From an uncultured Lachnospiraceae bacterium (GTDB lineage: Bacteria; Bacillota; Clostridia; Lachnospirales; Lachnospiraceae): a stretch of 48,953 nucleotides of DNA. How positions within the stretch are numbered: the first letter of the stretch is position 1; every line of letters starts with the position of its first letter. The notes below the pieces were generated by a model. That model was not told the DNA's origin. It worked only from the letters and a program-made list of their open reading frames with translations, and did no database searches. Made by a program: the position numbers and the translations under genes. This document shows positions 1 through 48,953 of this stretch, one piece after another. The stretch is from assembly GCA_905234595.1 (NCBI GenBank), contig CAJOID010000003.1, positions 1 through 48,953 on the forward strand. Direction: 5' to 3'.

Positions 1-173
1 AAAAGGGCTACAATCCCGTAAACCAGATAGTCGGATATATCATGTCCGGTGACCCCACCTACATCACCAACCATCAGGGAGCCAGAAGCCTGATCATGAA
101 GGTTGAGCGAGATGAGCTGGTTGAGGAACTGCTGAGCGAGTACATCCACAGCAAGGGATGGGATCAGAAGTAA
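1..173 (+). CDS. ireB: IreB family regulatory protein (3' part)
   Basis: The open frame starts at base 3 and runs to TAA at 171-173. It gives the last 56 residues of an IreB/UPF0297 (DUF965) protein, recognisable by the stretches [20 protein letters not shown] and [12 protein letters not shown]. IreB is a small phosphoprotein substrate of Ser/Thr kinases that affects cell-envelope stress and cephalosporin resistance in Enterococcus. The start lies outside the window. The neighbours ruvX and DUF1292 are its usual partners in Firmicutes, which supports the call. Confidence 0.85.
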
Positions 174-193
174 GAGACCGGACGGAGACACAT

Positions 194-616
194 ATGCGTA
201 TTCTGGGCTTGGATTACGGGGCGAAGACCATGGGCGTATCGGTCAGCGATCCGCTGCATATTACCGCTCAGGGTCTGGAGATCATCAGGCGTGAAAAAGA
301 AAACCATATGCGAAAGACCCTGGCGCGTATCGAAGAACTGATCACGGAATACGATGTGGGACTCATCGTACTCGGTTATCCGCTGAATATGGATGACAGC
401 CGGGGGCCGAGAGCGGAGGCCAGTGAGCAGCTGGCTGACACACTTACACGCAGGACCGGACTGGAAGTGATACTGTGGGATGAGAGACTCACCACAGTTG
501 AAGCTGACGAGATCATGAATGAGGCCCGGATCCGGCGTGATGACCGCAGCAAATACGTAGACAAGATTGCCGCAACCCTGATACTTCAGAGTTATCTTGA
601 CGAGCACGGAAACTGA
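194..616 (+). CDS. ruvX: RuvX/YqgF Holliday junction resolvase-like nuclease
   Basis: This is a 140-residue RNase H-fold protein of the YqgF family, implicated in pre-16S rRNA 5' processing and possibly Holliday junction resolution. The N-terminal LGLDYGAKTMGVSVSD carries the first catalytic Asp. VLGYPLNMDDSRGPRA, the DERLTT motif and the C-terminal DKIAATLIL stretch follow in the expected order, and the length is normal. I chose the ATG at 194, where the conserved MRILGLDYG begins; an in-frame upstream ATG at 158 would overlap ireB and add residues the family lacks. It sits 20 nt behind ireB in one operon. Confidence 0.93.
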   Translation: MRILGLDYGAKTMGVSVSDPLHITAQGLEIIRREKENHMRKTLARIEELITEYDVGLIVLGYPLNMDDSRGPRAEASEQLADTLTRRTGLEVILWDERLTTVEADEIMNEARIRRDDRSKYVDKIAATLILQSYLDEHGN

Positions 617-629
617 TCAGAGGTGCCAT

Positions 630-884
630 TTGGAAAAGATCACATTTGCCCCTGAGGGGGAGGAAGCTATAGATTTCTACATACTTGAGACGACGAGACT
701 TGGTGGAGTGGATTATATCCTCGTCACGGACGCGCCCGAAGGCGATGGCGAGGCCATGATCATGAAGGATCTCTCGGATCCGGACGATGCGGAGGCTCTG
801 TACGAGTTTGTGGAGGATGATGATGAACTGAAGGCCGTAGGCAAGGTCTTCGAGAACATCTTAGAGGACGTTGATATTGTATGA
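630..884 (+). CDS. DUF1292 (YrzB-type) protein
   Basis: This is a small acidic DUF1292/UPF0473 protein of unknown function, conserved between ruvX and RNase J or Fur genes in Firmicutes. The start is probably the TTG at 630, because an AGAGGTG ribosome-binding site lies just upstream and the protein then begins LEKITFAPEGEE as in the family. Another in-frame TTG at 597 lies inside ruvX. The 84-residue product has the family's beta-strand pattern (FYILE, VDYILVTD) and a very acidic C-terminus. Its end overlaps the RNase J start by 4 nt, so the two are translationally coupled. Confidence 0.8.
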   Translation: MEKITFAPEGEEAIDFYILETTRLGGVDYILVTDAPEGDGEAMIMKDLSDPDDAEALYEFVEDDDELKAVGKVFENILEDVDIV

Positions 885-2560
885 GCAACATTAAAACTGC
901 GCAGGACGTAAGCTCCAGGCTTAAGATCATTCCACTGGGCGGATTGGAGCAGATCGGACTGAACATTACTGCCTTCGAATTCGAAGACAGTATTATTGTC
1001 GTGGATTGCGGACTGGCATTTCCGACCGATGATATGCTGGGCATAGACCTGGTGATCCCGGACGTGACTTACCTGCTGGATAATGCACCTAAGGTCGAAG
1101 CTTTTGTGATCACTCACGGACACGAGGATCACATCGGCGCACTGCCCTATATCCTGAAGGTTCTGAATGTCCCCGTCTATGCCACACGCCTGACATTGGG
1201 ACTTATCGAGCGTAAGCTGGAGGAACACGAGCTCCTCGAAGTGACGGAGAGACATGAGGTCGGTTTCGGCGAGACCGTTTCGCTCGGTAAATTCAATGTG
1301 GAATTCATCAAGACCAACCACAGTATAGTGGATGCCGCCGCGCTGGCTATATACAGTCCGGTAGGAACGGTAGTTCACACCGGAGATTTCAAGGTGGATT
1401 ACACTCCCCTGTACGGAGATACGATAGATCTGCAGAGGTTTGCCGAACTGGGACGCGAGGGCGTGCTGGCTCTTCTGTGTGATTCGACCAATGCGGAGCG
1501 GCCGGGATTTACTCCTTCCGAACGTACACTTGGAACGGCATTCGATGCTCTTTTTGCCGAGCACAAGGGACGCCGTATCATAGTGGCTACTTTCGCATCC
1601 AATGTGGACAGGGTGCAGCAGATAATAGATACTGCCTGCCGGTTCGACCGCAAGGTTGTGGTCGAGGGACGCAGCATGGTCAATATAATAGATACCGCAT
1701 CCGGTCTGGGATGCCTGAATATCCCCGACAACACGCTGATCGATATAGAGGAGATGCGCAGTTATCCCGATGATAAGATGGTCATCATCACCACCGGATC
1801 ACAGGGAGAGAGCATGGCTGCGCTCAGCCGTATGGCTGACGGTAATCACCGCAAGGTCAAGATCACCGCGAATGACACGATCATATTCAGTTCCCATCCT
1901 ATCCCCGGAAACGAAAAGGCCGTGACGAACGTGATCAATGAGCTTCTCCAGCTCGGAGCAGAGGTTATCTTCCAGGATGTACATGTATCGGGGCATGCCT
2001 GTCAGGAAGAGATCAAACTGATATATACACTGGTTCAGCCGAAGTATTCCGTGCCGGTACACGGAGAATACAAGCATCTCAAGGCACAGGCCAGTATTGC
2101 CGCGGAGCTGGGGATTCCTAAGGAGAACATATTCATCATATCCACCGGTGATGTGCTGTGTCTGGGGCCGGATGAAGCCGAGGTCAGAGGCAAGGTTCCC
2201 ACCGGTGCTATAATGGTAGACGGTCTCGGTGTCGGAGACGTGGGCAATGTGGTCCTCAGGGACCGTCAGCGCCTGGCCAAGGACGGTATACTGATCGTAG
2301 TGGTCACCCTGGACCAGTATAATAAAGAGGTTCTGGCCGGTCCGGAGATCGTATCCCGGGGATTCGTATATGTCAAAGAATCCGATGAACTGATGAACGG
2401 TGCCTGGGAGGTCGCAAACGAGACCGTAGAGGGATGCATCAGCCGCGGGCAGACAGACTGGAACCGCATTAAGACCATCATCAGGGATAATTTGGGTGAC
2501 TATATCTGGAAACAGACCAAGAGAAAACCCATGATACTGCCAATCATTCAGGAAATATGA
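881..2560 (+). CDS. rnj: Ribonuclease J
   Basis: This 559-residue protein of the beta-CASP metallo-beta-lactamase RNase J family is a 5'-3' exo- and endoribonuclease acting in mRNA turnover and rRNA maturation. The zinc-binding HGHEDH is at residues 79-84. The VVDCGLAFP strand precedes it, HTGDFKVD and LLCDSTNAERPG follow, and the beta-CASP part has SNVDRVQQII, TTGSQGE and SSHPIPGNE. VSGHACQEE, VHGEYKHL and a C-terminal domain complete it. Length is standard. ATG at 881 overlaps the stop of the DUF1292 gene. Confidence 0.96.
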   Translation: MSNIKTAQDVSSRLKIIPLGGLEQIGLNITAFEFEDSIIVVDCGLAFPTDDMLGIDLVIPDVTYLLDNAPKVEAFVITHGHEDHIGALPYILKVLNVPVYATRLTLGLIERKLEEHELLEVTERHEVGFGETVSLGKFNVEFIKTNHSIVDAAALAIYSPVGTVVHTGDFKVDYTPLYGDTIDLQRFAELGREGVLALLCDSTNAERPGFTPSERTLGTAFDALFAEHKGRRIIVATFASNVDRVQQIIDTACRFDRKVVVEGRSMVNIIDTASGLGCLNIPDNTLIDIEEMRSYPDDKMVIITTGSQGESMAALSRMADGNHRKVKITANDTIIFSSHPIPGNEKAVTNVINELLQLGAEVIFQDVHVSGHACQEEIKLIYTLVQPKYSVPVHGEYKHLKAQASIAAELGIPKENIFIISTGDVLCLGPDEAEVRGKVPTGAIMVDGLGVGDVGNVVLRDRQRLAKDGILIVVVTLDQYNKEVLAGPEIVSRGFVYVKESDELMNGAWEVANETVEGCISRGQTDWNRIKTIIRDNLGDYIWKQTKRKPMILPIIQEI

Positions 2561-2584
2561 TAAACTAGCGGAGGTAAGACCTGC

Positions 2585-2923
2585 ATGTCGTTATCGAGCG
2601 AACAGATCAGAATGGCAGCCAAGGAATATGCAGCCAAGATCCAGCAGACGGAGATCTATCGTACTTATTGCCGGGAAAGGGAACGCATCAAGCAGGACCC
2701 CGAACTGTATGCCAGAGTTAATGCTTATCGTCAGGCCACGTTTGAACTGCAGAACTATACGGACCAGGAACAGCTCTTTGACAGGATGGATGCATACGAG
2801 AAGGAGTACGAAAACTTTCGTGAGAATCCCGTGGTCGAAGGGTTCCTTCAGGCTGAACTTGCATTTTGCAGGATGATGCAGGAACTTAATATACTGATAC
2901 TGGATCATCTCGATTTCGAGTGA
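2585..2923 (+). CDS. YlbF/YmcA family regulator
   Basis: This is a 112-residue, mostly helical protein of the YlbF family (Pfam Com_YlbF). In Bacillus, YlbF, YmcA and YaaT form a complex that helps RNase Y process mRNAs. The pattern of charged helices (AAKEYAAKIQQTEIYR, DPELYARVNAYRQATFELQ, FLQAELAFCRMMQELN) and the length fit. A GGAGG ribosome-binding site lies before the ATG. It follows RNase J by 24 nt, so two RNA-decay functions share an operon here. Confidence 0.85.
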   Translation: MSLSSEQIRMAAKEYAAKIQQTEIYRTYCRERERIKQDPELYARVNAYRQATFELQNYTDQEQLFDRMDAYEKEYENFRENPVVEGFLQAELAFCRMMQELNILILDHLDFE

Positions 2924-2948
2924 TCATAAGTTAGATTCGAGGAGTATT

Positions 2949-3449
2949 ATGAAGCCGGCAGAGATAATCGGTTCCATATTGGAAACAATAATCAAGATAG
3001 CGATCTTCATCTTTTTGGGCGTTTTGATATACAGGGGCGCCCTGATCGCGTATGACTACGGATACAGGGTGTTCACCGAGGCACCTGTATCGGTCGGTGA
3101 GGGTCGTATTATCTCCATCGAGGTGAAGCCCGACATGTCGTCGCGTGATCTTGGTGATATGCTTCAGCAGAAAGGACTTATCCGGGATTCCAAGATATTC
3201 TTCCTGCAGGAACTGCTCAGTGAGTATCGCGGCAAAGAGGCTCCCGGTATTTATGATCTGAGTACCGCCATGACGGCGGAGGAAATGCTGGCAGTCATGG
3301 CCATGCAGCCTGTGGAGGAGGAAGAAGAGGAGACGATCGCCATTCCCGAATCCGAAGTTGAGGAACTGGAGATCGTTGACGAAGATCCCGAGGGTACTTC
3401 CGAGAACAACGTGATCGAAGAGGAGGCCGTTGTGGAAGGCGGCGAATGA
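2949..3449 (+). CDS. Short MltG/YceG-like membrane protein without catalytic domain
   Basis: This 166-residue protein has one N-terminal membrane helix (about residues 10-32) and an extracytoplasmic region. That region includes the LysM-like N-terminal part of endolytic transglycosylase MltG: VKPDMSSRDLGDMLQQKGLI, IFFLQELL, GIYDLSTAMTAEEMLAVM. The tail is extremely acidic (EEEEEE and similar). The large catalytic YceG domain with its conserved Glu is absent, so glycan cleavage is not expected. Short versions of this kind are common in Lachnospiraceae at this locus. It may help to position a cell-wall enzyme, which is inference. The end overlaps the next gene by 4 nt. Confidence 0.72.
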   Translation: MKPAEIIGSILETIIKIAIFIFLGVLIYRGALIAYDYGYRVFTEAPVSVGEGRIISIEVKPDMSSRDLGDMLQQKGLIRDSKIFFLQELLSEYRGKEAPGIYDLSTAMTAEEMLAVMAMQPVEEEEEETIAIPESEVEELEIVDEDPEGTSENNVIEEEAVVEGGE

Positions 3450-4087
3450 ATCTGGAGACCAGGATAGATTCTTTTATAGAATCACTTAAAAAACCGGAAC
3501 CGGAGTATATAGAGAAGCTTGCAGCTTATGCACGTACGGAACATATTCCGGTCATCAGACCGGCCATGATGGATTTCCTGCGTACGATGATACTGATCCA
3601 CAGACCAATGTCGATACTTGAGATAGGGTGCGCCATTGGTTTTTCTGCTTTATATATGAGGGAATATGCACCGGAAGGATGCCGGATCACTACTATAGAG
3701 AACTACGCTCCGCGTATATCCGCGGCAAAAGAGAATTTCGCCCGCTACGATACCGCCGGCCGGATAGAATTGCTTGAAGGCGATGCAACGGTGCTGATAA
3801 AAGATCTGCCCGGGCCCTATGATCTGATATTCATGGACGGTCCCAAAGGACAATACGTCAATATGTATGATGATATCAAGCGTCTTCAGCAGCCGGGAGG
3901 ACTGCTGATCTCCGATAATATCCTCCAGGAAGGTGACATCCTTGAAAGCCGTTATGCGGTCACGCGCAGAGACCGGACGATCCATTCACGGATGAGAGAA
4001 TATCTGTATAAACTGACACATGATGATGATTACTCGACGTCGGTACTGCCGGTTGCAGACGGCGTGACACTGAGCGTGCGTATATGA
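3446..4087 (+). CDS. SAM-dependent O-methyltransferase (TrmR-like)
   Basis: This 213-residue class I methyltransferase belongs to the catechol-O-methyltransferase-like family 3. The SAM-binding glycine loop is EIGCAIGFSALYM. ITTIEN carries the acidic ribose ligand, LLEGDA follows, and IFMDGPKGQY carries metal and substrate residues. Members next to U32 peptidases methylate 5-hydroxyuridine at tRNA position 34 (TrmR in Bacillus). The adjacent U32 gene, overlapping by 4 nt, supports a role in tRNA wobble modification. Substrate assignment rests on context. Confidence 0.85.
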   Translation: MNLETRIDSFIESLKKPEPEYIEKLAAYARTEHIPVIRPAMMDFLRTMILIHRPMSILEIGCAIGFSALYMREYAPEGCRITTIENYAPRISAAKENFARYDTAGRIELLEGDATVLIKDLPGPYDLIFMDGPKGQYVNMYDDIKRLQQPGGLLISDNILQEGDILESRYAVTRRDRTIHSRMREYLYKLTHDDDYSTSVLPVADGVTLSVRI

Positions 4088-5319
4088 ATACTATGAAGAA
4101 ACCCGAATTACTGGTTCCGGCTGCAAATCTGGAAGTTCTGAAGACCGCAGTGGATTATGGCGCGGATGCCGTATATATAGGCGGCGAGGAGTTCGGCCTG
4201 AGGGCCAAAGCGGACAACTTCTCACATGATGAGATGACAGAGGGGATCGCTTATGCACATGAGCACGGAGTCAGGGTGCATGTGACGGTGAATATCCTCG
4301 CGCACAACTATGATCTGGACGGAGTGCGCACATATCTGACGGAGCTTAAGGTCATTAAGCCGGATGCGCTGATTATAGCCGATCCGGGGATATTTACCCT
4401 TGCACGTGAGATCTGTCCGGATATAGACGTGCATATTTCCACTCAGGCCAATAACACCAACTGGGAGACGTATCTGTTCTGGTACCGTCTTGGGGCCAAA
4501 CGCGTCGTGTCGGCACGTGAACTGTCTCTGACCGAGATCCGGCAGATCAGAGAGCATATCCCGGAGGATATGGAGATAGAGAGTTTTATCCACGGAGCCA
4601 TGTGCATATCCTATTCGGGGAGATGCCTGCTCAGCAATTATTTCACGGGACGTGATGCGAACCACGGAGCATGCACCCACCCCTGCAGATGGAAGTACGC
4701 GGTCGTGGAGGAGACGAGGCCCGGTGAGTATCTTCCCGTATATGAGAATGAACGCGGTACCTATATATTTAACTCCAGAGACCTGTGTATGATCGGACAC
4801 ATACCCGAGATGATCGGGGCCGGGATCGACAGCTTCAAGATAGAGGGCCGGATGAAGACCGCTCTGTATGTAGCTACCGTGGCCAGAACCTACAGGCGTG
4901 CGATAGATGATCATATGAGCGATCCCGCTCTGTACCGTGAGCATATGGAATGGTATCTCGAGGAGATAGGCAAGTGTACGCACAGACATTTCACCACGGG
5001 ATTCTACTTCGGCAAACCCGCATCGGATGCACAGATATATGACAACAGCACATATGTGAACGACCATATCTATCTCGGAACGATCCGCGAGGTTACAGCC
5101 GACGGGCGTGCGGTATTTGAGCAGAAGAACAAATTTGCCGTCGGGGATACGATCGAACTGATGAAACGTAACTGTGAGGACAGAAAGGTCAGTGTCATCC
5201 GTCTTGAGGATGAGAACGGCATTGCCATGGAGAGTTGTCCGCATTCGAGACAGATCATATACGCCACTTTCTCGGAAATACCCGAAGCAGGCGATATCAT
5301 GCGGGTCAGGGCAGAGTGA
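4084..5319 (+). CDS. U32 family peptidase-like tRNA hydroxylation protein
   Basis: This 411-residue U32 protein begins with the TIM-barrel motif KPELLVPAANLEVLKTAVDY and DAVYIGGEEFGLRA. It contains the cysteine-bearing signature CISYSGRCLLSNY and GACTHPCRWKY, whose cysteines probably hold an iron-sulfur cluster, and then the FKIEGRMKT stretch. Family members (TrhP/YegQ, YrrN/YrrO) make 5-hydroxyuridine in tRNA from prephenate-derived chemistry rather than acting as proteases. The preceding methyltransferase would use this product. ATG at 4084 overlaps the upstream stop. Confidence 0.9.
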   Translation: MNTMKKPELLVPAANLEVLKTAVDYGADAVYIGGEEFGLRAKADNFSHDEMTEGIAYAHEHGVRVHVTVNILAHNYDLDGVRTYLTELKVIKPDALIIADPGIFTLAREICPDIDVHISTQANNTNWETYLFWYRLGAKRVVSARELSLTEIRQIREHIPEDMEIESFIHGAMCISYSGRCLLSNYFTGRDANHGACTHPCRWKYAVVEETRPGEYLPVYENERGTYIFNSRDLCMIGHIPEMIGAGIDSFKIEGRMKTALYVATVARTYRRAIDDHMSDPALYREHMEWYLEEIGKCTHRHFTTGFYFGKPASDAQIYDNSTYVNDHIYLGTIREVTADGRAVFEQKNKFAVGDTIELMKRNCEDRKVSVIRLEDENGIAMESCPHSRQIIYATFSEIPEAGDIMRVRAE

Positions 5320-5333
5320 GAGAAGTGTTTTTG

Positions 5334-5362
5334 TTGACGCATCAAACGTGTTGATATACAAT
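5334..5362 (+). promoter_or_regulatory. Sigma-A-type promoter of glutamine synthetase
   Basis: TTGACG (5334-5339), a 17-bp spacer and TACAAT (5357-5362) lie 50 bp upstream of the glnN start in an AT-rich gap. Confidence 0.7.
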
Positions 5363-5411
5363 TTTTGCGTTCAAGTTTTAAACAGAATCAGAAAGCAGAG
5401 GATATCCATAA

Positions 5412-7514
5412 ATGAGTGAAGTAACGGAGTTATTTGGTCAAAACGTCTTTACACGCGGCAAGATGAAGGAACGTCTGCCCAAGAATGTATACAGGGAGCT
5501 GATCAGGGTTTCCGAAAGAGGCGGGGAACTCTCCATGGAAGCGGCCAATGTCATTGCCAAAGCGATGAAGGACTGGGCCGAGGAGAACGGAGCCACACAT
5601 TATACACACTGGTTCCAGCCGCTGACCGGTATCACCGCAGAGAAGCATGATGCCTTCGTATCGCTTCCCGATGAAGACGGACGTATGATAACCGAATTCT
5701 CCGGCAAGGAGCTGATCAAGGGTGAACCCGATGCATCATCTTTTCCGTCCGGCGGGCTGCGTGCGACATTCGAGGCCAGAGGTTATACGGCATGGGATAT
5801 CACATCTCCGGCTTTTCTCAAGGAATCCTCCTGCGGTGTGATACTGTGTATCCCCACAGCCTTCTGCTCATATACCGGTGAAGCACTGGATAAGAAGACT
5901 CCGCTTCTGCGTTCCATGGAAGCATTGAGTGAACAGGCGCTCAGGATAGTCAGACTGTTCGGTAATACCGAGGCCACCAAGGTCACTCCGTGCGTTGGTC
6001 CCGAGCAGGAGTATTTCCTGGTCGATGCGGATCTGTATATGCAGAGACTGGATCTGATGTTCGCCGGACGTACTCTCTTCGGAGCTCCCGCCCCCAAGGG
6101 ACAGGAGATGGATGACCACTATTTCGGTGTCATCAGAGAGAGAGTCGGCGCATATATGAAAGACTTAAACGAGGAACTCTGGAAACTGGGGATCCTCGCG
6201 AAGACGCAGCATAATGAGGTTGCACCCGCACAGCATGAGCTTGCGCCGATCTTTGATACGGTCAATATAGCGGTAGACCATAACCAGCTCGTGATGGAGA
6301 CGATGAAGCGTGTGGCTACCCGTCACAACTTAAGATGTCTCCTGCATGAGAAGCCCTATGCCGGCGTGAACGGATCCGGTAAGCACAATAACTGGTCCAT
6401 CAATACGGACAACGGGGTGAATATGCTCGATCCCGGAGACACCCCCAATGAGAATCTGCAGTTTCTGCTCGTGCTCGCATGTATCATGAAGGCAGTTGAC
6501 GATCATGCCGATCTGCTCAGACAGTCTGCAGCGGATGTGGGTAACGATCACCGCCTGGGTGCGAATGAAGCACCTCCGGCCATCATATCCATATTCCTCG
6601 GAGAACAGCTTGAGGATGTGGTCACACAGCTGGTTGAGACCGGTGTGGCAAGTTCTGCCATACAGGGCGGCAAGCTGGAGACCGGTGTATCCACGCTTCC
6701 CGACTTTGAAAAGGACGCCACGGACCGTAACAGGACATCGCCTTTTGCATTTACAGGAAACAAGTTCGAGTTCAGAAGTGTCGGGAGCTCCGATTCCATA
6801 GCCAGTCCGAATACCATACTCAATGCAATAGTTGCGGAGGCATTCGATGAGGCAGCTACCATCCTCGAAGGTGCCGATGATTTCGAGATGGCAGTGCATG
6901 ACCTGATCAAAAAGTATATGACGGAGCATCAGCGCATCATATTCAACGGTGACGGATACTCGGATGAATGGGTGGCTGAGGCTGCCAGACGTGGGCTGCC
7001 GAATATCAAGAGCATGATCGAGGCGGCTTGTGCGCTGACAACGGATAAGTCCGTTGCTCTGTTTGAGAGATTTAAGATATTCAACAGGACCGAGCTTGAG
7101 TCCCGCGAAGAGATCATATACGAGACCTATGCAAAGACTATCAATATCGAAGCGCTTACTATGATCGACATGGCCGGCAAGCAGATCATCCCCGCAGCAG
7201 TGAAGTATTCCGGCGAGCTGGCGCGTACCGTGAATGAGGTCAAGGCAGCAGGCGTAAATGCCGCAGCCGAAGACGAATTGCTTAAGAAGGCAATCGGATA
7301 TATCAATGACGCCCAGACCGCATACAACAAACTCAAGGAAGTGAGTGCACATGCGGTCACTGTCAAAGACGGCAGGGAGCGTGCCTTCTACTATAAGGAT
7401 GTAGTAAAGAGCGCCATGGATGAGCTTCGCGCGCCCTGTGATGAACTGGAGATGATCGTGGATAAGTCCCTGTGGCCGATCCCGACTTATGCAGAGCTGA
7501 TGTTTGAGGTATGA
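5412..7514 (+). CDS. glnN: Glutamine synthetase type III
   Basis: This 700-residue GSIII enzyme forms glutamine from glutamate, ammonia and ATP. Length is typical of GSIII (about 700-730) and much longer than GSI. It has the GSIII N-terminal domain ([31 protein letters not shown]). The catalytic barrel shows metal- and substrate-binding motifs [38 protein letters not shown] and [16 protein letters not shown]. The C-terminal extension is helical. It has its own promoter and is monocistronic or followed only by the small gene at 7533. Start ATG 5412 gives [13 protein letters not shown], as in homologues. Confidence 0.97.
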
Positions 7515-7532
7515 TTCTGTAGCTGTATTTGT

Positions 7533-7799
7533 ATGCTTGTAAGCATTATACATCTTAAGAAAACAGATGAAAGGACAGCAGTTGTGACCTCCTTTGATGA
7601 AGTGGGTGACGGAAGTGATTTCGATGCAAGTGCCAGGAAGATATTCGGCGACAGATATGATAGATTCATGGAGGTGTATTCCGACGAAGAAAGCCGTGAA
7701 CTTTTCAGAAAGAATATCCTCATAGAATATGTGGAGAGCAACGGACTGAATATTACGGCATATCAGGACTACGGCTGGGACCCTGTTACACTTTTTTAA
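7533..7799 (+). CDS. Small hypothetical protein
   Basis: This 88-residue product is not recognised. It is acidic and has alternating charged and hydrophobic residues, with an aromatic-rich C-terminus ending in YGWDPVTLF. It lies 18 nt after glnN on the same strand, so it may be co-transcribed. No convincing ribosome-binding site precedes ATG 7533, which weakens the start. The ORF ends 82 nt before the tRNA and is the last chromosomal ORF before the mobile element. Confidence 0.5.
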   Translation: MLVSIIHLKKTDERTAVVTSFDEVGDGSDFDASARKIFGDRYDRFMEVYSDEESRELFRKNILIEYVESNGLNITAYQDYGWDPVTLF

Positions 7800-7828
7800 T
7801 TGACAGAGCAGAAAAAAAGAAATAAGCC

Positions 7829-7857
7829 TTGATTTATCCGCAGGCATCCGATATAAT
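7829..7857 (+). promoter_or_regulatory. Promoter of left tRNA-Gln
   Basis: TTGATT (7829-7834), a 17-bp spacer and TATAAT (7852-7857) lie 24 bp before the tRNA. The same promoter layout, with related bases around it, precedes the right-hand tRNA-Gln at 37871-37899. Confidence 0.8.
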
Positions 7858-7880
7858 CATTTTCTGTTGAAAGTAACATA

Positions 7881-7929
7881 TAGCGGTATCGCCAAATGGT
7901 AAGGCAACGGACTCTGACTCCGTCATTTC
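7881..7929 (+). repeat. attL core: 49-bp direct repeat (left copy)
   Basis: The 49 bases from the base before the tRNA-Gln start to just after the anticodon arm are identical to 37922-37970. One mismatch then precedes another 13 identical bases (T-loop region). The two copies are offset by 30,041 bp and bracket the integrase and relaxase genes, as expected for attachment sites of a tRNA-targeting integrase. The exact crossover point inside the repeat cannot be seen. Confidence 0.85.
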
Positions 7930-7953
7930 AAGGTTCGAATCCTTGTAGCGCTG
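7882..7953 (+). tRNA. tRNA-Gln (CTG), left copy, acceptor-stem mismatch
   Basis: This is a 72-nt cloverleaf. The acceptor is AGCGGTA, the D arm GCC/GGC, the anticodon stem ACGGA/TCCGT around loop CTCTGAC (anticodon CTG at 7914-7916), and the T arm CAAGG-TTCGAAT-CCTTG. The 3' acceptor strand is TAGCGCT with G discriminator. CCA is not encoded. The acceptor has one mismatch: G5 faces G68, whereas the right-hand copy is fully paired. Bases 7881-7929 are identical to the right copy, so this gene is probably a hybrid whose 3' part came with the mobile element. Whether it is still charged well is open. Confidence 0.9.
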
Positions 7954-7958
7954 CTAAT

Positions 7959-7998
7959 AAAACTCCTGATCCGACCGGGTTGGGAGTTTTATTTTTTT
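7959..7998 (+). terminator. Rho-independent terminator after left tRNA-Gln
   Basis: The stem AAAACTCC (7959-7966) pairs with GGAGTTTT (7983-7990), followed by a T-rich run. It belongs to the element-side half of the left junction and ends the tRNA transcript. Confidence 0.8.
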
Positions 7999-8104
7999 CA
8001 GCATTTATGCGGGTTTGAGGGATTTGAAGAATATGGATTTCTGGTTTTTACTGATTTATTCTGACAGGACAAATCAGGAAATGTTTTCTTCTAAAATCGT
8101 CACA

Positions 8105-8157
8105 ATAGGCCAATCTACTGAAAGATAGGTCAATCACAGGTCAATTATAGGTCAATC
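8105..8157 (+). repeat. Integrase arm-type direct repeats, left end
   Basis: Four copies of an 11-bp unit, best form ATAGGTCAATC, start at 8105, 8125, 8136 and 8147. The last three are tandem with an 11-bp period, close to one helical turn. Two further copies stand near the right end at 37776 and 37788. Arrays like this at both ends of an element fit binding by the N-terminal arm domain of a tyrosine integrase. Confidence 0.65.
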
Positions 8158-8191
8158 GGAGAGAGATTTTTTCGTCAGAATGACGAAGGTT

Positions 8192-8767
8192 TTATTTATT
8201 TGGTTTGTCATTTAAAAAAGAAAAATCTGTCATGGTGACGTAGTGCTTTCCATCGGGAGAGTTTCTAAAGGGCATTGAGTCAAGCAGATTCTCTTCCAAA
8301 TCTTCTTCCATCATATCAGCTCTAGCCATCATATATTTTTTTGTTTCTTCATCAATAGTGTCTTCTGCAGTTTGACGAAGATTAGCTATTCTTACAAGCC
8401 TATTTGCCCAGTGTCTTATAAAATCATTCAATAATTCATTTTTGAAACTGATGGAAACAGTATCTGTATATAAGCCTTCTCCATTTTGCTTTCCGGAAAA
8501 TTCGATGCCGCATGCGTTTCCTATTTTAAACAGGTAAGGAGCTGCATCGGAGGCAGTTTTTATTTCAGTGTCAAGAAGAGTGTTGACATTCAATCCAAGA
8601 GCATTGGCCAAAGCATTGATCGCATCAAGTTTTGGATTCCTGTCACCACGTTCGTATTTTCGTATATTATCGGCTGGAATATGAGCTCTTTCGGCCAAAT
8701 CATTAACTGAAAACTTTCGAAGTTCCCTGTAATACTTAATCTTTTCTCCAATTGATTTCTGTTTCAT
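8192..8767 (-). CDS. XRE-family repressor of the element
   Basis: This 191-residue protein has an N-terminal helix-turn-helix of the Cro/CI type (about residues 8-62: IKYYRELRKFSVNDLAERA, then NIRKYERGDRNPKLDAINAL). The C-terminal part, about 120 residues, is not recognised and is acidic near its end. It is divergent from xis and int, with a 339-bp operator-rich gap between them. This is the classic layout of a lysogeny-type repressor controlling excision. No peptidase or metal motif for induction is visible. Confidence 0.82.
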   Translation of the reverse strand: MKQKSIGEKIKYYRELRKFSVNDLAERAHIPADNIRKYERGDRNPKLDAINALANALGLNVNTLLDTEIKTASDAAPYLFKIGNACGIEFSGKQNGEGLYTDTVSISFKNELLNDFIRHWANRLVRIANLRQTAEDTIDEETKKYMMARADMMEEDLEENLLDSMPFRNSPDGKHYVTMTDFSFLNDKPNK

Positions 8768-9106
8768 TCAAATGTTCTCCCACACACTATACAAATGCAT
8801 TTTCATTATATCAATTAATGACAAAATGTGTAAACAATAATAAAAAATAAGACAAAATGTATTTTGGGTATTGCAAACACGACAAATGTATTGTATTATC
8901 ATAATCAGAATACATAAGTATTATTTCGATTCAATACGCGACATTTTGTATTGTTTCAGAAAAAAACAGAATTGTACTACTTATTATGAGGGTAAAACGG
9001 AACAGAAAATTTGCTTATAGATTATGAGCATGCGGGATTCATTAAAGATTTTCTTTTGAATTAAGACCTGCGTAGGTATTTCAAGAAAAATGAAGGAGGA
9101 AACATT
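8768..9106. promoter_or_regulatory. Divergent control region with repeated operator-like boxes
   Basis: This AT-rich gap lies between the repressor (minus strand) and xis (plus strand). It holds ACAAAATGT at 8821-8829 and 8852-8860, a variant GACAAATGTATT at 8881-8892 and the inverted form ACATTTTGT at 8941-8949. An ACAAATGCATTTT variant lies near 8791. These look like binding sites for the XRE repressor on both promoters. No open frame of note is present. Confidence 0.6.
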
Positions 9107-9322
9107 ATGGGTGAAATGAAATCAATGACCGGTAACGAAGACTATTCAGTACTGTCAGCCAAAGAACTGGCGGAGAGACTGCATATAGGCAGAGACAAAG
9201 CCTATGCGCTGATCAAAAGCAAGAGCTTTCCGTCTATTAAGCTTGGCGGGCGATATATTGTCACTCTGAAAGCTCTGAATGAGTGGCTGGATCAGTACGA
9301 GTATAAGACATTTGCAGTATAA
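9107..9322 (+). CDS. xis: Excisionase-type helix-turn-helix protein
   Basis: This 71-residue protein consists of a single winged helix of the HTH_17/Xis family: SAKELAERLHIGRDKAYAL, then FPSIKLGGRYIVTLKALNEW. A strong AAGGAGG site precedes the ATG. It ends 10 nt before the integrase start. Such proteins bend DNA at the element ends and steer the integrase towards excision (Tn916 Xis). A role as a general transcription factor is possible, but position and size favour excisionase. Confidence 0.88.
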   Translation: MGEMKSMTGNEDYSVLSAKELAERLHIGRDKAYALIKSKSFPSIKLGGRYIVTLKALNEWLDQYEYKTFAV

Positions 9323-9332
9323 GGAGCAGGAG

Positions 9333-10601
9333 ATGTCTGAAAGAGCCGTAAAGGGCCAGGGTTCTTTTAAAGAAAACCCTGACGGAACAATCACATATCG
9401 TAAAGGTGTAGGTCTTAAGGATGACGGACGCAGGAAAACTCTGACGGTTACCGCTAAGAATCGTGCAGTATGTATGCGTCTGATGCAGGAGAAAGAGGAT
9501 AAATGGTTCAGGACCCGCTCTAATGGTGCCATTCTTGGATCGGACACTGTTGAGGAAATGTGCTTCAGGCATCTCCAGTATCAGATGGATGGCGGGGAGC
9601 TTAAGCCAAAATCTGCTGACAGACGTGAAGTAACTATAAAGAATCAGATAAGTGGATACTTTATAGGCAAGATGCAGGTACAGGCAGTTTCTTCTTCTGA
9701 TGTTGAGTCTCATATCAGCTGCCTGATACAGAAAGGATTATCATCTTCAACCATTGTCAAAGCGCTTGATGTGATAAATGCAGCTTATGAGTGGAGCGTT
9801 ATGAGAGGCGATGTGGAGTCTAATCCGGTTCTGCCTATAAAGAAGGGAATTAAAAAGCGTCTGTCCAAACTTGATTCCAAGACAGCTTCTGATGCAGATG
9901 TTATAGTCCTGTCGGTTGAGGAAGAGACGAAGTTCCTTGAGGAATGCCTTAAACGGTGGCCCACCGGACGATACGTATATTCCGGGGGATTATTTGGTCG
10001 GCTGTTACTCCATACGGGAATGCGTGTTGGGGAGATGATCAGTCTCAGATGGCGGGATTATGACAAGGAAACGGGCTTGCTGACCATAAACAAGAGCACG
10101 GCGATGGTGCGAAACCGTGATCAGAAGGCTGGCGAGAAGAATTATATCACGTCCGTGGGAACAACCAAGAATCAAAAGGCCAGGGTAATACAGCTTAGTG
10201 AAGAAGCGGTTCATGATCTTCAACTGATATATGAAAGAATGCCCGGAAGCGCAAACTGCCTTATCTGCAGATCTAAGAACGGGAATCCTTACACGGACAC
10301 GATGATGGAGCACTGTATGTCAACTATTTATAAGCATCTTGGATTTGATTCGAGCGTGAGCGGACTTCATGTACTCCGCAGAACGTTTGCAACGAGGATG
10401 TATGATAACGGCGCCGGAGTAAAGGAGATAGCTGCATACATAGGGGATCTGGAATCAACAACGATGCAATACTACATAGCTGCAAGAAAGAAAATGAAAG
10501 TCGGGGCAACTACGAAACAGTTTGTACCGATGCCGGGAAAAGGCAACGGAGTAAAAACAGATGAAGTAAAGAGGGAAGGTAATGGCGGTACTAAAGAATA
10601 A
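9333..10601 (+). CDS. int: Tyrosine recombinase (integrase)
   Basis: This 422-residue site-specific integrase of the phage/Tn916 type begins with an arm-binding beta domain (VKGQGSFKENPDGTITYRKG). A SAM-like core-binding domain follows (about residues 65-170), then the catalytic domain. Visible catalytic residues are the Arg in HTGMRVGEMISLRW, the Lys in TTKNQKARVIQL, HxxR in HVLRRTFATRM, and the nucleophile Tyr in STTMQYYIA. The usual LGH is IGD here. I chose ATG 9333 because AGGAG lies just upstream; the longer frame from 9279 would overlap xis. It should recombine the tRNA-Gln repeats. Confidence 0.95.
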   Translation: MSERAVKGQGSFKENPDGTITYRKGVGLKDDGRRKTLTVTAKNRAVCMRLMQEKEDKWFRTRSNGAILGSDTVEEMCFRHLQYQMDGGELKPKSADRREVTIKNQISGYFIGKMQVQAVSSSDVESHISCLIQKGLSSSTIVKALDVINAAYEWSVMRGDVESNPVLPIKKGIKKRLSKLDSKTASDADVIVLSVEEETKFLEECLKRWPTGRYVYSGGLFGRLLLHTGMRVGEMISLRWRDYDKETGLLTINKSTAMVRNRDQKAGEKNYITSVGTTKNQKARVIQLSEEAVHDLQLIYERMPGSANCLICRSKNGNPYTDTMMEHCMSTIYKHLGFDSSVSGLHVLRRTFATRMYDNGAGVKEIAAYIGDLESTTMQYYIAARKKMKVGATTKQFVPMPGKGNGVKTDEVKREGNGGTKE

Positions 10602-11064
10602 AACAGCAGGGAATTATATATGTGTATCCCAGGTTATTACACATGACCACGGATTGTCTCTTGTGGAACGAGGGTTATTGCTTACCCTTTTATCTCTCCC
10701 GGACAACTGGCACCTGACGGTCAAGGGGTTGCAGCAGATACTGCCGGACGGCAAAGACAGGATAACCAACGCGCTTAACGGTCTGATAGATAAAGGCTAT
10801 GTGACCAAAGAGCAGGAACGTGGAGAAGCTGGTAAGTTCGCAACAAATATCCTGGAGGTTCATGATTCACCGATGACGGGAAACCCGGTAGCGGAAAACC
10901 CGCCAGCGGCTAAACCGTCACCGGGAAATCGGCCACAAGATTATAAATATATATCAAATAATCAAGAATACTACAAACATAAGAGAAAGCCGAATCCGTT
11001 CAATCAATACGAACAGCATACATATGACTACGAAGCTTTGGAGAAGGCACTCATCTGTAACTGA
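10582..11064 (+). CDS. Helix-turn-helix replication-type protein
   Basis: This 160-residue protein has an N-terminal winged helix (about residues 10-85: LSLVERGLLLTLLSLPDNWHL, TNALNGLIDKGYVTKE) like that of plasmid and ICE replication initiators and phage replisome organisers. A Pro-rich linker (MTGNPVAENPPAAKPSPG) and a polar tail ending near a YDYEALEKAL helix follow. It overlaps the integrase end by 20 nt and precedes parM. A role in replication of the excised circle is inferred; a transcription regulator is the alternative. Confidence 0.65.
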   Translation: MAVLKNKTAGNYICVSQVITHDHGLSLVERGLLLTLLSLPDNWHLTVKGLQQILPDGKDRITNALNGLIDKGYVTKEQERGEAGKFATNILEVHDSPMTGNPVAENPPAAKPSPGNRPQDYKYISNNQEYYKHKRKPNPFNQYEQHTYDYEALEKALICN

Positions 11065-11087
11065 TGTCGGTCAAAAAGGAGGAGATT

Positions 11088-12026
11088 ATGGACGTTAAAT
11101 GCATTCAGGGAGACAAAACTCCCGCAACTATCATAGCCGTTGACAATGGAAACGGTAACACAAAGACAGAGCATCTGCATTTTAAAAGTGGTGTGGATGT
11201 CTACATGCAGGAACCCACACTTAACAAGGATTATTTCCTGATTGATGGGAAGTATTATGTTGTGGGCGAAAGCCATATGACATATCAGGGTGATAAGACA
11301 AATTCTGATGAATGTTACATTCTGACCATGGCAGCGATAACCATGGAGCTGGAATACAGACAAATGACCACGGCACAGATAATCCTGTCGGTCGGTCTGC
11401 CACTCGGATGGTGTGGCAAAGACAAAAAGGAAGAGCTTAAAACTTATATGCTTCGGTCGCGCAGTGTAGATGTTATGCATCATGATATGAATTATCATTT
11501 CGAGATAGTTGATGTAGATGTATATCCTCAGGGGTTTGCGGCAATCTGCGGTCGGTATGCGATGAATGGGATAAACATGATAGCTGATATCGGCAACGGC
11601 ACCATAAATATGATGCAGATCAAGGATGGAATCCCGAAAGAAAGCAGCATATATACAGAAAAGATGGGAGTCGCAAGATGTGTTGATGATATCAGGAAAG
11701 AACTCTCCGAAATGTATGCCGATGATGTTCCGGAGGATATGTTTGAAAGCTATCTGATCAATGGCACTGCAGGTAAGACAGGGAAGGTTGTTGATGTCGT
11801 CAGGAGGATAGCCGGCAGCTACAGTGAAGAGGTTATTAAGAGGATCTACAGTTATGGATTTAAGGAAGATCTGATGACGCTTTATATAATCGGTGGCGGA
11901 GGACGGATACTTAAGAATTTTTCAGAGTTCTGGAAGATACCAAGGGTGATATTCATAGATGATATCTGTGCCAATGCGAAGGGGTTTGCATTACTGAGCA
12001 GTCAAAAGATTCAGAGGACAAAGTGA
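11088..12026 (+). CDS. parM: ParM/Alp-like actin-type segregation ATPase
   Basis: This 312-residue protein of the actin/Hsp70 ATPase superfamily is the plasmid ParM/StbA type. The phosphate-1 loop AVDNGNGNTK, phosphate-2 loop IADIGNGTINMM and adenosine motif YIIGGGGRIL are all present. ParM filaments push plasmid copies apart. Start ATG 11088 is preferred because AAAGGAGG stands 5 nt upstream; the ATG at 11064 overlaps the preceding stop but has no such site. The gene for its likely centromere-binding partner follows after 1 nt. A partition system on an integrated element suggests an extrachromosomal phase. Confidence 0.87.
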   Translation: MDVKCIQGDKTPATIIAVDNGNGNTKTEHLHFKSGVDVYMQEPTLNKDYFLIDGKYYVVGESHMTYQGDKTNSDECYILTMAAITMELEYRQMTTAQIILSVGLPLGWCGKDKKEELKTYMLRSRSVDVMHHDMNYHFEIVDVDVYPQGFAAICGRYAMNGINMIADIGNGTINMMQIKDGIPKESSIYTEKMGVARCVDDIRKELSEMYADDVPEDMFESYLINGTAGKTGKVVDVVRRIAGSYSEEVIKRIYSYGFKEDLMTLYIIGGGGRILKNFSEFWKIPRVIFIDDICANAKGFALLSSQKIQRTK

Positions 12027-12027
12027 G

Positions 12028-12558
12028 ATGGCGGGATGCTACAAGTGTACCAATGTCAAATTCAATATGAATGATGCCAGGCAGAAAAAGGCGTACGAGA
12101 TTCTGCAGCGTGCAAAGGGTAAGTATTCGTATGGAGTCCTGATCTCTGATGCCCTGCTGAAGGCTTACCGACAGGCACAGATACCTGCCAATCTCGTTGA
12201 AGATGATGGAACCATCATCCCAAACAACTATTTTGTCGTGGACGATAAAGGCCTGGACCATTTTGCAGATATGATGGCGGAAAGATTATTGAAGACTGAT
12301 CATATGAAACAATTGCTTGGTAGTATCGGTGAACTTGAAGATCGCATCGGAGAGATCGACGGATACATGCAACTGGGAGAAGTTTTAAAGATGAAGCCGG
12401 AAGCTACTGATGCAGATAATCGGAGCATACATGACTCATCTGAGGAGAAACAGAGCCAGGCGAATGCTTCCGGTGAGGAAACTGATATAAATGATGAATC
12501 CGTATCAAAAGGGAATGTGGAGATTTCCGATGCGATGCTTCAATTTGCGTGCGGATAA
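12028..12558 (+). CDS. parR: ParR-like centromere-binding protein
   Basis: This 176-residue protein directly follows parM. The N-terminal half (about residues 10-55: FNMNDARQKKAYEILQRAK, YGVLISDALLKAYRQ) has the ribbon-helix-helix-like look of ParR proteins. A coiled-coil stretch (LLGSIGELEDRIGEIDGYMQ) and a low-complexity acidic tail follow. The call rests on order next to parM as much as on sequence. It would bind repeated sites (parC) and the end of ParM filaments. The reading frame stays open after its stop at 12556-12558 (see the Cys-rich frame). Confidence 0.7.
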   Translation: MAGCYKCTNVKFNMNDARQKKAYEILQRAKGKYSYGVLISDALLKAYRQAQIPANLVEDDGTIIPNNYFVVDDKGLDHFADMMAERLLKTDHMKQLLGSIGELEDRIGEIDGYMQLGEVLKMKPEATDADNRSIHDSSEEKQSQANASGEETDINDESVSKGNVEISDAMLQFACG

Positions 12559-12566
12559 GGCTACCG

Positions 12567-12660
12567 GATCCGGCACCGGGTTCCTAAACGGGTACCGAAT
12601 GAAACGGCATCAGAATATGGATTGGAACCAGATCCGGTACCGGGTACCCGGTTCGGTTCC
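12567..12660 (+). repeat. CCGG-rich repeats after parR, candidate centromere
   Basis: GATCCGGCACCGGGTT (12567-12582) recurs as GATCCGGTACCGGGTA (12631-12646). Further GGTACC, ACCGGGT and GGTTCC words lie between and after them, some as inverted pairs. They are placed just after parR, so they could be a parC-type site. Such sites more often lie upstream of parM, so this is tentative. Confidence 0.35.
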
Positions 12661-12930
12661 ATCAATTCATTTTATTGTGAATGCCCATGTTACTGTACAA
12701 TGCCCCGGGATAAAGCTCACATCTGTAAACGATGCTCGCATTATCCCTGCATATCCGCCCGTACCGTCCGGCAGATATATCCTTCTTCAAAGGGGAAGTC
12801 TATATCTGCCGGACTCACGAAGACCACTTACATCCCCCGGGCGAGACCGACGCGGAAGACGCGATCATGTAGTGGGGATGTAAGGCAAGTTTCGCAATGT
12901 GGCAAGCCACATTGCACCGCTTGCAGATAA
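12622..12930 (+). CDS. Possible Cys-rich small protein (TTG start)
   Basis: A 102-codon frame contains FYCECPCYCTMPRDK followed by CKRCSHYPC. This dense Cys/His pattern looks like a small zinc-binding module. It is in the same frame as parR, which stops 63 nt upstream, and the only start in the gap is TTG at 12622, without a clear ribosome-binding site. Its second half runs through the oriT hairpins and is probably not meaningful protein. It could be a short gene, an old parR extension cut by a stop codon, or chance. No function is proposed. Confidence 0.3.
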   Translation: MEPDPVPGTRFGSINSFYCECPCYCTMPRDKAHICKRCSHYPCISARTVRQIYPSSKGKSISAGLTKTTYIPRARPTRKTRSCSGDVRQVSQCGKPHCTACR

Positions 12931-13005
12931 GCCTGACGGCTTATCCGCTTCGCTAAACTTGCCAGGGGCTCTGCCCCTTGGATCCTCGGCAAAGGGTAAA
13001 ACCCT
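12767..13005 (+). other. oriT-like region with nested inverted repeats
   Basis: Just upstream of mobC lies a chain of perfect inverted repeats. TCCGGCAGATATA (12767-12779) pairs with 12801-12813. CTTACATCCCC (12827-12837) pairs with 12874-12884. GGCAAGTTT (12884-12892) pairs with 12955-12963 and encloses two hairpins: GCAATGTGG/CCACATTGC (12894-12915) and GATAAGCC/GGCTTATC (12926-12945). AGGGGC/GCCCCT (12964-12978) and AGGGT/ACCCT (12993-13005) follow. Position directly before mobC and the relaxase, plus this density of hairpins, fits an origin of transfer. The nic site cannot be read with confidence. Confidence 0.65.
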
Positions 13006-13050
13006 CTGCACACCCCGCCCGACCTACGCTGATGAGGAGGAACTGGTCAT

Positions 13051-13431
13051 ATGCGTAAGCGAAACAAAGCCGTATATATCCGCATGAACGATGCTGAATA
13101 TGACCAGCTCCTGTCAAAGGTGGCTGAGTCGGGCGTCAGCATCCAGTCGTATATGGTAAGTGCTGCCTTGGGTGCACATCTGACTACTGCACAGGAAATG
13201 GCTGCCCTTAATGACCAGAACCGACTGTTTGCTGATATGGACAAGCAGCTCCGTGGTATGGGAACCAACTTAAACCAGCTTGCCCATACTGCCAACGCGA
13301 CAGGCTCGCTGCCGTCGCACAGGCAGTTGGAAGAGCTTGGCGATGAAGTATCTGAGCTCAGAAAGGAAATTGGAAATATATGGCGATCAACAAGACTGTC
13401 AATAAATCCTCAAAATCCCACGGGGCAATGA
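13051..13431 (+). CDS. mobC: MobC relaxosome accessory protein
   Basis: This 126-residue protein of the MobC family has an N-terminal ribbon-helix-helix (RNKAVYIRMNDAEYDQLL, VSIQSYMVSAAL) and the typical MobC helix with GTNLNQLAHTANATG. It binds near oriT and helps the relaxase nick. A GAGGAGG site precedes ATG 13051. The end overlaps the relaxase gene by 52 nt, a usual arrangement in MOBP elements. Confidence 0.93.
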   Translation: MRKRNKAVYIRMNDAEYDQLLSKVAESGVSIQSYMVSAALGAHLTTAQEMAALNDQNRLFADMDKQLRGMGTNLNQLAHTANATGSLPSHRQLEELGDEVSELRKEIGNIWRSTRLSINPQNPTGQ

Positions 13432-14660
13432 GGAACTGCATAGAGTATGTACTCAGGGATGAAAAGGTACGTGATGGATTGTGTATGGTCACCGGACCGT
13501 TCGTGGCGGAAGAGATTAACTATGATACCGTATATAATGCTTTTCTCGATGAAAAGAGGATATGGGATAAGGATTCTGCCAGGATGTATGCCCATAACAT
13601 CATATCTTTCCATAAGGATGAGAACATAACCGCAGAAGATGCGTATCAGTTTGGGATCGATTTTGCGGAGAAGTGGTTTGATGGGTTTCAGACTCTTGTG
13701 GCGGTGCATCAGGATAAGGATCATATCCATATCCACATGGTGACCAACAGCGTGAGCTACATAGATGGTCATAAACTCCATAATTCCCGGAATGACTTAC
13801 AGAGGATGAAGGATCTGACCAATCAGATGTGTATGGACCGGGGACTCACAATAGCCGTGAAAGGACATCACTTTGACGGATCGCTTATGGAGCAGTATGA
13901 AATATCGACATGGTCCAAGGATAAGTTCAATCTGCTGGTGAATGATTCTAAAAAGAGCTATCTGGCGGATTGCGGACTGGCTATAGACGGAGTCCTTGCT
14001 AAAGGATGTGAATCCAGAGAGCAGTTCATCGCAGGGATGCTTGAGGCAGGATGGAGTGTTACATGGACGGACAGCAGGAAGAATATCACATTTGAAAATG
14101 AGGATGGCAAGAAAGTAAGAGATACCAATCTTAATAAGACATTCAACTTAAATGTCGGAAAGGAGGTACTGTATGCCGAATTTGAGAGACGTAAGAACGA
14201 AAGAGAACGAATTAAGCAGCAACAGCTTGACAGAGACAGACAGCAACTATCAGATGAGCAGCTCAGACAGTACTATGCAGAAGTCGAATCAGCTGTCACC
14301 GGAGCAGGAGCTGATACGGAAGCAGTCGGATACGATCAGACAGCTGACCCGGGAGAGGGATCGACTGTTAGCAGAGGGGAGACCGGAAGACCGGGAGAAG
14401 ATTTCGACGCTTTCCTCGCAGAATTTGACGCTAGAGAACAAGATGTCGGAAATGCAGTCAGATCATCAATCCGAGATAGCAGACATGAACGCCGAAATAT
14501 CAGCATTGCGGAATCAGAATCAGTCACTAATGAACACCGTTCAATCGCTTACGAGGAGCAACGACGACTTGAGGAACAGGAATGGCTTGATGCTGAGAGA
14601 GAAGCAGGAGAAGTTGGAGGACGATCTTGCGTCAGCTTTGAATCTGATATCGATCTCTGA
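13380..14660 (+). CDS. mobA: MOBP-type relaxase (MobA/VirD2 family)
   Basis: This 426-residue relaxase nicks oriT and leads the transferred strand. The N-terminal nuclease domain begins MAINKTVNKSSKSHGAM and includes a candidate catalytic Tyr in CIEYVL. It has the RMYAHNIISFHKDE motif and the metal-binding three-His motif HIHIH (H115, H117, H119). The C-terminal 160 residues are charged and of low complexity. From 14173 on, that part shares its DNA with the next gene in another frame. Cognate oriT-like DNA lies upstream of mobC. Confidence 0.93.
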   Translation: MAINKTVNKSSKSHGAMRNCIEYVLRDEKVRDGLCMVTGPFVAEEINYDTVYNAFLDEKRIWDKDSARMYAHNIISFHKDENITAEDAYQFGIDFAEKWFDGFQTLVAVHQDKDHIHIHMVTNSVSYIDGHKLHNSRNDLQRMKDLTNQMCMDRGLTIAVKGHHFDGSLMEQYEISTWSKDKFNLLVNDSKKSYLADCGLAIDGVLAKGCESREQFIAGMLEAGWSVTWTDSRKNITFENEDGKKVRDTNLNKTFNLNVGKEVLYAEFERRKNERERIKQQQLDRDRQQLSDEQLRQYYAEVESAVTGAGADTEAVGYDQTADPGEGSTVSRGETGRPGEDFDAFLAEFDAREQDVGNAVRSSIRDSRHERRNISIAESESVTNEHRSIAYEEQRRLEEQEWLDAEREAGEVGGRSCVSFESDIDL

Positions 14661-15639
14661 TAAGAAGCATAAAGAGGAAATAGCCCGGCTTAAGGCTGAT
14701 TATGAGAAACGCATCAAGGCAGCTGAGGATCACGCGGCTGAAGTGGAATCCAGATGTGCCAGGGATAACGAGATGGCAGCGAAAGCCAGAAGAGAAGGGG
14801 AAGAATATCGGGATAAGTATGAACAACTGCTTGAAAAAGAAGAGGCACATATCGATGAACTGGCTGATCAGAAGATCGCAGATGAAAAGAAGTATCTTCG
14901 TGAAACTAAAAAGGCGGAGGTTGAGGCGATCAGAATTGCGTGTGACAAAAAGATAGAGAGGCACAGAGTTTTGTTTGCCTTAATGTACTCCGCAAAGGAA
15001 ACCTGGCATGTCGTTGCCTTTGCATTCTGCATCATGTGGGATTTTATCCAGACGCTGTCTTCCACATATCTGCGCGGACAGTTTGTCGAGTTTGGAGGCT
15101 ATATAAAGGAATATGTCGGGTTCGTCAGGTCACATACCGGTTTATGGGTCAAGGCTCTGGCGGATAAGGCGCTACTGATATCGGATGCAAGGGTGGCAGC
15201 CGTTGTATACTGGATAATAACGATCTTGATGGCGTTAGTGCTTGTGCTGTTTTTCTATGGTGTACCGCTTGGAGTCATTGTTGGCGGTGGCAGAGCATAT
15301 CTAAGCAGTAAGAAGTATGATAAGATCGCCAGATGGCTTATGATCAGCTCCGCGATTGCGGTTATAGCCTTATCATCCGAATGTGTCGGAGTTCGACTGC
15401 CGTTAAATGCGATCCTCCTGTGGCTGATCATACAGGTGGCATATCCCGTGATCCGGTATATACTGATTCCGTTTGGGAGCATGGTATGCGTCAACATATC
15501 CGAAATGTCAGAGGATAGCAGGAAGGAACTCATTACTGCAATCATATATGCAGTACTGATCATAGGAGGGGCCTGGATCATTCTTTGGGCGACATCATCA
15601 TTTGTAAGGGAAGTTTCAGCGATGATGACACCTCAATAA
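14173..15639 (+). CDS. Coiled-coil membrane protein (DUF6040-like), overlaps relaxase
   Basis: This 488-residue protein starts at ATG 14173, 6 nt after a strong AAGGAGG inside the relaxase gene; an earlier ATG at 14152 lacks one. Residues 30-255 form a long charged coiled coil (ERDRLLAEGR, KLEDDLASAL, AEVEAIRIACDKK). About five membrane helices follow between residues 270 and 480. Proteins of this layout follow relaxases on many Clostridia elements and are called DUF6040; the function is unknown. A role linking the relaxosome to the membrane is inference. The first 488 nt overlap the relaxase gene in a different frame. Confidence 0.8.
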   Translation: MPNLRDVRTKENELSSNSLTETDSNYQMSSSDSTMQKSNQLSPEQELIRKQSDTIRQLTRERDRLLAEGRPEDREKISTLSSQNLTLENKMSEMQSDHQSEIADMNAEISALRNQNQSLMNTVQSLTRSNDDLRNRNGLMLREKQEKLEDDLASALNLISISDKKHKEEIARLKADYEKRIKAAEDHAAEVESRCARDNEMAAKARREGEEYRDKYEQLLEKEEAHIDELADQKIADEKKYLRETKKAEVEAIRIACDKKIERHRVLFALMYSAKETWHVVAFAFCIMWDFIQTLSSTYLRGQFVEFGGYIKEYVGFVRSHTGLWVKALADKALLISDARVAAVVYWIITILMALVLVLFFYGVPLGVIVGGGRAYLSSKKYDKIARWLMISSAIAVIALSSECVGVRLPLNAILLWLIIQVAYPVIRYILIPFGSMVCVNISEMSEDSRKELITAIIYAVLIIGGAWIILWATSSFVREVSAMMTPQ

Positions 15640-15807
15640 CGAGCAATTATTGAATATAACCGCAAAATTATGGCCGGGACACTATCTTAAATGTCAGAAT
15701 GATTGATGATTAGACTGAGAATTGGTACAATCGTGTGGAAAGTGATTTTCGTGGAGCTGAATTAAACTGGATTTAGATATCTATGAGTAGATTTATGTAG
15801 GTGTATC

Positions 15808-16767
15808 ATGCTAAAGAAGAAACTCTCCATAGAAGAGCAGATAGAAGATTTAAAGTCAAAGAATGTGAAATTTGAACTGTACAATGTTGAGGAAGCAAAA
15901 AAATTCCTTCAGTATAACAACTATTATTTTAAACTTAAGTCTTATGCTCGGAATTATACGAAATATAGTAAAACCGAGGATAAGAATAAGTATATTAATC
16001 TGGATTTTGCCTATCTGGTAGAACTTAGTTCATTAGATAGTCTTCTGAGAAGAGTAATTGTGGGATTATGTCTTGATATTGAACACGTTATCAAAACAAG
16101 ATTTATGCGGGATATAACTAATAATACAAAAGAAGATGGATATGAAATCGTAAAAAAATATATAGACATGGATTACTCGGTGTTAGTTGCCCTTTATTCG
16201 AATAAGGATAGGTCGGCGACAAAAGAACTTATTGAGAAGATAAAGGATAATGAAGAAGAAATACCGGTTTGGAAAATGATAGAAGTTCTTTCGCTTGGTC
16301 GTTTTATAGAGTTATACACTCTGTATTATGATACCTATGGCGGGAGTTCTTACTCTTCATATCTTGGGAGCGTCAAATTTTTACGAAATGCTGCAGCACA
16401 TAATACCTGCTTGTTGAATTCATTAAGAAAACCGTACGCGATAAAGATTAACAAGTGTATGGATATCATGGATGCGTTGTCTAAGTCTAAGAAATTCGAA
16501 ACGAGTTATAAAACCAAGATGGAAAATCCGGTTATACATGATTTTGTGGTAACGCTGTTTGTATATTATGATGCGCTTAATACAGTGGGAAACAGAAGTG
16601 TTCGCGACAGAGGAATGGCGGAGATACAACAATTATTCTTTGATACCATGTTGCGAAATAAGGATTATTTTGTTAAGAATGATGTAATAGTTTCCGATTA
16701 TAGATATATATGTCAGGTTATTGAATACTTAGAGAACTGCAGAAATAAGCCTGTTTTGAAAAAATGA
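15808..16767 (+). CDS. abiF: Abi_2/AbiF-type HEPN abortive infection protein
   Basis: This 319-residue protein of the Abi_2 (AbiD/AbiF) family carries the N-terminal signature KKKLSIEEQIEDLKSKNVKF and YNNYYFKLKSYARNY. The HEPN-type ribonuclease motif RxxxxH is RNAAAH (R193, H198). Such proteins cut RNA and stop growth upon phage infection. The gene is markedly AT-rich against its neighbours, a sign of separate acquisition. Its TGA stop is followed at once by the promoter of a small structured RNA, as in loci with the abiF RNA motif, in which the RNA is thought to act with or against the protein. Confidence 0.88.
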   Translation: MLKKKLSIEEQIEDLKSKNVKFELYNVEEAKKFLQYNNYYFKLKSYARNYTKYSKTEDKNKYINLDFAYLVELSSLDSLLRRVIVGLCLDIEHVIKTRFMRDITNNTKEDGYEIVKKYIDMDYSVLVALYSNKDRSATKELIEKIKDNEEEIPVWKMIEVLSLGRFIELYTLYYDTYGGSSYSSYLGSVKFLRNAAAHNTCLLNSLRKPYAIKINKCMDIMDALSKSKKFETSYKTKMENPVIHDFVVTLFVYYDALNTVGNRSVRDRGMAEIQQLFFDTMLRNKDYFVKNDVIVSDYRYICQVIEYLENCRNKPVLKK

Positions 16768-16796
16768 TTGACGCAGTTGATCACAAGACATATAAT
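16768..16796 (+). promoter_or_regulatory. Near-consensus promoter for small RNA after abiF
   Basis: TTGACG (16768-16773), a 17-bp spacer and TATAAT (16791-16796). The -35 box begins at the base after the abiF stop codon. Confidence 0.85.
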
Positions 16797-16802
16797 TAAA
16801 CC

Positions 16803-16896
16803 AACGAACGAAAACCTTCGAGGTTTTCAGCGGAAGCGGTGCCAGCATCAATTCCGTACTTGAAGAAACTAGAACACTTTCGGGTGTTCTTTTTTC
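16803..16896 (+). ncRNA. abiF-associated structured small RNA (about 94 nt)
   Basis: Transcription from the promoter at 16768 should start near 16803 and stop at a Rho-independent terminator, giving about 94 nt. Three hairpins are visible: GAAAACC/GGTTTTC around a TTCGA loop (16810-16828); CGGAA/TTCCG (16831-16856) with a GC-rich inside; and the terminator AGAACAC/GTGTTCT (16871-16890) with a T run to 16895. No coding frame is evident. Placement directly after an AbiF gene matches the abiF RNA motif described for such loci, where the RNA is a likely antitoxin or guide partner. I could not match it to a covariance model. Confidence 0.72.
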
Positions 16897-16956
16897 ATGT
16901 TCCCAGTAGATTTGAGTGATTTCGAGCAGTTCTCGCTATAGTAGATTGACTTGCAT

Positions 16957-16998
16957 GCCCTCCGGCGCTTAGATTTAGTTAAGCGCAGGAGGGCTTTT
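16957..16998 (+). terminator. Repeated hairpin element, copy 1 (directly before XRE gene)
   Basis: GCCCTCC (16957-16963) pairs with GGAGGGC (16988-16994). Inside, GCGCTTA pairs with TAAGCGC around an AGATTTAG loop, and TTTTATT follows. It ends only 3 nt before the ATG at 17002, so it acts either as a terminator for upstream transcripts or as a structure over the ribosome-binding region. A second copy, with the same loop and similar 5' flank (GATTNACTTG), is at 21950. Confidence 0.6.
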
Positions 16999-17001
16999 AT
17001 T

Positions 17002-17970
17002 ATGGACAAATACAAAACAGGTGAGCTGATACGCACAGCCAGGACAAATAAAGGATATACCCAGACAGAGCTCGGAGATCTGATCGGAGTAACCAATAAA
17101 GCGGTTTCCCGCTGGGAGAAAGGCGAGAGTTTTCCGGATGTCGGACTGCTGGAGGATATTGCCAGAGTGCTTGACCTGAAGATAGAGCAGCTTGTGACAG
17201 GTGATGATGTGAGCGGAGGAGAAAACGGTGCCGATGCAGTAGTCGGTGATACAGAAGGATCCGGCGCCGGTCAGGCAGATATTTCAGATTCAGAGACAAG
17301 GGAGGAGATCATGGTTGATATGGTACGTACAGTGAAGATGCAGCAAAAAGAGAAATCCCGGATGATTCGTCGTGTACTGCTTCCGGTATTAGCGTATGGT
17401 TTGATGATACTGCACGGATTTATTCTGCTGTCAGATCAGCATGCTCAGTACAGGATGTCCCGGATTGATTCAATTATTATGATCTGTGTATACGTGTTGA
17501 TCATTGTATCCGTTGTCCGTCAAAAGGAATCGTTTATAAAGCCGTTTGATCGAATGTCGGCGGTATTGTGCGGTGCGGAAGCGTTTTGCGCGATATACAG
17601 CATAGCGATAACAGTCTGGTGCATATCTTCAATAGAGGAAGGCAGGATACCGTTTGGATTGGAACTCCATCAGGTTGGACCGGTACTGGCGTGGCAGCTG
17701 ATAGCATGTGCGATGTTCTCTGTTGGTATTGCAGCGATCACGATGTTCAGGTACATCAGACGGGAGGTGCCGCTCACCATCGAAAGTATTATATGTGTGA
17801 TGTCGTTCTATATTGCGACTGTATACAGACTTCTGCTTGGAAGATGCGATACACTTGATGGATTCCGCACAATTCTATACAAGGAAACCGTTGTTATCAT
17901 TGCAGCCTTTGTGATTGCGATAGTGTTTACATGCGTAGTAAGAAGAGTCATGCGAAAGGATATGGCATAG
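17002..17970 (+). CDS. Membrane-anchored XRE-family regulator
   Basis: This 322-residue protein has an N-terminal XRE helix-turn-helix (about residues 4-65: GELIRTARTNKGYTQTELGD, AVSRWEKGESFPDVGLLEDI). An acidic linker is followed by about six membrane helices from residue 130 to the end. HTH proteins with membrane tails usually sense envelope or extracellular signals and regulate a neighbouring operon. The ATG at 17002 is where the HTH alignment begins. No standard ribosome-binding site is free, because the repeated hairpin lies immediately upstream. Target genes are unknown. Confidence 0.8.
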   Translation: MDKYKTGELIRTARTNKGYTQTELGDLIGVTNKAVSRWEKGESFPDVGLLEDIARVLDLKIEQLVTGDDVSGGENGADAVVGDTEGSGAGQADISDSETREEIMVDMVRTVKMQQKEKSRMIRRVLLPVLAYGLMILHGFILLSDQHAQYRMSRIDSIIMICVYVLIIVSVVRQKESFIKPFDRMSAVLCGAEAFCAIYSIAITVWCISSIEEGRIPFGLELHQVGPVLAWQLIACAMFSVGIAAITMFRYIRREVPLTIESIICVMSFYIATVYRLLLGRCDTLDGFRTILYKETVVIIAAFVIAIVFTCVVRRVMRKDMA

Positions 17971-17973
17971 CCG

Positions 17974-18040
17974 TTTTATGACGGATTATGTCCTGTTCGT
18001 GCGAAAAATATAAACATAACAGCTGATTTGTCGATATATA
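17974..18040 (+). promoter_or_regulatory. Paired-box LytTR-type promoter 1
   Basis: Box 1 is TTTTATGACGG (17974-17984). Box 2 is GTTCGTGCGAA (17995-18005), 21 bp on. A 29-bp gap leads to GA-TATATA (18033-18040). Same architecture as at 18784, 22122, 29070, 30203 and 34992. Confidence 0.6.
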
Positions 18041-18045
18041 TCGTA

Positions 18046-18112
18046 TACAACAGTTAAGCTAAGGACAGCATCTGGGATCACGGAAGAACAACCGGAACTC
18101 AGATGCTTTTTT
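18046..18112 (+). ncRNA. Leader RNA with terminator before gene at 18159
   Basis: Downstream of the paired-box promoter the transcript meets GCATCTG (18068-18074) pairing with CAGATGC (18100-18106), followed by six T. This makes a short RNA of about 65-70 nt or an attenuator for the gene at 18159. No leader peptide is evident. A comparable terminator lies in the leader at 29158. Confidence 0.5.
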
Positions 18113-18158
18113 ATGGAAAAGAGCGCGTATAAGCGGATCATATGGCGGGAGGAGATGT

Positions 18159-18770
18159 ATGAGTGAATTGGGTAGAGCAAAACTGCTACATGATTTCAGG
18201 TGCCAGGTAGTCACGGTTTCCCTGTTTGGTAATTCACCTTTCGAGTACGAGACGAGGGAGAGTGTAGATACCATAATTCAGGGTAAGCTTGAAGCCGGCA
18301 AAAAACTGTCGTCAAAGGAAGAAACATATCTGATGAGGACTAATCCCATCATGTTTGCGCAGTACCGGCGTATCCAGACTGAAAGGCATAGTGTTGAGGT
18401 TCGTATCAGGATGGCAAAGACCAAACAGCAGGTAGCAGCTATAGCGGACAGTGCGATTGCGGGTATCTCAAAAGATGATCCGATGCGGGAATACATCATC
18501 GCGGCGATCAATGATGCAGTGAATGAATTCAAAAAGACCGATGCGTATAAAAAGCTTCCTGAGACAGATCAAAAGTCCGCAGTTGTCGCAGGTGCCGGTA
18601 GCCCAACTGATACTGATTCAAAGCCTAAATCCGGAACAGCGGAACAATCGGATATACCCGATGATACAGAATCATATGAAAGCGGTACTGTAATCTATCA
18701 ATTTGCGGAAGGTGGGTACCAGGAGAGCTTTGAATCAGATAACAGATCGCCGATGATTTTGGAAGCGTAG
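18159..18770 (+). CDS. Uncharacterised cargo protein, charged helical
   Basis: This 203-residue protein has no signal peptide and no membrane helix. The central part (about residues 40-125) is helical and charged, with LEAGKKLSSKEETYLMRTNP and a KTKQQVAAIADSA stretch; the C-terminal third is acidic and disordered. The spacing of LSxxExxYL, NP and KTKxxV recalls an uncharacterised clostridial family that I remember from similar gene clusters, but I cannot name it. GGAGG before the ATG supports the start. It is under paired-box promoter 1 and precedes the first response regulator. Confidence 0.75.
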   Translation: MSELGRAKLLHDFRCQVVTVSLFGNSPFEYETRESVDTIIQGKLEAGKKLSSKEETYLMRTNPIMFAQYRRIQTERHSVEVRIRMAKTKQQVAAIADSAIAGISKDDPMREYIIAAINDAVNEFKKTDAYKKLPETDQKSAVVAGAGSPTDTDSKPKSGTAEQSDIPDDTESYESGTVIYQFAEGGYQESFESDNRSPMILEA

Positions 18771-18783
18771 TTTCTGTATGTCC

Positions 18784-18850
18784 AGTTATGACAAAAATGT
18801 GTCCGTTTGTGACATGCTCATTGTTAATCCGTTATTACATCCGATATAAT
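18784..18850 (+). promoter_or_regulatory. Paired-box LytTR-type promoter 2 (response regulator A)
   Basis: AGTTATGACAA (18784-18794) and GTTTGTGACAT (18805-18815) are 21 bp apart, and each is preceded by TGTCC. A 29-bp gap leads to the -10 TATAAT (18845-18850). This is the best-formed case and sits in front of the regulator gene itself, suggesting autoregulation. Confidence 0.75.
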
Positions 18851-18875
18851 ACGCTGATAATTGAGGAACTCTTCT

Positions 18876-19643
18876 ATGAGAATAGCTATTTGTGACGATA
18901 ATCCCGAAGCGGTCAGAGCTGCTACGAGACATGTGATCAGGCAGGGCTATAATGACCATATAACCATATTTGACTCCGCTGACAAGATGAATCCGGACGA
19001 ACTGTGCGGTTATGACATTCTGTTCATGGATATCGACATGGGGGCGTCCTTTGATTTATCCGGATCATTCGGTGGAATGGATATGGCGAAAAAGATCAGG
19101 GACAGACAGTCGGATCTGCACATTCCGGGCTACAGCAGTCTGCCGCTGATCATATTTATTACCGGGTATAAGGAGTATATGAGTGAGGCTTTCGGAGTAT
19201 ATGCCTTCGATTACCTGGTAAAACCCGTGTCAGATGCTGCTTTTGACAGGACATACAAGCGGGCATATGATCTCATAAATGAGATGAATGATATGGATGA
19301 TACGGATGATATTCTCACTGTGCATATCCTTGGAGAAGTCTATTCAATCCGCATCTCCGAGATAACCTATGCAGAAAGCATCAGCCGCAAGAATATCATA
19401 CATCTGGTGAATCGGTCTCCGATAGAGTATTACGGCTCCATTGCCGAACTGGAGAGTGAACTGCCGGCATCTTTTTTCAGGATTCATAAAGGATTCATAG
19501 TGAACATGGCTCATATTATCAAATATGATAGATCGTCAGTTACGGTCGAGGGTGGTGGATGTCTGATGATGTCAAAGTACAGATATCCTGAATTTACCGC
19601 TTCATATATGGAGTATATTGGAAGTAAAGGTCGTGAACTATGA
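18876..19643 (+). CDS. LytTR-family response regulator (AgrA-like), copy A
   Basis: This 255-residue protein has a receiver domain (MRIAICDD with acidic pocket, phospho-acceptor Asp in LFMDIDMG, Lys in YLVKPVSD) and a C-terminal LytTR DNA-binding domain (about residues 150-250: ISEITYAESISRKNI, FFRIHKGFIVNMAHI). LytTR regulators bind two direct repeats about 21 bp apart. ATG 18876 follows a GAGGAA site; the frame also opens at a TTG 15 nt earlier. It overlaps the kinase gene by 4 nt. It is the likely reader of the paired boxes in this element. Confidence 0.93.
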   Translation: MRIAICDDNPEAVRAATRHVIRQGYNDHITIFDSADKMNPDELCGYDILFMDIDMGASFDLSGSFGGMDMAKKIRDRQSDLHIPGYSSLPLIIFITGYKEYMSEAFGVYAFDYLVKPVSDAAFDRTYKRAYDLINEMNDMDDTDDILTVHILGEVYSIRISEITYAESISRKNIIHLVNRSPIEYYGSIAELESELPASFFRIHKGFIVNMAHIIKYDRSSVTVEGGGCLMMSKYRYPEFTASYMEYIGSKGREL

Positions 19644-21025
19644 CCGCGGAAGATACTTATAAAGTATTAATGGACATAACGGGATTCGTTAGATGCGGTA
19701 TCCTGATTGCACTCCTTGCCGCATTGTGGAAAAGGATCATCTCAGAGGACATACGGACAAGGCGTATGATCCTCTTTCTTATTCTGTTCTTTTATCTGAA
19801 CTTTTCGGATCATCTTAGTATTCCGACGGCGATCAAGTATCCGATGGTCATCGGATTTGTAGCCGTTTATTGCTATGTCCTCAAACTGTGTGAGTGGGAA
19901 AGACCGGTATTTCTGCTTCTCTTTGTTTATAACCTCCACACAGTGTCATATCTGATCGCGGACAGTATATATCTGGAAACTGCCGATATGCTTATCGATC
20001 GGGTTGATATGGATCAACCGGATGCCATAGAGCGGATATATTTATCCTCGTATTTCAGTATGGCATTGCTTCTGATAGCGGAAGCCGTCCTGATCTTCGT
20101 TCTGTACCGGATATTTATCCGGCTAAGCATCGATCTTTCCGGATTGAGACTCTGGGAGTTCATGTTTTTATCAGCATTAAATGTGTTTGGAATAGTGTTC
20201 TCATATACCATGCTGAAGCTCAGTATCATACAGATGGATACCTCGACATTTATACTTTATGATGATGCACCTGATATGATATGGAAGATACCGCTTCTGT
20301 CCTCACTCCTGCTGGTCGGGGAGTATTCCTCTCTGTATGTTTTCTCCCGGTATAAAAAGTATCTCGGCGAAAGAGAATATCTTTACATGAGAGAACAGGA
20401 CTTAAGGTCGCTCCGGGATCGCGTAGAGGAGTCACAGGTGCTCTATGGGAGTATGCAGACACTCCGACATGACATCAACAATCATATCCAGACGATACGC
20501 GGCCTGATCGATGCCGGTGAGCAGGCTCGGGCAAAGAAATATTTTGACAGGATCACTGAACTGACAGATGGTATGGATATGAGATACAGTACCGGAAATG
20601 CTCTGTGTGATGTTGTGCTGAACGATAAAAGCAGGCTTGCCGACCGGTATGGCATAAACATGGAAGTGAGCTTCATATATCCCGAGGGAATAAGCGATTT
20701 TGATATGGGGATCATCCTGTCTAATCTGCTGGATAACGCTATCGAGGCGTGTGAAAAGCTGGGATCCAAAGACCGTATCATAGATGTGTCTCTAAGGACG
20801 GAGGGGCCGTGTGTGCTGCTGACAGTGGCGAATCCGTATGACGGAGATGTCATATTCGATAAGGAATCCGGATTACCCGTTTCCACAAAGCCTGACGGCG
20901 TACACGGACTGGGTCTTGCCAATGTTGCCATGATCGCCGAGGATCATCTGGGACGAATTATGATAAATGCTGAAGGAGGTGTTTTTTCCGTATCAGTCAT
21001 GCTGCAGCTAAGCTCGGATTCATAG
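19640..21025 (+). CDS. GHKL sensor histidine kinase (AgrC-like), copy A
   Basis: This 461-residue kinase has about six or seven membrane helices in residues 10-230, then a short coiled coil. The phosphorylation helix has LRHDINNHIQTI, and the ATPase domain has the N box LSNLLDNAIEAC and G box HGLGLANV. The architecture is that of AgrC-type kinases, which usually sense peptides. No AgrB/AgrD or other evident peptide gene lies nearby, so the signal is unknown. It is translationally coupled to regulator A. Confidence 0.92.
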   Translation: MTAEDTYKVLMDITGFVRCGILIALLAALWKRIISEDIRTRRMILFLILFFYLNFSDHLSIPTAIKYPMVIGFVAVYCYVLKLCEWERPVFLLLFVYNLHTVSYLIADSIYLETADMLIDRVDMDQPDAIERIYLSSYFSMALLLIAEAVLIFVLYRIFIRLSIDLSGLRLWEFMFLSALNVFGIVFSYTMLKLSIIQMDTSTFILYDDAPDMIWKIPLLSSLLLVGEYSSLYVFSRYKKYLGEREYLYMREQDLRSLRDRVEESQVLYGSMQTLRHDINNHIQTIRGLIDAGEQARAKKYFDRITELTDGMDMRYSTGNALCDVVLNDKSRLADRYGINMEVSFIYPEGISDFDMGIILSNLLDNAIEACEKLGSKDRIIDVSLRTEGPCVLLTVANPYDGDVIFDKESGLPVSTKPDGVHGLGLANVAMIAEDHLGRIMINAEGGVFSVSVMLQLSSDS

Positions 21026-21047
21026 CTTGAACAGTCGCTTTATATCC

Positions 21048-21115
21048 ACTTGTTACATCAAAATGTCCACATGGATCAACCTGGTTTATTTCGTGCTCTC
21101 CAGGCTCGATACTGT
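21048..21115 (+). promoter_or_regulatory. Paired-box promoter 3 (weak), before FliD-like gene A
   Basis: ACTTGTTACAT (21048-21058) fits box form. The partner 21 bp on (21069-21079) is poor. A 30-bp gap leads to GA-TACTGT (21108-21115), the same -10 form as before FliD-like gene B. Support comes mainly from spacing and the -10 shared with its paralogue. Confidence 0.4.
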
Positions 21116-21196
21116 AGGTAAGAGACATACAGAGCCTTATCTGCAGGGCAGTATGGATCACGATCAGAAAACATGATTTAAGTGAGGAGGACGACT

Positions 21197-21913
21197 ATGA
21201 GAGTGACATCAAGCATGTTAAGAGGCTACAGCAGGATCAATTCCTATCAGTATCTGACGAGCGCAAACAAGACTCCCAAAGCGAGCAGGAGTTCTTCTGT
21301 AAACAGCACAAACAGACGGACCAATTCTTATGCATCATCAGGTGTAAAGACTTATGCGGATCTCGGGAAACAGGCGCAGACATTAAGAGACAGCGCATCT
21401 ATTCTGTCATCCCAGAGCAGTAACAACATCTTTGAGTATTCCAAGAGGACGGAGTCGAGAGACGAGCTGGTTAAGCAGGTTAAGTCTATGGTGGAGGGCT
21501 ATAACGGATCCATTAAGGATATGAAGAATTCCACATCCTCTACCGACAAGATCTACAGGCGAATGCTGGAAAATGCAGCTGACACATACAGCGGCGACCT
21601 GGCCAAGGCCGGCATAACCGTGAATAAGGATAAAACTCTATCCTTTGATGAAAAAGCATTTAAGGAAGCAGATATCAATGATATCGAGAAAGCACTTGGC
21701 TCCAAAGCAGGCTTCACCGACAGGATGGAATCCGTATCCGGTAATATCGAAAGAACCGCGACCTACAATTCCGGCCAGAGCATAGGCAGATACAGCGCAT
21801 ATAACAGCCTTGCCAGTGCGCTCACCGGCGGTACAGACGGCTTCTACAGCAACAGCATCTATAATGCATACAACTATCTGTCATCATTTATGGGCAACCG
21901 GTTCGGGTTCTGA
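21197..21913 (+). CDS. FliD C-terminal-like small protein A
   Basis: This 238-residue protein resembles the C-terminal part of flagellar cap protein FliD. The stretch 135-168 reads LAKAGITVNKDK, LSFDEKAF and DINDIEKALG, close to the FliD pattern of a glycine-containing turn, Lys-Asp, Leu-Ser, Asp-Glu and a terminal Leu-Phe/Leu-Gly. The helices before it (residues 55-110) carry FliD-like KQVKSMVEGYNGSI. It lacks the large cap domains (normal FliD has over 400 residues). The N-terminus MRVTSSMLRG recalls FlgL/FlgK starts and has no Sec signal. ATG 21197 follows GAGGAGG. It may be exported by flagellar-type secretion, which is inference. Confidence 0.65.
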   Translation: MRVTSSMLRGYSRINSYQYLTSANKTPKASRSSSVNSTNRRTNSYASSGVKTYADLGKQAQTLRDSASILSSQSSNNIFEYSKRTESRDELVKQVKSMVEGYNGSIKDMKNSTSSTDKIYRRMLENAADTYSGDLAKAGITVNKDKTLSFDEKAFKEADINDIEKALGSKAGFTDRMESVSGNIERTATYNSGQSIGRYSAYNSLASALTGGTDGFYSNSIYNAYNYLSSFMGNRFGF

Positions 21914-21949
21914 TGGAAGCGCCATATAGACAGGTGGATTTACTTGTAA

Positions 21950-21994
21950 GCCCTCCGGTGTAAAGATTTAGGTAAGCGCAGGAGGGCTTGTTTT
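21950..21994 (+). terminator. Repeated hairpin element, copy 2 (after FliD-like gene A)
   Basis: GCCCTCC (21950-21956) pairs with GGAGGGC (21981-21987), with AGATTTAG in the loop region and TTGTTTT after. The inner stem keeps G-U pairs where copy 1 has G-C pairs, so pairing is conserved at RNA level. It works as a terminator for the FliD-like gene A transcript. Confidence 0.7.
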
Positions 21995-22121
21995 AAAATA
22001 TTATATGTTGTATATCATTATGCTTACGGGTGTTTTGGTTTTGGGATACCTGTTGGTTACCTCTCCGATGTAGTACGGTCGCATCGATTATGGCGAGGTG
22101 ATTATATAACCGGATTGTGCT

Positions 22122-22189
22122 GTTTATGACATGAATCGTCCCATTGGGGACATCGGGATTATGAATTAAAGGTTTATGTTCGATAGATA
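22122..22189 (+). promoter_or_regulatory. Paired-box LytTR-type promoter 4 (lone LytTR gene)
   Basis: GTTTATGACAT (22122-22132) and ATTGGGGACAT (22143-22153) are 21 bp apart. A 30-bp gap leads to GA-TAGATA (22182-22189). Confidence 0.65.
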
Positions 22190-22317
22190 TTTTGACAGCA
22201 TTTCATTCTGTCATAAACGAAAATTTAATAGCTAAGGATGGCATTCGGATTCAATGGATTGATATTGGAACCGGATGTTTTTTTATGGGCAGACAGATCG
22301 ACATAGGAGAAAACTTA

Positions 22318-22644
22318 ATGGGTAATACAGAACAGGTATATGAATGTGTAGAGGGGTTGGTTCGGATCCGACCGGGCGAGATAGTTTATCTGGAATCAGA
22401 CAGACATCGGATCATGATACATACTATGGGCGGGGATTATCACATATACCGTCGCCTGCGCGAATTCGAGGATGAGCTGCATGAATTCGGATTCCTGCGT
22501 ATCCATAAGAGCTTTCTTGTGAATATGACTAATGTACGGCAGATAAGAAGGTACGCTATAACTCTCGATAACGGGATCAGTCTACCGGTATCGAAGATGA
22601 AGTATAACGAGGTCAAAAGCCGATTAAAGCAGGGATGTTGTTGA
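22318..22644 (+). CDS. Stand-alone LytTR DNA-binding protein
   Basis: This 108-residue protein is essentially one LytTR domain (RIRPGEIVYLESDRHRIM, FLRIHKSFLVNMTNVRQI, PVSKMKYNEV). There is no receiver domain, so it would not be controlled by phosphorylation. I chose ATG 22318 because AGGAGA lies 8 nt upstream; the frame could open earlier at TTG 22192, but that is at the predicted transcription start. It could compete with or amplify the two full regulators at the paired boxes. It is itself behind such a promoter, which suggests feedback. Confidence 0.85.
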   Translation: MGNTEQVYECVEGLVRIRPGEIVYLESDRHRIMIHTMGGDYHIYRRLREFEDELHEFGFLRIHKSFLVNMTNVRQIRRYAITLDNGISLPVSKMKYNEVKSRLKQGCC

Positions 22645-22695
22645 TGACAGCGGTGTGGCTCTGACTGACAGACGAGCCGCGGAAAGGAGAAACAT

Positions 22696-24024
22696 ATGTC
22701 TATAGCAGGATTAGCAACGTATCAGAATCGGAGTATGTATTATTCTGTAAGAAACGGAGCCGGAAATTATGACTTCGGAAATGGCGATAGCATTATGAAT
22801 CAGATGCTTGCGCTTCATAAAGAAGAATCAGGGTTAGTACAAACAGAGGATGGGAATAACACAAGTATTGATAGTGATATCAGTTCTGAACTGCGTTTCG
22901 GAAGCATACAGGGGATATCGCCTGTAGGAGCATACGGTGAATCAAAGCCCTATACCAGATGCATCACGGCAAGTATAAAGACCAAAGAAATGCTTGCTCA
23001 TGATAGTGACGGACAGACAGTATTTTCCTATCAGGAAGAAGAGAAATCATTTAGCATTTATATAAATTCTGACGGAAAAGATAAGACGTATACGATCAAA
23101 GGCATTGATGAGAACGGTCAGGAGATAGAGGAAGAGTTTGATCCTTATAATTTTGATCCTGAGATGATGGATTTTCCGGAGTTCTCAGCACTCTGTATGT
23201 ATATCAGACAGACCGACGAGACAGCTGACCTGATGTCAAAGATGGTATTTACAGATACAAGCTATTTTAACAGCATTTTTGAGAAGGGTGACAGGGTACC
23301 GCTTCTTAAGGATTATGCAGAGGAGTATCGTGAAGTGACTCCGTCTCTTGCAGAACTTGCATCCATGCTTTTTGATGCAATAAACGAATTCTTCGAAAAG
23401 ACTGCGTGGAACAACAATCCGAGCGCGGACAGGCTCTCTTTGCTGTTTGAGGATCGAGATGATTACACAAAGCAGGAGAAAGCGATAACCGATGTCTCCG
23501 CTATGTCAAAGCAATCAGATATCGACACAGAAACATTAGGGAAAGCTACATCTCGCACCACCTCGTCCAATAATGGGAAGTTTATCGGGCTCATGACTGT
23601 AGGAAACACAGGATACACCGCAAAATACGCTGATTCTTCCACGGATCAGGAGCCGGTTATTAAGGTCGGAGACTATGAAGTACGTGTAAACGACGTTGAT
23701 CCCGAGAATGCAACTGAGTTGGAAATGTTTGCACTGATGTCCTATCTGGATGATAAGGGGCTTACGAATAATCATGGGATGAAGTCATTTAACAAAATGA
23801 GAGCGTATTCGAGGCAGGCGGAGTATAACGGATTCTGCACAGGTATTGCTGATCCCGAAGCGTTTTGGACAAAACGAAGGGATTGGATATCAGTTATACA
23901 GAATGCCGGGGATACTTACGACAAAATACCTAATGCTTATAAACAGAGTCAGGATTGTCAGAGAATGATTGCCAGTATGGATGGATGGAAAATGCAGCAG
24001 CGTAAAATAAAAAAAAGATCATAA
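22696..24024 (+). CDS. Uncharacterised cargo protein (442 aa)
   Basis: Not recognised. It has no signal peptide and no membrane helix. The N-terminus (MSIAGLATYQNRSMYYSVRN) is rich in Ser, Asn and Tyr and low in acid, as in the other cargo proteins here, and the rest is acidic and soluble-looking. A low-complexity Ser/Thr linker lies near residue 285, and the C-terminal 110 residues look like a separate helical domain (NATELEMFALMSYL, NKMRAYSRQAEYNGF). GGAAAGGAG precedes ATG 22696. It probably forms an operon with the lone LytTR gene and the next two genes. Confidence 0.8.
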   Translation: MSIAGLATYQNRSMYYSVRNGAGNYDFGNGDSIMNQMLALHKEESGLVQTEDGNNTSIDSDISSELRFGSIQGISPVGAYGESKPYTRCITASIKTKEMLAHDSDGQTVFSYQEEEKSFSIYINSDGKDKTYTIKGIDENGQEIEEEFDPYNFDPEMMDFPEFSALCMYIRQTDETADLMSKMVFTDTSYFNSIFEKGDRVPLLKDYAEEYREVTPSLAELASMLFDAINEFFEKTAWNNNPSADRLSLLFEDRDDYTKQEKAITDVSAMSKQSDIDTETLGKATSRTTSSNNGKFIGLMTVGNTGYTAKYADSSTDQEPVIKVGDYEVRVNDVDPENATELEMFALMSYLDDKGLTNNHGMKSFNKMRAYSRQAEYNGFCTGIADPEAFWTKRRDWISVIQNAGDTYDKIPNAYKQSQDCQRMIASMDGWKMQQRKIKKRS

Positions 24025-24066
24025 CATGGCTGTGTTTTTTTGCAGACAATGTGAGGGTGGACAGAT

Positions 24067-25338
24067 ATGAGAATAGCAGACAGTACAGTAAATATGTTAT
24101 CAGGAAGAAATTATACGCAGACCGGAAGACGCACCGATGGAGGGTATGCGAACAGCTTTATGGGAATGATCGGTTCGTTTGACACAAAAAAGAGCGGTTC
24201 TATGGCAAAGGACACTTATCAAACGGATAAGAATAATGCCGGAATGGGCACGTATAACATGGACGATATCGGATATTTTAAAGGACTTGGGAAAATAACT
24301 TCAGGGAGCCTGTTTGGGGCAGGTTCAGGCGCTTCAGCCTTTCAGAATAATACCCTTAATGCGATGTTTAAGAGATTTGCTTCTTACGGGATGATGGGTG
24401 GAGCAGGCATAGGCGGCTATTCTATGAATATGACCACATATTCTGAAACCGAAGAAACGGGATTTCATGCAAATGGCAGGGCTTGTACGGAGGACGGCCG
24501 GACGATTGATTTTAACGTAAATATCTTAATGAGCAGAAGCTACATGGAGTATATGAATGTGAGTATCCCGCCGATGACTGATGCACTGTGCGATCCTCTT
24601 GTTGTGAATATAGGTTCTGATACGGCGGACGTAAGGGATCAGACATTTAAGTTTGATCTTGATGCTGACGGGGTTGAAGATGAAATATCCATGCTGGGAA
24701 AGGGCTCGGGATTTCTTGCGTTAGATAAAAACGAAGACGGGAAAATCAATGATGGCAGCGAATTGTTTGGAACAAAGAGCGGTGACGGATTCGGAGATCT
24801 TCGTGAATATGACAGCGACGGAAATGGGTGGATAGATGAAAACGATGATGTTTTCTCGAAGCTCAAGGTCTGGTGTAAGGATGAAAACGGTAAAGATATA
24901 CTGATGGATCTGAAGGAGGCCGATATCGGAGCCATATATCTCGGGGAGCAGCAGACAGAGTTTTCACTTGGTGGCGCGGACGGCTACAGAGATGGAGTGA
25001 TCAGATCCACAGGGGTTTTCATTCGGGAGAGTACCGGCGACGCCGGTACAGTACAGCATGTGGATCTGTCATTGAAACAAAACGGATTGGGACTGAGGGT
25101 CAGCGGTGATGATACAACCTCGGAAATAAGCACATCCGTTAATCGTAACAGGCAGAGTAATGCCGCCAGAAGGCGGGAAGAAAGACGACGTAAGGAAGCT
25201 AAGGCAAGGAAGAAAAGAGCTGATGAAAAAGCAGCTGAAGAGGCTCTGTATAAAAAACGGATGGAGCATAAGGAATACATGGAAAAGCTTCAGGAGAAGC
25301 AGTTTATGGAGAGGAAGGATGCAGGGTATAAACTCTAA
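24067..25338 (+). CDS. Cargo protein with EF-hand/RTX-type calcium loops
   Basis: This 423-residue protein has a glycine- and Met-rich N-terminal region (1-120) without signal peptide. A block with three Asp-rich calcium-loop motifs follows: FDLDADGVEDE (196-206), DKNEDGKINDGSEL (220-233), DSDGNGWIDENDD (249-261). The order, and the LFG and KVW that follow, match the calcium module seen in large RTX-type and adhesin proteins. The last 60 residues are a highly basic, Arg/Lys-rich coiled coil. A calcium-dependent surface or secreted role is inferred. GTGAGGGTGGACAG lies before ATG. It overlaps the next gene by 20 nt. Confidence 0.82.
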   Translation: MRIADSTVNMLSGRNYTQTGRRTDGGYANSFMGMIGSFDTKKSGSMAKDTYQTDKNNAGMGTYNMDDIGYFKGLGKITSGSLFGAGSGASAFQNNTLNAMFKRFASYGMMGGAGIGGYSMNMTTYSETEETGFHANGRACTEDGRTIDFNVNILMSRSYMEYMNVSIPPMTDALCDPLVVNIGSDTADVRDQTFKFDLDADGVEDEISMLGKGSGFLALDKNEDGKINDGSELFGTKSGDGFGDLREYDSDGNGWIDENDDVFSKLKVWCKDENGKDILMDLKEADIGAIYLGEQQTEFSLGGADGYRDGVIRSTGVFIRESTGDAGTVQHVDLSLKQNGLGLRVSGDDTTSEISTSVNRNRQSNAARRREERRRKEAKARKKRADEKAAEEALYKKRMEHKEYMEKLQEKQFMERKDAGYKL

Positions 25339-26362
25339 TGATACATACGAGCTTGGCTATTATGACCGAAGATACGGCCACCAGACTGTCTCCATGAGAA
25401 AAGACGAGGAAGGGAACCTTGTCAAGATCAATCAGGACGGTACAAAATCAGACATGTTGGAGCTTAAGGGGGATTTCGTTTCTGAAGCTCCGATCCCCTG
25501 TGAAATCTACAGTGATATGAAAAACATGAAATCGGGATATCCGGTGATCGGGTGGAATAATGTGTTTCATGAATCATTTGACCTGATGGAGGACTATTAT
25601 TCCGGTAGGGCATCTGCAGAAGATGTATCTGCATATATTAGAAAGGTCTGCAGATTAAACAATGCCAGCAAAGCACAGATATCCGAAACATTAGGCACGA
25701 TGTACGAGTATATGTCCAGAGCAAACACCAGAAACGCAGTAGAGAATAATCTGAATGAGGCGGAGAGGCTCTTTATTGAAGCTGGGATGAAAGAGGATAC
25801 CGCCGATCATTTCAGTAACCGTAAGGGCGGCATATACTACAATGCCGATCACTATTATGCCTGCGAGAACATACAGGAGATCATAAAGAAAACGATCAAT
25901 GAACTGTCTGAACAATATGGTGTAGATCAGCCGGATTACGCGGAATTAGATAAGAGCACGAGATTCCCGGATGGTGGGATTACCTATAATGGTGTCTGGA
26001 ATCAGAAAACATATCAGCTGATCCATTATCATGAGATGCCTGACACAGAATTCATAGATAACGGATTTGTTCCGTCGAAAAGCTTTCTGTATTGTGAGGT
26101 TGGTTTTCTTGTGAATGATACTGTGAGCAGCGAAACTATTGTATCCGATATAAAGGAATATATCAGCGGCAAATTAGGAAGAAATCTGTTATCAGGAAGA
26201 AATAATCTGTTGCTGGAATTCCAGAAGCGAGGTCTTGAAGCAGGGAGCCATAACGAAAAGAGAAATCGTATCCATAACTATATGAATGAGAACGGCATAC
26301 CTGTAAAGAATACCGCAGACCGTTTGTGGCTTTCTGATTATTTTGGCTTTGTTATGCTTTGA
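25319..26362 (+). CDS. Uncharacterised cargo protein (347 aa)
   Basis: Not recognised. It is a soluble-looking, acidic protein with many Tyr and Asn, no signal peptide and no membrane helix. The frame is open further upstream (25160), but that part overlaps the calcium-loop gene and is basic shadow sequence; ATG 25319, next to GAGAGGAAGG, starts MQGINSNDTYELGYYDRR. The middle is helical (SAYIRKVCRLNNASKAQISE, IIKKTINELSEQYG). It overlaps the preceding gene, implying coupled translation and perhaps a complex. Confidence 0.75.
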   Translation: MQGINSNDTYELGYYDRRYGHQTVSMRKDEEGNLVKINQDGTKSDMLELKGDFVSEAPIPCEIYSDMKNMKSGYPVIGWNNVFHESFDLMEDYYSGRASAEDVSAYIRKVCRLNNASKAQISETLGTMYEYMSRANTRNAVENNLNEAERLFIEAGMKEDTADHFSNRKGGIYYNADHYYACENIQEIIKKTINELSEQYGVDQPDYAELDKSTRFPDGGITYNGVWNQKTYQLIHYHEMPDTEFIDNGFVPSKSFLYCEVGFLVNDTVSSETIVSDIKEYISGKLGRNLLSGRNNLLLEFQKRGLEAGSHNEKRNRIHNYMNENGIPVKNTADRLWLSDYFGFVML

Positions 26363-26378
26363 TGGGAGAAAGAAACCC

Positions 26379-26434
26379 TTGACACATTTGGTTTATCGAG
26401 ATAAACTATGCTAAATAGTTTATCTCAGTAAACC
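26379..26434 (+). promoter_or_regulatory. Promoter and long symmetric operator of blaI-blaR1
   Basis: A consensus -35 TTGACA (26379-26384) is followed by a near-perfect palindrome. Its left arm is GGTTTA + TCG + AGATAAACTAT (26390-26409). Its right arm is ATAGTTTATCT + CAG + TAAACC (26415-26434). TAAACT inside it, 17 bp after TTGACA, would be the -10. A BlaI dimer bound here would block transcription, so the pair is autoregulated. Confidence 0.8.
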
Positions 26435-26457
26435 AGTAAAGAATGTGGAGGATAGTG

Positions 26458-26817
26458 ATGAAGGATATCGAATTGGGATTGATTCAGGAGCGATTCGCAG
26501 ATATCGTATGGAAGCATGAGCCGGTCGGATCAGGCGAGTTGGTGAAGATCTGCGAGAAGGAACTGAACTGGAAGAAACCGACGACATATACGGTTCTCAG
26601 GAAGCTATGCGAAAAGGGCTTGCTGCAGAATGTTGACGGAACGGTTTCCTCCCTGGTAAGCAGGAAGGAATTCTATTCGGCTAAGAGTAAACAGATCGTG
26701 GAAGACTCTTATGCAGGATCTTTGCCGGCGTTCATAGCCGCATTCACATCCGGGCAGAAGCTGCCTAAAAAAGAGATCAAAGAGATCAAGAAGATCATAG
26801 AAAACGCCAAGAACTGA
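26458..26817 (+). CDS. BlaI/MecI-family repressor
   Basis: This 119-residue protein has the Penicillinase_R winged helix: FADIVWKHEPVGSGELVKIC, KKPTTYTVLRKLCEKGLLQ. The C-terminal dimer helices include the region usually cleaved on induction. ATG 26458 follows GGAGGA; an in-frame ATG 15 nt earlier lies within that site. It should bind the palindrome upstream and be inactivated by the membrane metallopeptidase encoded 16 nt downstream. No beta-lactamase gene is near, so other genes may be its targets. Confidence 0.92.
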   Translation: MKDIELGLIQERFADIVWKHEPVGSGELVKICEKELNWKKPTTYTVLRKLCEKGLLQNVDGTVSSLVSRKEFYSAKSKQIVEDSYAGSLPAFIAAFTSGQKLPKKEIKEIKKIIENAKN

Positions 26818-26833
26818 ACCGGAAGAGGCTTGT

Positions 26834-29059
26834 ATGGATAACGTATTTTTCAAAGTATTGGAAATGAGCGCGGTGGCGTCATTTCTTATGATATTTGTTA
26901 TGATCGTGAGGATCCCGTTAAAGAGGGCGCCTAAGATGTTCATGGGCTTTCTGTGGGCTTTGGCTGCGATAAGGCTTATAATGCCGGTTCGGATAGAGGC
27001 AGGTATCGGGTTTATTCCCGATTTCGGGAGCAGTATTCACTCTTTTTTCTATGGCTCCGAAGATGATATGAATGCAGATTCGGCGACATATCACGATTAT
27101 CAGGAGGAGACCACTCACACATATACTGCATCCGGGTTGAGTACGGAGACACCGCAGGTAGATGAAAGGGACTATCTCCCGAATGAGGGTATAACAGTTA
27201 TTGATATTGGGCCTGACAGCACATATGCATCGTCGGGTCACAGAGAAGTGTTGATCCGGCTTCAGATGGTATGGCTGTTCGGGATAGTACTTGTTATAGG
27301 ATATGCGATCTTCAGTTACGTTTATATCAAAAAGAAAACCGCTGCATCTGTCGTAGCGGACGATTCCGATAATGTCTATGAATGTGATGAGATCAATACT
27401 CCGTTCGTCCTTGGGATCATAAAGCCTGCTATATATCTGCCGTCCGGATTAGACGGTGAAACCAGAGAAAATGTCCTCGCTCATGAGAGCATGCATATCA
27501 GGAGAGCCGATCACCTGTGGAAGCTGTTCGGCTTCCTGATCCTGGCCCTGCATTGGTTTAATCCTTTTGTATGGGTATCATATATCCTGTTCTGTAAGGA
27601 TATCGAGCTGGCATGTGATGAGAGTGTCATTCGGCGTATGTCTCCGGATGAAAAGAAGTCATATGCTAAAGCATTATTTGATCTGAGTACCCATCAAAGG
27701 ACAGTTGCTGTGTATCCGTTAGCTTTTGGCGAGACAGATGTAAAGACAAGAGTAAAAAGAATTGTGAGTTATAAGAAGCCGGCGCTGTGGGTTGTCATAG
27801 CTGCGGTCGGGATATGCGGTGTGGCTTTGCTCGGATTTTTATCTGTGCAGGCAGAGAATCCTACGGATGCGCAATCGCAGGATACGGCTGCAGATGCGCA
27901 GTCAGAGGAGCCGCCAGAGGTATCGCGCTACAGACAGGGAGCGGAGCTGGAGCAGATGATCCGCGACTATGATAAAGAGAATCTGGTCAACGTATCGGTA
28001 CTTATAATGAATGAAGCCGATGGCGAGATCATATCCGCAGTCAACATCCTCGGCGTGAGCAGGGATAAGATGCTGGATCCGGATGAACAGGATAAGATCC
28101 GTCGGCTTGCAGCGGATTATCTGGGGATAAGCATAGCAAATATCAACCTTGAGTTTAATGTGGAGAATGCAGAGGACGAAGTTTCGATAGTTGAGAATTC
28201 CAGTCAGGACATGGAATTGAGGGAGCCACCGGTATTATCGATCGTATATGACGGAAAGAAGACTATCGCTACAAGAGGAACTTATTCGTGGGAATACACG
28301 GATGAAAACGGTAACGGAACAGGAACCGAGGCGGACAGTCCGCATCCGCTGTTTATGACAGACCAAATGGTACGGGTAGATCTTATGGATGGGGCAGACA
28401 AGATAAGGCTTTTATTTTCAGCCGATCCGCAGACAGTGAAAGTAAGATGCTGGGACAGTATATATATAGAAGATGAATCTTCATACGAGGCCAACTACAG
28501 AGAATTTGCTTATGACAAAACCACCGGAATTGTAAATATAGGCAGGATGAAATCGGATTCCGTATTCGAGATTATCGGAACATGGGATAATGGAACTGTG
28601 CACTATTGCTTTTATTCGGGAATCGAGAAAGCAGTAAATGAAGCGGGCGAGGATAAAAGTGATGGTGAGCCTGCAGATATCACAACTGATGACACTAACT
28701 ATCTTCCGGCATTAGGACTATCAATGTATATAAAGAATGTCACAGATACCGGATGTATGCTTGTATTTAAGCAATCTGAAGGTAATGTGACAGGAGAACT
28801 GGAAACGGGTGCACCATTTGAAATCCAGAAAATGAATCTGAACGGGGAATGGCAGAACGACATAAAAACTATCGTTGATTGGGAGGATATTGCCTATATT
28901 ATCAAGAAAAACGGCGAAACGGAGTTAAAGATCAATTGGCGATACATTCATCCGCCTATGGAACCGGGACACTTTCGCATTAAAAAAGAGGTTATGGTTT
29001 ACCGTGGCCCCGGGGATTTTGATGTGTATGATATATATGCTGAATTTGATGCCCCGTGA
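26834..29059 (+). CDS. BlaR1-type M56 membrane metallopeptidase with Ig-like sensor
   Basis: This 741-residue protein begins with two membrane helices (about residues 10-55), an acidic external loop and a third helix (about 138-158). The M56 zinc-protease motif HESMH is at 217-221, with a downstream ELACDE glutamate, a helix near 233-256 and another at about 318-336. The large outer C-terminal part is not the penicillin-binding domain of BlaR1. It carries a cystatin- or PepSY-like stretch and ends in a bacterial Ig-like domain seen in Lachnospiraceae M56 proteins (VTDTGCMLVFKQSEGN, PGHFRIKKEVMVYRG). The signal is therefore probably not a beta-lactam. Confidence 0.88.
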   Translation: MDNVFFKVLEMSAVASFLMIFVMIVRIPLKRAPKMFMGFLWALAAIRLIMPVRIEAGIGFIPDFGSSIHSFFYGSEDDMNADSATYHDYQEETTHTYTASGLSTETPQVDERDYLPNEGITVIDIGPDSTYASSGHREVLIRLQMVWLFGIVLVIGYAIFSYVYIKKKTAASVVADDSDNVYECDEINTPFVLGIIKPAIYLPSGLDGETRENVLAHESMHIRRADHLWKLFGFLILALHWFNPFVWVSYILFCKDIELACDESVIRRMSPDEKKSYAKALFDLSTHQRTVAVYPLAFGETDVKTRVKRIVSYKKPALWVVIAAVGICGVALLGFLSVQAENPTDAQSQDTAADAQSEEPPEVSRYRQGAELEQMIRDYDKENLVNVSVLIMNEADGEIISAVNILGVSRDKMLDPDEQDKIRRLAADYLGISIANINLEFNVENAEDEVSIVENSSQDMELREPPVLSIVYDGKKTIATRGTYSWEYTDENGNGTGTEADSPHPLFMTDQMVRVDLMDGADKIRLLFSADPQTVKVRCWDSIYIEDESSYEANYREFAYDKTTGIVNIGRMKSDSVFEIIGTWDNGTVHYCFYSGIEKAVNEAGEDKSDGEPADITTDDTNYLPALGLSMYIKNVTDTGCMLVFKQSEGNVTGELETGAPFEIQKMNLNGEWQNDIKTIVDWEDIAYIIKKNGETELKINWRYIHPPMEPGHFRIKKEVMVYRGPGDFDVYDIYAEFDAP

Positions 29060-29069
29060 TGTGGGTACG

Positions 29070-29139
29070 GTTCACAGCAAATATGATGCATTTCACAACA
29101 TATTGATACAGTATTGTTCATATTATTCCGATGTATCAT
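29070..29139 (+). promoter_or_regulatory. Paired-box LytTR-type promoter 5
   Basis: GTTCACAGCAA (29070-29080) and TTTCACAACAT (29091-29101) are 21 bp apart. A 30-bp gap leads to GA-TGTATCAT (29130-29139). Confidence 0.65.
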
Positions 29140-29157
29140 TCAGAAGAAAAGGCTATG

Positions 29158-29211
29158 GACGGCGGTTGTTCTCAAAGGAGTGATCCTTAAAGAAGGCTGC
29201 CGTCTTTGTTT
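29158..29211 (+). terminator. Leader terminator/attenuator before gene at 29242
   Basis: GACGGC (29158-29163) pairs with GCCGTC (29199-29204), followed by TTTGTTT. A small internal hairpin AAGGA/TCCTT (29175-29188) lies within. It stands between promoter 5 and the coding start, like the leader at 18068-18112. Confidence 0.55.
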
Positions 29212-29241
29212 CTGAAGGGGATGAAACGGAGGAATCTGATC

Positions 29242-30165
29242 ATGACAATCAATACTCTAAACAGTGTAGCGGTTAGCACTGTCAGTTGTTCTGTAAAAGA
29301 CGTCACGGATAATAACTCAAAACCGATATGGAATCCCAAAAGACCATATAAATATTTAGAAGACATGGAGGCGGGTTTTCAGACATATAAACGTAAGGCA
29401 GTAAGTTACTATCAGTCTGAGTTTGTGTCATCCGATGCGGATCGTTCTGTCAGTGTGGATGAATTGAAAGATATGATCAAGAAGTATTTCCCACAGTATA
29501 AGCTAACTCAGCGTGAACCGAAAGACCCTGTGACAGGAATACACTATCTGTATATCGACGATACCCAGCTGAATAAGATGGCTTCGGATCCTGTATATCG
29601 TGCTAAGGTCTTCGGTCTTATGGACAGCGAGTTGCAGGGAACGAAAGGCTATACTCTGACATACAGCGACGGCAGGAATGTAACAAATTATATAACCGGC
29701 AGTATATTTTCTCTTGCAGAAGCGAACCGCTCGATTGACGGAGTAGGCCGAATGCCAGGGTCGGAAGGCATACCATATCATGGAAGCGCAACCGGTACGG
29801 GAGGCTTTATTACGTCTGAATCACATCCACAGGTGAGAAATCAAAGTTTCCTTAATGAACATACACGTCATCAGAAATCATCCGGGAAAGGGCATACATC
29901 AGTTACTCAGGAACTGCTCAAAAGATTGGCTAAAAAACGTACGGAGAGAATTCGTAATACCAAAGAACAGATCAAAGAAGCGGAACTGGCACGCTTGGAT
30001 GAAAAGCTGGAATACCGTGAAGACATTGAAAAGACGATGTGGGCGGGAAATATATCCGCAGATGAAACAGAGCCGGGTATAGCGGCTGCATCCGTCAACT
30101 ATGCTTCGAGCGGTATGGAGATAGGTACTGACACCGTCGGAGATTCATTTAATGCGTCCGCGTAA
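29242..30165 (+). CDS. DUF6033-like cargo protein A
   Basis: This 307-residue protein has no signal peptide and a Ser/Thr/Asn-rich N-terminus (MTINTLNSVAVSTVSCSVKD). Residues about 85-135 (YFPQYKL, IDDTQLNKMASDPVYRAKVF) align in pattern with the protein encoded at 30400: a Tyr-x-(Leu/Ile) strand, then Leu-x-x-Met-x-x-(Ser/Asn)DP-x-Tyr. I associate this layout with DUF6033, a clostridial family of unknown role. A basic coiled coil lies near residues 230-275. ATG 29242 has CGGAGGA upstream; earlier in-frame starts are worse placed. Confidence 0.65.
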   Translation: MTINTLNSVAVSTVSCSVKDVTDNNSKPIWNPKRPYKYLEDMEAGFQTYKRKAVSYYQSEFVSSDADRSVSVDELKDMIKKYFPQYKLTQREPKDPVTGIHYLYIDDTQLNKMASDPVYRAKVFGLMDSELQGTKGYTLTYSDGRNVTNYITGSIFSLAEANRSIDGVGRMPGSEGIPYHGSATGTGGFITSESHPQVRNQSFLNEHTRHQKSSGKGHTSVTQELLKRLAKKRTERIRNTKEQIKEAELARLDEKLEYREDIEKTMWAGNISADETEPGIAAASVNYASSGMEIGTDTVGDSFNASA

Positions 30166-30202
30166 AATATCATTGGGTGATGCTGAAGGCATATATTTGT
30201 CA

Positions 30203-30268
30203 TTTTGCGTCGAAAAATGGGCGTTTCGTGACATAGGTATTGTAAATTGTCTGACAACTTGATAGAAT
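30203..30268 (+). promoter_or_regulatory. Paired-box LytTR-type promoter 6
   Basis: TTTTGCGTCGA (30203-30213) and TTTCGTGACAT (30224-30234) are 21 bp apart. A 28-bp gap leads to GA-TAGAAT (30261-30268). Confidence 0.7.
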
Positions 30269-30399
30269 AGATTCACATATATCCCCTATCGGATATATGA
30301 GTTGCGAAAAGGATTTCGTTTCAGTCAGTTACCGTGAGGTTGCTGACACTCCGATTAATCAATGCCGGATAATTGGAGACATTCATGGAGGAAAAAAGT

Positions 30400-31479
30400 A
30401 TGGCAGGAAGTATTAATTCTAACTACCCGTCTTACGGGGGCTACTCCCAACCTTGGGAGCGGTTACGAGGTACTCCGCTCGAGAGTATTGGAAAAAATTC
30501 ACCGGGCACAAATCAGTTGCATGGAGGGGAGCTGGAGGCTCATATGTCCAGGTATGATCCTGAGGCATTTAAGGAGTACTCTGCGCTTAAAAAGCAGAAT
30601 GCGGGTAAGGACCCGATGGAACTGCTGAAAAACAATCCGGCACAGGATTATCTGTCCCGGTATTCGAGCAAACAGTGGACAGGCAATCCGAAGTTCGTAG
30701 AAGAGGCTAAGCAGGCATATCGCGATAACGTCGAGGCCTGGACCGACGAGGATGTAGAGCATCTGTTCAAGACCTATTATGATTCCCCGGCGGGAAGATA
30801 TAGTCTCGGACAGGATGGTGCATCTATAACACAGGGTGCGCGTACATCCCAAACAAACTACGGTACACCGGTTAAAACTCAGCCCACCTTCGGCGAAAGC
30901 AGGCTATCCGCTAAGGCCCAGCAGTATCTGAAGACACTGCAGAGCAGATTCGGTGATTATGATATCCGCGTCGCAGACAGTGATGACAATCACAAGAGCA
31001 TACTTGGCGGAAGTGATAAGGAATTCTCGGTTGTCTTTTCCAGTGAGGAGCTGGAGCGGATGACTAACGATCCGGACTATGCAAAGGAACAACTCGACAA
31101 GATGCAGCGCATGATCGATATGTCGAAGCGCATATGTGAGCAGAACGGATTTATGTCCGCATTCGAGCAGACTGTCGGGGAAAAGGACGATATCTTAAAA
31201 TCCCTCACCATCTCAACCGATAAGGACGGCAATATGCAGTTCTTTGCGGAACTCGAGAAACTCAGTGATAAGCAGCGTGAGCGCATCGAGGAGAAACGTC
31301 AGGAGCGTGCTGAAGAAAAGAAAAAAGCCACTCAGGACGAGGATGACGGCAAAGTAAAATCGGTCACAATCTCGGCATCATCCGAGGAAGAACTGATAAA
31401 GAAGTTTACTGAGATAGACTGGGACAAGGTACCGGAGAAAGAAAGGGATTCTTCGTATACCGTAGAATATAGGGTGTAA
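30400..31479 (+). CDS. DUF6033-like cargo protein B
   Basis: This 359-residue protein has no signal peptide and an N-terminus rich in Ser, Asn, Tyr and Gly (MAGSINSNYPSYGGYSQPW). Residues about 165-245 carry LSAKAQQYLKTLQSRFGDYD, a FSVVFSSEELERMTNDPDYA strand-helix and MQRMIDMSK, typical of what I recall as DUF6033. A highly charged coiled coil (QRERIEEKRQERAEEKKK) follows, and then a tail with TISASSEEELIKKF. ATG 30400 lies 7 nt after GGAGGA. It heads an operon with the coiled-coil gene 4 nt downstream. Confidence 0.7.
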   Translation: MAGSINSNYPSYGGYSQPWERLRGTPLESIGKNSPGTNQLHGGELEAHMSRYDPEAFKEYSALKKQNAGKDPMELLKNNPAQDYLSRYSSKQWTGNPKFVEEAKQAYRDNVEAWTDEDVEHLFKTYYDSPAGRYSLGQDGASITQGARTSQTNYGTPVKTQPTFGESRLSAKAQQYLKTLQSRFGDYDIRVADSDDNHKSILGGSDKEFSVVFSSEELERMTNDPDYAKEQLDKMQRMIDMSKRICEQNGFMSAFEQTVGEKDDILKSLTISTDKDGNMQFFAELEKLSDKQRERIEEKRQERAEEKKKATQDEDDGKVKSVTISASSEEELIKKFTEIDWDKVPEKERDSSYTVEYRV

Positions 31480-31483
31480 GCCT

Positions 31484-32449
31484 ATGAAGATACAAGACAA
31501 CCCAATGAACACCGGCGCGGGCGATCCGATAATAAAGAACCCGGATCGAACTGCCGGTGACAAACAAAAGAATACCGCTTCAAAATCAATCAACGCTTCG
31601 GAATTAAATGACAGACTTGATCCGGTAGGTGCCAGACTTAAATCCGCCAGGAATCAGGCCATGAAGTTCATCCGAGATGCTTTGGCCGGAGAGCTGAGTA
31701 TCGACGATGATATGAAGAAGCGAAATGATCATATCGGTGAGTTGGCCGCTACGATCAATCATGCCGAGGGCTCTATCAGGAAGATAGACAGCGAGATGGC
31801 TGAGCTTAAAGAGAAGTTCGAGGTCGATCCCGACAGCCAGGAGGAAAAGGACTTACAGTTCCTCGTAAATGCGGAACGCGCCAGAGCCAAGAGTCCGATG
31901 GGAGAGCTTCCTCCCGAGGTACAGGAGCAGGTTGACAGCATCAAGAGCAATATGACCGAGTATCAGGAACGGGCATATCCGCTACTGCTTGAGAGAGATG
32001 TTCATGTTGATACTCTGAAGGATGCCAAGATCGACATCCGCGTGGAGAATACCACGGTTCGCGATATGGCGGTTGAACGTCTTAAGTCGGATCCGATGGG
32101 TGATGCATGGGATGAGGCCAATGCGGTCATGGAGGCTGCGAGCAAGGATGTTGTGAGTATGCTTGTAAGCGAAGCACAGGATAACATCGACGAGGATCTC
32201 GAAGAGAAGAAAGAGGAAGCCAAGGAGGCCGAGGAAGCAAAGGAGAAACTCGAGGAACGGATCAATGCCACAAAGGAGAGGGAGAAGAAGCAGGAGGAAC
32301 TGACAGAAGATATCCTCGAAGCCGTGAGCGAAAGATCCATTAAGGAACTCGATATGTCCGATCCGAACAGTGAGATCAATGAGCTGGTAAATAAGCTCAA
32401 GCTCATCGAGTATGATGTCAAGGGAGCCGTTGTCGACGAAGAGATATGA
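31484..32449 (+). CDS. Long coiled-coil cargo protein
   Basis: This 321-residue, strongly acidic, almost wholly helical protein has no signal peptide and no membrane helix. The motif LDPVGARLKSARNQAMKFIRDA, IDDDMKKRNDHIGEL and the later MAVERLKSDPMGDAWDEAN are distinct; residues 235-270 are a pure Glu/Lys coiled coil. I recall similar proteins next to DUF6033 genes in other Clostridia but know no function. It might serve as a chaperone or a length-measuring rod for exported proteins, which is speculative. It follows protein B with a 4-nt gap. Confidence 0.75.
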   Translation: MKIQDNPMNTGAGDPIIKNPDRTAGDKQKNTASKSINASELNDRLDPVGARLKSARNQAMKFIRDALAGELSIDDDMKKRNDHIGELAATINHAEGSIRKIDSEMAELKEKFEVDPDSQEEKDLQFLVNAERARAKSPMGELPPEVQEQVDSIKSNMTEYQERAYPLLLERDVHVDTLKDAKIDIRVENTTVRDMAVERLKSDPMGDAWDEANAVMEAASKDVVSMLVSEAQDNIDEDLEEKKEEAKEAEEAKEKLEERINATKEREKKQEELTEDILEAVSERSIKELDMSDPNSEINELVNKLKLIEYDVKGAVVDEEI

Positions 32450-32541
32450 TGAAATACAGTTCCCCGGAAGCAACGCAGGGATGAGCGGAAAACACCGCCC
32501 CACACGCAATTTGCTTATGTGTTGTACACATTTTAAATAGA

Positions 32542-32585
32542 CAGCACCTGAGTCTGCATATATGCGGCCGGGTGCTGTTTGTATT
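32542..32585 (+). terminator. Terminator after coiled-coil gene
   Basis: CAGCACC (32542-32548) pairs with GGTGCTG (32571-32577), with an inner GCATATATGC palindrome, followed by TTTGTATT. Confidence 0.75.
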
Positions 32586-32621
32586 AGTAAACGAGGCGTC
32601 ATCCGCGGTATCCCGAATGCA

Positions 32622-32688
32622 TTTTACGGCATAAAATGTGCATTTCGCGCAGCGAATATGAATACATCGGCTCAGACGCCGAAATACC
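32622..32688 (+). promoter_or_regulatory. Paired-box promoter 7 (weak), before response regulator B
   Basis: TTTTACGGCAT (32622-32632) and TTTCGCGCAGC (32643-32653) are 21 bp apart. A 29-bp gap leads to GA-AATACC (32681-32688). Spacing fits; box 2 and the -10 are poor. Confidence 0.4.
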
Positions 32689-32759
32689 ACAGGGATGAGT
32701 GGGCTTCGCGATTTCCATAGGGAATCGCGAGGTTATGACGCAACGAAGCGGGAGTCCGT

Positions 32760-33602
32760 ATGAAGATAGCAATTTGTGACGATGAAAAGGATATCAGAAA
32801 TTACATAGAGAAGTGCGTGCATGAAATCGCCCCGCAAAGTGAAACTATACAGTATGAGGACGGGCGCGATATACTGCGCCCCGATTTCGATGCCGACATC
32901 CTCTTTCTGGACATCCAGATGCCCGGCATGGATGGGATGAAAGCCGCCCGTATCCTGCGCACAACGCACACTATGTCAACACATGATCAGAATATATCCG
33001 GCGGTTCTCTTAATCAGCATTTCTCCAAACCCGTCATAGTGTTCGTGACTGCCGTGGAGGAATATGTATTTCAGGCATTTGATGTGGGTGCAGTCCGGTA
33101 TATCGTAAAGCCTTTTGAAAAGAGCAGGCTTCTTGATACGATCAGGCAAGCCCTGGCCATAGCGGAGGATCAGCGATCCATATCGGATTTCCTGTCCGCG
33201 GGCGTGGATGATCGCGATAAACCGCGGTATATTACGGTCAAAAGCGGAGGGGTCAACACGAGAGTCATATTGACTGATATCGTTTACGCGGAGGTATTCG
33301 ACAGGCGCGTCGTGCTGCATATGCAGGATCGGGAGTGCATAGAATACTACGGCCGGATGACAGAGCTTGAGCGGGTCGCGGGTTCGGACTTCTTCCGTCC
33401 TCACAGAGCGTATCTGATCAATCTGAGATTCGTGAGTTCATATGACAGCCGGACAGTCTGTGTACAGGGGACTGTCATTCCCGTGGCCCGCGGTAAGTAC
33501 CGCGAGCTGGTACGGGCATACATGTCTTATGTTACTGACGATATAGCGCGTTCCGGTATATCCACTCGCACACAGGAGAACCCCGATGAATGTAAGCCTT
33601 GA
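32760..33602 (+). CDS. LytTR-family response regulator, copy B
   Basis: This 280-residue protein has a receiver domain (MKIAICDDEKD, phospho-acceptor Asp in LFLDIQMPGMDG, Lys in YIVKPFEKS) and a C-terminal LytTR domain (LTDIVYAEVFDRRVV, FFRPHRAYLINLRFV, PVARGKYRELV). It is a paralogue of the regulator at 18876, with different surface loops and a His-containing insert in the receiver. GCGGGAG precedes ATG. It overlaps the kinase B gene by 17 nt. It probably reads the same box type. Confidence 0.93.
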   Translation: MKIAICDDEKDIRNYIEKCVHEIAPQSETIQYEDGRDILRPDFDADILFLDIQMPGMDGMKAARILRTTHTMSTHDQNISGGSLNQHFSKPVIVFVTAVEEYVFQAFDVGAVRYIVKPFEKSRLLDTIRQALAIAEDQRSISDFLSAGVDDRDKPRYITVKSGGVNTRVILTDIVYAEVFDRRVVLHMQDRECIEYYGRMTELERVAGSDFFRPHRAYLINLRFVSSYDSRTVCVQGTVIPVARGKYRELVRAYMSYVTDDIARSGISTRTQENPDECKP

Positions 33603-34965
33603 TTTCTTTGACAGATTTATACAGATAGTACTTGAGATATTCTATCTCGCGAGTGCCGTACTGTTTTACTACTGGCTTTCCCCATTTATTATCAGGAAAA
33701 GAGCATTATACGCAGCCTCGTTTCTATATTGGGCAATAAGCCTCATACCTCGGTTCGGGGACTTTCCGGTATGGTGCAACCGGCTTTTCGGCATACTGGC
33801 TTTCATCGTGCCGGTCACTATATTGTATTTTCTGGATAAGCGGTGTAACCCGCTGCAAAAGATTTTCCTGTGTGCGATCTTTTCACTGATCTGGTGGATA
33901 GTGATGGAGGTTATGTCGGAACTTGGATTCTATCAGCGAGATATCAGTTATTCGCCAGTAAGCGTGACGGCTCTCGTGATCGGCTTTATAGCCTATAACA
34001 TTTTGTATTACGGCTTCGGTGCCGCGATCATGTTCTTTTCTTTCAGACTTCTCCACCGGACTTATAAGAGGAAGCAGGAGGAACTGACATGGCGCGAATT
34101 CGTAATGCTTCTTGCACCCACCGGTTCTATGCTGGCTGTAAAGCCCATAGTGCGTGACTACTTTCTGCTGTGGATGCAGGGTATCGAGAACGGCAGCATT
34201 GAGCAGAACATCCCCGGTAACCCTTTTCGTATCCTCTTTTGCATCCTGTCTTATGTGTCCATGCTCGTGATCCTGATATTCTATCAACAGATCAAGGATA
34301 ATCAGGAAGAGGAGTATGCGCGACGCGCGCTGGAGAGTCAGACGGAGGATATGCACAGGCATATGGAGCAGATCGAGGAGACATACGAGAGGATGCGGGC
34401 CATGCGCCACGATATGGGTAATCATATGGCGGTGATACAGGGGCTGATCGAGAGCGGTGATCGTGATGCGGCATCGGATTATATCGGAGAGTGGAGGGAG
34501 AACTTCGGTGAAATGGGGATGTCGGTGAAGACGGGTAACCCTTTTACCGATGCGGCCATATCAGGGTTTGCGGACAGATTTGACGCCGCCGGTATCCCGT
34601 TTGAGCAGTCGTTTGTCTATCCGGATGAGCTGAGGATAGAGCCGTTTGATTTGTGTGTGGTGTTATCCAATGCCTTGCAAAATGCTTATGAGGCGTCTGT
34701 GAGCGTGAATGATCCGCATGTATCTCTGACATCAGTGCTCAGGAACAATACTTTCATCATCAATGTGAAGAACCGGATCGGTTCACGGGTTAATATAGAT
34801 AAGGAAGCGGGCATTCCGTATTCATCGAAAAAGGAAGACGGGCACGGCTACGGTCTTAAGAACATCCGAAACATCGCCCACAAATATAACGGCGATATAG
34901 ACATCCGCCAGGAGAACGACGGGCGTTATATGACATTTGTTTTAAATGTGATGCTGATCGGCTGA
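33586..34965 (+). CDS. GHKL sensor histidine kinase, copy B
   Basis: This 459-residue kinase has about six membrane helices in residues 12-235, a coiled-coil linker, the phosphorylation helix with MRHDMGNHMAVI, the N box LSNALQNAYEAS and the G box HGYGLKNI. It has the same layout as kinase A but diverged in the sensor part, so the two may answer different signals while feeding the same promoters. ATG 33586 follows AGGAGAACCCCG. No peptide-pheromone gene is seen next to it. Confidence 0.92.
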   Translation: MNVSLDFFDRFIQIVLEIFYLASAVLFYYWLSPFIIRKRALYAASFLYWAISLIPRFGDFPVWCNRLFGILAFIVPVTILYFLDKRCNPLQKIFLCAIFSLIWWIVMEVMSELGFYQRDISYSPVSVTALVIGFIAYNILYYGFGAAIMFFSFRLLHRTYKRKQEELTWREFVMLLAPTGSMLAVKPIVRDYFLLWMQGIENGSIEQNIPGNPFRILFCILSYVSMLVILIFYQQIKDNQEEEYARRALESQTEDMHRHMEQIEETYERMRAMRHDMGNHMAVIQGLIESGDRDAASDYIGEWRENFGEMGMSVKTGNPFTDAAISGFADRFDAAGIPFEQSFVYPDELRIEPFDLCVVLSNALQNAYEASVSVNDPHVSLTSVLRNNTFIINVKNRIGSRVNIDKEAGIPYSSKKEDGHGYGLKNIRNIAHKYNGDIDIRQENDGRYMTFVLNVMLIG

Positions 34966-34991
34966 TCGCCGGCAAACGCATATAACAGTCT

Positions 34992-35058
34992 TTTTACGTC
35001 ATATTTTATACCGTTCACGACATAAGGGTTGTCTATTCTTTTTTATTCCCGATACTGA
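34992..35058 (+). promoter_or_regulatory. Paired-box LytTR-type promoter 8 (FliD-like gene B)
   Basis: TTTTACGTCAT (34992-35002) and GTTCACGACAT (35013-35023) are 21 bp apart and match at 8 of 11 positions. A 29-bp gap leads to GA-TACTGA (35051-35058). Confidence 0.7.
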
Positions 35059-35145
35059 AAGTAGAGATATGGATCATAGTCCTGTTATTTTTGATCCGGA
35101 TCTCGAGTATTGGCGGAGTGACTCCGTGGAAGGAGGTAAAAGGCT

Positions 35146-35865
35146 ATGATCAGATTGGGAAGTATGAATTACGGCAGTATATTCGGCAGCGGCAGCAACT
35201 CTCTCTACAGCAGCCTGTCCCAGTTAAACAGCATCAGGAACGGTTCATACGGCAAAGCACTGAAGGCATACTACGCTAAAGACAATACCTCTGCCAAAAG
35301 TTCCAAAAGCCCAAAGAGCAGCCGTTACAACTATCCGCAATTCACGGCAAATGCAGGACTTGATACTATACAGACCCAGACCGGGAAGCTTGTGGAATCT
35401 GCAAACAAGCTGACTGATAACAGTAAGAAGAGTCTCTTTGTCGATAAGGACAATTATGATGCAGACGCTGCGTATAAGGCTGTCAGTGAGTTTGTGACTA
35501 ATTATAACGATACGCTTGATGCCGTGAACAAGACGACGAATACCGTGGTATCCAATGCTGCCGGCAACATGACCAGGATGACGGGGATAATGAGCAACAG
35601 CCTGTCGAAAGTCGGAGTAACGGTCGGCAAGGACGGAAGATTATCCGTAAACGAGGATGATTTCAAGAGTGCGGATATGGATAAGGTCAAGTCCGTATTC
35701 GGCGCCGGCGGATCCTTTGCCAGATCTGTCAATTCCTATGCGACCAGGCTTGGTACAGCAGCCAAGCAGCAGAGCCTGCAGACAGCAAGCAATACAGGCA
35801 CATACGGCAGATATGGCTCGTACAACAACAATTATGGTACTAACAGTTATAACTGGTGGTACTGA
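35146..35865 (+). CDS. FliD C-terminal-like small protein B
   Basis: This 239-residue protein is the best FliD-like member here. Residues 70-186 follow the FliD C-terminal pattern: helix GLDTIQTQTGKLVESANKLT, YKAVSEFVTNYNDTLDAV, then SKVGVTVGKDGRLSVNEDDF and DMDKVKSVFG. It lacks the N-terminal coiled coil and the D2/D3 domains of true FliD. The first 60 residues are Ser/Asn/Gly/Tyr-rich without Sec signal, and the last 30 are Tyr/Asn/Gly-rich, ending NWWY. AAGGAGG precedes ATG. It directly follows two-component pair B, just as protein A follows pair A. Confidence 0.72.
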   Translation: MIRLGSMNYGSIFGSGSNSLYSSLSQLNSIRNGSYGKALKAYYAKDNTSAKSSKSPKSSRYNYPQFTANAGLDTIQTQTGKLVESANKLTDNSKKSLFVDKDNYDADAAYKAVSEFVTNYNDTLDAVNKTTNTVVSNAAGNMTRMTGIMSNSLSKVGVTVGKDGRLSVNEDDFKSADMDKVKSVFGAGGSFARSVNSYATRLGTAAKQQSLQTASNTGTYGRYGSYNNNYGTNSYNWWY

Positions 35866-35920
35866 GTGCCCAAATGATATCTCATCATTAAAGACAACCT
35901 ATTACATCTAAAATTTATTT

Positions 35921-35959
35921 GCGTCCGTATAGGAAGTACAGAACGTACTTCCCGGACGC
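35921..35959 (+). terminator. Strong hairpin between FliD-like gene B and next gene
   Basis: GCGTCCG (35921-35927) pairs with CGGACGC (35953-35959), with GGAAGTA/TACTTCC inside (35932-35952). Only a short T-containing stretch follows, so it may be a weak terminator or an RNA-stabilising structure. No paired-box promoter is visible before the gene at 36040. Confidence 0.55.
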
Positions 35960-36039
35960 ACCTTTAATCAGGTATCAAGTGATGTCTGCATTGAAACATT
36001 AAGGCAAGGAAGCAGTCAGAAATCAAGGAGGATAACGAA

Positions 36040-36690
36040 ATGTCAATGAACGTAGGAACAGATTATTCAAGAAGTTATGTTACATATTCAAATGTAAATG
36101 CAAAAGCAGCACAGGATGACTCAAAATCCGAGAAAACCACAGATAAGAAGTCAGCCGGCGAATTTGGATCATCCGTGGGATCAGGTGTGATCTATGAGAA
36201 ATCCGGTGAAAGGATCGATAATTCCACCTATTCCATCAATAAAATGAATAAGGCTGATAGAACAACTATAGCCAGTCAGCTTAAGACGGCTGCCGATCAG
36301 CGTCAGCAGCAACTCATCAGTCTTGTACAGAAAACCATTGGCTCACAGGCCGGAACATATGGCAAGGCCAACGGGAATATCTGGCGTACTCTGGCAAGCG
36401 GAAACTTTACTGTAGATGACGCTACCAGGGCGCAGGCTCAGAAAGACATCGGAGAAGACGGTTATTGGGGTGTAAAGCAGACATCCCAGAGACTGTTTGA
36501 CTTCGCCAGCGCACTTGCAGGCGATGATGTTGAGAAAATGAAAGAGATGCAGGCCGCTATGGAGAAAGGCTTCAAGAAAGCTGAAAAGGCGTGGGGCGGC
36601 AAACTGCCGGGAATCTGCAGTGAGACAATAAGCGCCGCCAATAAGCTTTTCGAGGACTATTACAAGTCTAAAGAAACTGTAGTAGAATAA
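36040..36690 (+). CDS. DUF5610-like cargo protein
   Basis: This 216-residue protein has no signal peptide and a Ser/Tyr/Asn-rich N-terminus (MSMNVGTDYSRSYVTYSNVN). The C-terminal domain (about residues 65-205) has GEDGYWGVKQTSQRLFDFAS, EKMKEMQAAMEKGFKKAE and AWGGKLPGIC. I recall this pattern from proteins annotated DUF5610 or, misleadingly, hydrogenase-4 component G in Clostridia. Function is unknown. CAAGGAGG precedes ATG. It may be the last member of the LytTR-controlled set by read-through from promoter 8. Confidence 0.68.
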   Translation: MSMNVGTDYSRSYVTYSNVNAKAAQDDSKSEKTTDKKSAGEFGSSVGSGVIYEKSGERIDNSTYSINKMNKADRTTIASQLKTAADQRQQQLISLVQKTIGSQAGTYGKANGNIWRTLASGNFTVDDATRAQAQKDIGEDGYWGVKQTSQRLFDFASALAGDDVEKMKEMQAAMEKGFKKAEKAWGGKLPGICSETISAANKLFEDYYKSKETVVE

Positions 36691-36837
36691 TACCCGAAGT
36701 GGTTCACAGGGGCTGTAGGATATTACACATACCCACAGCCTCTACTACTACGATAACAAAAACATCTGATTGTCTGATTCGGAGATAATTGTATTTTACT
36801 TTGAAACATCTTCCGAACATAAGTGTGCGAGATAAGA

Positions 36838-37686
36838 ATGAAGATAGTATTTGTGATCCTGGCATTACCCATGATCATAGGAATTGTAGTTGCATGTTTC
36901 TTTGTGCGTAAGCATAGGGATATAGGAGTTTTCAATAAGATATCGATATACATATATTTCCCCGTTGGCATCTGGTCAGCGGTTTATTTCGTTATCTGTC
37001 TGATATATGCCGGTATTACCTTATCATTCGTGTGGATCTGGCCGATGATAGCAATCTTCTGCCTGGTCAGGATCAGAATGCTTGTATCCGGGGATAGAAA
37101 GGTTAGTCGTGCACGGAAGATTATCAGGATTGCTTACAGGATAGTTTTCGTAATCGGTCTGGTCTTTTTCCTGTTCATAGAGAGCAGGATAGTGGACGCC
37201 ATGACCGCGACACCGCCGGCAGATCTGGACTATGTAGTAGTTCTTGGGGCAGGACTTCGTGGTACAACCCCGACTAATCCGCTTAAGGTACGCATCATCA
37301 GAGCGGCTGAGTATATGGAGGATAATGCGGGAACTTTTCTGATTGCATCCGGTGGTCAGGGATCTGATGAAGTTATTAGCGAGGCTCAGTGTATCCATGA
37401 CCAACTGGTAGATATCTATGGGATAGAGGATGATCGTATCATTCTGGAAGAACAATCCAGAGATACGGAGGAGAATCTACGGAACAGTCTGGACATTATA
37501 GGTGATCCGAATGCTTCCGTTGGCATAGTTTCCAACGGATTCCATGAGTACAGAGCCTTGATGATAGCCGAGCATACAGGATATAACAATGTGTATTCTG
37601 TACCGGCGACCACGCTGCTTCCGGTAGGGATCCACTATATAGTCAGGGAATTCTTTGGAGTGGTTGAGTGTATGATCAAGTGCTAA
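36838..37686 (+). CDS. YdcF/ElyC-SanA family membrane protein (element copy)
   Basis: This 282-residue protein has about four membrane helices in its first 125 residues. The YdcF domain (DUF218) follows: LDYVVVLGAGLRGTTPTNPLKVRI, LIASGGQGSDEVISEA, LEEQSRDTEENLRNS, IVSNGFHEYRALMIAE. Family members act in envelope polysaccharide metabolism or barrier function, with poorly known chemistry. ATG 36838 is preferred over a GTG 15 nt earlier; the ribosome-binding site is weak. It is the last gene of the element. A chromosomal relative lies 5 kb away at 42607. Confidence 0.87.
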   Translation: MKIVFVILALPMIIGIVVACFFVRKHRDIGVFNKISIYIYFPVGIWSAVYFVICLIYAGITLSFVWIWPMIAIFCLVRIRMLVSGDRKVSRARKIIRIAYRIVFVIGLVFFLFIESRIVDAMTATPPADLDYVVVLGAGLRGTTPTNPLKVRIIRAAEYMEDNAGTFLIASGGQGSDEVISEAQCIHDQLVDIYGIEDDRIILEEQSRDTEENLRNSLDIIGDPNASVGIVSNGFHEYRALMIAEHTGYNNVYSVPATTLLPVGIHYIVREFFGVVECMIKC

Positions 37687-37775
37687 ACCAAATATCCGGA
37701 CGTCATATGACTGTCTGAAGAAATCGCTTTTGGCATACAAAAAGAACAAATGTATTGTGCATATTTTTCGAAAAG

Positions 37776-37798
37776 ATAGGTCAATTCATAGGTCAATC
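37776..37798 (+). repeat. Integrase arm-type direct repeats, right end
   Basis: ATAGGTCAATT (37776-37786) and ATAGGTCAATC (37788-37798) match the array at 8105-8157 in the same orientation. Confidence 0.65.
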
Positions 37799-37870
37799 GG
37801 GACTTCGAGGAAGTTTTGAATTAAGATGAAATGAAGACATTGATCGCGTATAGATTTTTCTAAAAACCCC

Positions 37871-37899
37871 TTGATTTATCTACATTCTTCCGTTATAAT
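37871..37899 (+). promoter_or_regulatory. Promoter of right tRNA-Gln
   Basis: TTGATT (37871-37876), a 17-bp spacer and TATAAT (37894-37899). It lies on the element side of the right repeat, so the element brings its own tRNA promoter. Confidence 0.8.
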
Positions 37900-37921
37900 C
37901 ATTTTCTGTCGAAAAGATATT

Positions 37922-37970
37922 TAGCGGTATCGCCAAATGGTAAGGCAACGGACTCTGACTCCGTCATTTC
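37922..37970 (+). repeat. attR core: 49-bp direct repeat (right copy)
   Basis: Identical to 7881-7929. It marks the right boundary of the integrated element. Confidence 0.85.
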
Positions 37971-37994
37971 TAGGTTCGAATCCTAGTACCGCTG
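37923..37994 (+). tRNA. tRNA-Gln (CTG), right copy, fully paired
   Basis: This is a 72-nt cloverleaf with fully complementary acceptor stem AGCGGTA/TACCGCT, D arm GCC/GGC, anticodon stem ACGGA/TCCGT, anticodon CTG at 37955-37957, T arm CTAGG/CCTAG and discriminator G. CCA is not encoded. Its 3' part and terminator adjoin the chromosome, and its promoter and 5' part adjoin the element. It is likely the working copy. Confidence 0.93.
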
Positions 37995-38003
37995 CTTATG
38001 GAT

Positions 38004-38035
38004 CCCCAATAGAAGTAATTACTATTGGGGTTTGT
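38004..38035 (+). terminator. Terminator after right tRNA-Gln
   Basis: CCCCAATAG (38004-38012) pairs with CTATTGGGG (38022-38030), followed by TTTGTTATTT. Confidence 0.85.
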
Positions 38036-38060
38036 TATTTCATAAAGGAGGTTTATGCAT

Positions 38061-38453
38061 ATGGAAAGAGTCGAGAAGTTTTTGAAAGATGCGGGAACAT
38101 ATTATCTGGCTACTGCCGATAAGGATCAGCCCCGTGTAAGGCCGTTCGGAACGATCAACAACTTTGAAGGCAGGCTGTATATCCAGACGGGCAAGTCCAA
38201 GGATGTATCAAAGCAGATCCATGCCAATCCCAGGGTGGAGATATGTGCATGTACCGGCCCCGAGTGGCTCAGAGTGGCCGCCACACTTGTTGAAGATGAC
38301 AGAAGAGAGGCCCGTCAGGCCATGCTGGATGCGTATCCGTCTCTTCAGGGCATGTATTCCGCAGACGACGGCAATACCGAGGTTTTCTACCTTAAGGATG
38401 CTACAGCCACGTTCAGTTCATTTACATCGGCTCCCGAAGTTGTGAAGTTCTGA
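38061..38453 (+). CDS. Pyridoxamine 5'-phosphate oxidase-like flavin-binding protein
   Basis: This 130-residue split-barrel protein of the PNPOx-like family has ATADKDQPRVRPFGTI, GRLYIQTGKSKDVSKQI and NPRVEICAC in family order. It probably binds FMN or F420 as a dimer; substrate is unknown. AAAGGAGG at 44-51 before the start fits ATG 38061 (9-nt spacing) better than ATG 38055. Its stop overlaps the start of the next gene. Confidence 0.87.
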   Translation: MERVEKFLKDAGTYYLATADKDQPRVRPFGTINNFEGRLYIQTGKSKDVSKQIHANPRVEICACTGPEWLRVAATLVEDDRREARQAMLDAYPSLQGMYSADDGNTEVFYLKDATATFSSFTSAPEVVKF

Positions 38454-39004
38454 TGCTCTACATAATCAGGCACGGAATAACCGACTGGAACAATGAGCGC
38501 AGGCTTCAGGGGCAGACGGATATCCATCTGAATGACGAAGGGAGAGAGATGGCAGAGCAGGCACGGAAGGAGTACCGGAATGTTCATTTCGATATCTGCT
38601 TCTGTTCTCCGCTGGCGCGGGCCCGTGAGACCGCGGAGATCCTCCTGAGAGACAGGGACGTACCTGTCATGTATGATGACCGGCTCAAAGAGATGAGTTT
38701 CGGTATATACGAAGGAGCTCCGAACACTCTGGGCGTATCGGATGCTCCTGTCGGGGTATTCTTCAGTAGCCCGGAACTCTATACGGATCCGCCGGAGGGG
38801 GCGGAAAGCATAACCGCTCTGATGGAGAGAACGGGTGAGTTTATAAAAGACAGGGTCAGACCTGAACTGGATGCCGGAAGGGATGTCCTGATAGTAGGAC
38901 ACGGAGCAATGAATTCGGCCATCGTCTGCCGGATCAAAGACCGTCCGCTGTCACGGTTCTGGGACGATGGGATCCTGAACTGTAAGTTGATGAGACTTAT
39001 CTGA
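38453..39004 (+). CDS. Histidine phosphatase family protein
   Basis: This 183-residue phosphoglycerate mutase-like phosphatase has the catalytic RHG in MLYIIRHGITDWNNE. The second Arg is in CFCSPLARARETAEI, the acidic loop is KEMSFGIYEG, and the second catalytic His is in VLIVGHGAMNSAI. Substrate cannot be told; alpha-ribazole phosphatase, phosphoglycerate mutase and broad-specificity versions look alike. The start overlaps the previous stop (TGATG). Confidence 0.9.
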   Translation: MLYIIRHGITDWNNERRLQGQTDIHLNDEGREMAEQARKEYRNVHFDICFCSPLARARETAEILLRDRDVPVMYDDRLKEMSFGIYEGAPNTLGVSDAPVGVFFSSPELYTDPPEGAESITALMERTGEFIKDRVRPELDAGRDVLIVGHGAMNSAIVCRIKDRPLSRFWDDGILNCKLMRLI

Positions 39005-39049
39005 AAATGATATACTTGGTTATGAATTTTTACGTAAGGAGAAACAGCA

Positions 39050-41065
39050 ATGAACACTAAAAAGAGAAAATCCCTGAAAAAGTCGCTTCTGGCTAAGATC
39101 ATTATCAGCGTGGCTGTAATAATAGTGATCATTACCCAGATAAGCATCAAACTGGCTTCGGATAATATTCAGTCTCTCATGAATGGTATCCTTGCCAGGG
39201 AATCAGCCACATATGCCAGCGAGATACAGAGCTGGTGGAACAGTATAGAGGAGAGAGTGGGACAGACCGCCGATATCATGAGGAACACACCTGAGATGTC
39301 CTATGATGATACACTGGCAATGCTGCTTGAGCTCACCAAACTCGATCCCGACTCTCAGGATATATATCTTGCATACGGTGATACGGGGAAATTCCTTGAC
39401 GGTTCCGGCTGGATTCCCGATGATACATTTGTATTTACGGACAGGCCCTGGTTCCAGGGCGCTATAGCCGCAAAGGGCGAGATTTACTCATCCGAGCCCT
39501 ATGTTGATGCCTCCACGGGTAAGACATGCCTGGCATGTGCAGTCATGATCCGTGACAATGTTGTTCTTTCCAGCGATATCAATTTTGACAAGGTTGCCGA
39601 GAAAGTTATGGCATTTGAGTCACTGTCACCCGATGCAAAGTTCTATATCATCAATAAAGACACCAAGGATATACTGATCAGCAACGTGACCGACAGCGTA
39701 GGCCAGAATCTGGAGTCAGCTACAGATCCCATTGCGGCCGGCCTGGCGCCCGTCTTCGGTTCACTGAATACTGACATCAAGGCAGGCGGGGAGAAAGTTG
39801 TAACAGCCAAGACTTCCGCCGGTTCCCAGATGTTCACCGCCACTGATATCGAAGGTACTTCGTGGGCGGTAGTAAGTGCCGTACCGTCTTCACTGCTCAG
39901 CCAGAGCATACTCAAGGTTATGTATGTGACATTCGCAAGTGCGATCATTCTGCTTGCCGCTCTGTCTGCTCTGATGTATGTACTCCTGAACAAGGCGATC
40001 AACCCTGTTACCACTATCACGGAGAGGATCACAGAGATCAGCAAAGGCGACTTCACCGTTCAGATCACTCCCGAAGGCAATAACGAGATCACCACTCTTG
40101 CAGAGTGTTTAAATGAGTATATTGATAAGATGAGGGCTACCTTTAACAGCCTTTCCAATATATCCGGTGCCATGAACAGCCGTGCCGGGGAGTGCTTCGA
40201 TATCTCACATATCCTGTCAGATGCGAACACCTCTCAGGGTGAATCAATAGAGAGCCTTAACTCGACACTTAATGACATGAATGCCGCTATAGAAGATATA
40301 GCTCAGGCTGCCACGGATCTTGCAAATACATCGAACGAACTGGCTGACAAGGCTGAGAACGTTAAGAGTCTGTGCGACCAGACCATGGACGCTTCCGCCA
40401 AGGGGCGTGATGAGATGGAGAGCATGACCAGGAACGTCACCACTCTTAACACTACTCTTAATGAACTTACTTCTCTCATCATGGATACATCCAGGTCTGT
40501 AGAGGAGATCACCGGTATCACGGATACGATCAATGCCATATCCAGTCAGACCAATCTCCTGTCGCTCAACGCCTCAATAGAGGCAGCCAGAGCCGGTGAG
40601 ATGGGTAAGGGCTTCGCAGTGGTTGCCACAGAGGTAGGTACTCTGGCCAATCAGTCATCACAGGCTACAGAGACGATCCGCAGACTGGTAGAGGGTATCA
40701 CCAAGAACATATCCGATATCAGCCATAAGGCCGAGATATGTGTCAGCGATATGGAAGCCTGCCTGAATGCCGTATCCGGTGCGAATGAATCATTTGAGAC
40801 TATATATGAAGATGTAGCCAAGGCTACTGACGGCATAGGAGAGATCGCTGCCGGCATCGAGAAGATCAACGATGTCGCATCCAATAACGCCGCTACTACG
40901 GAAGAGCAGGCATCCAGCATTACACAGGTACTTGAACTGAGTAATACGATCGTAAACGAGAGCAGCAGACTTCGTACCGAGACCGAGAACATAACCAATA
41001 TCTCTGAGAATCTGAATCAGTATTCCGATGAGATCAACTCGGACCTGTCACAGTATACGGTGTAA
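39050..41065 (+). CDS. Methyl-accepting chemotaxis protein (Cache type)
   Basis: This 671-residue receptor has a first membrane helix at about residues 13-35. A periplasmic-type double Cache sensor follows ([47 protein letters not shown]), then a second helix near 290-312 and a HAMP domain ([19 protein letters not shown]). The long coiled coil carries the highly conserved tip [20 protein letters not shown] with [13 protein letters not shown]. It feeds a CheA pathway and so implies a motile, flagellated host. The ligand is probably a small amino or organic acid. Its own gene is preceded by AAGGAGA. Confidence 0.95.
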
Positions 41066-41071
41066 GGTGCG

Positions 41072-41827
41072 GTGTCAGTCATAGTCTCGGACTACAAGTA
41101 TAAATATGAAACCCATCTGCACACTTCAGAGGGGAGTGCCTGTGGGCGGTGTCATGGCGAAGAGATGGCACGGGCCTGTAAGGAAGCCGGTTATGACGGG
41201 ATATTCGTCACGGATCATGCCTGGGGCGGAAATACCGCTATAGACAGGTCGCTTCCCTGGAGTGAATGGGTTACCCGTTTTGCGGAAGGCTATGAGCGTG
41301 CCAAAGCATGGGGCGATAAGAATGATCTTAAGGTATGGTTCGGATATGAGGCCGGATTTGATGCCACGGAATTTCTTATCTACGGCATTACACCGCAGTG
41401 GATGATCGACCATCCGGAGCTTCATGATGCTACGATACCGGAGCAGCTGGATATCATTCATTCGGGCGGAGGTATGGTCATACAGGCGCACCCGTACCGT
41501 GAAGAATTCTATATCAAAGAAGTACGGCTTTTTCCGCAATATGCCGACGGGCTTGAGGGTGTAAATGCCACACATACCAATCCCTTGAGTAAGGCACACC
41601 GGAGTGATGTGTGGGATCCTAAGGCGATCGAACTTGCTCATGCGAACAACAAACCCATCACAGCCGGATCCGATGTACACAGTACGGTGATATTCGGCGG
41701 AGGAGTGCTCTCGGACCATGAACTTAATGGTCCGCAGGATTATATATCTCTGATACTGGGGAGCGATATGTATCTGCTGACCGACGGAGTGTGTGTACGG
41801 GACAGATACGGAAATGTGATAGATTAA
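41072..41827 (+). CDS. PHP domain metal-dependent phosphoesterase
   Basis: This 251-residue PHP protein has metal ligands in YETHLHTSEGSACG (HxH), IFVTDHAWGG, GYEAGFDA and AHPYREEFY, and C-terminal GSDVHS. Members hydrolyse histidinol phosphate, nucleotide 3',5'-phosphates or act as polymerase-associated nucleases; the substrate here is unknown. The start is GTG at 41072, 6 nt after the receptor's stop with AAGGTG before it. Confidence 0.85.
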   Translation: MSVIVSDYKYKYETHLHTSEGSACGRCHGEEMARACKEAGYDGIFVTDHAWGGNTAIDRSLPWSEWVTRFAEGYERAKAWGDKNDLKVWFGYEAGFDATEFLIYGITPQWMIDHPELHDATIPEQLDIIHSGGGMVIQAHPYREEFYIKEVRLFPQYADGLEGVNATHTNPLSKAHRSDVWDPKAIELAHANNKPITAGSDVHSTVIFGGGVLSDHELNGPQDYISLILGSDMYLLTDGVCVRDRYGNVID

Positions 41828-41853
41828 ACCATAATCGGGGAGGATGATATATC

Positions 41854-42597
41854 ATGGAACCCAATCAATATTACAACAATGATCAGTATACCCAGACCGG
41901 TGACCTGATGGGCAATATCGGCGCAGCGACCGGGCAGGTTCGCGAGCTCCTTCAGCAGGAGGTTATCGCGAAATCATTTCTGTATATGGTGGCTGCTCTT
42001 GCGGTCACGGCGATCGCGGCGTTTACCGCACCTGACCTGCTGGCCGGATGGCTTGCAAGAGGCAGATATAACATGCTCATCCTTTTCGGCGCGGAGCTGG
42101 CCATAGTGATAGCGTCGAACGTGGCAATGAGTAAGAATAATGTTGCACTGAGTGCGATACTCTTTACTCTTTATTCGTATCTGACGGGTGCGACTCTCGG
42201 CATCATTTTCTGGGCATATGACCTGATAAGCGTCGGAGCCGTATTCCTGATGACTGCGGCCATGTTCGGAGTCATGGCGGTATATGGCCTGGTGACGAAG
42301 AAAGACCTTTCTTCGATCGGAAGTATATGCATGATGGGTATCATCGGTATCATCATCGCATCGCTGGTCAACGTACTGCTTCTTCACAGTACGGTGTTTG
42401 ATCTGATAGTATCGATCGCCGGAGTAGCGATCTTCGTCGGGCTGACGGCTTATGATGTACAGAAGATCAAGCAGAGAGTGTATTATGCAACGGATGATAA
42501 TGTTGCTGTTCTGGCTCTGTCCGGAGCATTCGGGCTGTATCTTGACTTCATCAACATATTCCTCAGACTGCTTCGTATCTTTGGCAAGCGCAGATAA
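41854..42597 (+). CDS. Bax inhibitor-1/YccA family membrane protein
   Basis: This 247-residue protein has a soluble Asn/Gln/Tyr-rich N-terminus and seven membrane helices from residue 45 on. The family C-terminus has FVGLTAYDVQKIKQR and ALYLDFINIFLRLLRIFGKR-like sequence. Bacterial relatives act as pH-sensitive calcium leak channels or bind FtsH. GGGGAGGATG precedes ATG. Confidence 0.92.
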   Translation: MEPNQYYNNDQYTQTGDLMGNIGAATGQVRELLQQEVIAKSFLYMVAALAVTAIAAFTAPDLLAGWLARGRYNMLILFGAELAIVIASNVAMSKNNVALSAILFTLYSYLTGATLGIIFWAYDLISVGAVFLMTAAMFGVMAVYGLVTKKDLSSIGSICMMGIIGIIIASLVNVLLLHSTVFDLIVSIAGVAIFVGLTAYDVQKIKQRVYYATDDNVAVLALSGAFGLYLDFINIFLRLLRIFGKRR

Positions 42598-42606
42598 TTC
42601 AGACGT

Positions 42607-43557
42607 ATGCATACACGCAAGTGGGATCTGATCTGTTCATACGGTTCTATACTGGCGGTCGGGGCGGCGTTTTTCGGCATACCCATGATCGCCTGGATGG
42701 CAGCATATATAATGTCGGGACGCGGGGGTATCTTAAGCGGTATTCTCGGGTATCCCGGCATTTTTCTTACATGGACTCTGCCTCTGGTCATATTTCAGAC
42801 GGTCAGTCTCCTGATAACTGATCTGGTGCTGATCTCACGCGAGGGATTCAGGTGGAAACGGTTCCTGGGAGTGGGGTTCGGCATTGCATGCATACTGATG
42901 AACTGGCTGTGCAGATTCACCTTTTTTACTTCGTTGCTTGCATGTTATGCAGAGTGTACGATCTTTGCCATATCCGTGATGAGTTCCTGCGCCGCACTGT
43001 ATAAGCCGGGTCTGAATAATGAGTTTGTCATCATACTGGGCTGTGCGATAGGCAAGGACGGTCATCTGTTACCACTGCTCAGAGAGAGGGTCAACCGTGC
43101 GATCAGATTTGCCTGGGAACAGGAGATCGCTACGGGCAAGCCTGTAAGATTTATTCCGAGCGGAGGTCAGGGGACTGATGAGATCATGAGTGAAGGCTCT
43201 GCCATGACCATGTATCTGGTATCGCACAGCGCTGAGGAATATGAGGTTTTATCCGAGAGAAAATCCAGAAACACATACGAGAATTTCCTGTACTCCCGTG
43301 AGATTATAGAGGAGCAGTCCCCCGGAGCCGCAGTGACTTTCATCACGACGAACTTCCATGTGCTCAGGAGCGGCATGCTGGCCCGTAAGGCAGGTCTGAA
43401 TGCCGAGGGGCTCGCGAGCAGGGCGAAATGGTATTTCTGGCCGAACGGGTTTGTTCGCGAGATCATGGCGATTGTGGTATTGTATAAAAAGGTGCAGATC
43501 GCAGCCGTGGCTGTATGTGCACTGTTATCGTTGGCAGCGATCATTATGATGAGGTAG
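42607..43557 (+). CDS. YdcF/ElyC-SanA family membrane protein (chromosomal copy)
   Basis: This 316-residue protein has four membrane helices in residues 10-135. The YdcF domain follows: NEFVIILGCAIGKDGHLLPLL, FIPSGGQGTDEIMSEGSAM, SERKSRNTYENFLYS, FITTNFHVLRSGMLA. A final helix follows near 285-312. It likely acts in the envelope. It resembles the element's last gene (36838) in domain order, though the sequences differ. Confidence 0.9.
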   Translation: MHTRKWDLICSYGSILAVGAAFFGIPMIAWMAAYIMSGRGGILSGILGYPGIFLTWTLPLVIFQTVSLLITDLVLISREGFRWKRFLGVGFGIACILMNWLCRFTFFTSLLACYAECTIFAISVMSSCAALYKPGLNNEFVIILGCAIGKDGHLLPLLRERVNRAIRFAWEQEIATGKPVRFIPSGGQGTDEIMSEGSAMTMYLVSHSAEEYEVLSERKSRNTYENFLYSREIIEEQSPGAAVTFITTNFHVLRSGMLARKAGLNAEGLASRAKWYFWPNGFVREIMAIVVLYKKVQIAAVAVCALLSLAAIIMMR

Positions 43558-43561
43558 ATAT

Positions 43562-45550
43562 ATGGCCGTTCAGAATGCAAAAGTTCTCAGGAAATTAAAA
43601 AAGAGTTATGCATGGTCAGGTATGCTGGTCACGGTTTTTTTATCCATAGTGATGATCGTGACCCTGGCGGTCCTTGCCAGCGCAGCCCTTCAATATGTGC
43701 TGGAATCATGGATATCTGCCGAATATGACCGTATATCCTATATGGCGCATATATATGAAAGCGGTATGTCCGATGAACTCAAGCGTCTGGACAGAGAGGA
43801 TCGTGCATATGTGGTGATCGACGAGGATGACCGGTTTGTATATACGTATGGGCATAATACGTGCTCCGGCACGGGTCATCCGACCAAGGTCTTAAACGAG
43901 GGCGGATTCTTAGACATAATCGTATATCCCGACACCGAATCACAGGTGTTCGAGCTGGATGATGATTCGATCACCATAGATCTGAGCTCATTTGTACCTG
44001 ACGTGCTGAATGTGAATAAGCTGATCGAGATCCAAACGCCGGAGGCGATCAAGCTGCCTCTCTGGATCGGCGTGAAGATGAAGGATGGCAGCGTATTTGC
44101 CGGCAGATCCACACTGGACATAGACAGGAACGATCTGATGTTCCTCGGGGCCGTAGCCGGCGCGCTGGCAGGGGTATTTGCGCTGGTATTCATATTTATG
44201 CTCATCAGACTGATCTTCGGCATCAGAAACCGCAGGAGACTGACCAAGCTTGTCTTTGGTGATGAAGCCACGGGCGGGAATAACTGGATGTATTTCCGGA
44301 TGAAGGGGGAGCAGATCCTCAAACGTAAGAGAAACGCCAGGAACCATTATGCCGTTCTGGATATAGTATTCTTCAAATACAGGAATTACTGTGTGTGCCA
44401 CTCCGTGGCCGAAGGAGAGAAAAAGCTTGCTATGGTCAGACAGGTTATAGAGAGCTGGCTGAACCGTGGTGAACTGAGCGCTCATTATGCATCGGCCAAC
44501 TTCGTTGCCCTTATCAAAGCCGACAGTAATGATGTGCTGCAGAAGCGGCTTGAAGACCTTCTGAATCAGCTCGGGTGCGTTGATCCCGTACACAATATCA
44601 GTTTTCATATCGGGGCAGCCTCTCTGGATGCGTGTGAGGATCATCATAATAACGCATCGCATGACTGTCCTGTCGATCTGGAGCGCGACTATAACAACGC
44701 ATGTGCTGCCAGGGCGACTCTTGATGAGACAGACGGGCCTGCCATAGCTTATTTCACGGATCAGATGATGGATGAGCAGATATGGGAGGACCGCGTACGT
44801 GAGACGCAGATGGCGGCTCTTCTGAACGAGGAATTCCTGGTTTATTATCAGCCCAAGTATAATCCTGCGGACGATAAGCTTACAGGTGCGGAAGCTCTGA
44901 TCAGATGGCAGTCTCCGGAGTTTGGCTTCATATCTCCGGGCCGCTTCATACCGATCTTTGAGAAAAACGGATTCATCACAGAGATAGACCATTATATGAT
45001 CCGCCATGTAGCCAGAGACCAGAAGAGATGGCACGATGCCGGATACAACTGTGTGCCTGTATCGGTTAATGTATCCAGAGCACATTTCGTTGAGGAGGAT
45101 CTGGCAGAACAGATCCGTGATATAGTGGATTCCGAAGGCGCGCTGCACGAACTGATAGAGCTTGAACTTACCGAGAGTGCGTTCTTTGATGATAAAAAGG
45201 CGCTTGTATCGACGATCAGTAAACTCAAGTCATACGGATTTGCCGTATCCATGGACGACTTCGGATCCGGATACTCATCGCTTAATTCGCTCAAGGATCT
45301 GCCGCTGGATGTGCTCAAACTCGATGCCGAATTCTTCCGCGGCAACGCTGACGGTGAGAGGAGCGAGATAGTCATATCGGAGACCATACGCCTGGCACAG
45401 GCGCTGAATATGCGCACCGTAGCGGAAGGCGTGGAGATAAAGGACCAGGTGGATTTCCTGGCAAAGCAGGGCTGTGACATGATACAGGGATACTTCTATG
45501 CCAAACCTATGCCCGGCAGTGAATATGAGCAGAGAATGAATGCAGGATAA
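43562..45550 (+). CDS. EAL-domain cyclic-di-GMP phosphodiesterase with degenerate GGDEF
   Basis: This 662-residue membrane protein has helices near residues 20-42 and 198-222 with an outer sensor region between. A GGDEF-like domain (about 255-410) follows in which the GGDEF signature is replaced (SANFVALIKADS). The EAL domain (about 415-655) has an intact EAL in GAEALIRW, the Asn of VSVNVSRAHF, ELTES, DDFGSGYSS, LKLDAEFF and AEGVE. It should therefore degrade cyclic-di-GMP, favouring motility over attachment. It starts 5 nt after the YdcF gene. Confidence 0.93.
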   Translation: MAVQNAKVLRKLKKSYAWSGMLVTVFLSIVMIVTLAVLASAALQYVLESWISAEYDRISYMAHIYESGMSDELKRLDREDRAYVVIDEDDRFVYTYGHNTCSGTGHPTKVLNEGGFLDIIVYPDTESQVFELDDDSITIDLSSFVPDVLNVNKLIEIQTPEAIKLPLWIGVKMKDGSVFAGRSTLDIDRNDLMFLGAVAGALAGVFALVFIFMLIRLIFGIRNRRRLTKLVFGDEATGGNNWMYFRMKGEQILKRKRNARNHYAVLDIVFFKYRNYCVCHSVAEGEKKLAMVRQVIESWLNRGELSAHYASANFVALIKADSNDVLQKRLEDLLNQLGCVDPVHNISFHIGAASLDACEDHHNNASHDCPVDLERDYNNACAARATLDETDGPAIAYFTDQMMDEQIWEDRVRETQMAALLNEEFLVYYQPKYNPADDKLTGAEALIRWQSPEFGFISPGRFIPIFEKNGFITEIDHYMIRHVARDQKRWHDAGYNCVPVSVNVSRAHFVEEDLAEQIRDIVDSEGALHELIELELTESAFFDDKKALVSTISKLKSYGFAVSMDDFGSGYSSLNSLKDLPLDVLKLDAEFFRGNADGERSEIVISETIRLAQALNMRTVAEGVEIKDQVDFLAKQGCDMIQGYFYAKPMPGSEYEQRMNAG

Positions 45551-45579
45551 CGCATCATTTTAATTTTAGGAGGTTTTAT

Positions 45580-47103
45580 ATGTTTACAGAGTCGTTTTGG
45601 TCATTACTTCCGGCTATCATAGCGATAGCATTGGCCCTCATCACCAAGGAAGTATACTCGTCGCTCTTCATAGGTATCATCTGCGGCGGCCTGCTCTACT
45701 CGGGCTTCAGCTTCACCGGTACCATGGAGCATGTATTTGTCGACGGCATGATCGGTCAGCTGTCAGACGGATGGAATGTGGGTATACTCATATTCCTCGT
45801 GATCCTGGGTACCATGGTCATGCTGATGAACCGTGCCGGCGGATCCGCAGCTTTCGGACGCTGGGCAGTGGCTCATGTCAAGACCAGGATCGGAGCACAG
45901 GTTGCTACCATTCTGCTCGGTGTGCTGATCTTCATCGATGACTATTTTAACTGCCTCACAGTCGGGTCTGTCATGATGCCGCTCACGGACAAGCACAAGA
46001 TATCCCGCGAGAAACTGGCATATCTGATAGACGCCACGGCAGCACCGGTATGTATCATAGCGCCGATATCCTCGTGGGCGGCAGCTGTTACCGGATTCGT
46101 GGACGGAGCCAACGGACTGACGCTGTTTGTCCGAGCCATTCCTTATAACTTCTATGCTTTTCTGACCATAGCGATGATGCTGACACTGACATACGGCAAG
46201 TTCGATTTCGGTCCCATGAAACATGCGGAACTGCATGACTATAAGGGTAAGAATGAAGACAAGAACGTGGCATCCGGTATGACCGGTGCCGAGGACCAGC
46301 CCAATCCGCCCATATCCGATAAGGGCAGGGTCATCCATCTGGTACTGCCTATTGTAGCCCTGATCGTATGCTGTATCATAGGCATGATCTACACCGGCGG
46401 ATTCTTTGAGGGCGAGAGCTTTATCGACGCTTTCTCCAATTCCGATGCTTCCGTAGGTCTCGTATACGGTTCGGTGGTCGCTCTTGTCATCACTATAGTA
46501 TTCTTCCTGGCTACGAAGGTATTAAGCTTCGGTGAGTGTATGAATGCCGTTCCCGAAGGATTCAAGAGCATGGTTCCCGCCATCCTGATCCTGACTTTCG
46601 CATGGACCCTGAAGGCCATGACCGACTCACTCGGTGCTGCAGAATATGTTGCCGGCCTGGTTGAGAATATCGCGGATAACAGAGCCATCATGAGCTTCCT
46701 TCCGGCATTTGTATTCCTTGTAGGAGCTTTCCTTGCTTTTGCCACCGGTACTTCCTGGGGAACATTCGGTATACTGATCCCCATCGTAGTCAATGTATTC
46801 GGTGCGGACCTGAGCAACGAACTGATGATCATAGCCATATCGGCCTGTATGGCAGGTGCCGTATGCGGCGACCACTGCTCGCCCATATCCGATACCACGA
46901 TCATGGCCAGTGCGGGAGCACAGTGTAATCATATCCGTCACGTATCCACGCAGCTTCCTTACGCACTTACCGCGGCCGGAGTATCGTTCGTGGCATATGT
47001 TCTGTCCGGATTCATACGTAACTGGCTGATCTGCCTGCCGCTGGGCATAGTACTGATGGCAGGATCTCTTCTGGTCGTTAAGAAGGTTACGGTGAAAGAC
47101 TGA
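45580..47103 (+). CDS. Na+/H+ antiporter NhaC family protein
   Basis: This 507-residue transporter has about twelve membrane helices. Family motifs include FIDDYFNCLTVGSVM, IAPISSWAAAVTGF, FATGTSWGTFGI and GDHCSPISDTT. It may exchange sodium for protons or, as in some NhaC relatives, move organic acids or amino acids. TAGGAGG precedes ATG 45580. The stop overlaps the thioesterase start. Confidence 0.93.
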   Translation: MFTESFWSLLPAIIAIALALITKEVYSSLFIGIICGGLLYSGFSFTGTMEHVFVDGMIGQLSDGWNVGILIFLVILGTMVMLMNRAGGSAAFGRWAVAHVKTRIGAQVATILLGVLIFIDDYFNCLTVGSVMMPLTDKHKISREKLAYLIDATAAPVCIIAPISSWAAAVTGFVDGANGLTLFVRAIPYNFYAFLTIAMMLTLTYGKFDFGPMKHAELHDYKGKNEDKNVASGMTGAEDQPNPPISDKGRVIHLVLPIVALIVCCIIGMIYTGGFFEGESFIDAFSNSDASVGLVYGSVVALVITIVFFLATKVLSFGECMNAVPEGFKSMVPAILILTFAWTLKAMTDSLGAAEYVAGLVENIADNRAIMSFLPAFVFLVGAFLAFATGTSWGTFGILIPIVVNVFGADLSNELMIIAISACMAGAVCGDHCSPISDTTIMASAGAQCNHIRHVSTQLPYALTAAGVSFVAYVLSGFIRNWLICLPLGIVLMAGSLLVVKKVTVKD

Positions 47104-47825
47104 TGTACTATCTGGATAAGACGGTATCCTTCAGCGAAACTGCCCCTGACTGCAAGATCAGGATAACCGAGCTTATAGATTATTATCAGGATGTATGTAC
47201 CAGACAGTCTGCCGATGCGGGTGTCGGACTGGATGTACTGCGCAGCCGGGGATACGGCTGGGTGGTCTCTTCGTGGCAGATAGTCGTAAACCGTTACCCC
47301 TCGCTTGATGAGAAAGTGCGCGTCGGTACAGCACCTTATCAGTTCAAGGGCGTGATGGGCATGCGTAATTTCCGCCTGGAAACATATGACGGTGAAGTGC
47401 TATCCTATGCCAACTCTGTATGGTCATTTATAGATATCGAGAAACTGACTCTGGCCAGAGTGACCCCCGAGGTTGCGAATGCATATGAACTGGAGGAGAA
47501 ACTGGATATGGATTACGCCCCCCGCAAGATCCGTATCCCCGAATCTCTGGCTGCCCTTGAACCCATAGAAGTCCGTTATCATCATCTGGATTCGAACGGG
47601 CACGTCAATAACGGACAGTATATATCCATGGCTGAGGATCTGGTGTCTGCGGGACGCAGAGCCGGACAGATCCGTGTCGAATACAGAGCAAGTGCTCATA
47701 TGGGGGATATCATCATGCCTTATCTCAGTGAGGATCCGGCAGAAAACCTGCATACGGTGATCCTGGCGGATACGGATATGAATCCTTATGTGATCGTTGA
47801 ATTCAGCGGCACCGCCCGCGGGTGA
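47103..47825 (+). CDS. Acyl-ACP thioesterase (FatA/FatB type)
   Basis: This 240-residue double hotdog protein begins YYLDKTVSFSETAPDCKIRI. Its second half has HHLDSNGHVNNGQYISM, carrying the catalytic Asn/His residues of the plant FatA/B family. It releases free fatty acids from acyl carrier protein. ATG 47103 overlaps the upstream stop (TGATG). Confidence 0.92.
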   Translation: MYYLDKTVSFSETAPDCKIRITELIDYYQDVCTRQSADAGVGLDVLRSRGYGWVVSSWQIVVNRYPSLDEKVRVGTAPYQFKGVMGMRNFRLETYDGEVLSYANSVWSFIDIEKLTLARVTPEVANAYELEEKLDMDYAPRKIRIPESLAALEPIEVRYHHLDSNGHVNNGQYISMAEDLVSAGRRAGQIRVEYRASAHMGDIIMPYLSEDPAENLHTVILADTDMNPYVIVEFSGTARG

Positions 47826-47830
47826 TAAAT

Positions 47831-48691
47831 ATGGACAGAAAGCTGACGCCCGGAACTTCATATACACTCAAAATAGTCAAAACAGCCGCGCACGGGGCCT
47901 ATCTTGCTCACGAGATGGGCGCCGCTGCTCCGGACCGGGTCCTTCTGCCGGCCAAACAGGTTCCCGAAGAAAAAAGGATCGGTGACGAGATCCGTGTTTT
48001 CCTGTATAAGGACTCTCAGGACAGGCTGATAGCCACTGTGCGTACCCCGCTGATAGAGCTTGGGCAGACAGCCAGACTGGAGGTTGCGGAAGTGGGCAAG
48101 ATAGGAGCCTTTCTGTCATGGGGACTGGAGAAGGATCTGCTGTTACCCTATGCGGAGCAGACATACACAGTGCATGCGGGCGATACCGTTCTGGTGGCAC
48201 TCTATCTGGATAAGAGTGACCGGCTGTGCGCTACCATGAATGTCTATCAGTACCTGAAGACAGGCAGTCCGTATATTGTTGGAGATACAGTTCACGGCAT
48301 CGCATATCAGGACAGCGAGCGGTTCGGCATATTCGTGGCTGTCGATGACAGATATCAGGGCCTTGTTCCGCGCAGGGAATGCTATGGAGATATCAGGCCC
48401 GGAGCTGATGTGACGGCACGCGTCATTCAGGTACGTGAAGACGGCAAACTGGATCTGAGCGTACGCCGTAAGGCTTATGAGCAGATGGATGATGATGCGG
48501 ATACCATACTTAAACTGGTTGCATCATATGACGGAGTTCTCCCGTTTACGGATAAAGCTACTCCCGAGGTCATCAAGCTTCATACCGGCATGAGCAAAAA
48601 CGAATTCAAAAGAGCTCTCGGCCGTCTGATGAAAGAAGGCAAAGTCATCAAGACCGAAAGGGCCATCCGCATGGCGGACCGATCGCATTAA
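47831..48691 (+). CDS. CvfB-like S1-domain RNA-binding protein
   Basis: This 286-residue protein has tandem S1-type OB folds (VAEVGKIGAFLSWGLEKDLLLP; YQDSERFGIFVAVDDRYQGL; VREDGKLDLSVRRK). A C-terminal winged helix follows (LHTGMSKNEFKRALGRLMKEG), the CvfB layout. CvfB affects virulence and stress genes in Staphylococcus by binding RNA. The frame opens at GTG 47822; ATG 47831, 7 nt after GGGTGA, looks better. Confidence 0.9.
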   Translation: MDRKLTPGTSYTLKIVKTAAHGAYLAHEMGAAAPDRVLLPAKQVPEEKRIGDEIRVFLYKDSQDRLIATVRTPLIELGQTARLEVAEVGKIGAFLSWGLEKDLLLPYAEQTYTVHAGDTVLVALYLDKSDRLCATMNVYQYLKTGSPYIVGDTVHGIAYQDSERFGIFVAVDDRYQGLVPRRECYGDIRPGADVTARVIQVREDGKLDLSVRRKAYEQMDDDADTILKLVASYDGVLPFTDKATPEVIKLHTGMSKNEFKRALGRLMKEGKVIKTERAIRMADRSH

Positions 48692-48739
48692 AAACTCCCG
48701 GATTAGTAAAACTTATATATTATTTAAGCCCCCGTTTTG

Positions 48740-48768
48740 TTGAAATTGCATTGTAGTTTTGCTATAAT
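48740..48768 (+). promoter_or_regulatory. Promoter before the last, broken gene
   Basis: TTGAAA (48740-48745), a 17-bp spacer and TATAAT (48763-48768). Confidence 0.7.
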
Positions 48769-48794
48769 GTGAACATATTGGGGGCATATTTATT

Positions 48795-48953
48795 ATGCAA
48801 AATGTCACAATGCTGGGGATCAAGCTCCAGGATCGCAGTGTAGAGGAATCTTTGGGCTGTACTTCCAGGTTTCTGCGGAGCAGCGCGCTTGATGTTATCG
48901 CCTAAATAGATTAGGAGGTCATCAGGCACGCGGTTTTTGATGCCGGTATCAGG
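48795..48953 (+). pseudogene. WecG/TagA-like glycosyltransferase start with in-frame stops
   Basis: ATG 48795 opens a frame reading MQNVTMLGIKLQDRSVEESL and FLRSSALDVIA, which resembles the N-terminus of WecG/TagA/CpsF glycosyltransferases. TAA (48903-48905) and TAG (48912-48914) interrupt it. Afterwards the same frame goes on as EVIRHAVFDAGIR, which still fits the family's early helix. The most likely reading is a decayed gene; a 36-residue leader peptide is the alternative. The window ends here. Confidence 0.4.

Follow-up and report, generated by a model that had tools for sequence, protein, structure and literature searches.

In the window, by which we mean the whole 48,953-nt stretch of Lachnospiraceae DNA that was analysed, the 3' end of a MOBP-type relaxase gene encodes two proteins at once, with frame 0 of the overlap specifying the relaxase tail and frame +1 the N-terminal 162 aa of a second protein. 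A sequence-only reading of this DNA had described the 488-nt same-strand overlap of the two genes, and the open reading frames, the conservation in relatives and the frame-resolved substitutions agree in showing the dual coding to be genuine; both the overlap and the +1 gene are almost certainly real. As many relatives do the same, the overlap is a conserved version of the known plasmid mobA/mobB arrangement. Position, build and precedent suggest that the second gene is probably a MobB-like, membrane-anchored mobilization accessory gene in a mobC-mobA-mobB module of a helper-dependent element. The features of the locus are listed in Table 1.

Table 1. Features of the relaxase locus in the window (positions of the whole stretch).
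Feature	Position	Strand	Basis or remark
NikA/MobC-like relaxosome accessory gene	13051..13431	+	PF21983 NikA-like, 49.6 bits; PF05713 MobC, 38.8 bits
MOBP-type relaxase gene (mobA-like), 426 aa	13380..14660	+	PF03432
Shine-Dalgarno sequence AAGGAGG of the second gene	14160..14166	+	6 nt 5' of ATG 14173
Dual-coding overlap, 488 nt	14173..14660	+	third-position bias lost; both frames constrained when pooled
Putative MobB-like accessory gene, 488 aa	14173..15639	+	coiled coil and C-terminal membrane segments; DUF6040 relation
NDDLRNRNGL block of the second protein	14560..14589	+	kept in relatives (alignment); within the overlap
Predicted membrane segments of the second protein	15169..15609	+	Kyte-Doolittle windows >1.6

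The relaxase scores well above the cut-off for its family model (99 bits; cut-off 24.6), and its histidine motif (H110, D112, H115, H117 and H119) is invariant among 23 aligned sequences. Y23 is likewise unchanged across these sequences and is assumed, from its N-terminal position, to be the catalytic tyrosine. The 3' end of the NikA/MobC-like gene shares 52 nt with the relaxase start. The +1 ORF is open over 14152-15639 and reaches its 488 aa when counted from ATG 14173. An earlier in-frame ATG at 14152 is not preceded by a Shine-Dalgarno (SD) sequence and is common only to locus L020 among the compared loci, while the position of ATG 14173 is common to the other compared relatives. The bases of the SD sequence also encode Lys261-Glu262 of the relaxase. 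The motif AAGG[AG]G was found in relaxase frame 0 at all 25 loci of set 1, read as AAG GAG or AAG GGG; for comparison, AAG accounts for 318 of 639 Lys codons and GAG for 167 of 494 Glu codons in the upstream part of the relaxases. Since the set-1 loci are related, this conservation does not represent 25 independent events. The assignment of AAGGAGG to the second gene was upheld.

A family-wide relaxase search of 397 genomes gave matches in 172, and 32 loci were examined, 30 of them among the matches listed (L021-L050, the window copy included) together with L103 and L104. A +1 ORF was present at the same relaxase site in 21 of the 23 relaxases with at least 38% identity among the loci examined, window included. 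In these carriers (L021-L040 and L104), the ORF begins at the position that matches relaxase codon 264-265 and is preceded by an SD sequence that spells Lys-Glu or Lys-Gly in the relaxase frame. L036 was counted as a carrier although its contig ends inside the ORF, L034 was represented only by its downstream open frame as its relaxase is frameshifted upstream, and the start in L039, a contig-end fragment, was assigned by eye. L105 (G214:C106), with a relaxase match of residues 1-117 at a contig end, was left out of the analysis because this match looks like the other part of the L039 gene. L042 is a degraded copy or fragment that retains the SD sequence and a 129-codon ORF, and the L103 relaxase (46% identity) has no +1 ORF. 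Among the nine listed matches with 30-37% identity, the +1 ORF was found in two (L041 and L043) of eight assessable relaxases, L046 ending too early to be judged, and was not found in L044, L045 and L047-L050. The second gene is therefore not universal, as it is missing from L103 and from these six distant relaxases; in three of the six (L044, L048 and L050) a following gene encodes a type IV coupling protein.

Homologues were also inspected for early stops in one frame and for a relaxase end near 14170, and neither check refuted the dual coding; the relatives either keep an open overlap of 293-599 nt in both frames or have a completely nested +1 gene, with L036 cut by the end of its contig. 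The second gene lies wholly within the relaxase gene at six loci (L035, L037, L038, L040, L043 and L056), and its product ranges from 112 to 488 aa in set 1, leaving out L036 because of the contig end. The ORF is present, too, on plasmids of Waltera and C. difficile and on one contig labelled as phage. No overlap of this kind was found in pTRACA73, in the Cetobacterium and Fusobacterium plasmids or in contig L057; by inspection, the Cetobacterium and Fusobacterium plasmids have a separate downstream gene for a coil-plus-membrane protein. Viral contigs yielded no relative when scanned once with the second protein and once with the L023 relaxase, and a profile scan of them led to four distant loci, of which L061 and L062 have a nested +1 ORF and L063 and L064 have none. 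A class-wide search of 391 genomes at E 1e-40 matched only G000 and G108. One scan of genome contigs returned a single locus, L020, which is the same DNA as L058. At positions 3238-4100 of L020, the closest relative, unrelated DNA with a frame that, by eye, is ATPase-like stands in place of the first 16 relaxase codons; this relaxase copy is therefore probably disrupted or chimeric, with the downstream overlap intact.

Frame-resolved substitution analysis, which had been suggested as a check on the overlap, was run on the relatives with a counting scheme of our own, in which changes are sorted by their effect in both frames and intervals are obtained by codon bootstrap. The scheme follows the idea of overlapping-gene dN/dS tools. 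Only chosen pairs were compared; the pooled MOBP pairs were kept separate by locus, none being shared, and L025 was left out of pooling as nearly identical to L023. Between L023 and L024, substitutions at the first, second and third positions of relaxase codons numbered 10, 5 and 55 in the 265 codons upstream versus 4, 8 and 4 in the 148 codons of the overlap, and between L028 and L029 they numbered 15, 15 and 88 upstream versus 27, 21 and 22 in the overlap. For the nested class (L035/L037), the counts were 6, 1 and 45 in 266 upstream codons, 1, 0 and 1 in the 111 codons of the nested overlap and 12, 6 and 40 in the 154 codons past the nested stop. When counted in 33-codon steps, third-position changes drop at codon 265, which is the +1 start, and in the nested class they recover within the step containing the nested stop (codon 377).

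Pooled over five MOBP pairs, the overlap gave a +1 ratio (dNN/dNS) of 0.54 (95% interval 0.39-0.73) and a relaxase ratio (dNN/dSN) of 0.69 (0.48-0.96), versus 0.91 (0.61-1.39) and 0.09 (0.07-0.12), respectively, in the pooled upstream controls. Relaxase-synonymous divergence was 0.116 in the overlap versus 0.343 upstream. Addition of the window/L020 pair to the pool gave 0.56 (0.44-0.74) for the +1 frame and 0.77 (0.57-1.04) for the relaxase; this pair alone gave 0.54 (0.30-0.96) and a relaxase ratio of 0.97 (0.49-1.95), which is indistinguishable from neutral. Single pairs scatter widely, with a +1 ratio of 1.09 (0.29-4.61) for L023/L024 alone. As an internal control, the L037/L038 tail past the nested gene had ratios of 1.28 (0.67-2.96) in the +1 frame and 0.21 (0.11-0.37) in the relaxase frame. 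The overlap thus loses its third-position bias, and the +1 frame is under purifying selection when pairs are pooled; the relaxase tail is constrained weakly, and undetectably so in the window's own lineage. The proposal that the second frame is the constrained one holds in that its pooled ratio is the lower of the two, but it has to be qualified, since the relaxase tail is also under selection across the family.

The coiled coil attributed to the second product is supported by a long predicted helix, nearly continuous over residues 43-300, in a low-confidence AlphaFold2 model (two sequences, mean pLDDT 59.8), and hydrophobic segments lie between residues 333 and 479. This membrane part is absent from some relatives (L029, L035, L037, L038 and L040). 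The description of the gene as DUF6040-like applies well to relatives, whose proteins match PF19506 at 3.2e-44 (L052), 5.6e-31 (L022), 1.1e-22 (L030), 2.1e-15 (L033) and 1.9e-10 (L032). For the window protein itself it is less secure, with 14.6 bits in hmmscan, below the cut-off of 23.4, and 38.2 bits for the stretch 14857-15462 in the genome search; the L020 protein, 52% identical to it, had no PF19506 match at E up to 10. Likewise, no DUF334 (PF03904), MbeB (PF04837) or MbeD (PF04899) match of the window protein was found up to E = 10, so that its likeness to MobB rests on position, frame and build. Matches of second proteins to PHROGs and NCBIfam models were weak and coiled-coil-like and were set aside.

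Within the family, 33 of 299 genomes contained DUF6040, and a search confined to open-licence literature found no paper on it. Among 30 listed DUF6040 loci (L065-L094), six have a MOBP relaxase and 14 have a long relaxase ORF whose 3' end is overlapped in frame +1 by the DUF6040 gene; all six of these 14 relaxases that were scanned against Pfam are MobA_MobL (PF03389). Of the remaining loci, L075 has a shorter overlapped ORF, and the other nine are truncated or broken or offer no relaxase that can be read. In L070 (859-1218), a further +1 ORF, some 119 codons long, is nested just 5' of DUF6040, with equivalents in L065, L072 and L079. Four pooled MobA_MobL pairs gave, for this first nested ORF, a +1 ratio of 0.41 (0.19-0.81) and a relaxase ratio of 1.48 (0.62-4.60), which is not below one, and for the DUF6040 overlap a +1 ratio of 0.42 (0.18-0.91) and a relaxase ratio of 0.57 (0.25-1.18). 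One deeper pair had +1 ratios that were not significant (0.62, 0.37-1.06, and 0.85, 0.45-1.84) and a relaxase ratio of 2.80 (1.74-5.21) in the region of the first nested ORF.

These results bear on three other explanations of the overlap. The +1 frame might be open by chance of composition, and with shuffled codon order the window tail did stay open in an unremarkable 33% of trials; since few +1 stops arise from the codons of the tail, an open frame by itself says little. With synonymous-codon shuffling, however, the frame stayed open in only 0.22% of 5000 trials for the window (0.06% to 26% over 23 loci), and the SD sequence, start and selection are conserved in relatives, so the case for dual coding is carried by conservation and by the substitution pattern; the synonymous shuffles and these conservation tests rule chance out to near certainty. 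The low relaxase-synonymous rate could instead reflect a conserved nucleic-acid element, as the very low divergence of the L035/L037 overlap (two differences in 111 codons) might suggest, but changes are sorted by their effect on +1 codons, the boundaries coincide with the +1 start and stop, and +1 protein similarity is detectable in alignments between distant loci, which makes this explanation very improbable. Finally, only the second gene might matter in the overlap, the relaxase tail being an open extension that is tolerated but functionless in itself. The window/L020 pair, with its neutral relaxase ratio beside a constrained +1 ratio, and the relaxase ratios over the first nested MobA_MobL ORF are consistent with this, as is the fact that relaxase tails differ in length and have a high content of K, R, E, D and Q. 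On the other hand, the relaxase ratio of the five pooled MOBP pairs lies below one, even if the interval reaches past one once the window pair is included, and most MOBP overlaps show no strong rise in position-1 changes; a passive tail is thus considered unlikely.

Long dual coding of this kind had been called rare in bacteria, which is misleading here, as relaxase/mobB overlaps are known from RSF1010, a MOBP5 module, ColE1 and staphylococcal plasmids. In the mobC-mobA-mobB modules of pC221 and pS194, the gene order is as in the window, the MobC gene overlaps a homologous relaxase gene, and mobB starts in frame +1 at the aligned Lys-Glu/Lys-Gly site behind an SD sequence; by inspection, MobB has a coiled coil and a membrane part, the same build as the window protein. 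mobB is needed for pC221 mobilization. The relaxase gene of pC221 (3608-4555) carries a +1 ORF, about 221-230 codons long, that codes for a coil and a membrane part; in staphylococcal and related plasmids this gene is annotated as DUF334. In an hhalign profile comparison, staphylococcal MobA aligns with the relaxases studied here at 99.95 and pC221 Lys229 falls opposite Lys261 of the window relaxase, so the second gene begins at a homologous place. The overlap in five DUF334-type plasmids examined is about 206-290 nt, compared with 488 nt in the window, and staphylococcal MobB, as DUF334, has no domain detectably in common with the second protein. In ColE1, the mobilization accessory genes mbeB and mbeD lie in frame +1 inside mbeA (MOBP), each behind an SD-like sequence, but they are two short nested genes of other families (PF04837 and PF04899). 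DUF6040 genes occur in Clostridia, and the C. difficile plasmid pCD-METRO, for example, has a related second gene with the same open +1 frame, from a GTG behind the conserved SD sequence, and its annotated start is, by this reading, 104 codons too late; in passages of its description the relaxase is discussed and the next gene is called hypothetical (PMC6992631). The likeness to RSF1010 is known from description, mobA being overlapped there by mobB and repB according to a passage in PMC5572225, and similar passages report overlaps among mobA, mobB and mobC in a MOBP5 module (PMC3832669) and partial overlaps among them in pKKS49 (PMC6157413).

The surroundings of the locus were also examined. 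A tyrosine integrase gene (9279-10598), an actin-like segregation gene (11064-12026) with ALP_N and MreB-like matches and a 176-aa gene without Pfam match lie just 5' of the mobilization genes (region 9279-12558), as in an integrated element that has plasmid-like partition genes. Directly 3' of the second gene is an Abi_2 (abortive-infection-like) gene (15808-16767), possibly defence cargo. Two similar tRNA-Gln(CTG) genes (7882-7954 and 37923-37995), separated by some 30 kb, lie on either side of the integrase and mobilization region; when the tRNA-Gln end repeat was sought as an attachment site, only the two tRNA genes matched. The window holds a further same-strand overlap of 179 nt (25160-25338) between ORFs 24067-25338 and 25160-26362, neither with a Pfam match. 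The window's own genome, which is 89% complete, contained no match for a coupling protein; given this completeness, the absence is weak evidence, but it fits a helper-dependent, mobilizable element.

Expression of the two genes may be envisaged as follows. An internal ribosome-binding site at the end of the relaxase catalytic domain, in bases that also encode Lys-Glu, would allow ribosomes starting there to read the +1 frame into the MobB-like protein, with the first 162 coil residues encoded in the relaxase tail and the C-terminal membrane helices encoded past the relaxase stop. The second protein could then anchor the relaxosome at the membrane and assist in passing the relaxase-DNA complex on to a helper element's coupling protein and type IV secretion system, as reported for the MobB of R1162/RSF1010; the title of one cited work states that the transport signals of the R1162 relaxase require MobB (PMC3297438). 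The overlap would keep both products made together. The second gene might alternatively encode a membrane protein that serves entry exclusion, partition, regulation or some other function, its overlap with the relaxase gene being incidental. ColE1 MbeD, nested in the same frame, is annotated with mobilization/exclusion, and the actin-like gene lies near the module in the window element, both of which would agree with such a role, but the tie of the gene to relaxase genes at one site in frame +1, and the way in which DUF6040 accompanies two relaxase classes, make it doubtful and favour a mobilization function.

The overlapped part of second genes is usually missing from annotation. In eight annotated records, the second gene as annotated shares 0-92 nt with the relaxase gene. 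Its frame can be followed further upstream to a start with an SD sequence before it (the one closest to the usual site was taken), which gives an overlap of 206-485 nt and 65-154 extra residues. In Agathobacter rectalis, similarity at the protein level (59%) reaches back to record position 128341, which is 219 nt upstream of the annotated start. The DUF6040 model begins at residue 111 of L052, 103 of L102 and 90 of L101, and the DUF334 model at residue 109 of pS194 MobB; these Pfam models are limited to what lies close to the relaxase stop or past it and leave out most of the overlapped N-terminal part. Their late starts may be an artefact of truncated gene models or may reflect weaker conservation of the coil.

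On a wider view, there is a roughly even chance that several relaxase classes carry a standard second message, in which an SD sequence within a Lys-Glu pair, where the catalytic domain ends, leads to a +1 coiled-coil membrane protein. The homology of this site extends from staphylococci to Lachnospiraceae, and MobA/MobL-type relaxases and ColE1 have sites that correspond to it. DUF6040 and DUF334 would then be families of MobB whose N-terminal parts gene models and Pfam domains consistently lack, long overlaps being avoided in annotation. In the eight records, the second protein is 65 to 154 residues short in the gene models near relaxases, and work on mobilization that uses annotated, truncated genes would deal with proteins without most of their coiled coil. 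The locus provides a quantified and boundary-exact case of bacterial dual coding over about 490 nt, and up to 599 nt in relatives, and it ties the uncharacterised DUF6040 family to a likely function.

What the first reader, a model, noticed from the sequence alone, without database searches (positions are those of the whole stretch)
15808..16896. AbiF HEPN protein plus adjacent small structured RNA: likely RNA toxin-antitoxin
Seen: an Abi_2 protein with RNAAAH motif, AT-rich, whose stop codon abuts a near-consensus promoter; a ~94-nt RNA with three hairpins and a strong terminator follows. Known: AbiF genes are associated with a conserved abiF RNA motif, and AbiF-type systems have been linked to the ancestry of Cas13. 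Inferred: the RNA restrains the nuclease until phage infection. The promoter is strong and separate, as expected for an antitoxin RNA.
Basis: partly seen in the sequence, partly recalled or inferred. Interest (0 to 1): 0.8.

Follow-up and report, generated by a model that had tools for sequence, protein, structure and literature searches.

The report
HEPN toxin with downstream RNA antitoxin
A mobile element in a gut-type bacterium carries a gene for an RNA-cutting toxin (a distant cousin of the CRISPR enzyme Cas13) followed by a small folded RNA with its own promoter; the two travel as one unit across bacteria, and the RNA sometimes survives where the toxin is gone, as expected if the RNA is the antidote.

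Summary
In detail: an Abi_2 HEPN protein (15808-16767, RNAAAH at 193-198) whose stop codon abuts TTGACG-17-TATAAT, then a ~91-nt three-hairpin RNA (about 16803-16893). The specific label does not: the RNA is not the Rfam abiF RNA (RF03085), and the protein lies outside the RF03085-associated AbiF clade.

What is there is a sister branch of Abi_2 toxins with its own RNA, unlisted in Rfam, placed downstream of the gene. Among 79 relatives from genome contigs, 68 score with a covariance model at the gene's end; hairpin 2 covaries in 11 of 12 pairs; a near-consensus promoter sits at a fixed distance in 44 of 45. The block conserved between distant genomes is exactly gene + RNA + terminator. In five genomes the RNA stands without its toxin, twice behind a deletion remnant, while at most one intact toxin lacks it. 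The protein model matches PbAbiF (Z 16.3), whose RNA is a proven antitoxin.

Best reading: a type III-like toxin-antitoxin/abortive infection module with reversed gene order; a new variant of a known kind. The 2025 AbiF paper could not be read and may already cover this RNA. No toxicity, binding or phage data exist for this clade.

The parts
15808..16767 (+). abi gene, 319 aa Abi_2/HEPN protein (candidate ribonuclease toxin)
   Evidence: PF07751 77.5 bits; PADLOC AbiD 80.9 bits; AF2 model pLDDT 93, Z 16.3 to PbAbiF 8vz6
16384..16401 (+). HEPN catalytic motif RNAAAH (residues 193-198)
   Evidence: R193, N194, A197, H198 invariant in 58 relatives
15799..15803 (+). probable ribosome binding site AGGTG
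   Evidence: read from the sequence
15703..15731 (+). possible weak promoter of the abi gene (TTGATG-17-TACAAT, 9/12)
   Evidence: consensus scan only; not tested further
16768..16796 (+). dedicated promoter of the RNA (TTGACG-17-TATAAT)
   Evidence: 11/12; same placement, -10 ending 7-11 nt before the RNA core, in 44 of 45 loci incl. the window, mean 10.7/12 against 6.8 shuffled
16803..16893 (+). small structured RNA, candidate antitoxin (ends predicted)
   Evidence: fold z -2.87; CM R1 hit 16806-16863, 73.4 bits (the window is one of the sequences the model was built from); orphan copy aligns over 16802-16899 only
16810..16828 (+). hairpin 1 (A-rich/U-rich stem)
16830..16857 (+). hairpin 2, most conserved part, loop CCAG, 2x2 internal loop GC/AA
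   Evidence: 34 distinct sequences: 11 of 12 pairs with changes on both sides, covariation score 0.640 vs 0.333 shuffled, 0/500
16871..16894 (+). intrinsic terminator hairpin and U-run
   Evidence: stem-loop kept in close relatives

Best explanation
A two-part toxin-antitoxin module that works like a type III system. The Abi_2 protein is a HEPN ribonuclease that dimerises and cuts cellular RNA. The small RNA, made continuously from its own promoter that begins right at the toxin's stop codon, folds into two conserved hairpins, binds the protein and blocks the active site. When RNA supply falls (phage take-over of transcription, or loss of the mobile element), the RNA decays first, the nuclease is freed, and the cell stops growing, which aborts infection or penalises loss of the element. 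Shown here: gene and RNA are a conserved unit, the RNA structure covaries, the promoter is conserved, the fold is that of PbAbiF, the RNA persists without the toxin but hardly the reverse. Inferred: toxicity, binding, ribonuclease activity, the trigger.
For: Conserved block between the window and the closest relatives is exactly 15803/15820-16895/16902 with unrelated flanks. RNA hit at the end of the gene in 68 of 79 relatives by covariance model. Covariation of hairpin 2. Fixed strong promoter. In 348 + 392 genomes the RNA model rings almost only at this locus type. RNA without its cognate toxin in five genomes: an in-frame deletion remnant (L169), a 48-aa C-terminal remnant in a single-contig genome with no Abi_2 (L170), and three copies behind an unrelated small ORF (L166, L181, L182). 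Fold match Z 16.3, 271 residues, 3.6 A to PbAbiF bound to ncRNA; Cas13d at Z 6.7. R and H of the HEPN motif invariant; in C. difficile AbiF the equivalent R202/H207 are needed for toxicity and its RNA neutralises the toxin by direct binding (PMC12373285). RNA subtypes follow protein clades.
Against: No experiment on this clade. RNA differs in sequence and shape from RF03085, so the characterised RNA-protein contacts cannot be transferred. No tandem repeats, unlike ToxI. One intact relative (L076) has no recognisable RNA in the 108 nt before its contig ends. Two of the three orphan copies behind the small ORF are decaying (L182 hairpin 2, L181 terminator). Deletion of a toxin with its RNA kept could also be neutral drift.
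Confidence: 0.75

Rival explanations
1. The RNA acts only in cis: it is a 3' UTR/terminator structure that sets the level or stability of abi mRNA, not an antitoxin in trans.
For: RNA lies directly downstream; in part of the clade hairpin 2 is itself the terminator; read-through from abi would include it.
Against: Dedicated promoter at a fixed distance; orphan copy in G297 without abi keeps exactly the RNA from predicted start to terminator; RNA kept after toxin deletions.
Confidence: 0.12
2. The RNA is an antisense (type I-like) repressor of abi translation.
For: Own promoter, small RNA next to a toxin gene.
Against: Same strand as the gene; no complementarity to the translation start in seven loci, nor to the window's whole mRNA, beyond shuffles; conserved structure instead.
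Confidence: 0.03
3. The RNA is an activator or guide (proto-CRISPR) that directs the HEPN nuclease to targets.
For: AbiF is regarded as ancestral to Cas13 (PMC12737573; PMC12373285); Cas13d appears in the fold list.
Against: No variable guide-like segment: the RNA core is 92-98% identical among relatives whose coding DNA is 68-78% identical; RNA survives where the toxin is gone.
Confidence: 0.05
4. A toxin-antitoxin module kept mainly for maintenance of the mobile element rather than for phage defence (an alternative purpose, not an alternative mechanism).
For: Sits on a mobilisable element with integrase, actin-like partition protein, MobC and relaxase; module moves between contexts as a unit.
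Against: Abi_2 family members are known phage-resistance genes (PMC12373285, PMC12322248); not mutually exclusive with the main explanation.
Confidence: 0.35

Closest known systems
AbiF-RCd22 of Clostridioides difficile phi027 (and phiC2)
   Same: Abi_2 HEPN toxin with a structured ~100-nt RNA antitoxin, SigA promoter, direct binding shown there (PMC12373285).
   Different: There the RNA is upstream, shares the toxin's promoter and carries RF03085 (phiC2: hit 75 nt before the gene); protein only 23% identical over 211 aa, motif RNQCAH not RNAAAH; here RNA is downstream with its own promoter and another structure.
PbAbiF-ncRNA (PDB 8vz6, Zilberzwige-Tal et al. 2025)
   Same: Same fold, Z 16.3 over 271 residues; profile hit E 4.1e-6; RNA antitoxin.
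   Different: 14% identity; its RNA sequence and gene order could not be compared here; the paper is not in the library.
Rfam RF03085 abiF RNA
   Same: Small hairpin RNA beside Abi_2 genes.
   Different: No match at E 10; different stem and loop; 10 of 11 RF03085 loci with an Abi_2 gene found here have the RNA at the 5' side.
Type III toxin-antitoxin systems (ToxIN, TenpIN, CptIN)
   Same: Ribonuclease toxin with RNA antitoxin (by inference).
   Different: HEPN fold instead of the ToxN fold (own knowledge for ToxN); no tandem repeats; RNA after, not before, the toxin.
AbiD of PADLOC / Lactococcus
   Same: Best PADLOC model.
   Different: Scores 73-97 bits in this clade against 303-347 for RF03085-type proteins.

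Membership tests
Abi_2 (PF07751) | score over the curated cut-off | tested here: met
   77.5 bits vs 25.6
HEPN ribonucleases | RxxxxH motif and helical HEPN fold | tested here: met
   RNAAAH, R and H invariant in 58 sequences; model pLDDT 93, Z 16.3 to 8vz6
HEPN ribonucleases | RNA cleavage | not testable with these tools
   needs an enzyme assay
AbiF system with RF03085 abiF RNA | RF03085 motif next to the gene | tested here: not met
   no match at gathering score or E 10; none in 16 relatives
AbiF system with RF03085 abiF RNA | protein inside the RF03085-associated clade | tested here: not met
   two sides of one branch, 100/100, in a tree of 86 proteins
Type III toxin-antitoxin | RNA gene beside a protein toxin gene as a conserved unit | tested here: met
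Type III toxin-antitoxin | antitoxin RNA of tandem repeats upstream of the toxin, shared promoter | tested here: not met
   no repeats, RNA downstream with own promoter
Type III toxin-antitoxin | toxicity of the protein and neutralisation by direct RNA binding | not testable with these tools
   needs expression and co-purification
Abortive infection system | phage protection with death or arrest of infected cells | not testable with these tools
   needs plaque and growth assays

The most novel reading that the evidence does not exclude
This is a second, separate class of AbiF-like RNA antitoxin, with its own RNA fold, reversed gene order and dedicated promoter, spread through Clostridia and Campylobacterota and not yet catalogued; stand-alone copies of the RNA, placed behind a small unrelated gene next to other toxin-antitoxin genes, act as anti-addiction shields against incoming toxin modules.
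Probability: 0.35. Interest if true: 0.68.

Novelty: new variant of a known kind. Interest (0 to 1): 0.52.

Why it matters
AbiF is held to be the ancestor of Cas13, and how an antitoxin RNA became a guide RNA is an open question. A deep sister branch with a different RNA and gene order gives a natural comparison: contacts shared by the two branches are likely ancestral. It also gives a searchable covariance model for RNA antitoxins that Rfam misses, and natural toxin-free RNAs to test anti-addiction.

Tried and rejected
Rfam at gathering and at E 10, whole window and 111-nt stretch: only chance hits. Close relatives by protein in viral contigs and RNA-core patterns in viral contigs: none, so no phage-borne copy of this subtype was seen there. 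Antisense pairing to the abi mRNA: no signal. Single-sequence search of solved structures: nothing meaningful; the profile was needed. NCBIfam: no family for any Abi_2 tested. MAFFT of all 19 first RNAs together aligned the hairpins poorly, so hairpin 2 was anchored on its loop; that anchoring favours paired hairpins, so the percentage of paired cells is biased, the shuffle and slide controls less so. A possible pairing of the hairpin-1 loop with the tail (seen in the orphan's fold) is not kept in L059 or L094 by eye and was dropped. RNA hits L172, L173, L174 and L184 look like chance terminators. The Weinberg 2017 paper on the abiF motif is not held.

Full report
What is in the window. The 319-aa protein at 15808-16767 is an Abi_2 protein (77.5 bits) with the HEPN motif RNAAAH at residues 193-198. 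Its stop codon TGA (16765-16767) is followed without a gap by TTGACG-17-TATAAT. The predicted transcript from about 16803 to 16893 folds into three hairpins (z -2.87), the last a terminator.

It is not the known abiF RNA. Rfam RF03085 does not match at the gathering score, nor at E 10 on the region or on 111 nt alone, nor in 16 relatives. The same model does find its own RNAs in this bacterial family and in phage phiC2. Eleven RF03085 loci, phiC2 included, have an Abi_2 gene close by: the RNA lies before the coding sequence in nine, overlaps the extended start of the open frame in one, and lies after the gene in one; their HEPN motif is RN[MILQ]CAH. A tree of 86 proteins splits RF03085-type and window-type proteins at one branch with 100/100 support. 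PADLOC's AbiD model gives 73-97 bits for the window clade and 303-347 for three RF03085-type proteins.

The RNA is real and belongs to the gene. A profile of the protein found 79 relatives in genome contigs. A covariance model built from 17 RNAs hits 68 of them on the sense strand at the end of the gene; nearly all start between -15 and +107 nt of the stop, and the few further upstream belong to frames with internal stops. Some of these 68 were used to build the model. Ten of the other eleven show a hairpin or two-hairpin variant by eye; one (L076) shows none before its contig ends. The first 18 relatives from whole genomes also carry a two-hairpin RNA after the gene by eye. Hairpin 2 covaries: 11 of 12 pairs have changes on both sides, score 0.640 against 0.333 in shuffles, 0 of 500, and well above all slid controls. 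Near-consensus promoters stand 7-11 nt before the RNA core in 44 of 45 loci, mean 10.7 of 12 against 6.8 in shuffles. Where the RNA starts only 7-16 nt after the stop, the promoter lies inside the end of the coding sequence.

The unit. Between the window and relatives with 71-86% protein identity, DNA similarity covers the gene, the RNA and its terminator and nothing on either side. Inside it the RNA core is 92-98% identical while the coding DNA is 68-78% and third codon positions about 50%. RNA subtypes follow protein clades: a compact form whose hairpin 2 is the terminator, the window form with a 2x2 internal loop and a separate terminator, and a third form with CUAG stems.

RNA without its toxin. 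In 348 genomes of the family and 392 of the order (overlapping sets) the model rings almost only at this kind of locus. Five cases lack the cognate toxin: L169, an in-frame deletion that joins the first and last codons of the gene before an intact RNA (that genome has a different Abi_2 about 3 kb away); L170, a 48-aa C-terminal remnant in a single-contig genome with no Abi_2; and L166, L181, L182, where the RNA follows a 54-57 aa acidic ORF. G297, the genome of L166, has no Abi_2; for G699 and G714 the neighbourhood was checked but the whole genome was not tested with the Pfam model. The RNA of L182 is broken in hairpin 2. Against this stands at most one intact toxin without RNA. Loss in this direction is what a toxin-antitoxin pair predicts; it is circumstantial.

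Fold. The AlphaFold2 model (pLDDT 93, pTM 0.90) matches PbAbiF bound to its ncRNA, 8vz6, at Z 16.3, 3.6 A over 271 residues; Cas13d follows at Z 6.7, which for a helical protein could be a common arrangement. PbAbiF and C. difficile AbiF are toxins held by an RNA antitoxin (PMC12373285, PMC12737573), and the R and H equivalent to R193 and H198 are needed for toxicity in C. difficile.

Setting. The gene sits on an apparently mobilisable element of lower G+C: tyrosine integrase 9279-10598, actin-like protein 11064-12023, MobC 13051-13428, relaxase 13380-14657. Two tRNA-Gln genes flank it at 7882 and 37923.

How it most likely works. By homology and the evidence above, the RNA binds and silences the HEPN nuclease; because it is short and must be made continuously from its own promoter, a block of host transcription would free the nuclease. 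The steps of toxicity, binding, cleavage and trigger are inferred, not shown.

Novelty. The kind (AbiF-type RNA toxin-antitoxin) is known since 2025. The variant here (another RNA family absent from Rfam, RNA downstream, own promoter, stand-alone copies) was not found in the papers that could be read. The key paper (Zilberzwige-Tal et al. 2025) is not held; PMC12804078 mentions its covariance models, including one named 'diverse_rna_xinsi', which may already include this RNA. Hence 'new variant of a known kind' with moderate interest.

Noticed in passing
L177:1067-1341; L181 and L182 (minus strand): A 54-57 aa acidic ORF without Pfam match (MANIRSV.DYKEFLKENRELLHKNAVRI.DLSPDDDW...) stands directly before the orphan antitoxin-like RNA in three genomes of two genera, in two of them next to a zeta-toxin gene. 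Possibly an antitoxin cluster.
   Followed up: partly
7820-7958 and 37862-37999: Two tRNA-Gln(CTG) genes, 94% alike over 81 nt, each with its own diverged promoter region (81%), flank the ~30-kb lower-GC mobilisable element.
   Followed up: partly
16941-17002 and 21934-21995: A 62-nt repeat (82%) containing an inverted repeat GCCCTCCGG...AGGAGGGC, one copy just upstream of the HTH_3 regulator gene that starts at 17002. Function unknown.
   Followed up: no
18861-21025 and 32760-34965: Two LytTR response regulator plus histidine-kinase-like pairs inside the element, resembling agr-type quorum regulators (kinases and the second regulator judged by reading only).
   Followed up: no
L178:5113-6003: A second, different Abi_2 gene (motif RNSCAH) about 3 kb from the toxin-less RNA in genome G292, beside a Fic-like and other toxin-antitoxin-like genes (judged by reading).
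   Followed up: partly
L003:602-703 (minus): RT-5 RNA (RF03026, 84.9 bits), a reverse-transcriptase-associated RNA by its name, about 0.7 kb from the window-type RNA of the 60%-identity relative.
   Followed up: no
L037 and L008 (genome G205): One genome carries both RNA classes: RF03085 in one contig and the window-type module in another.
   Followed up: no
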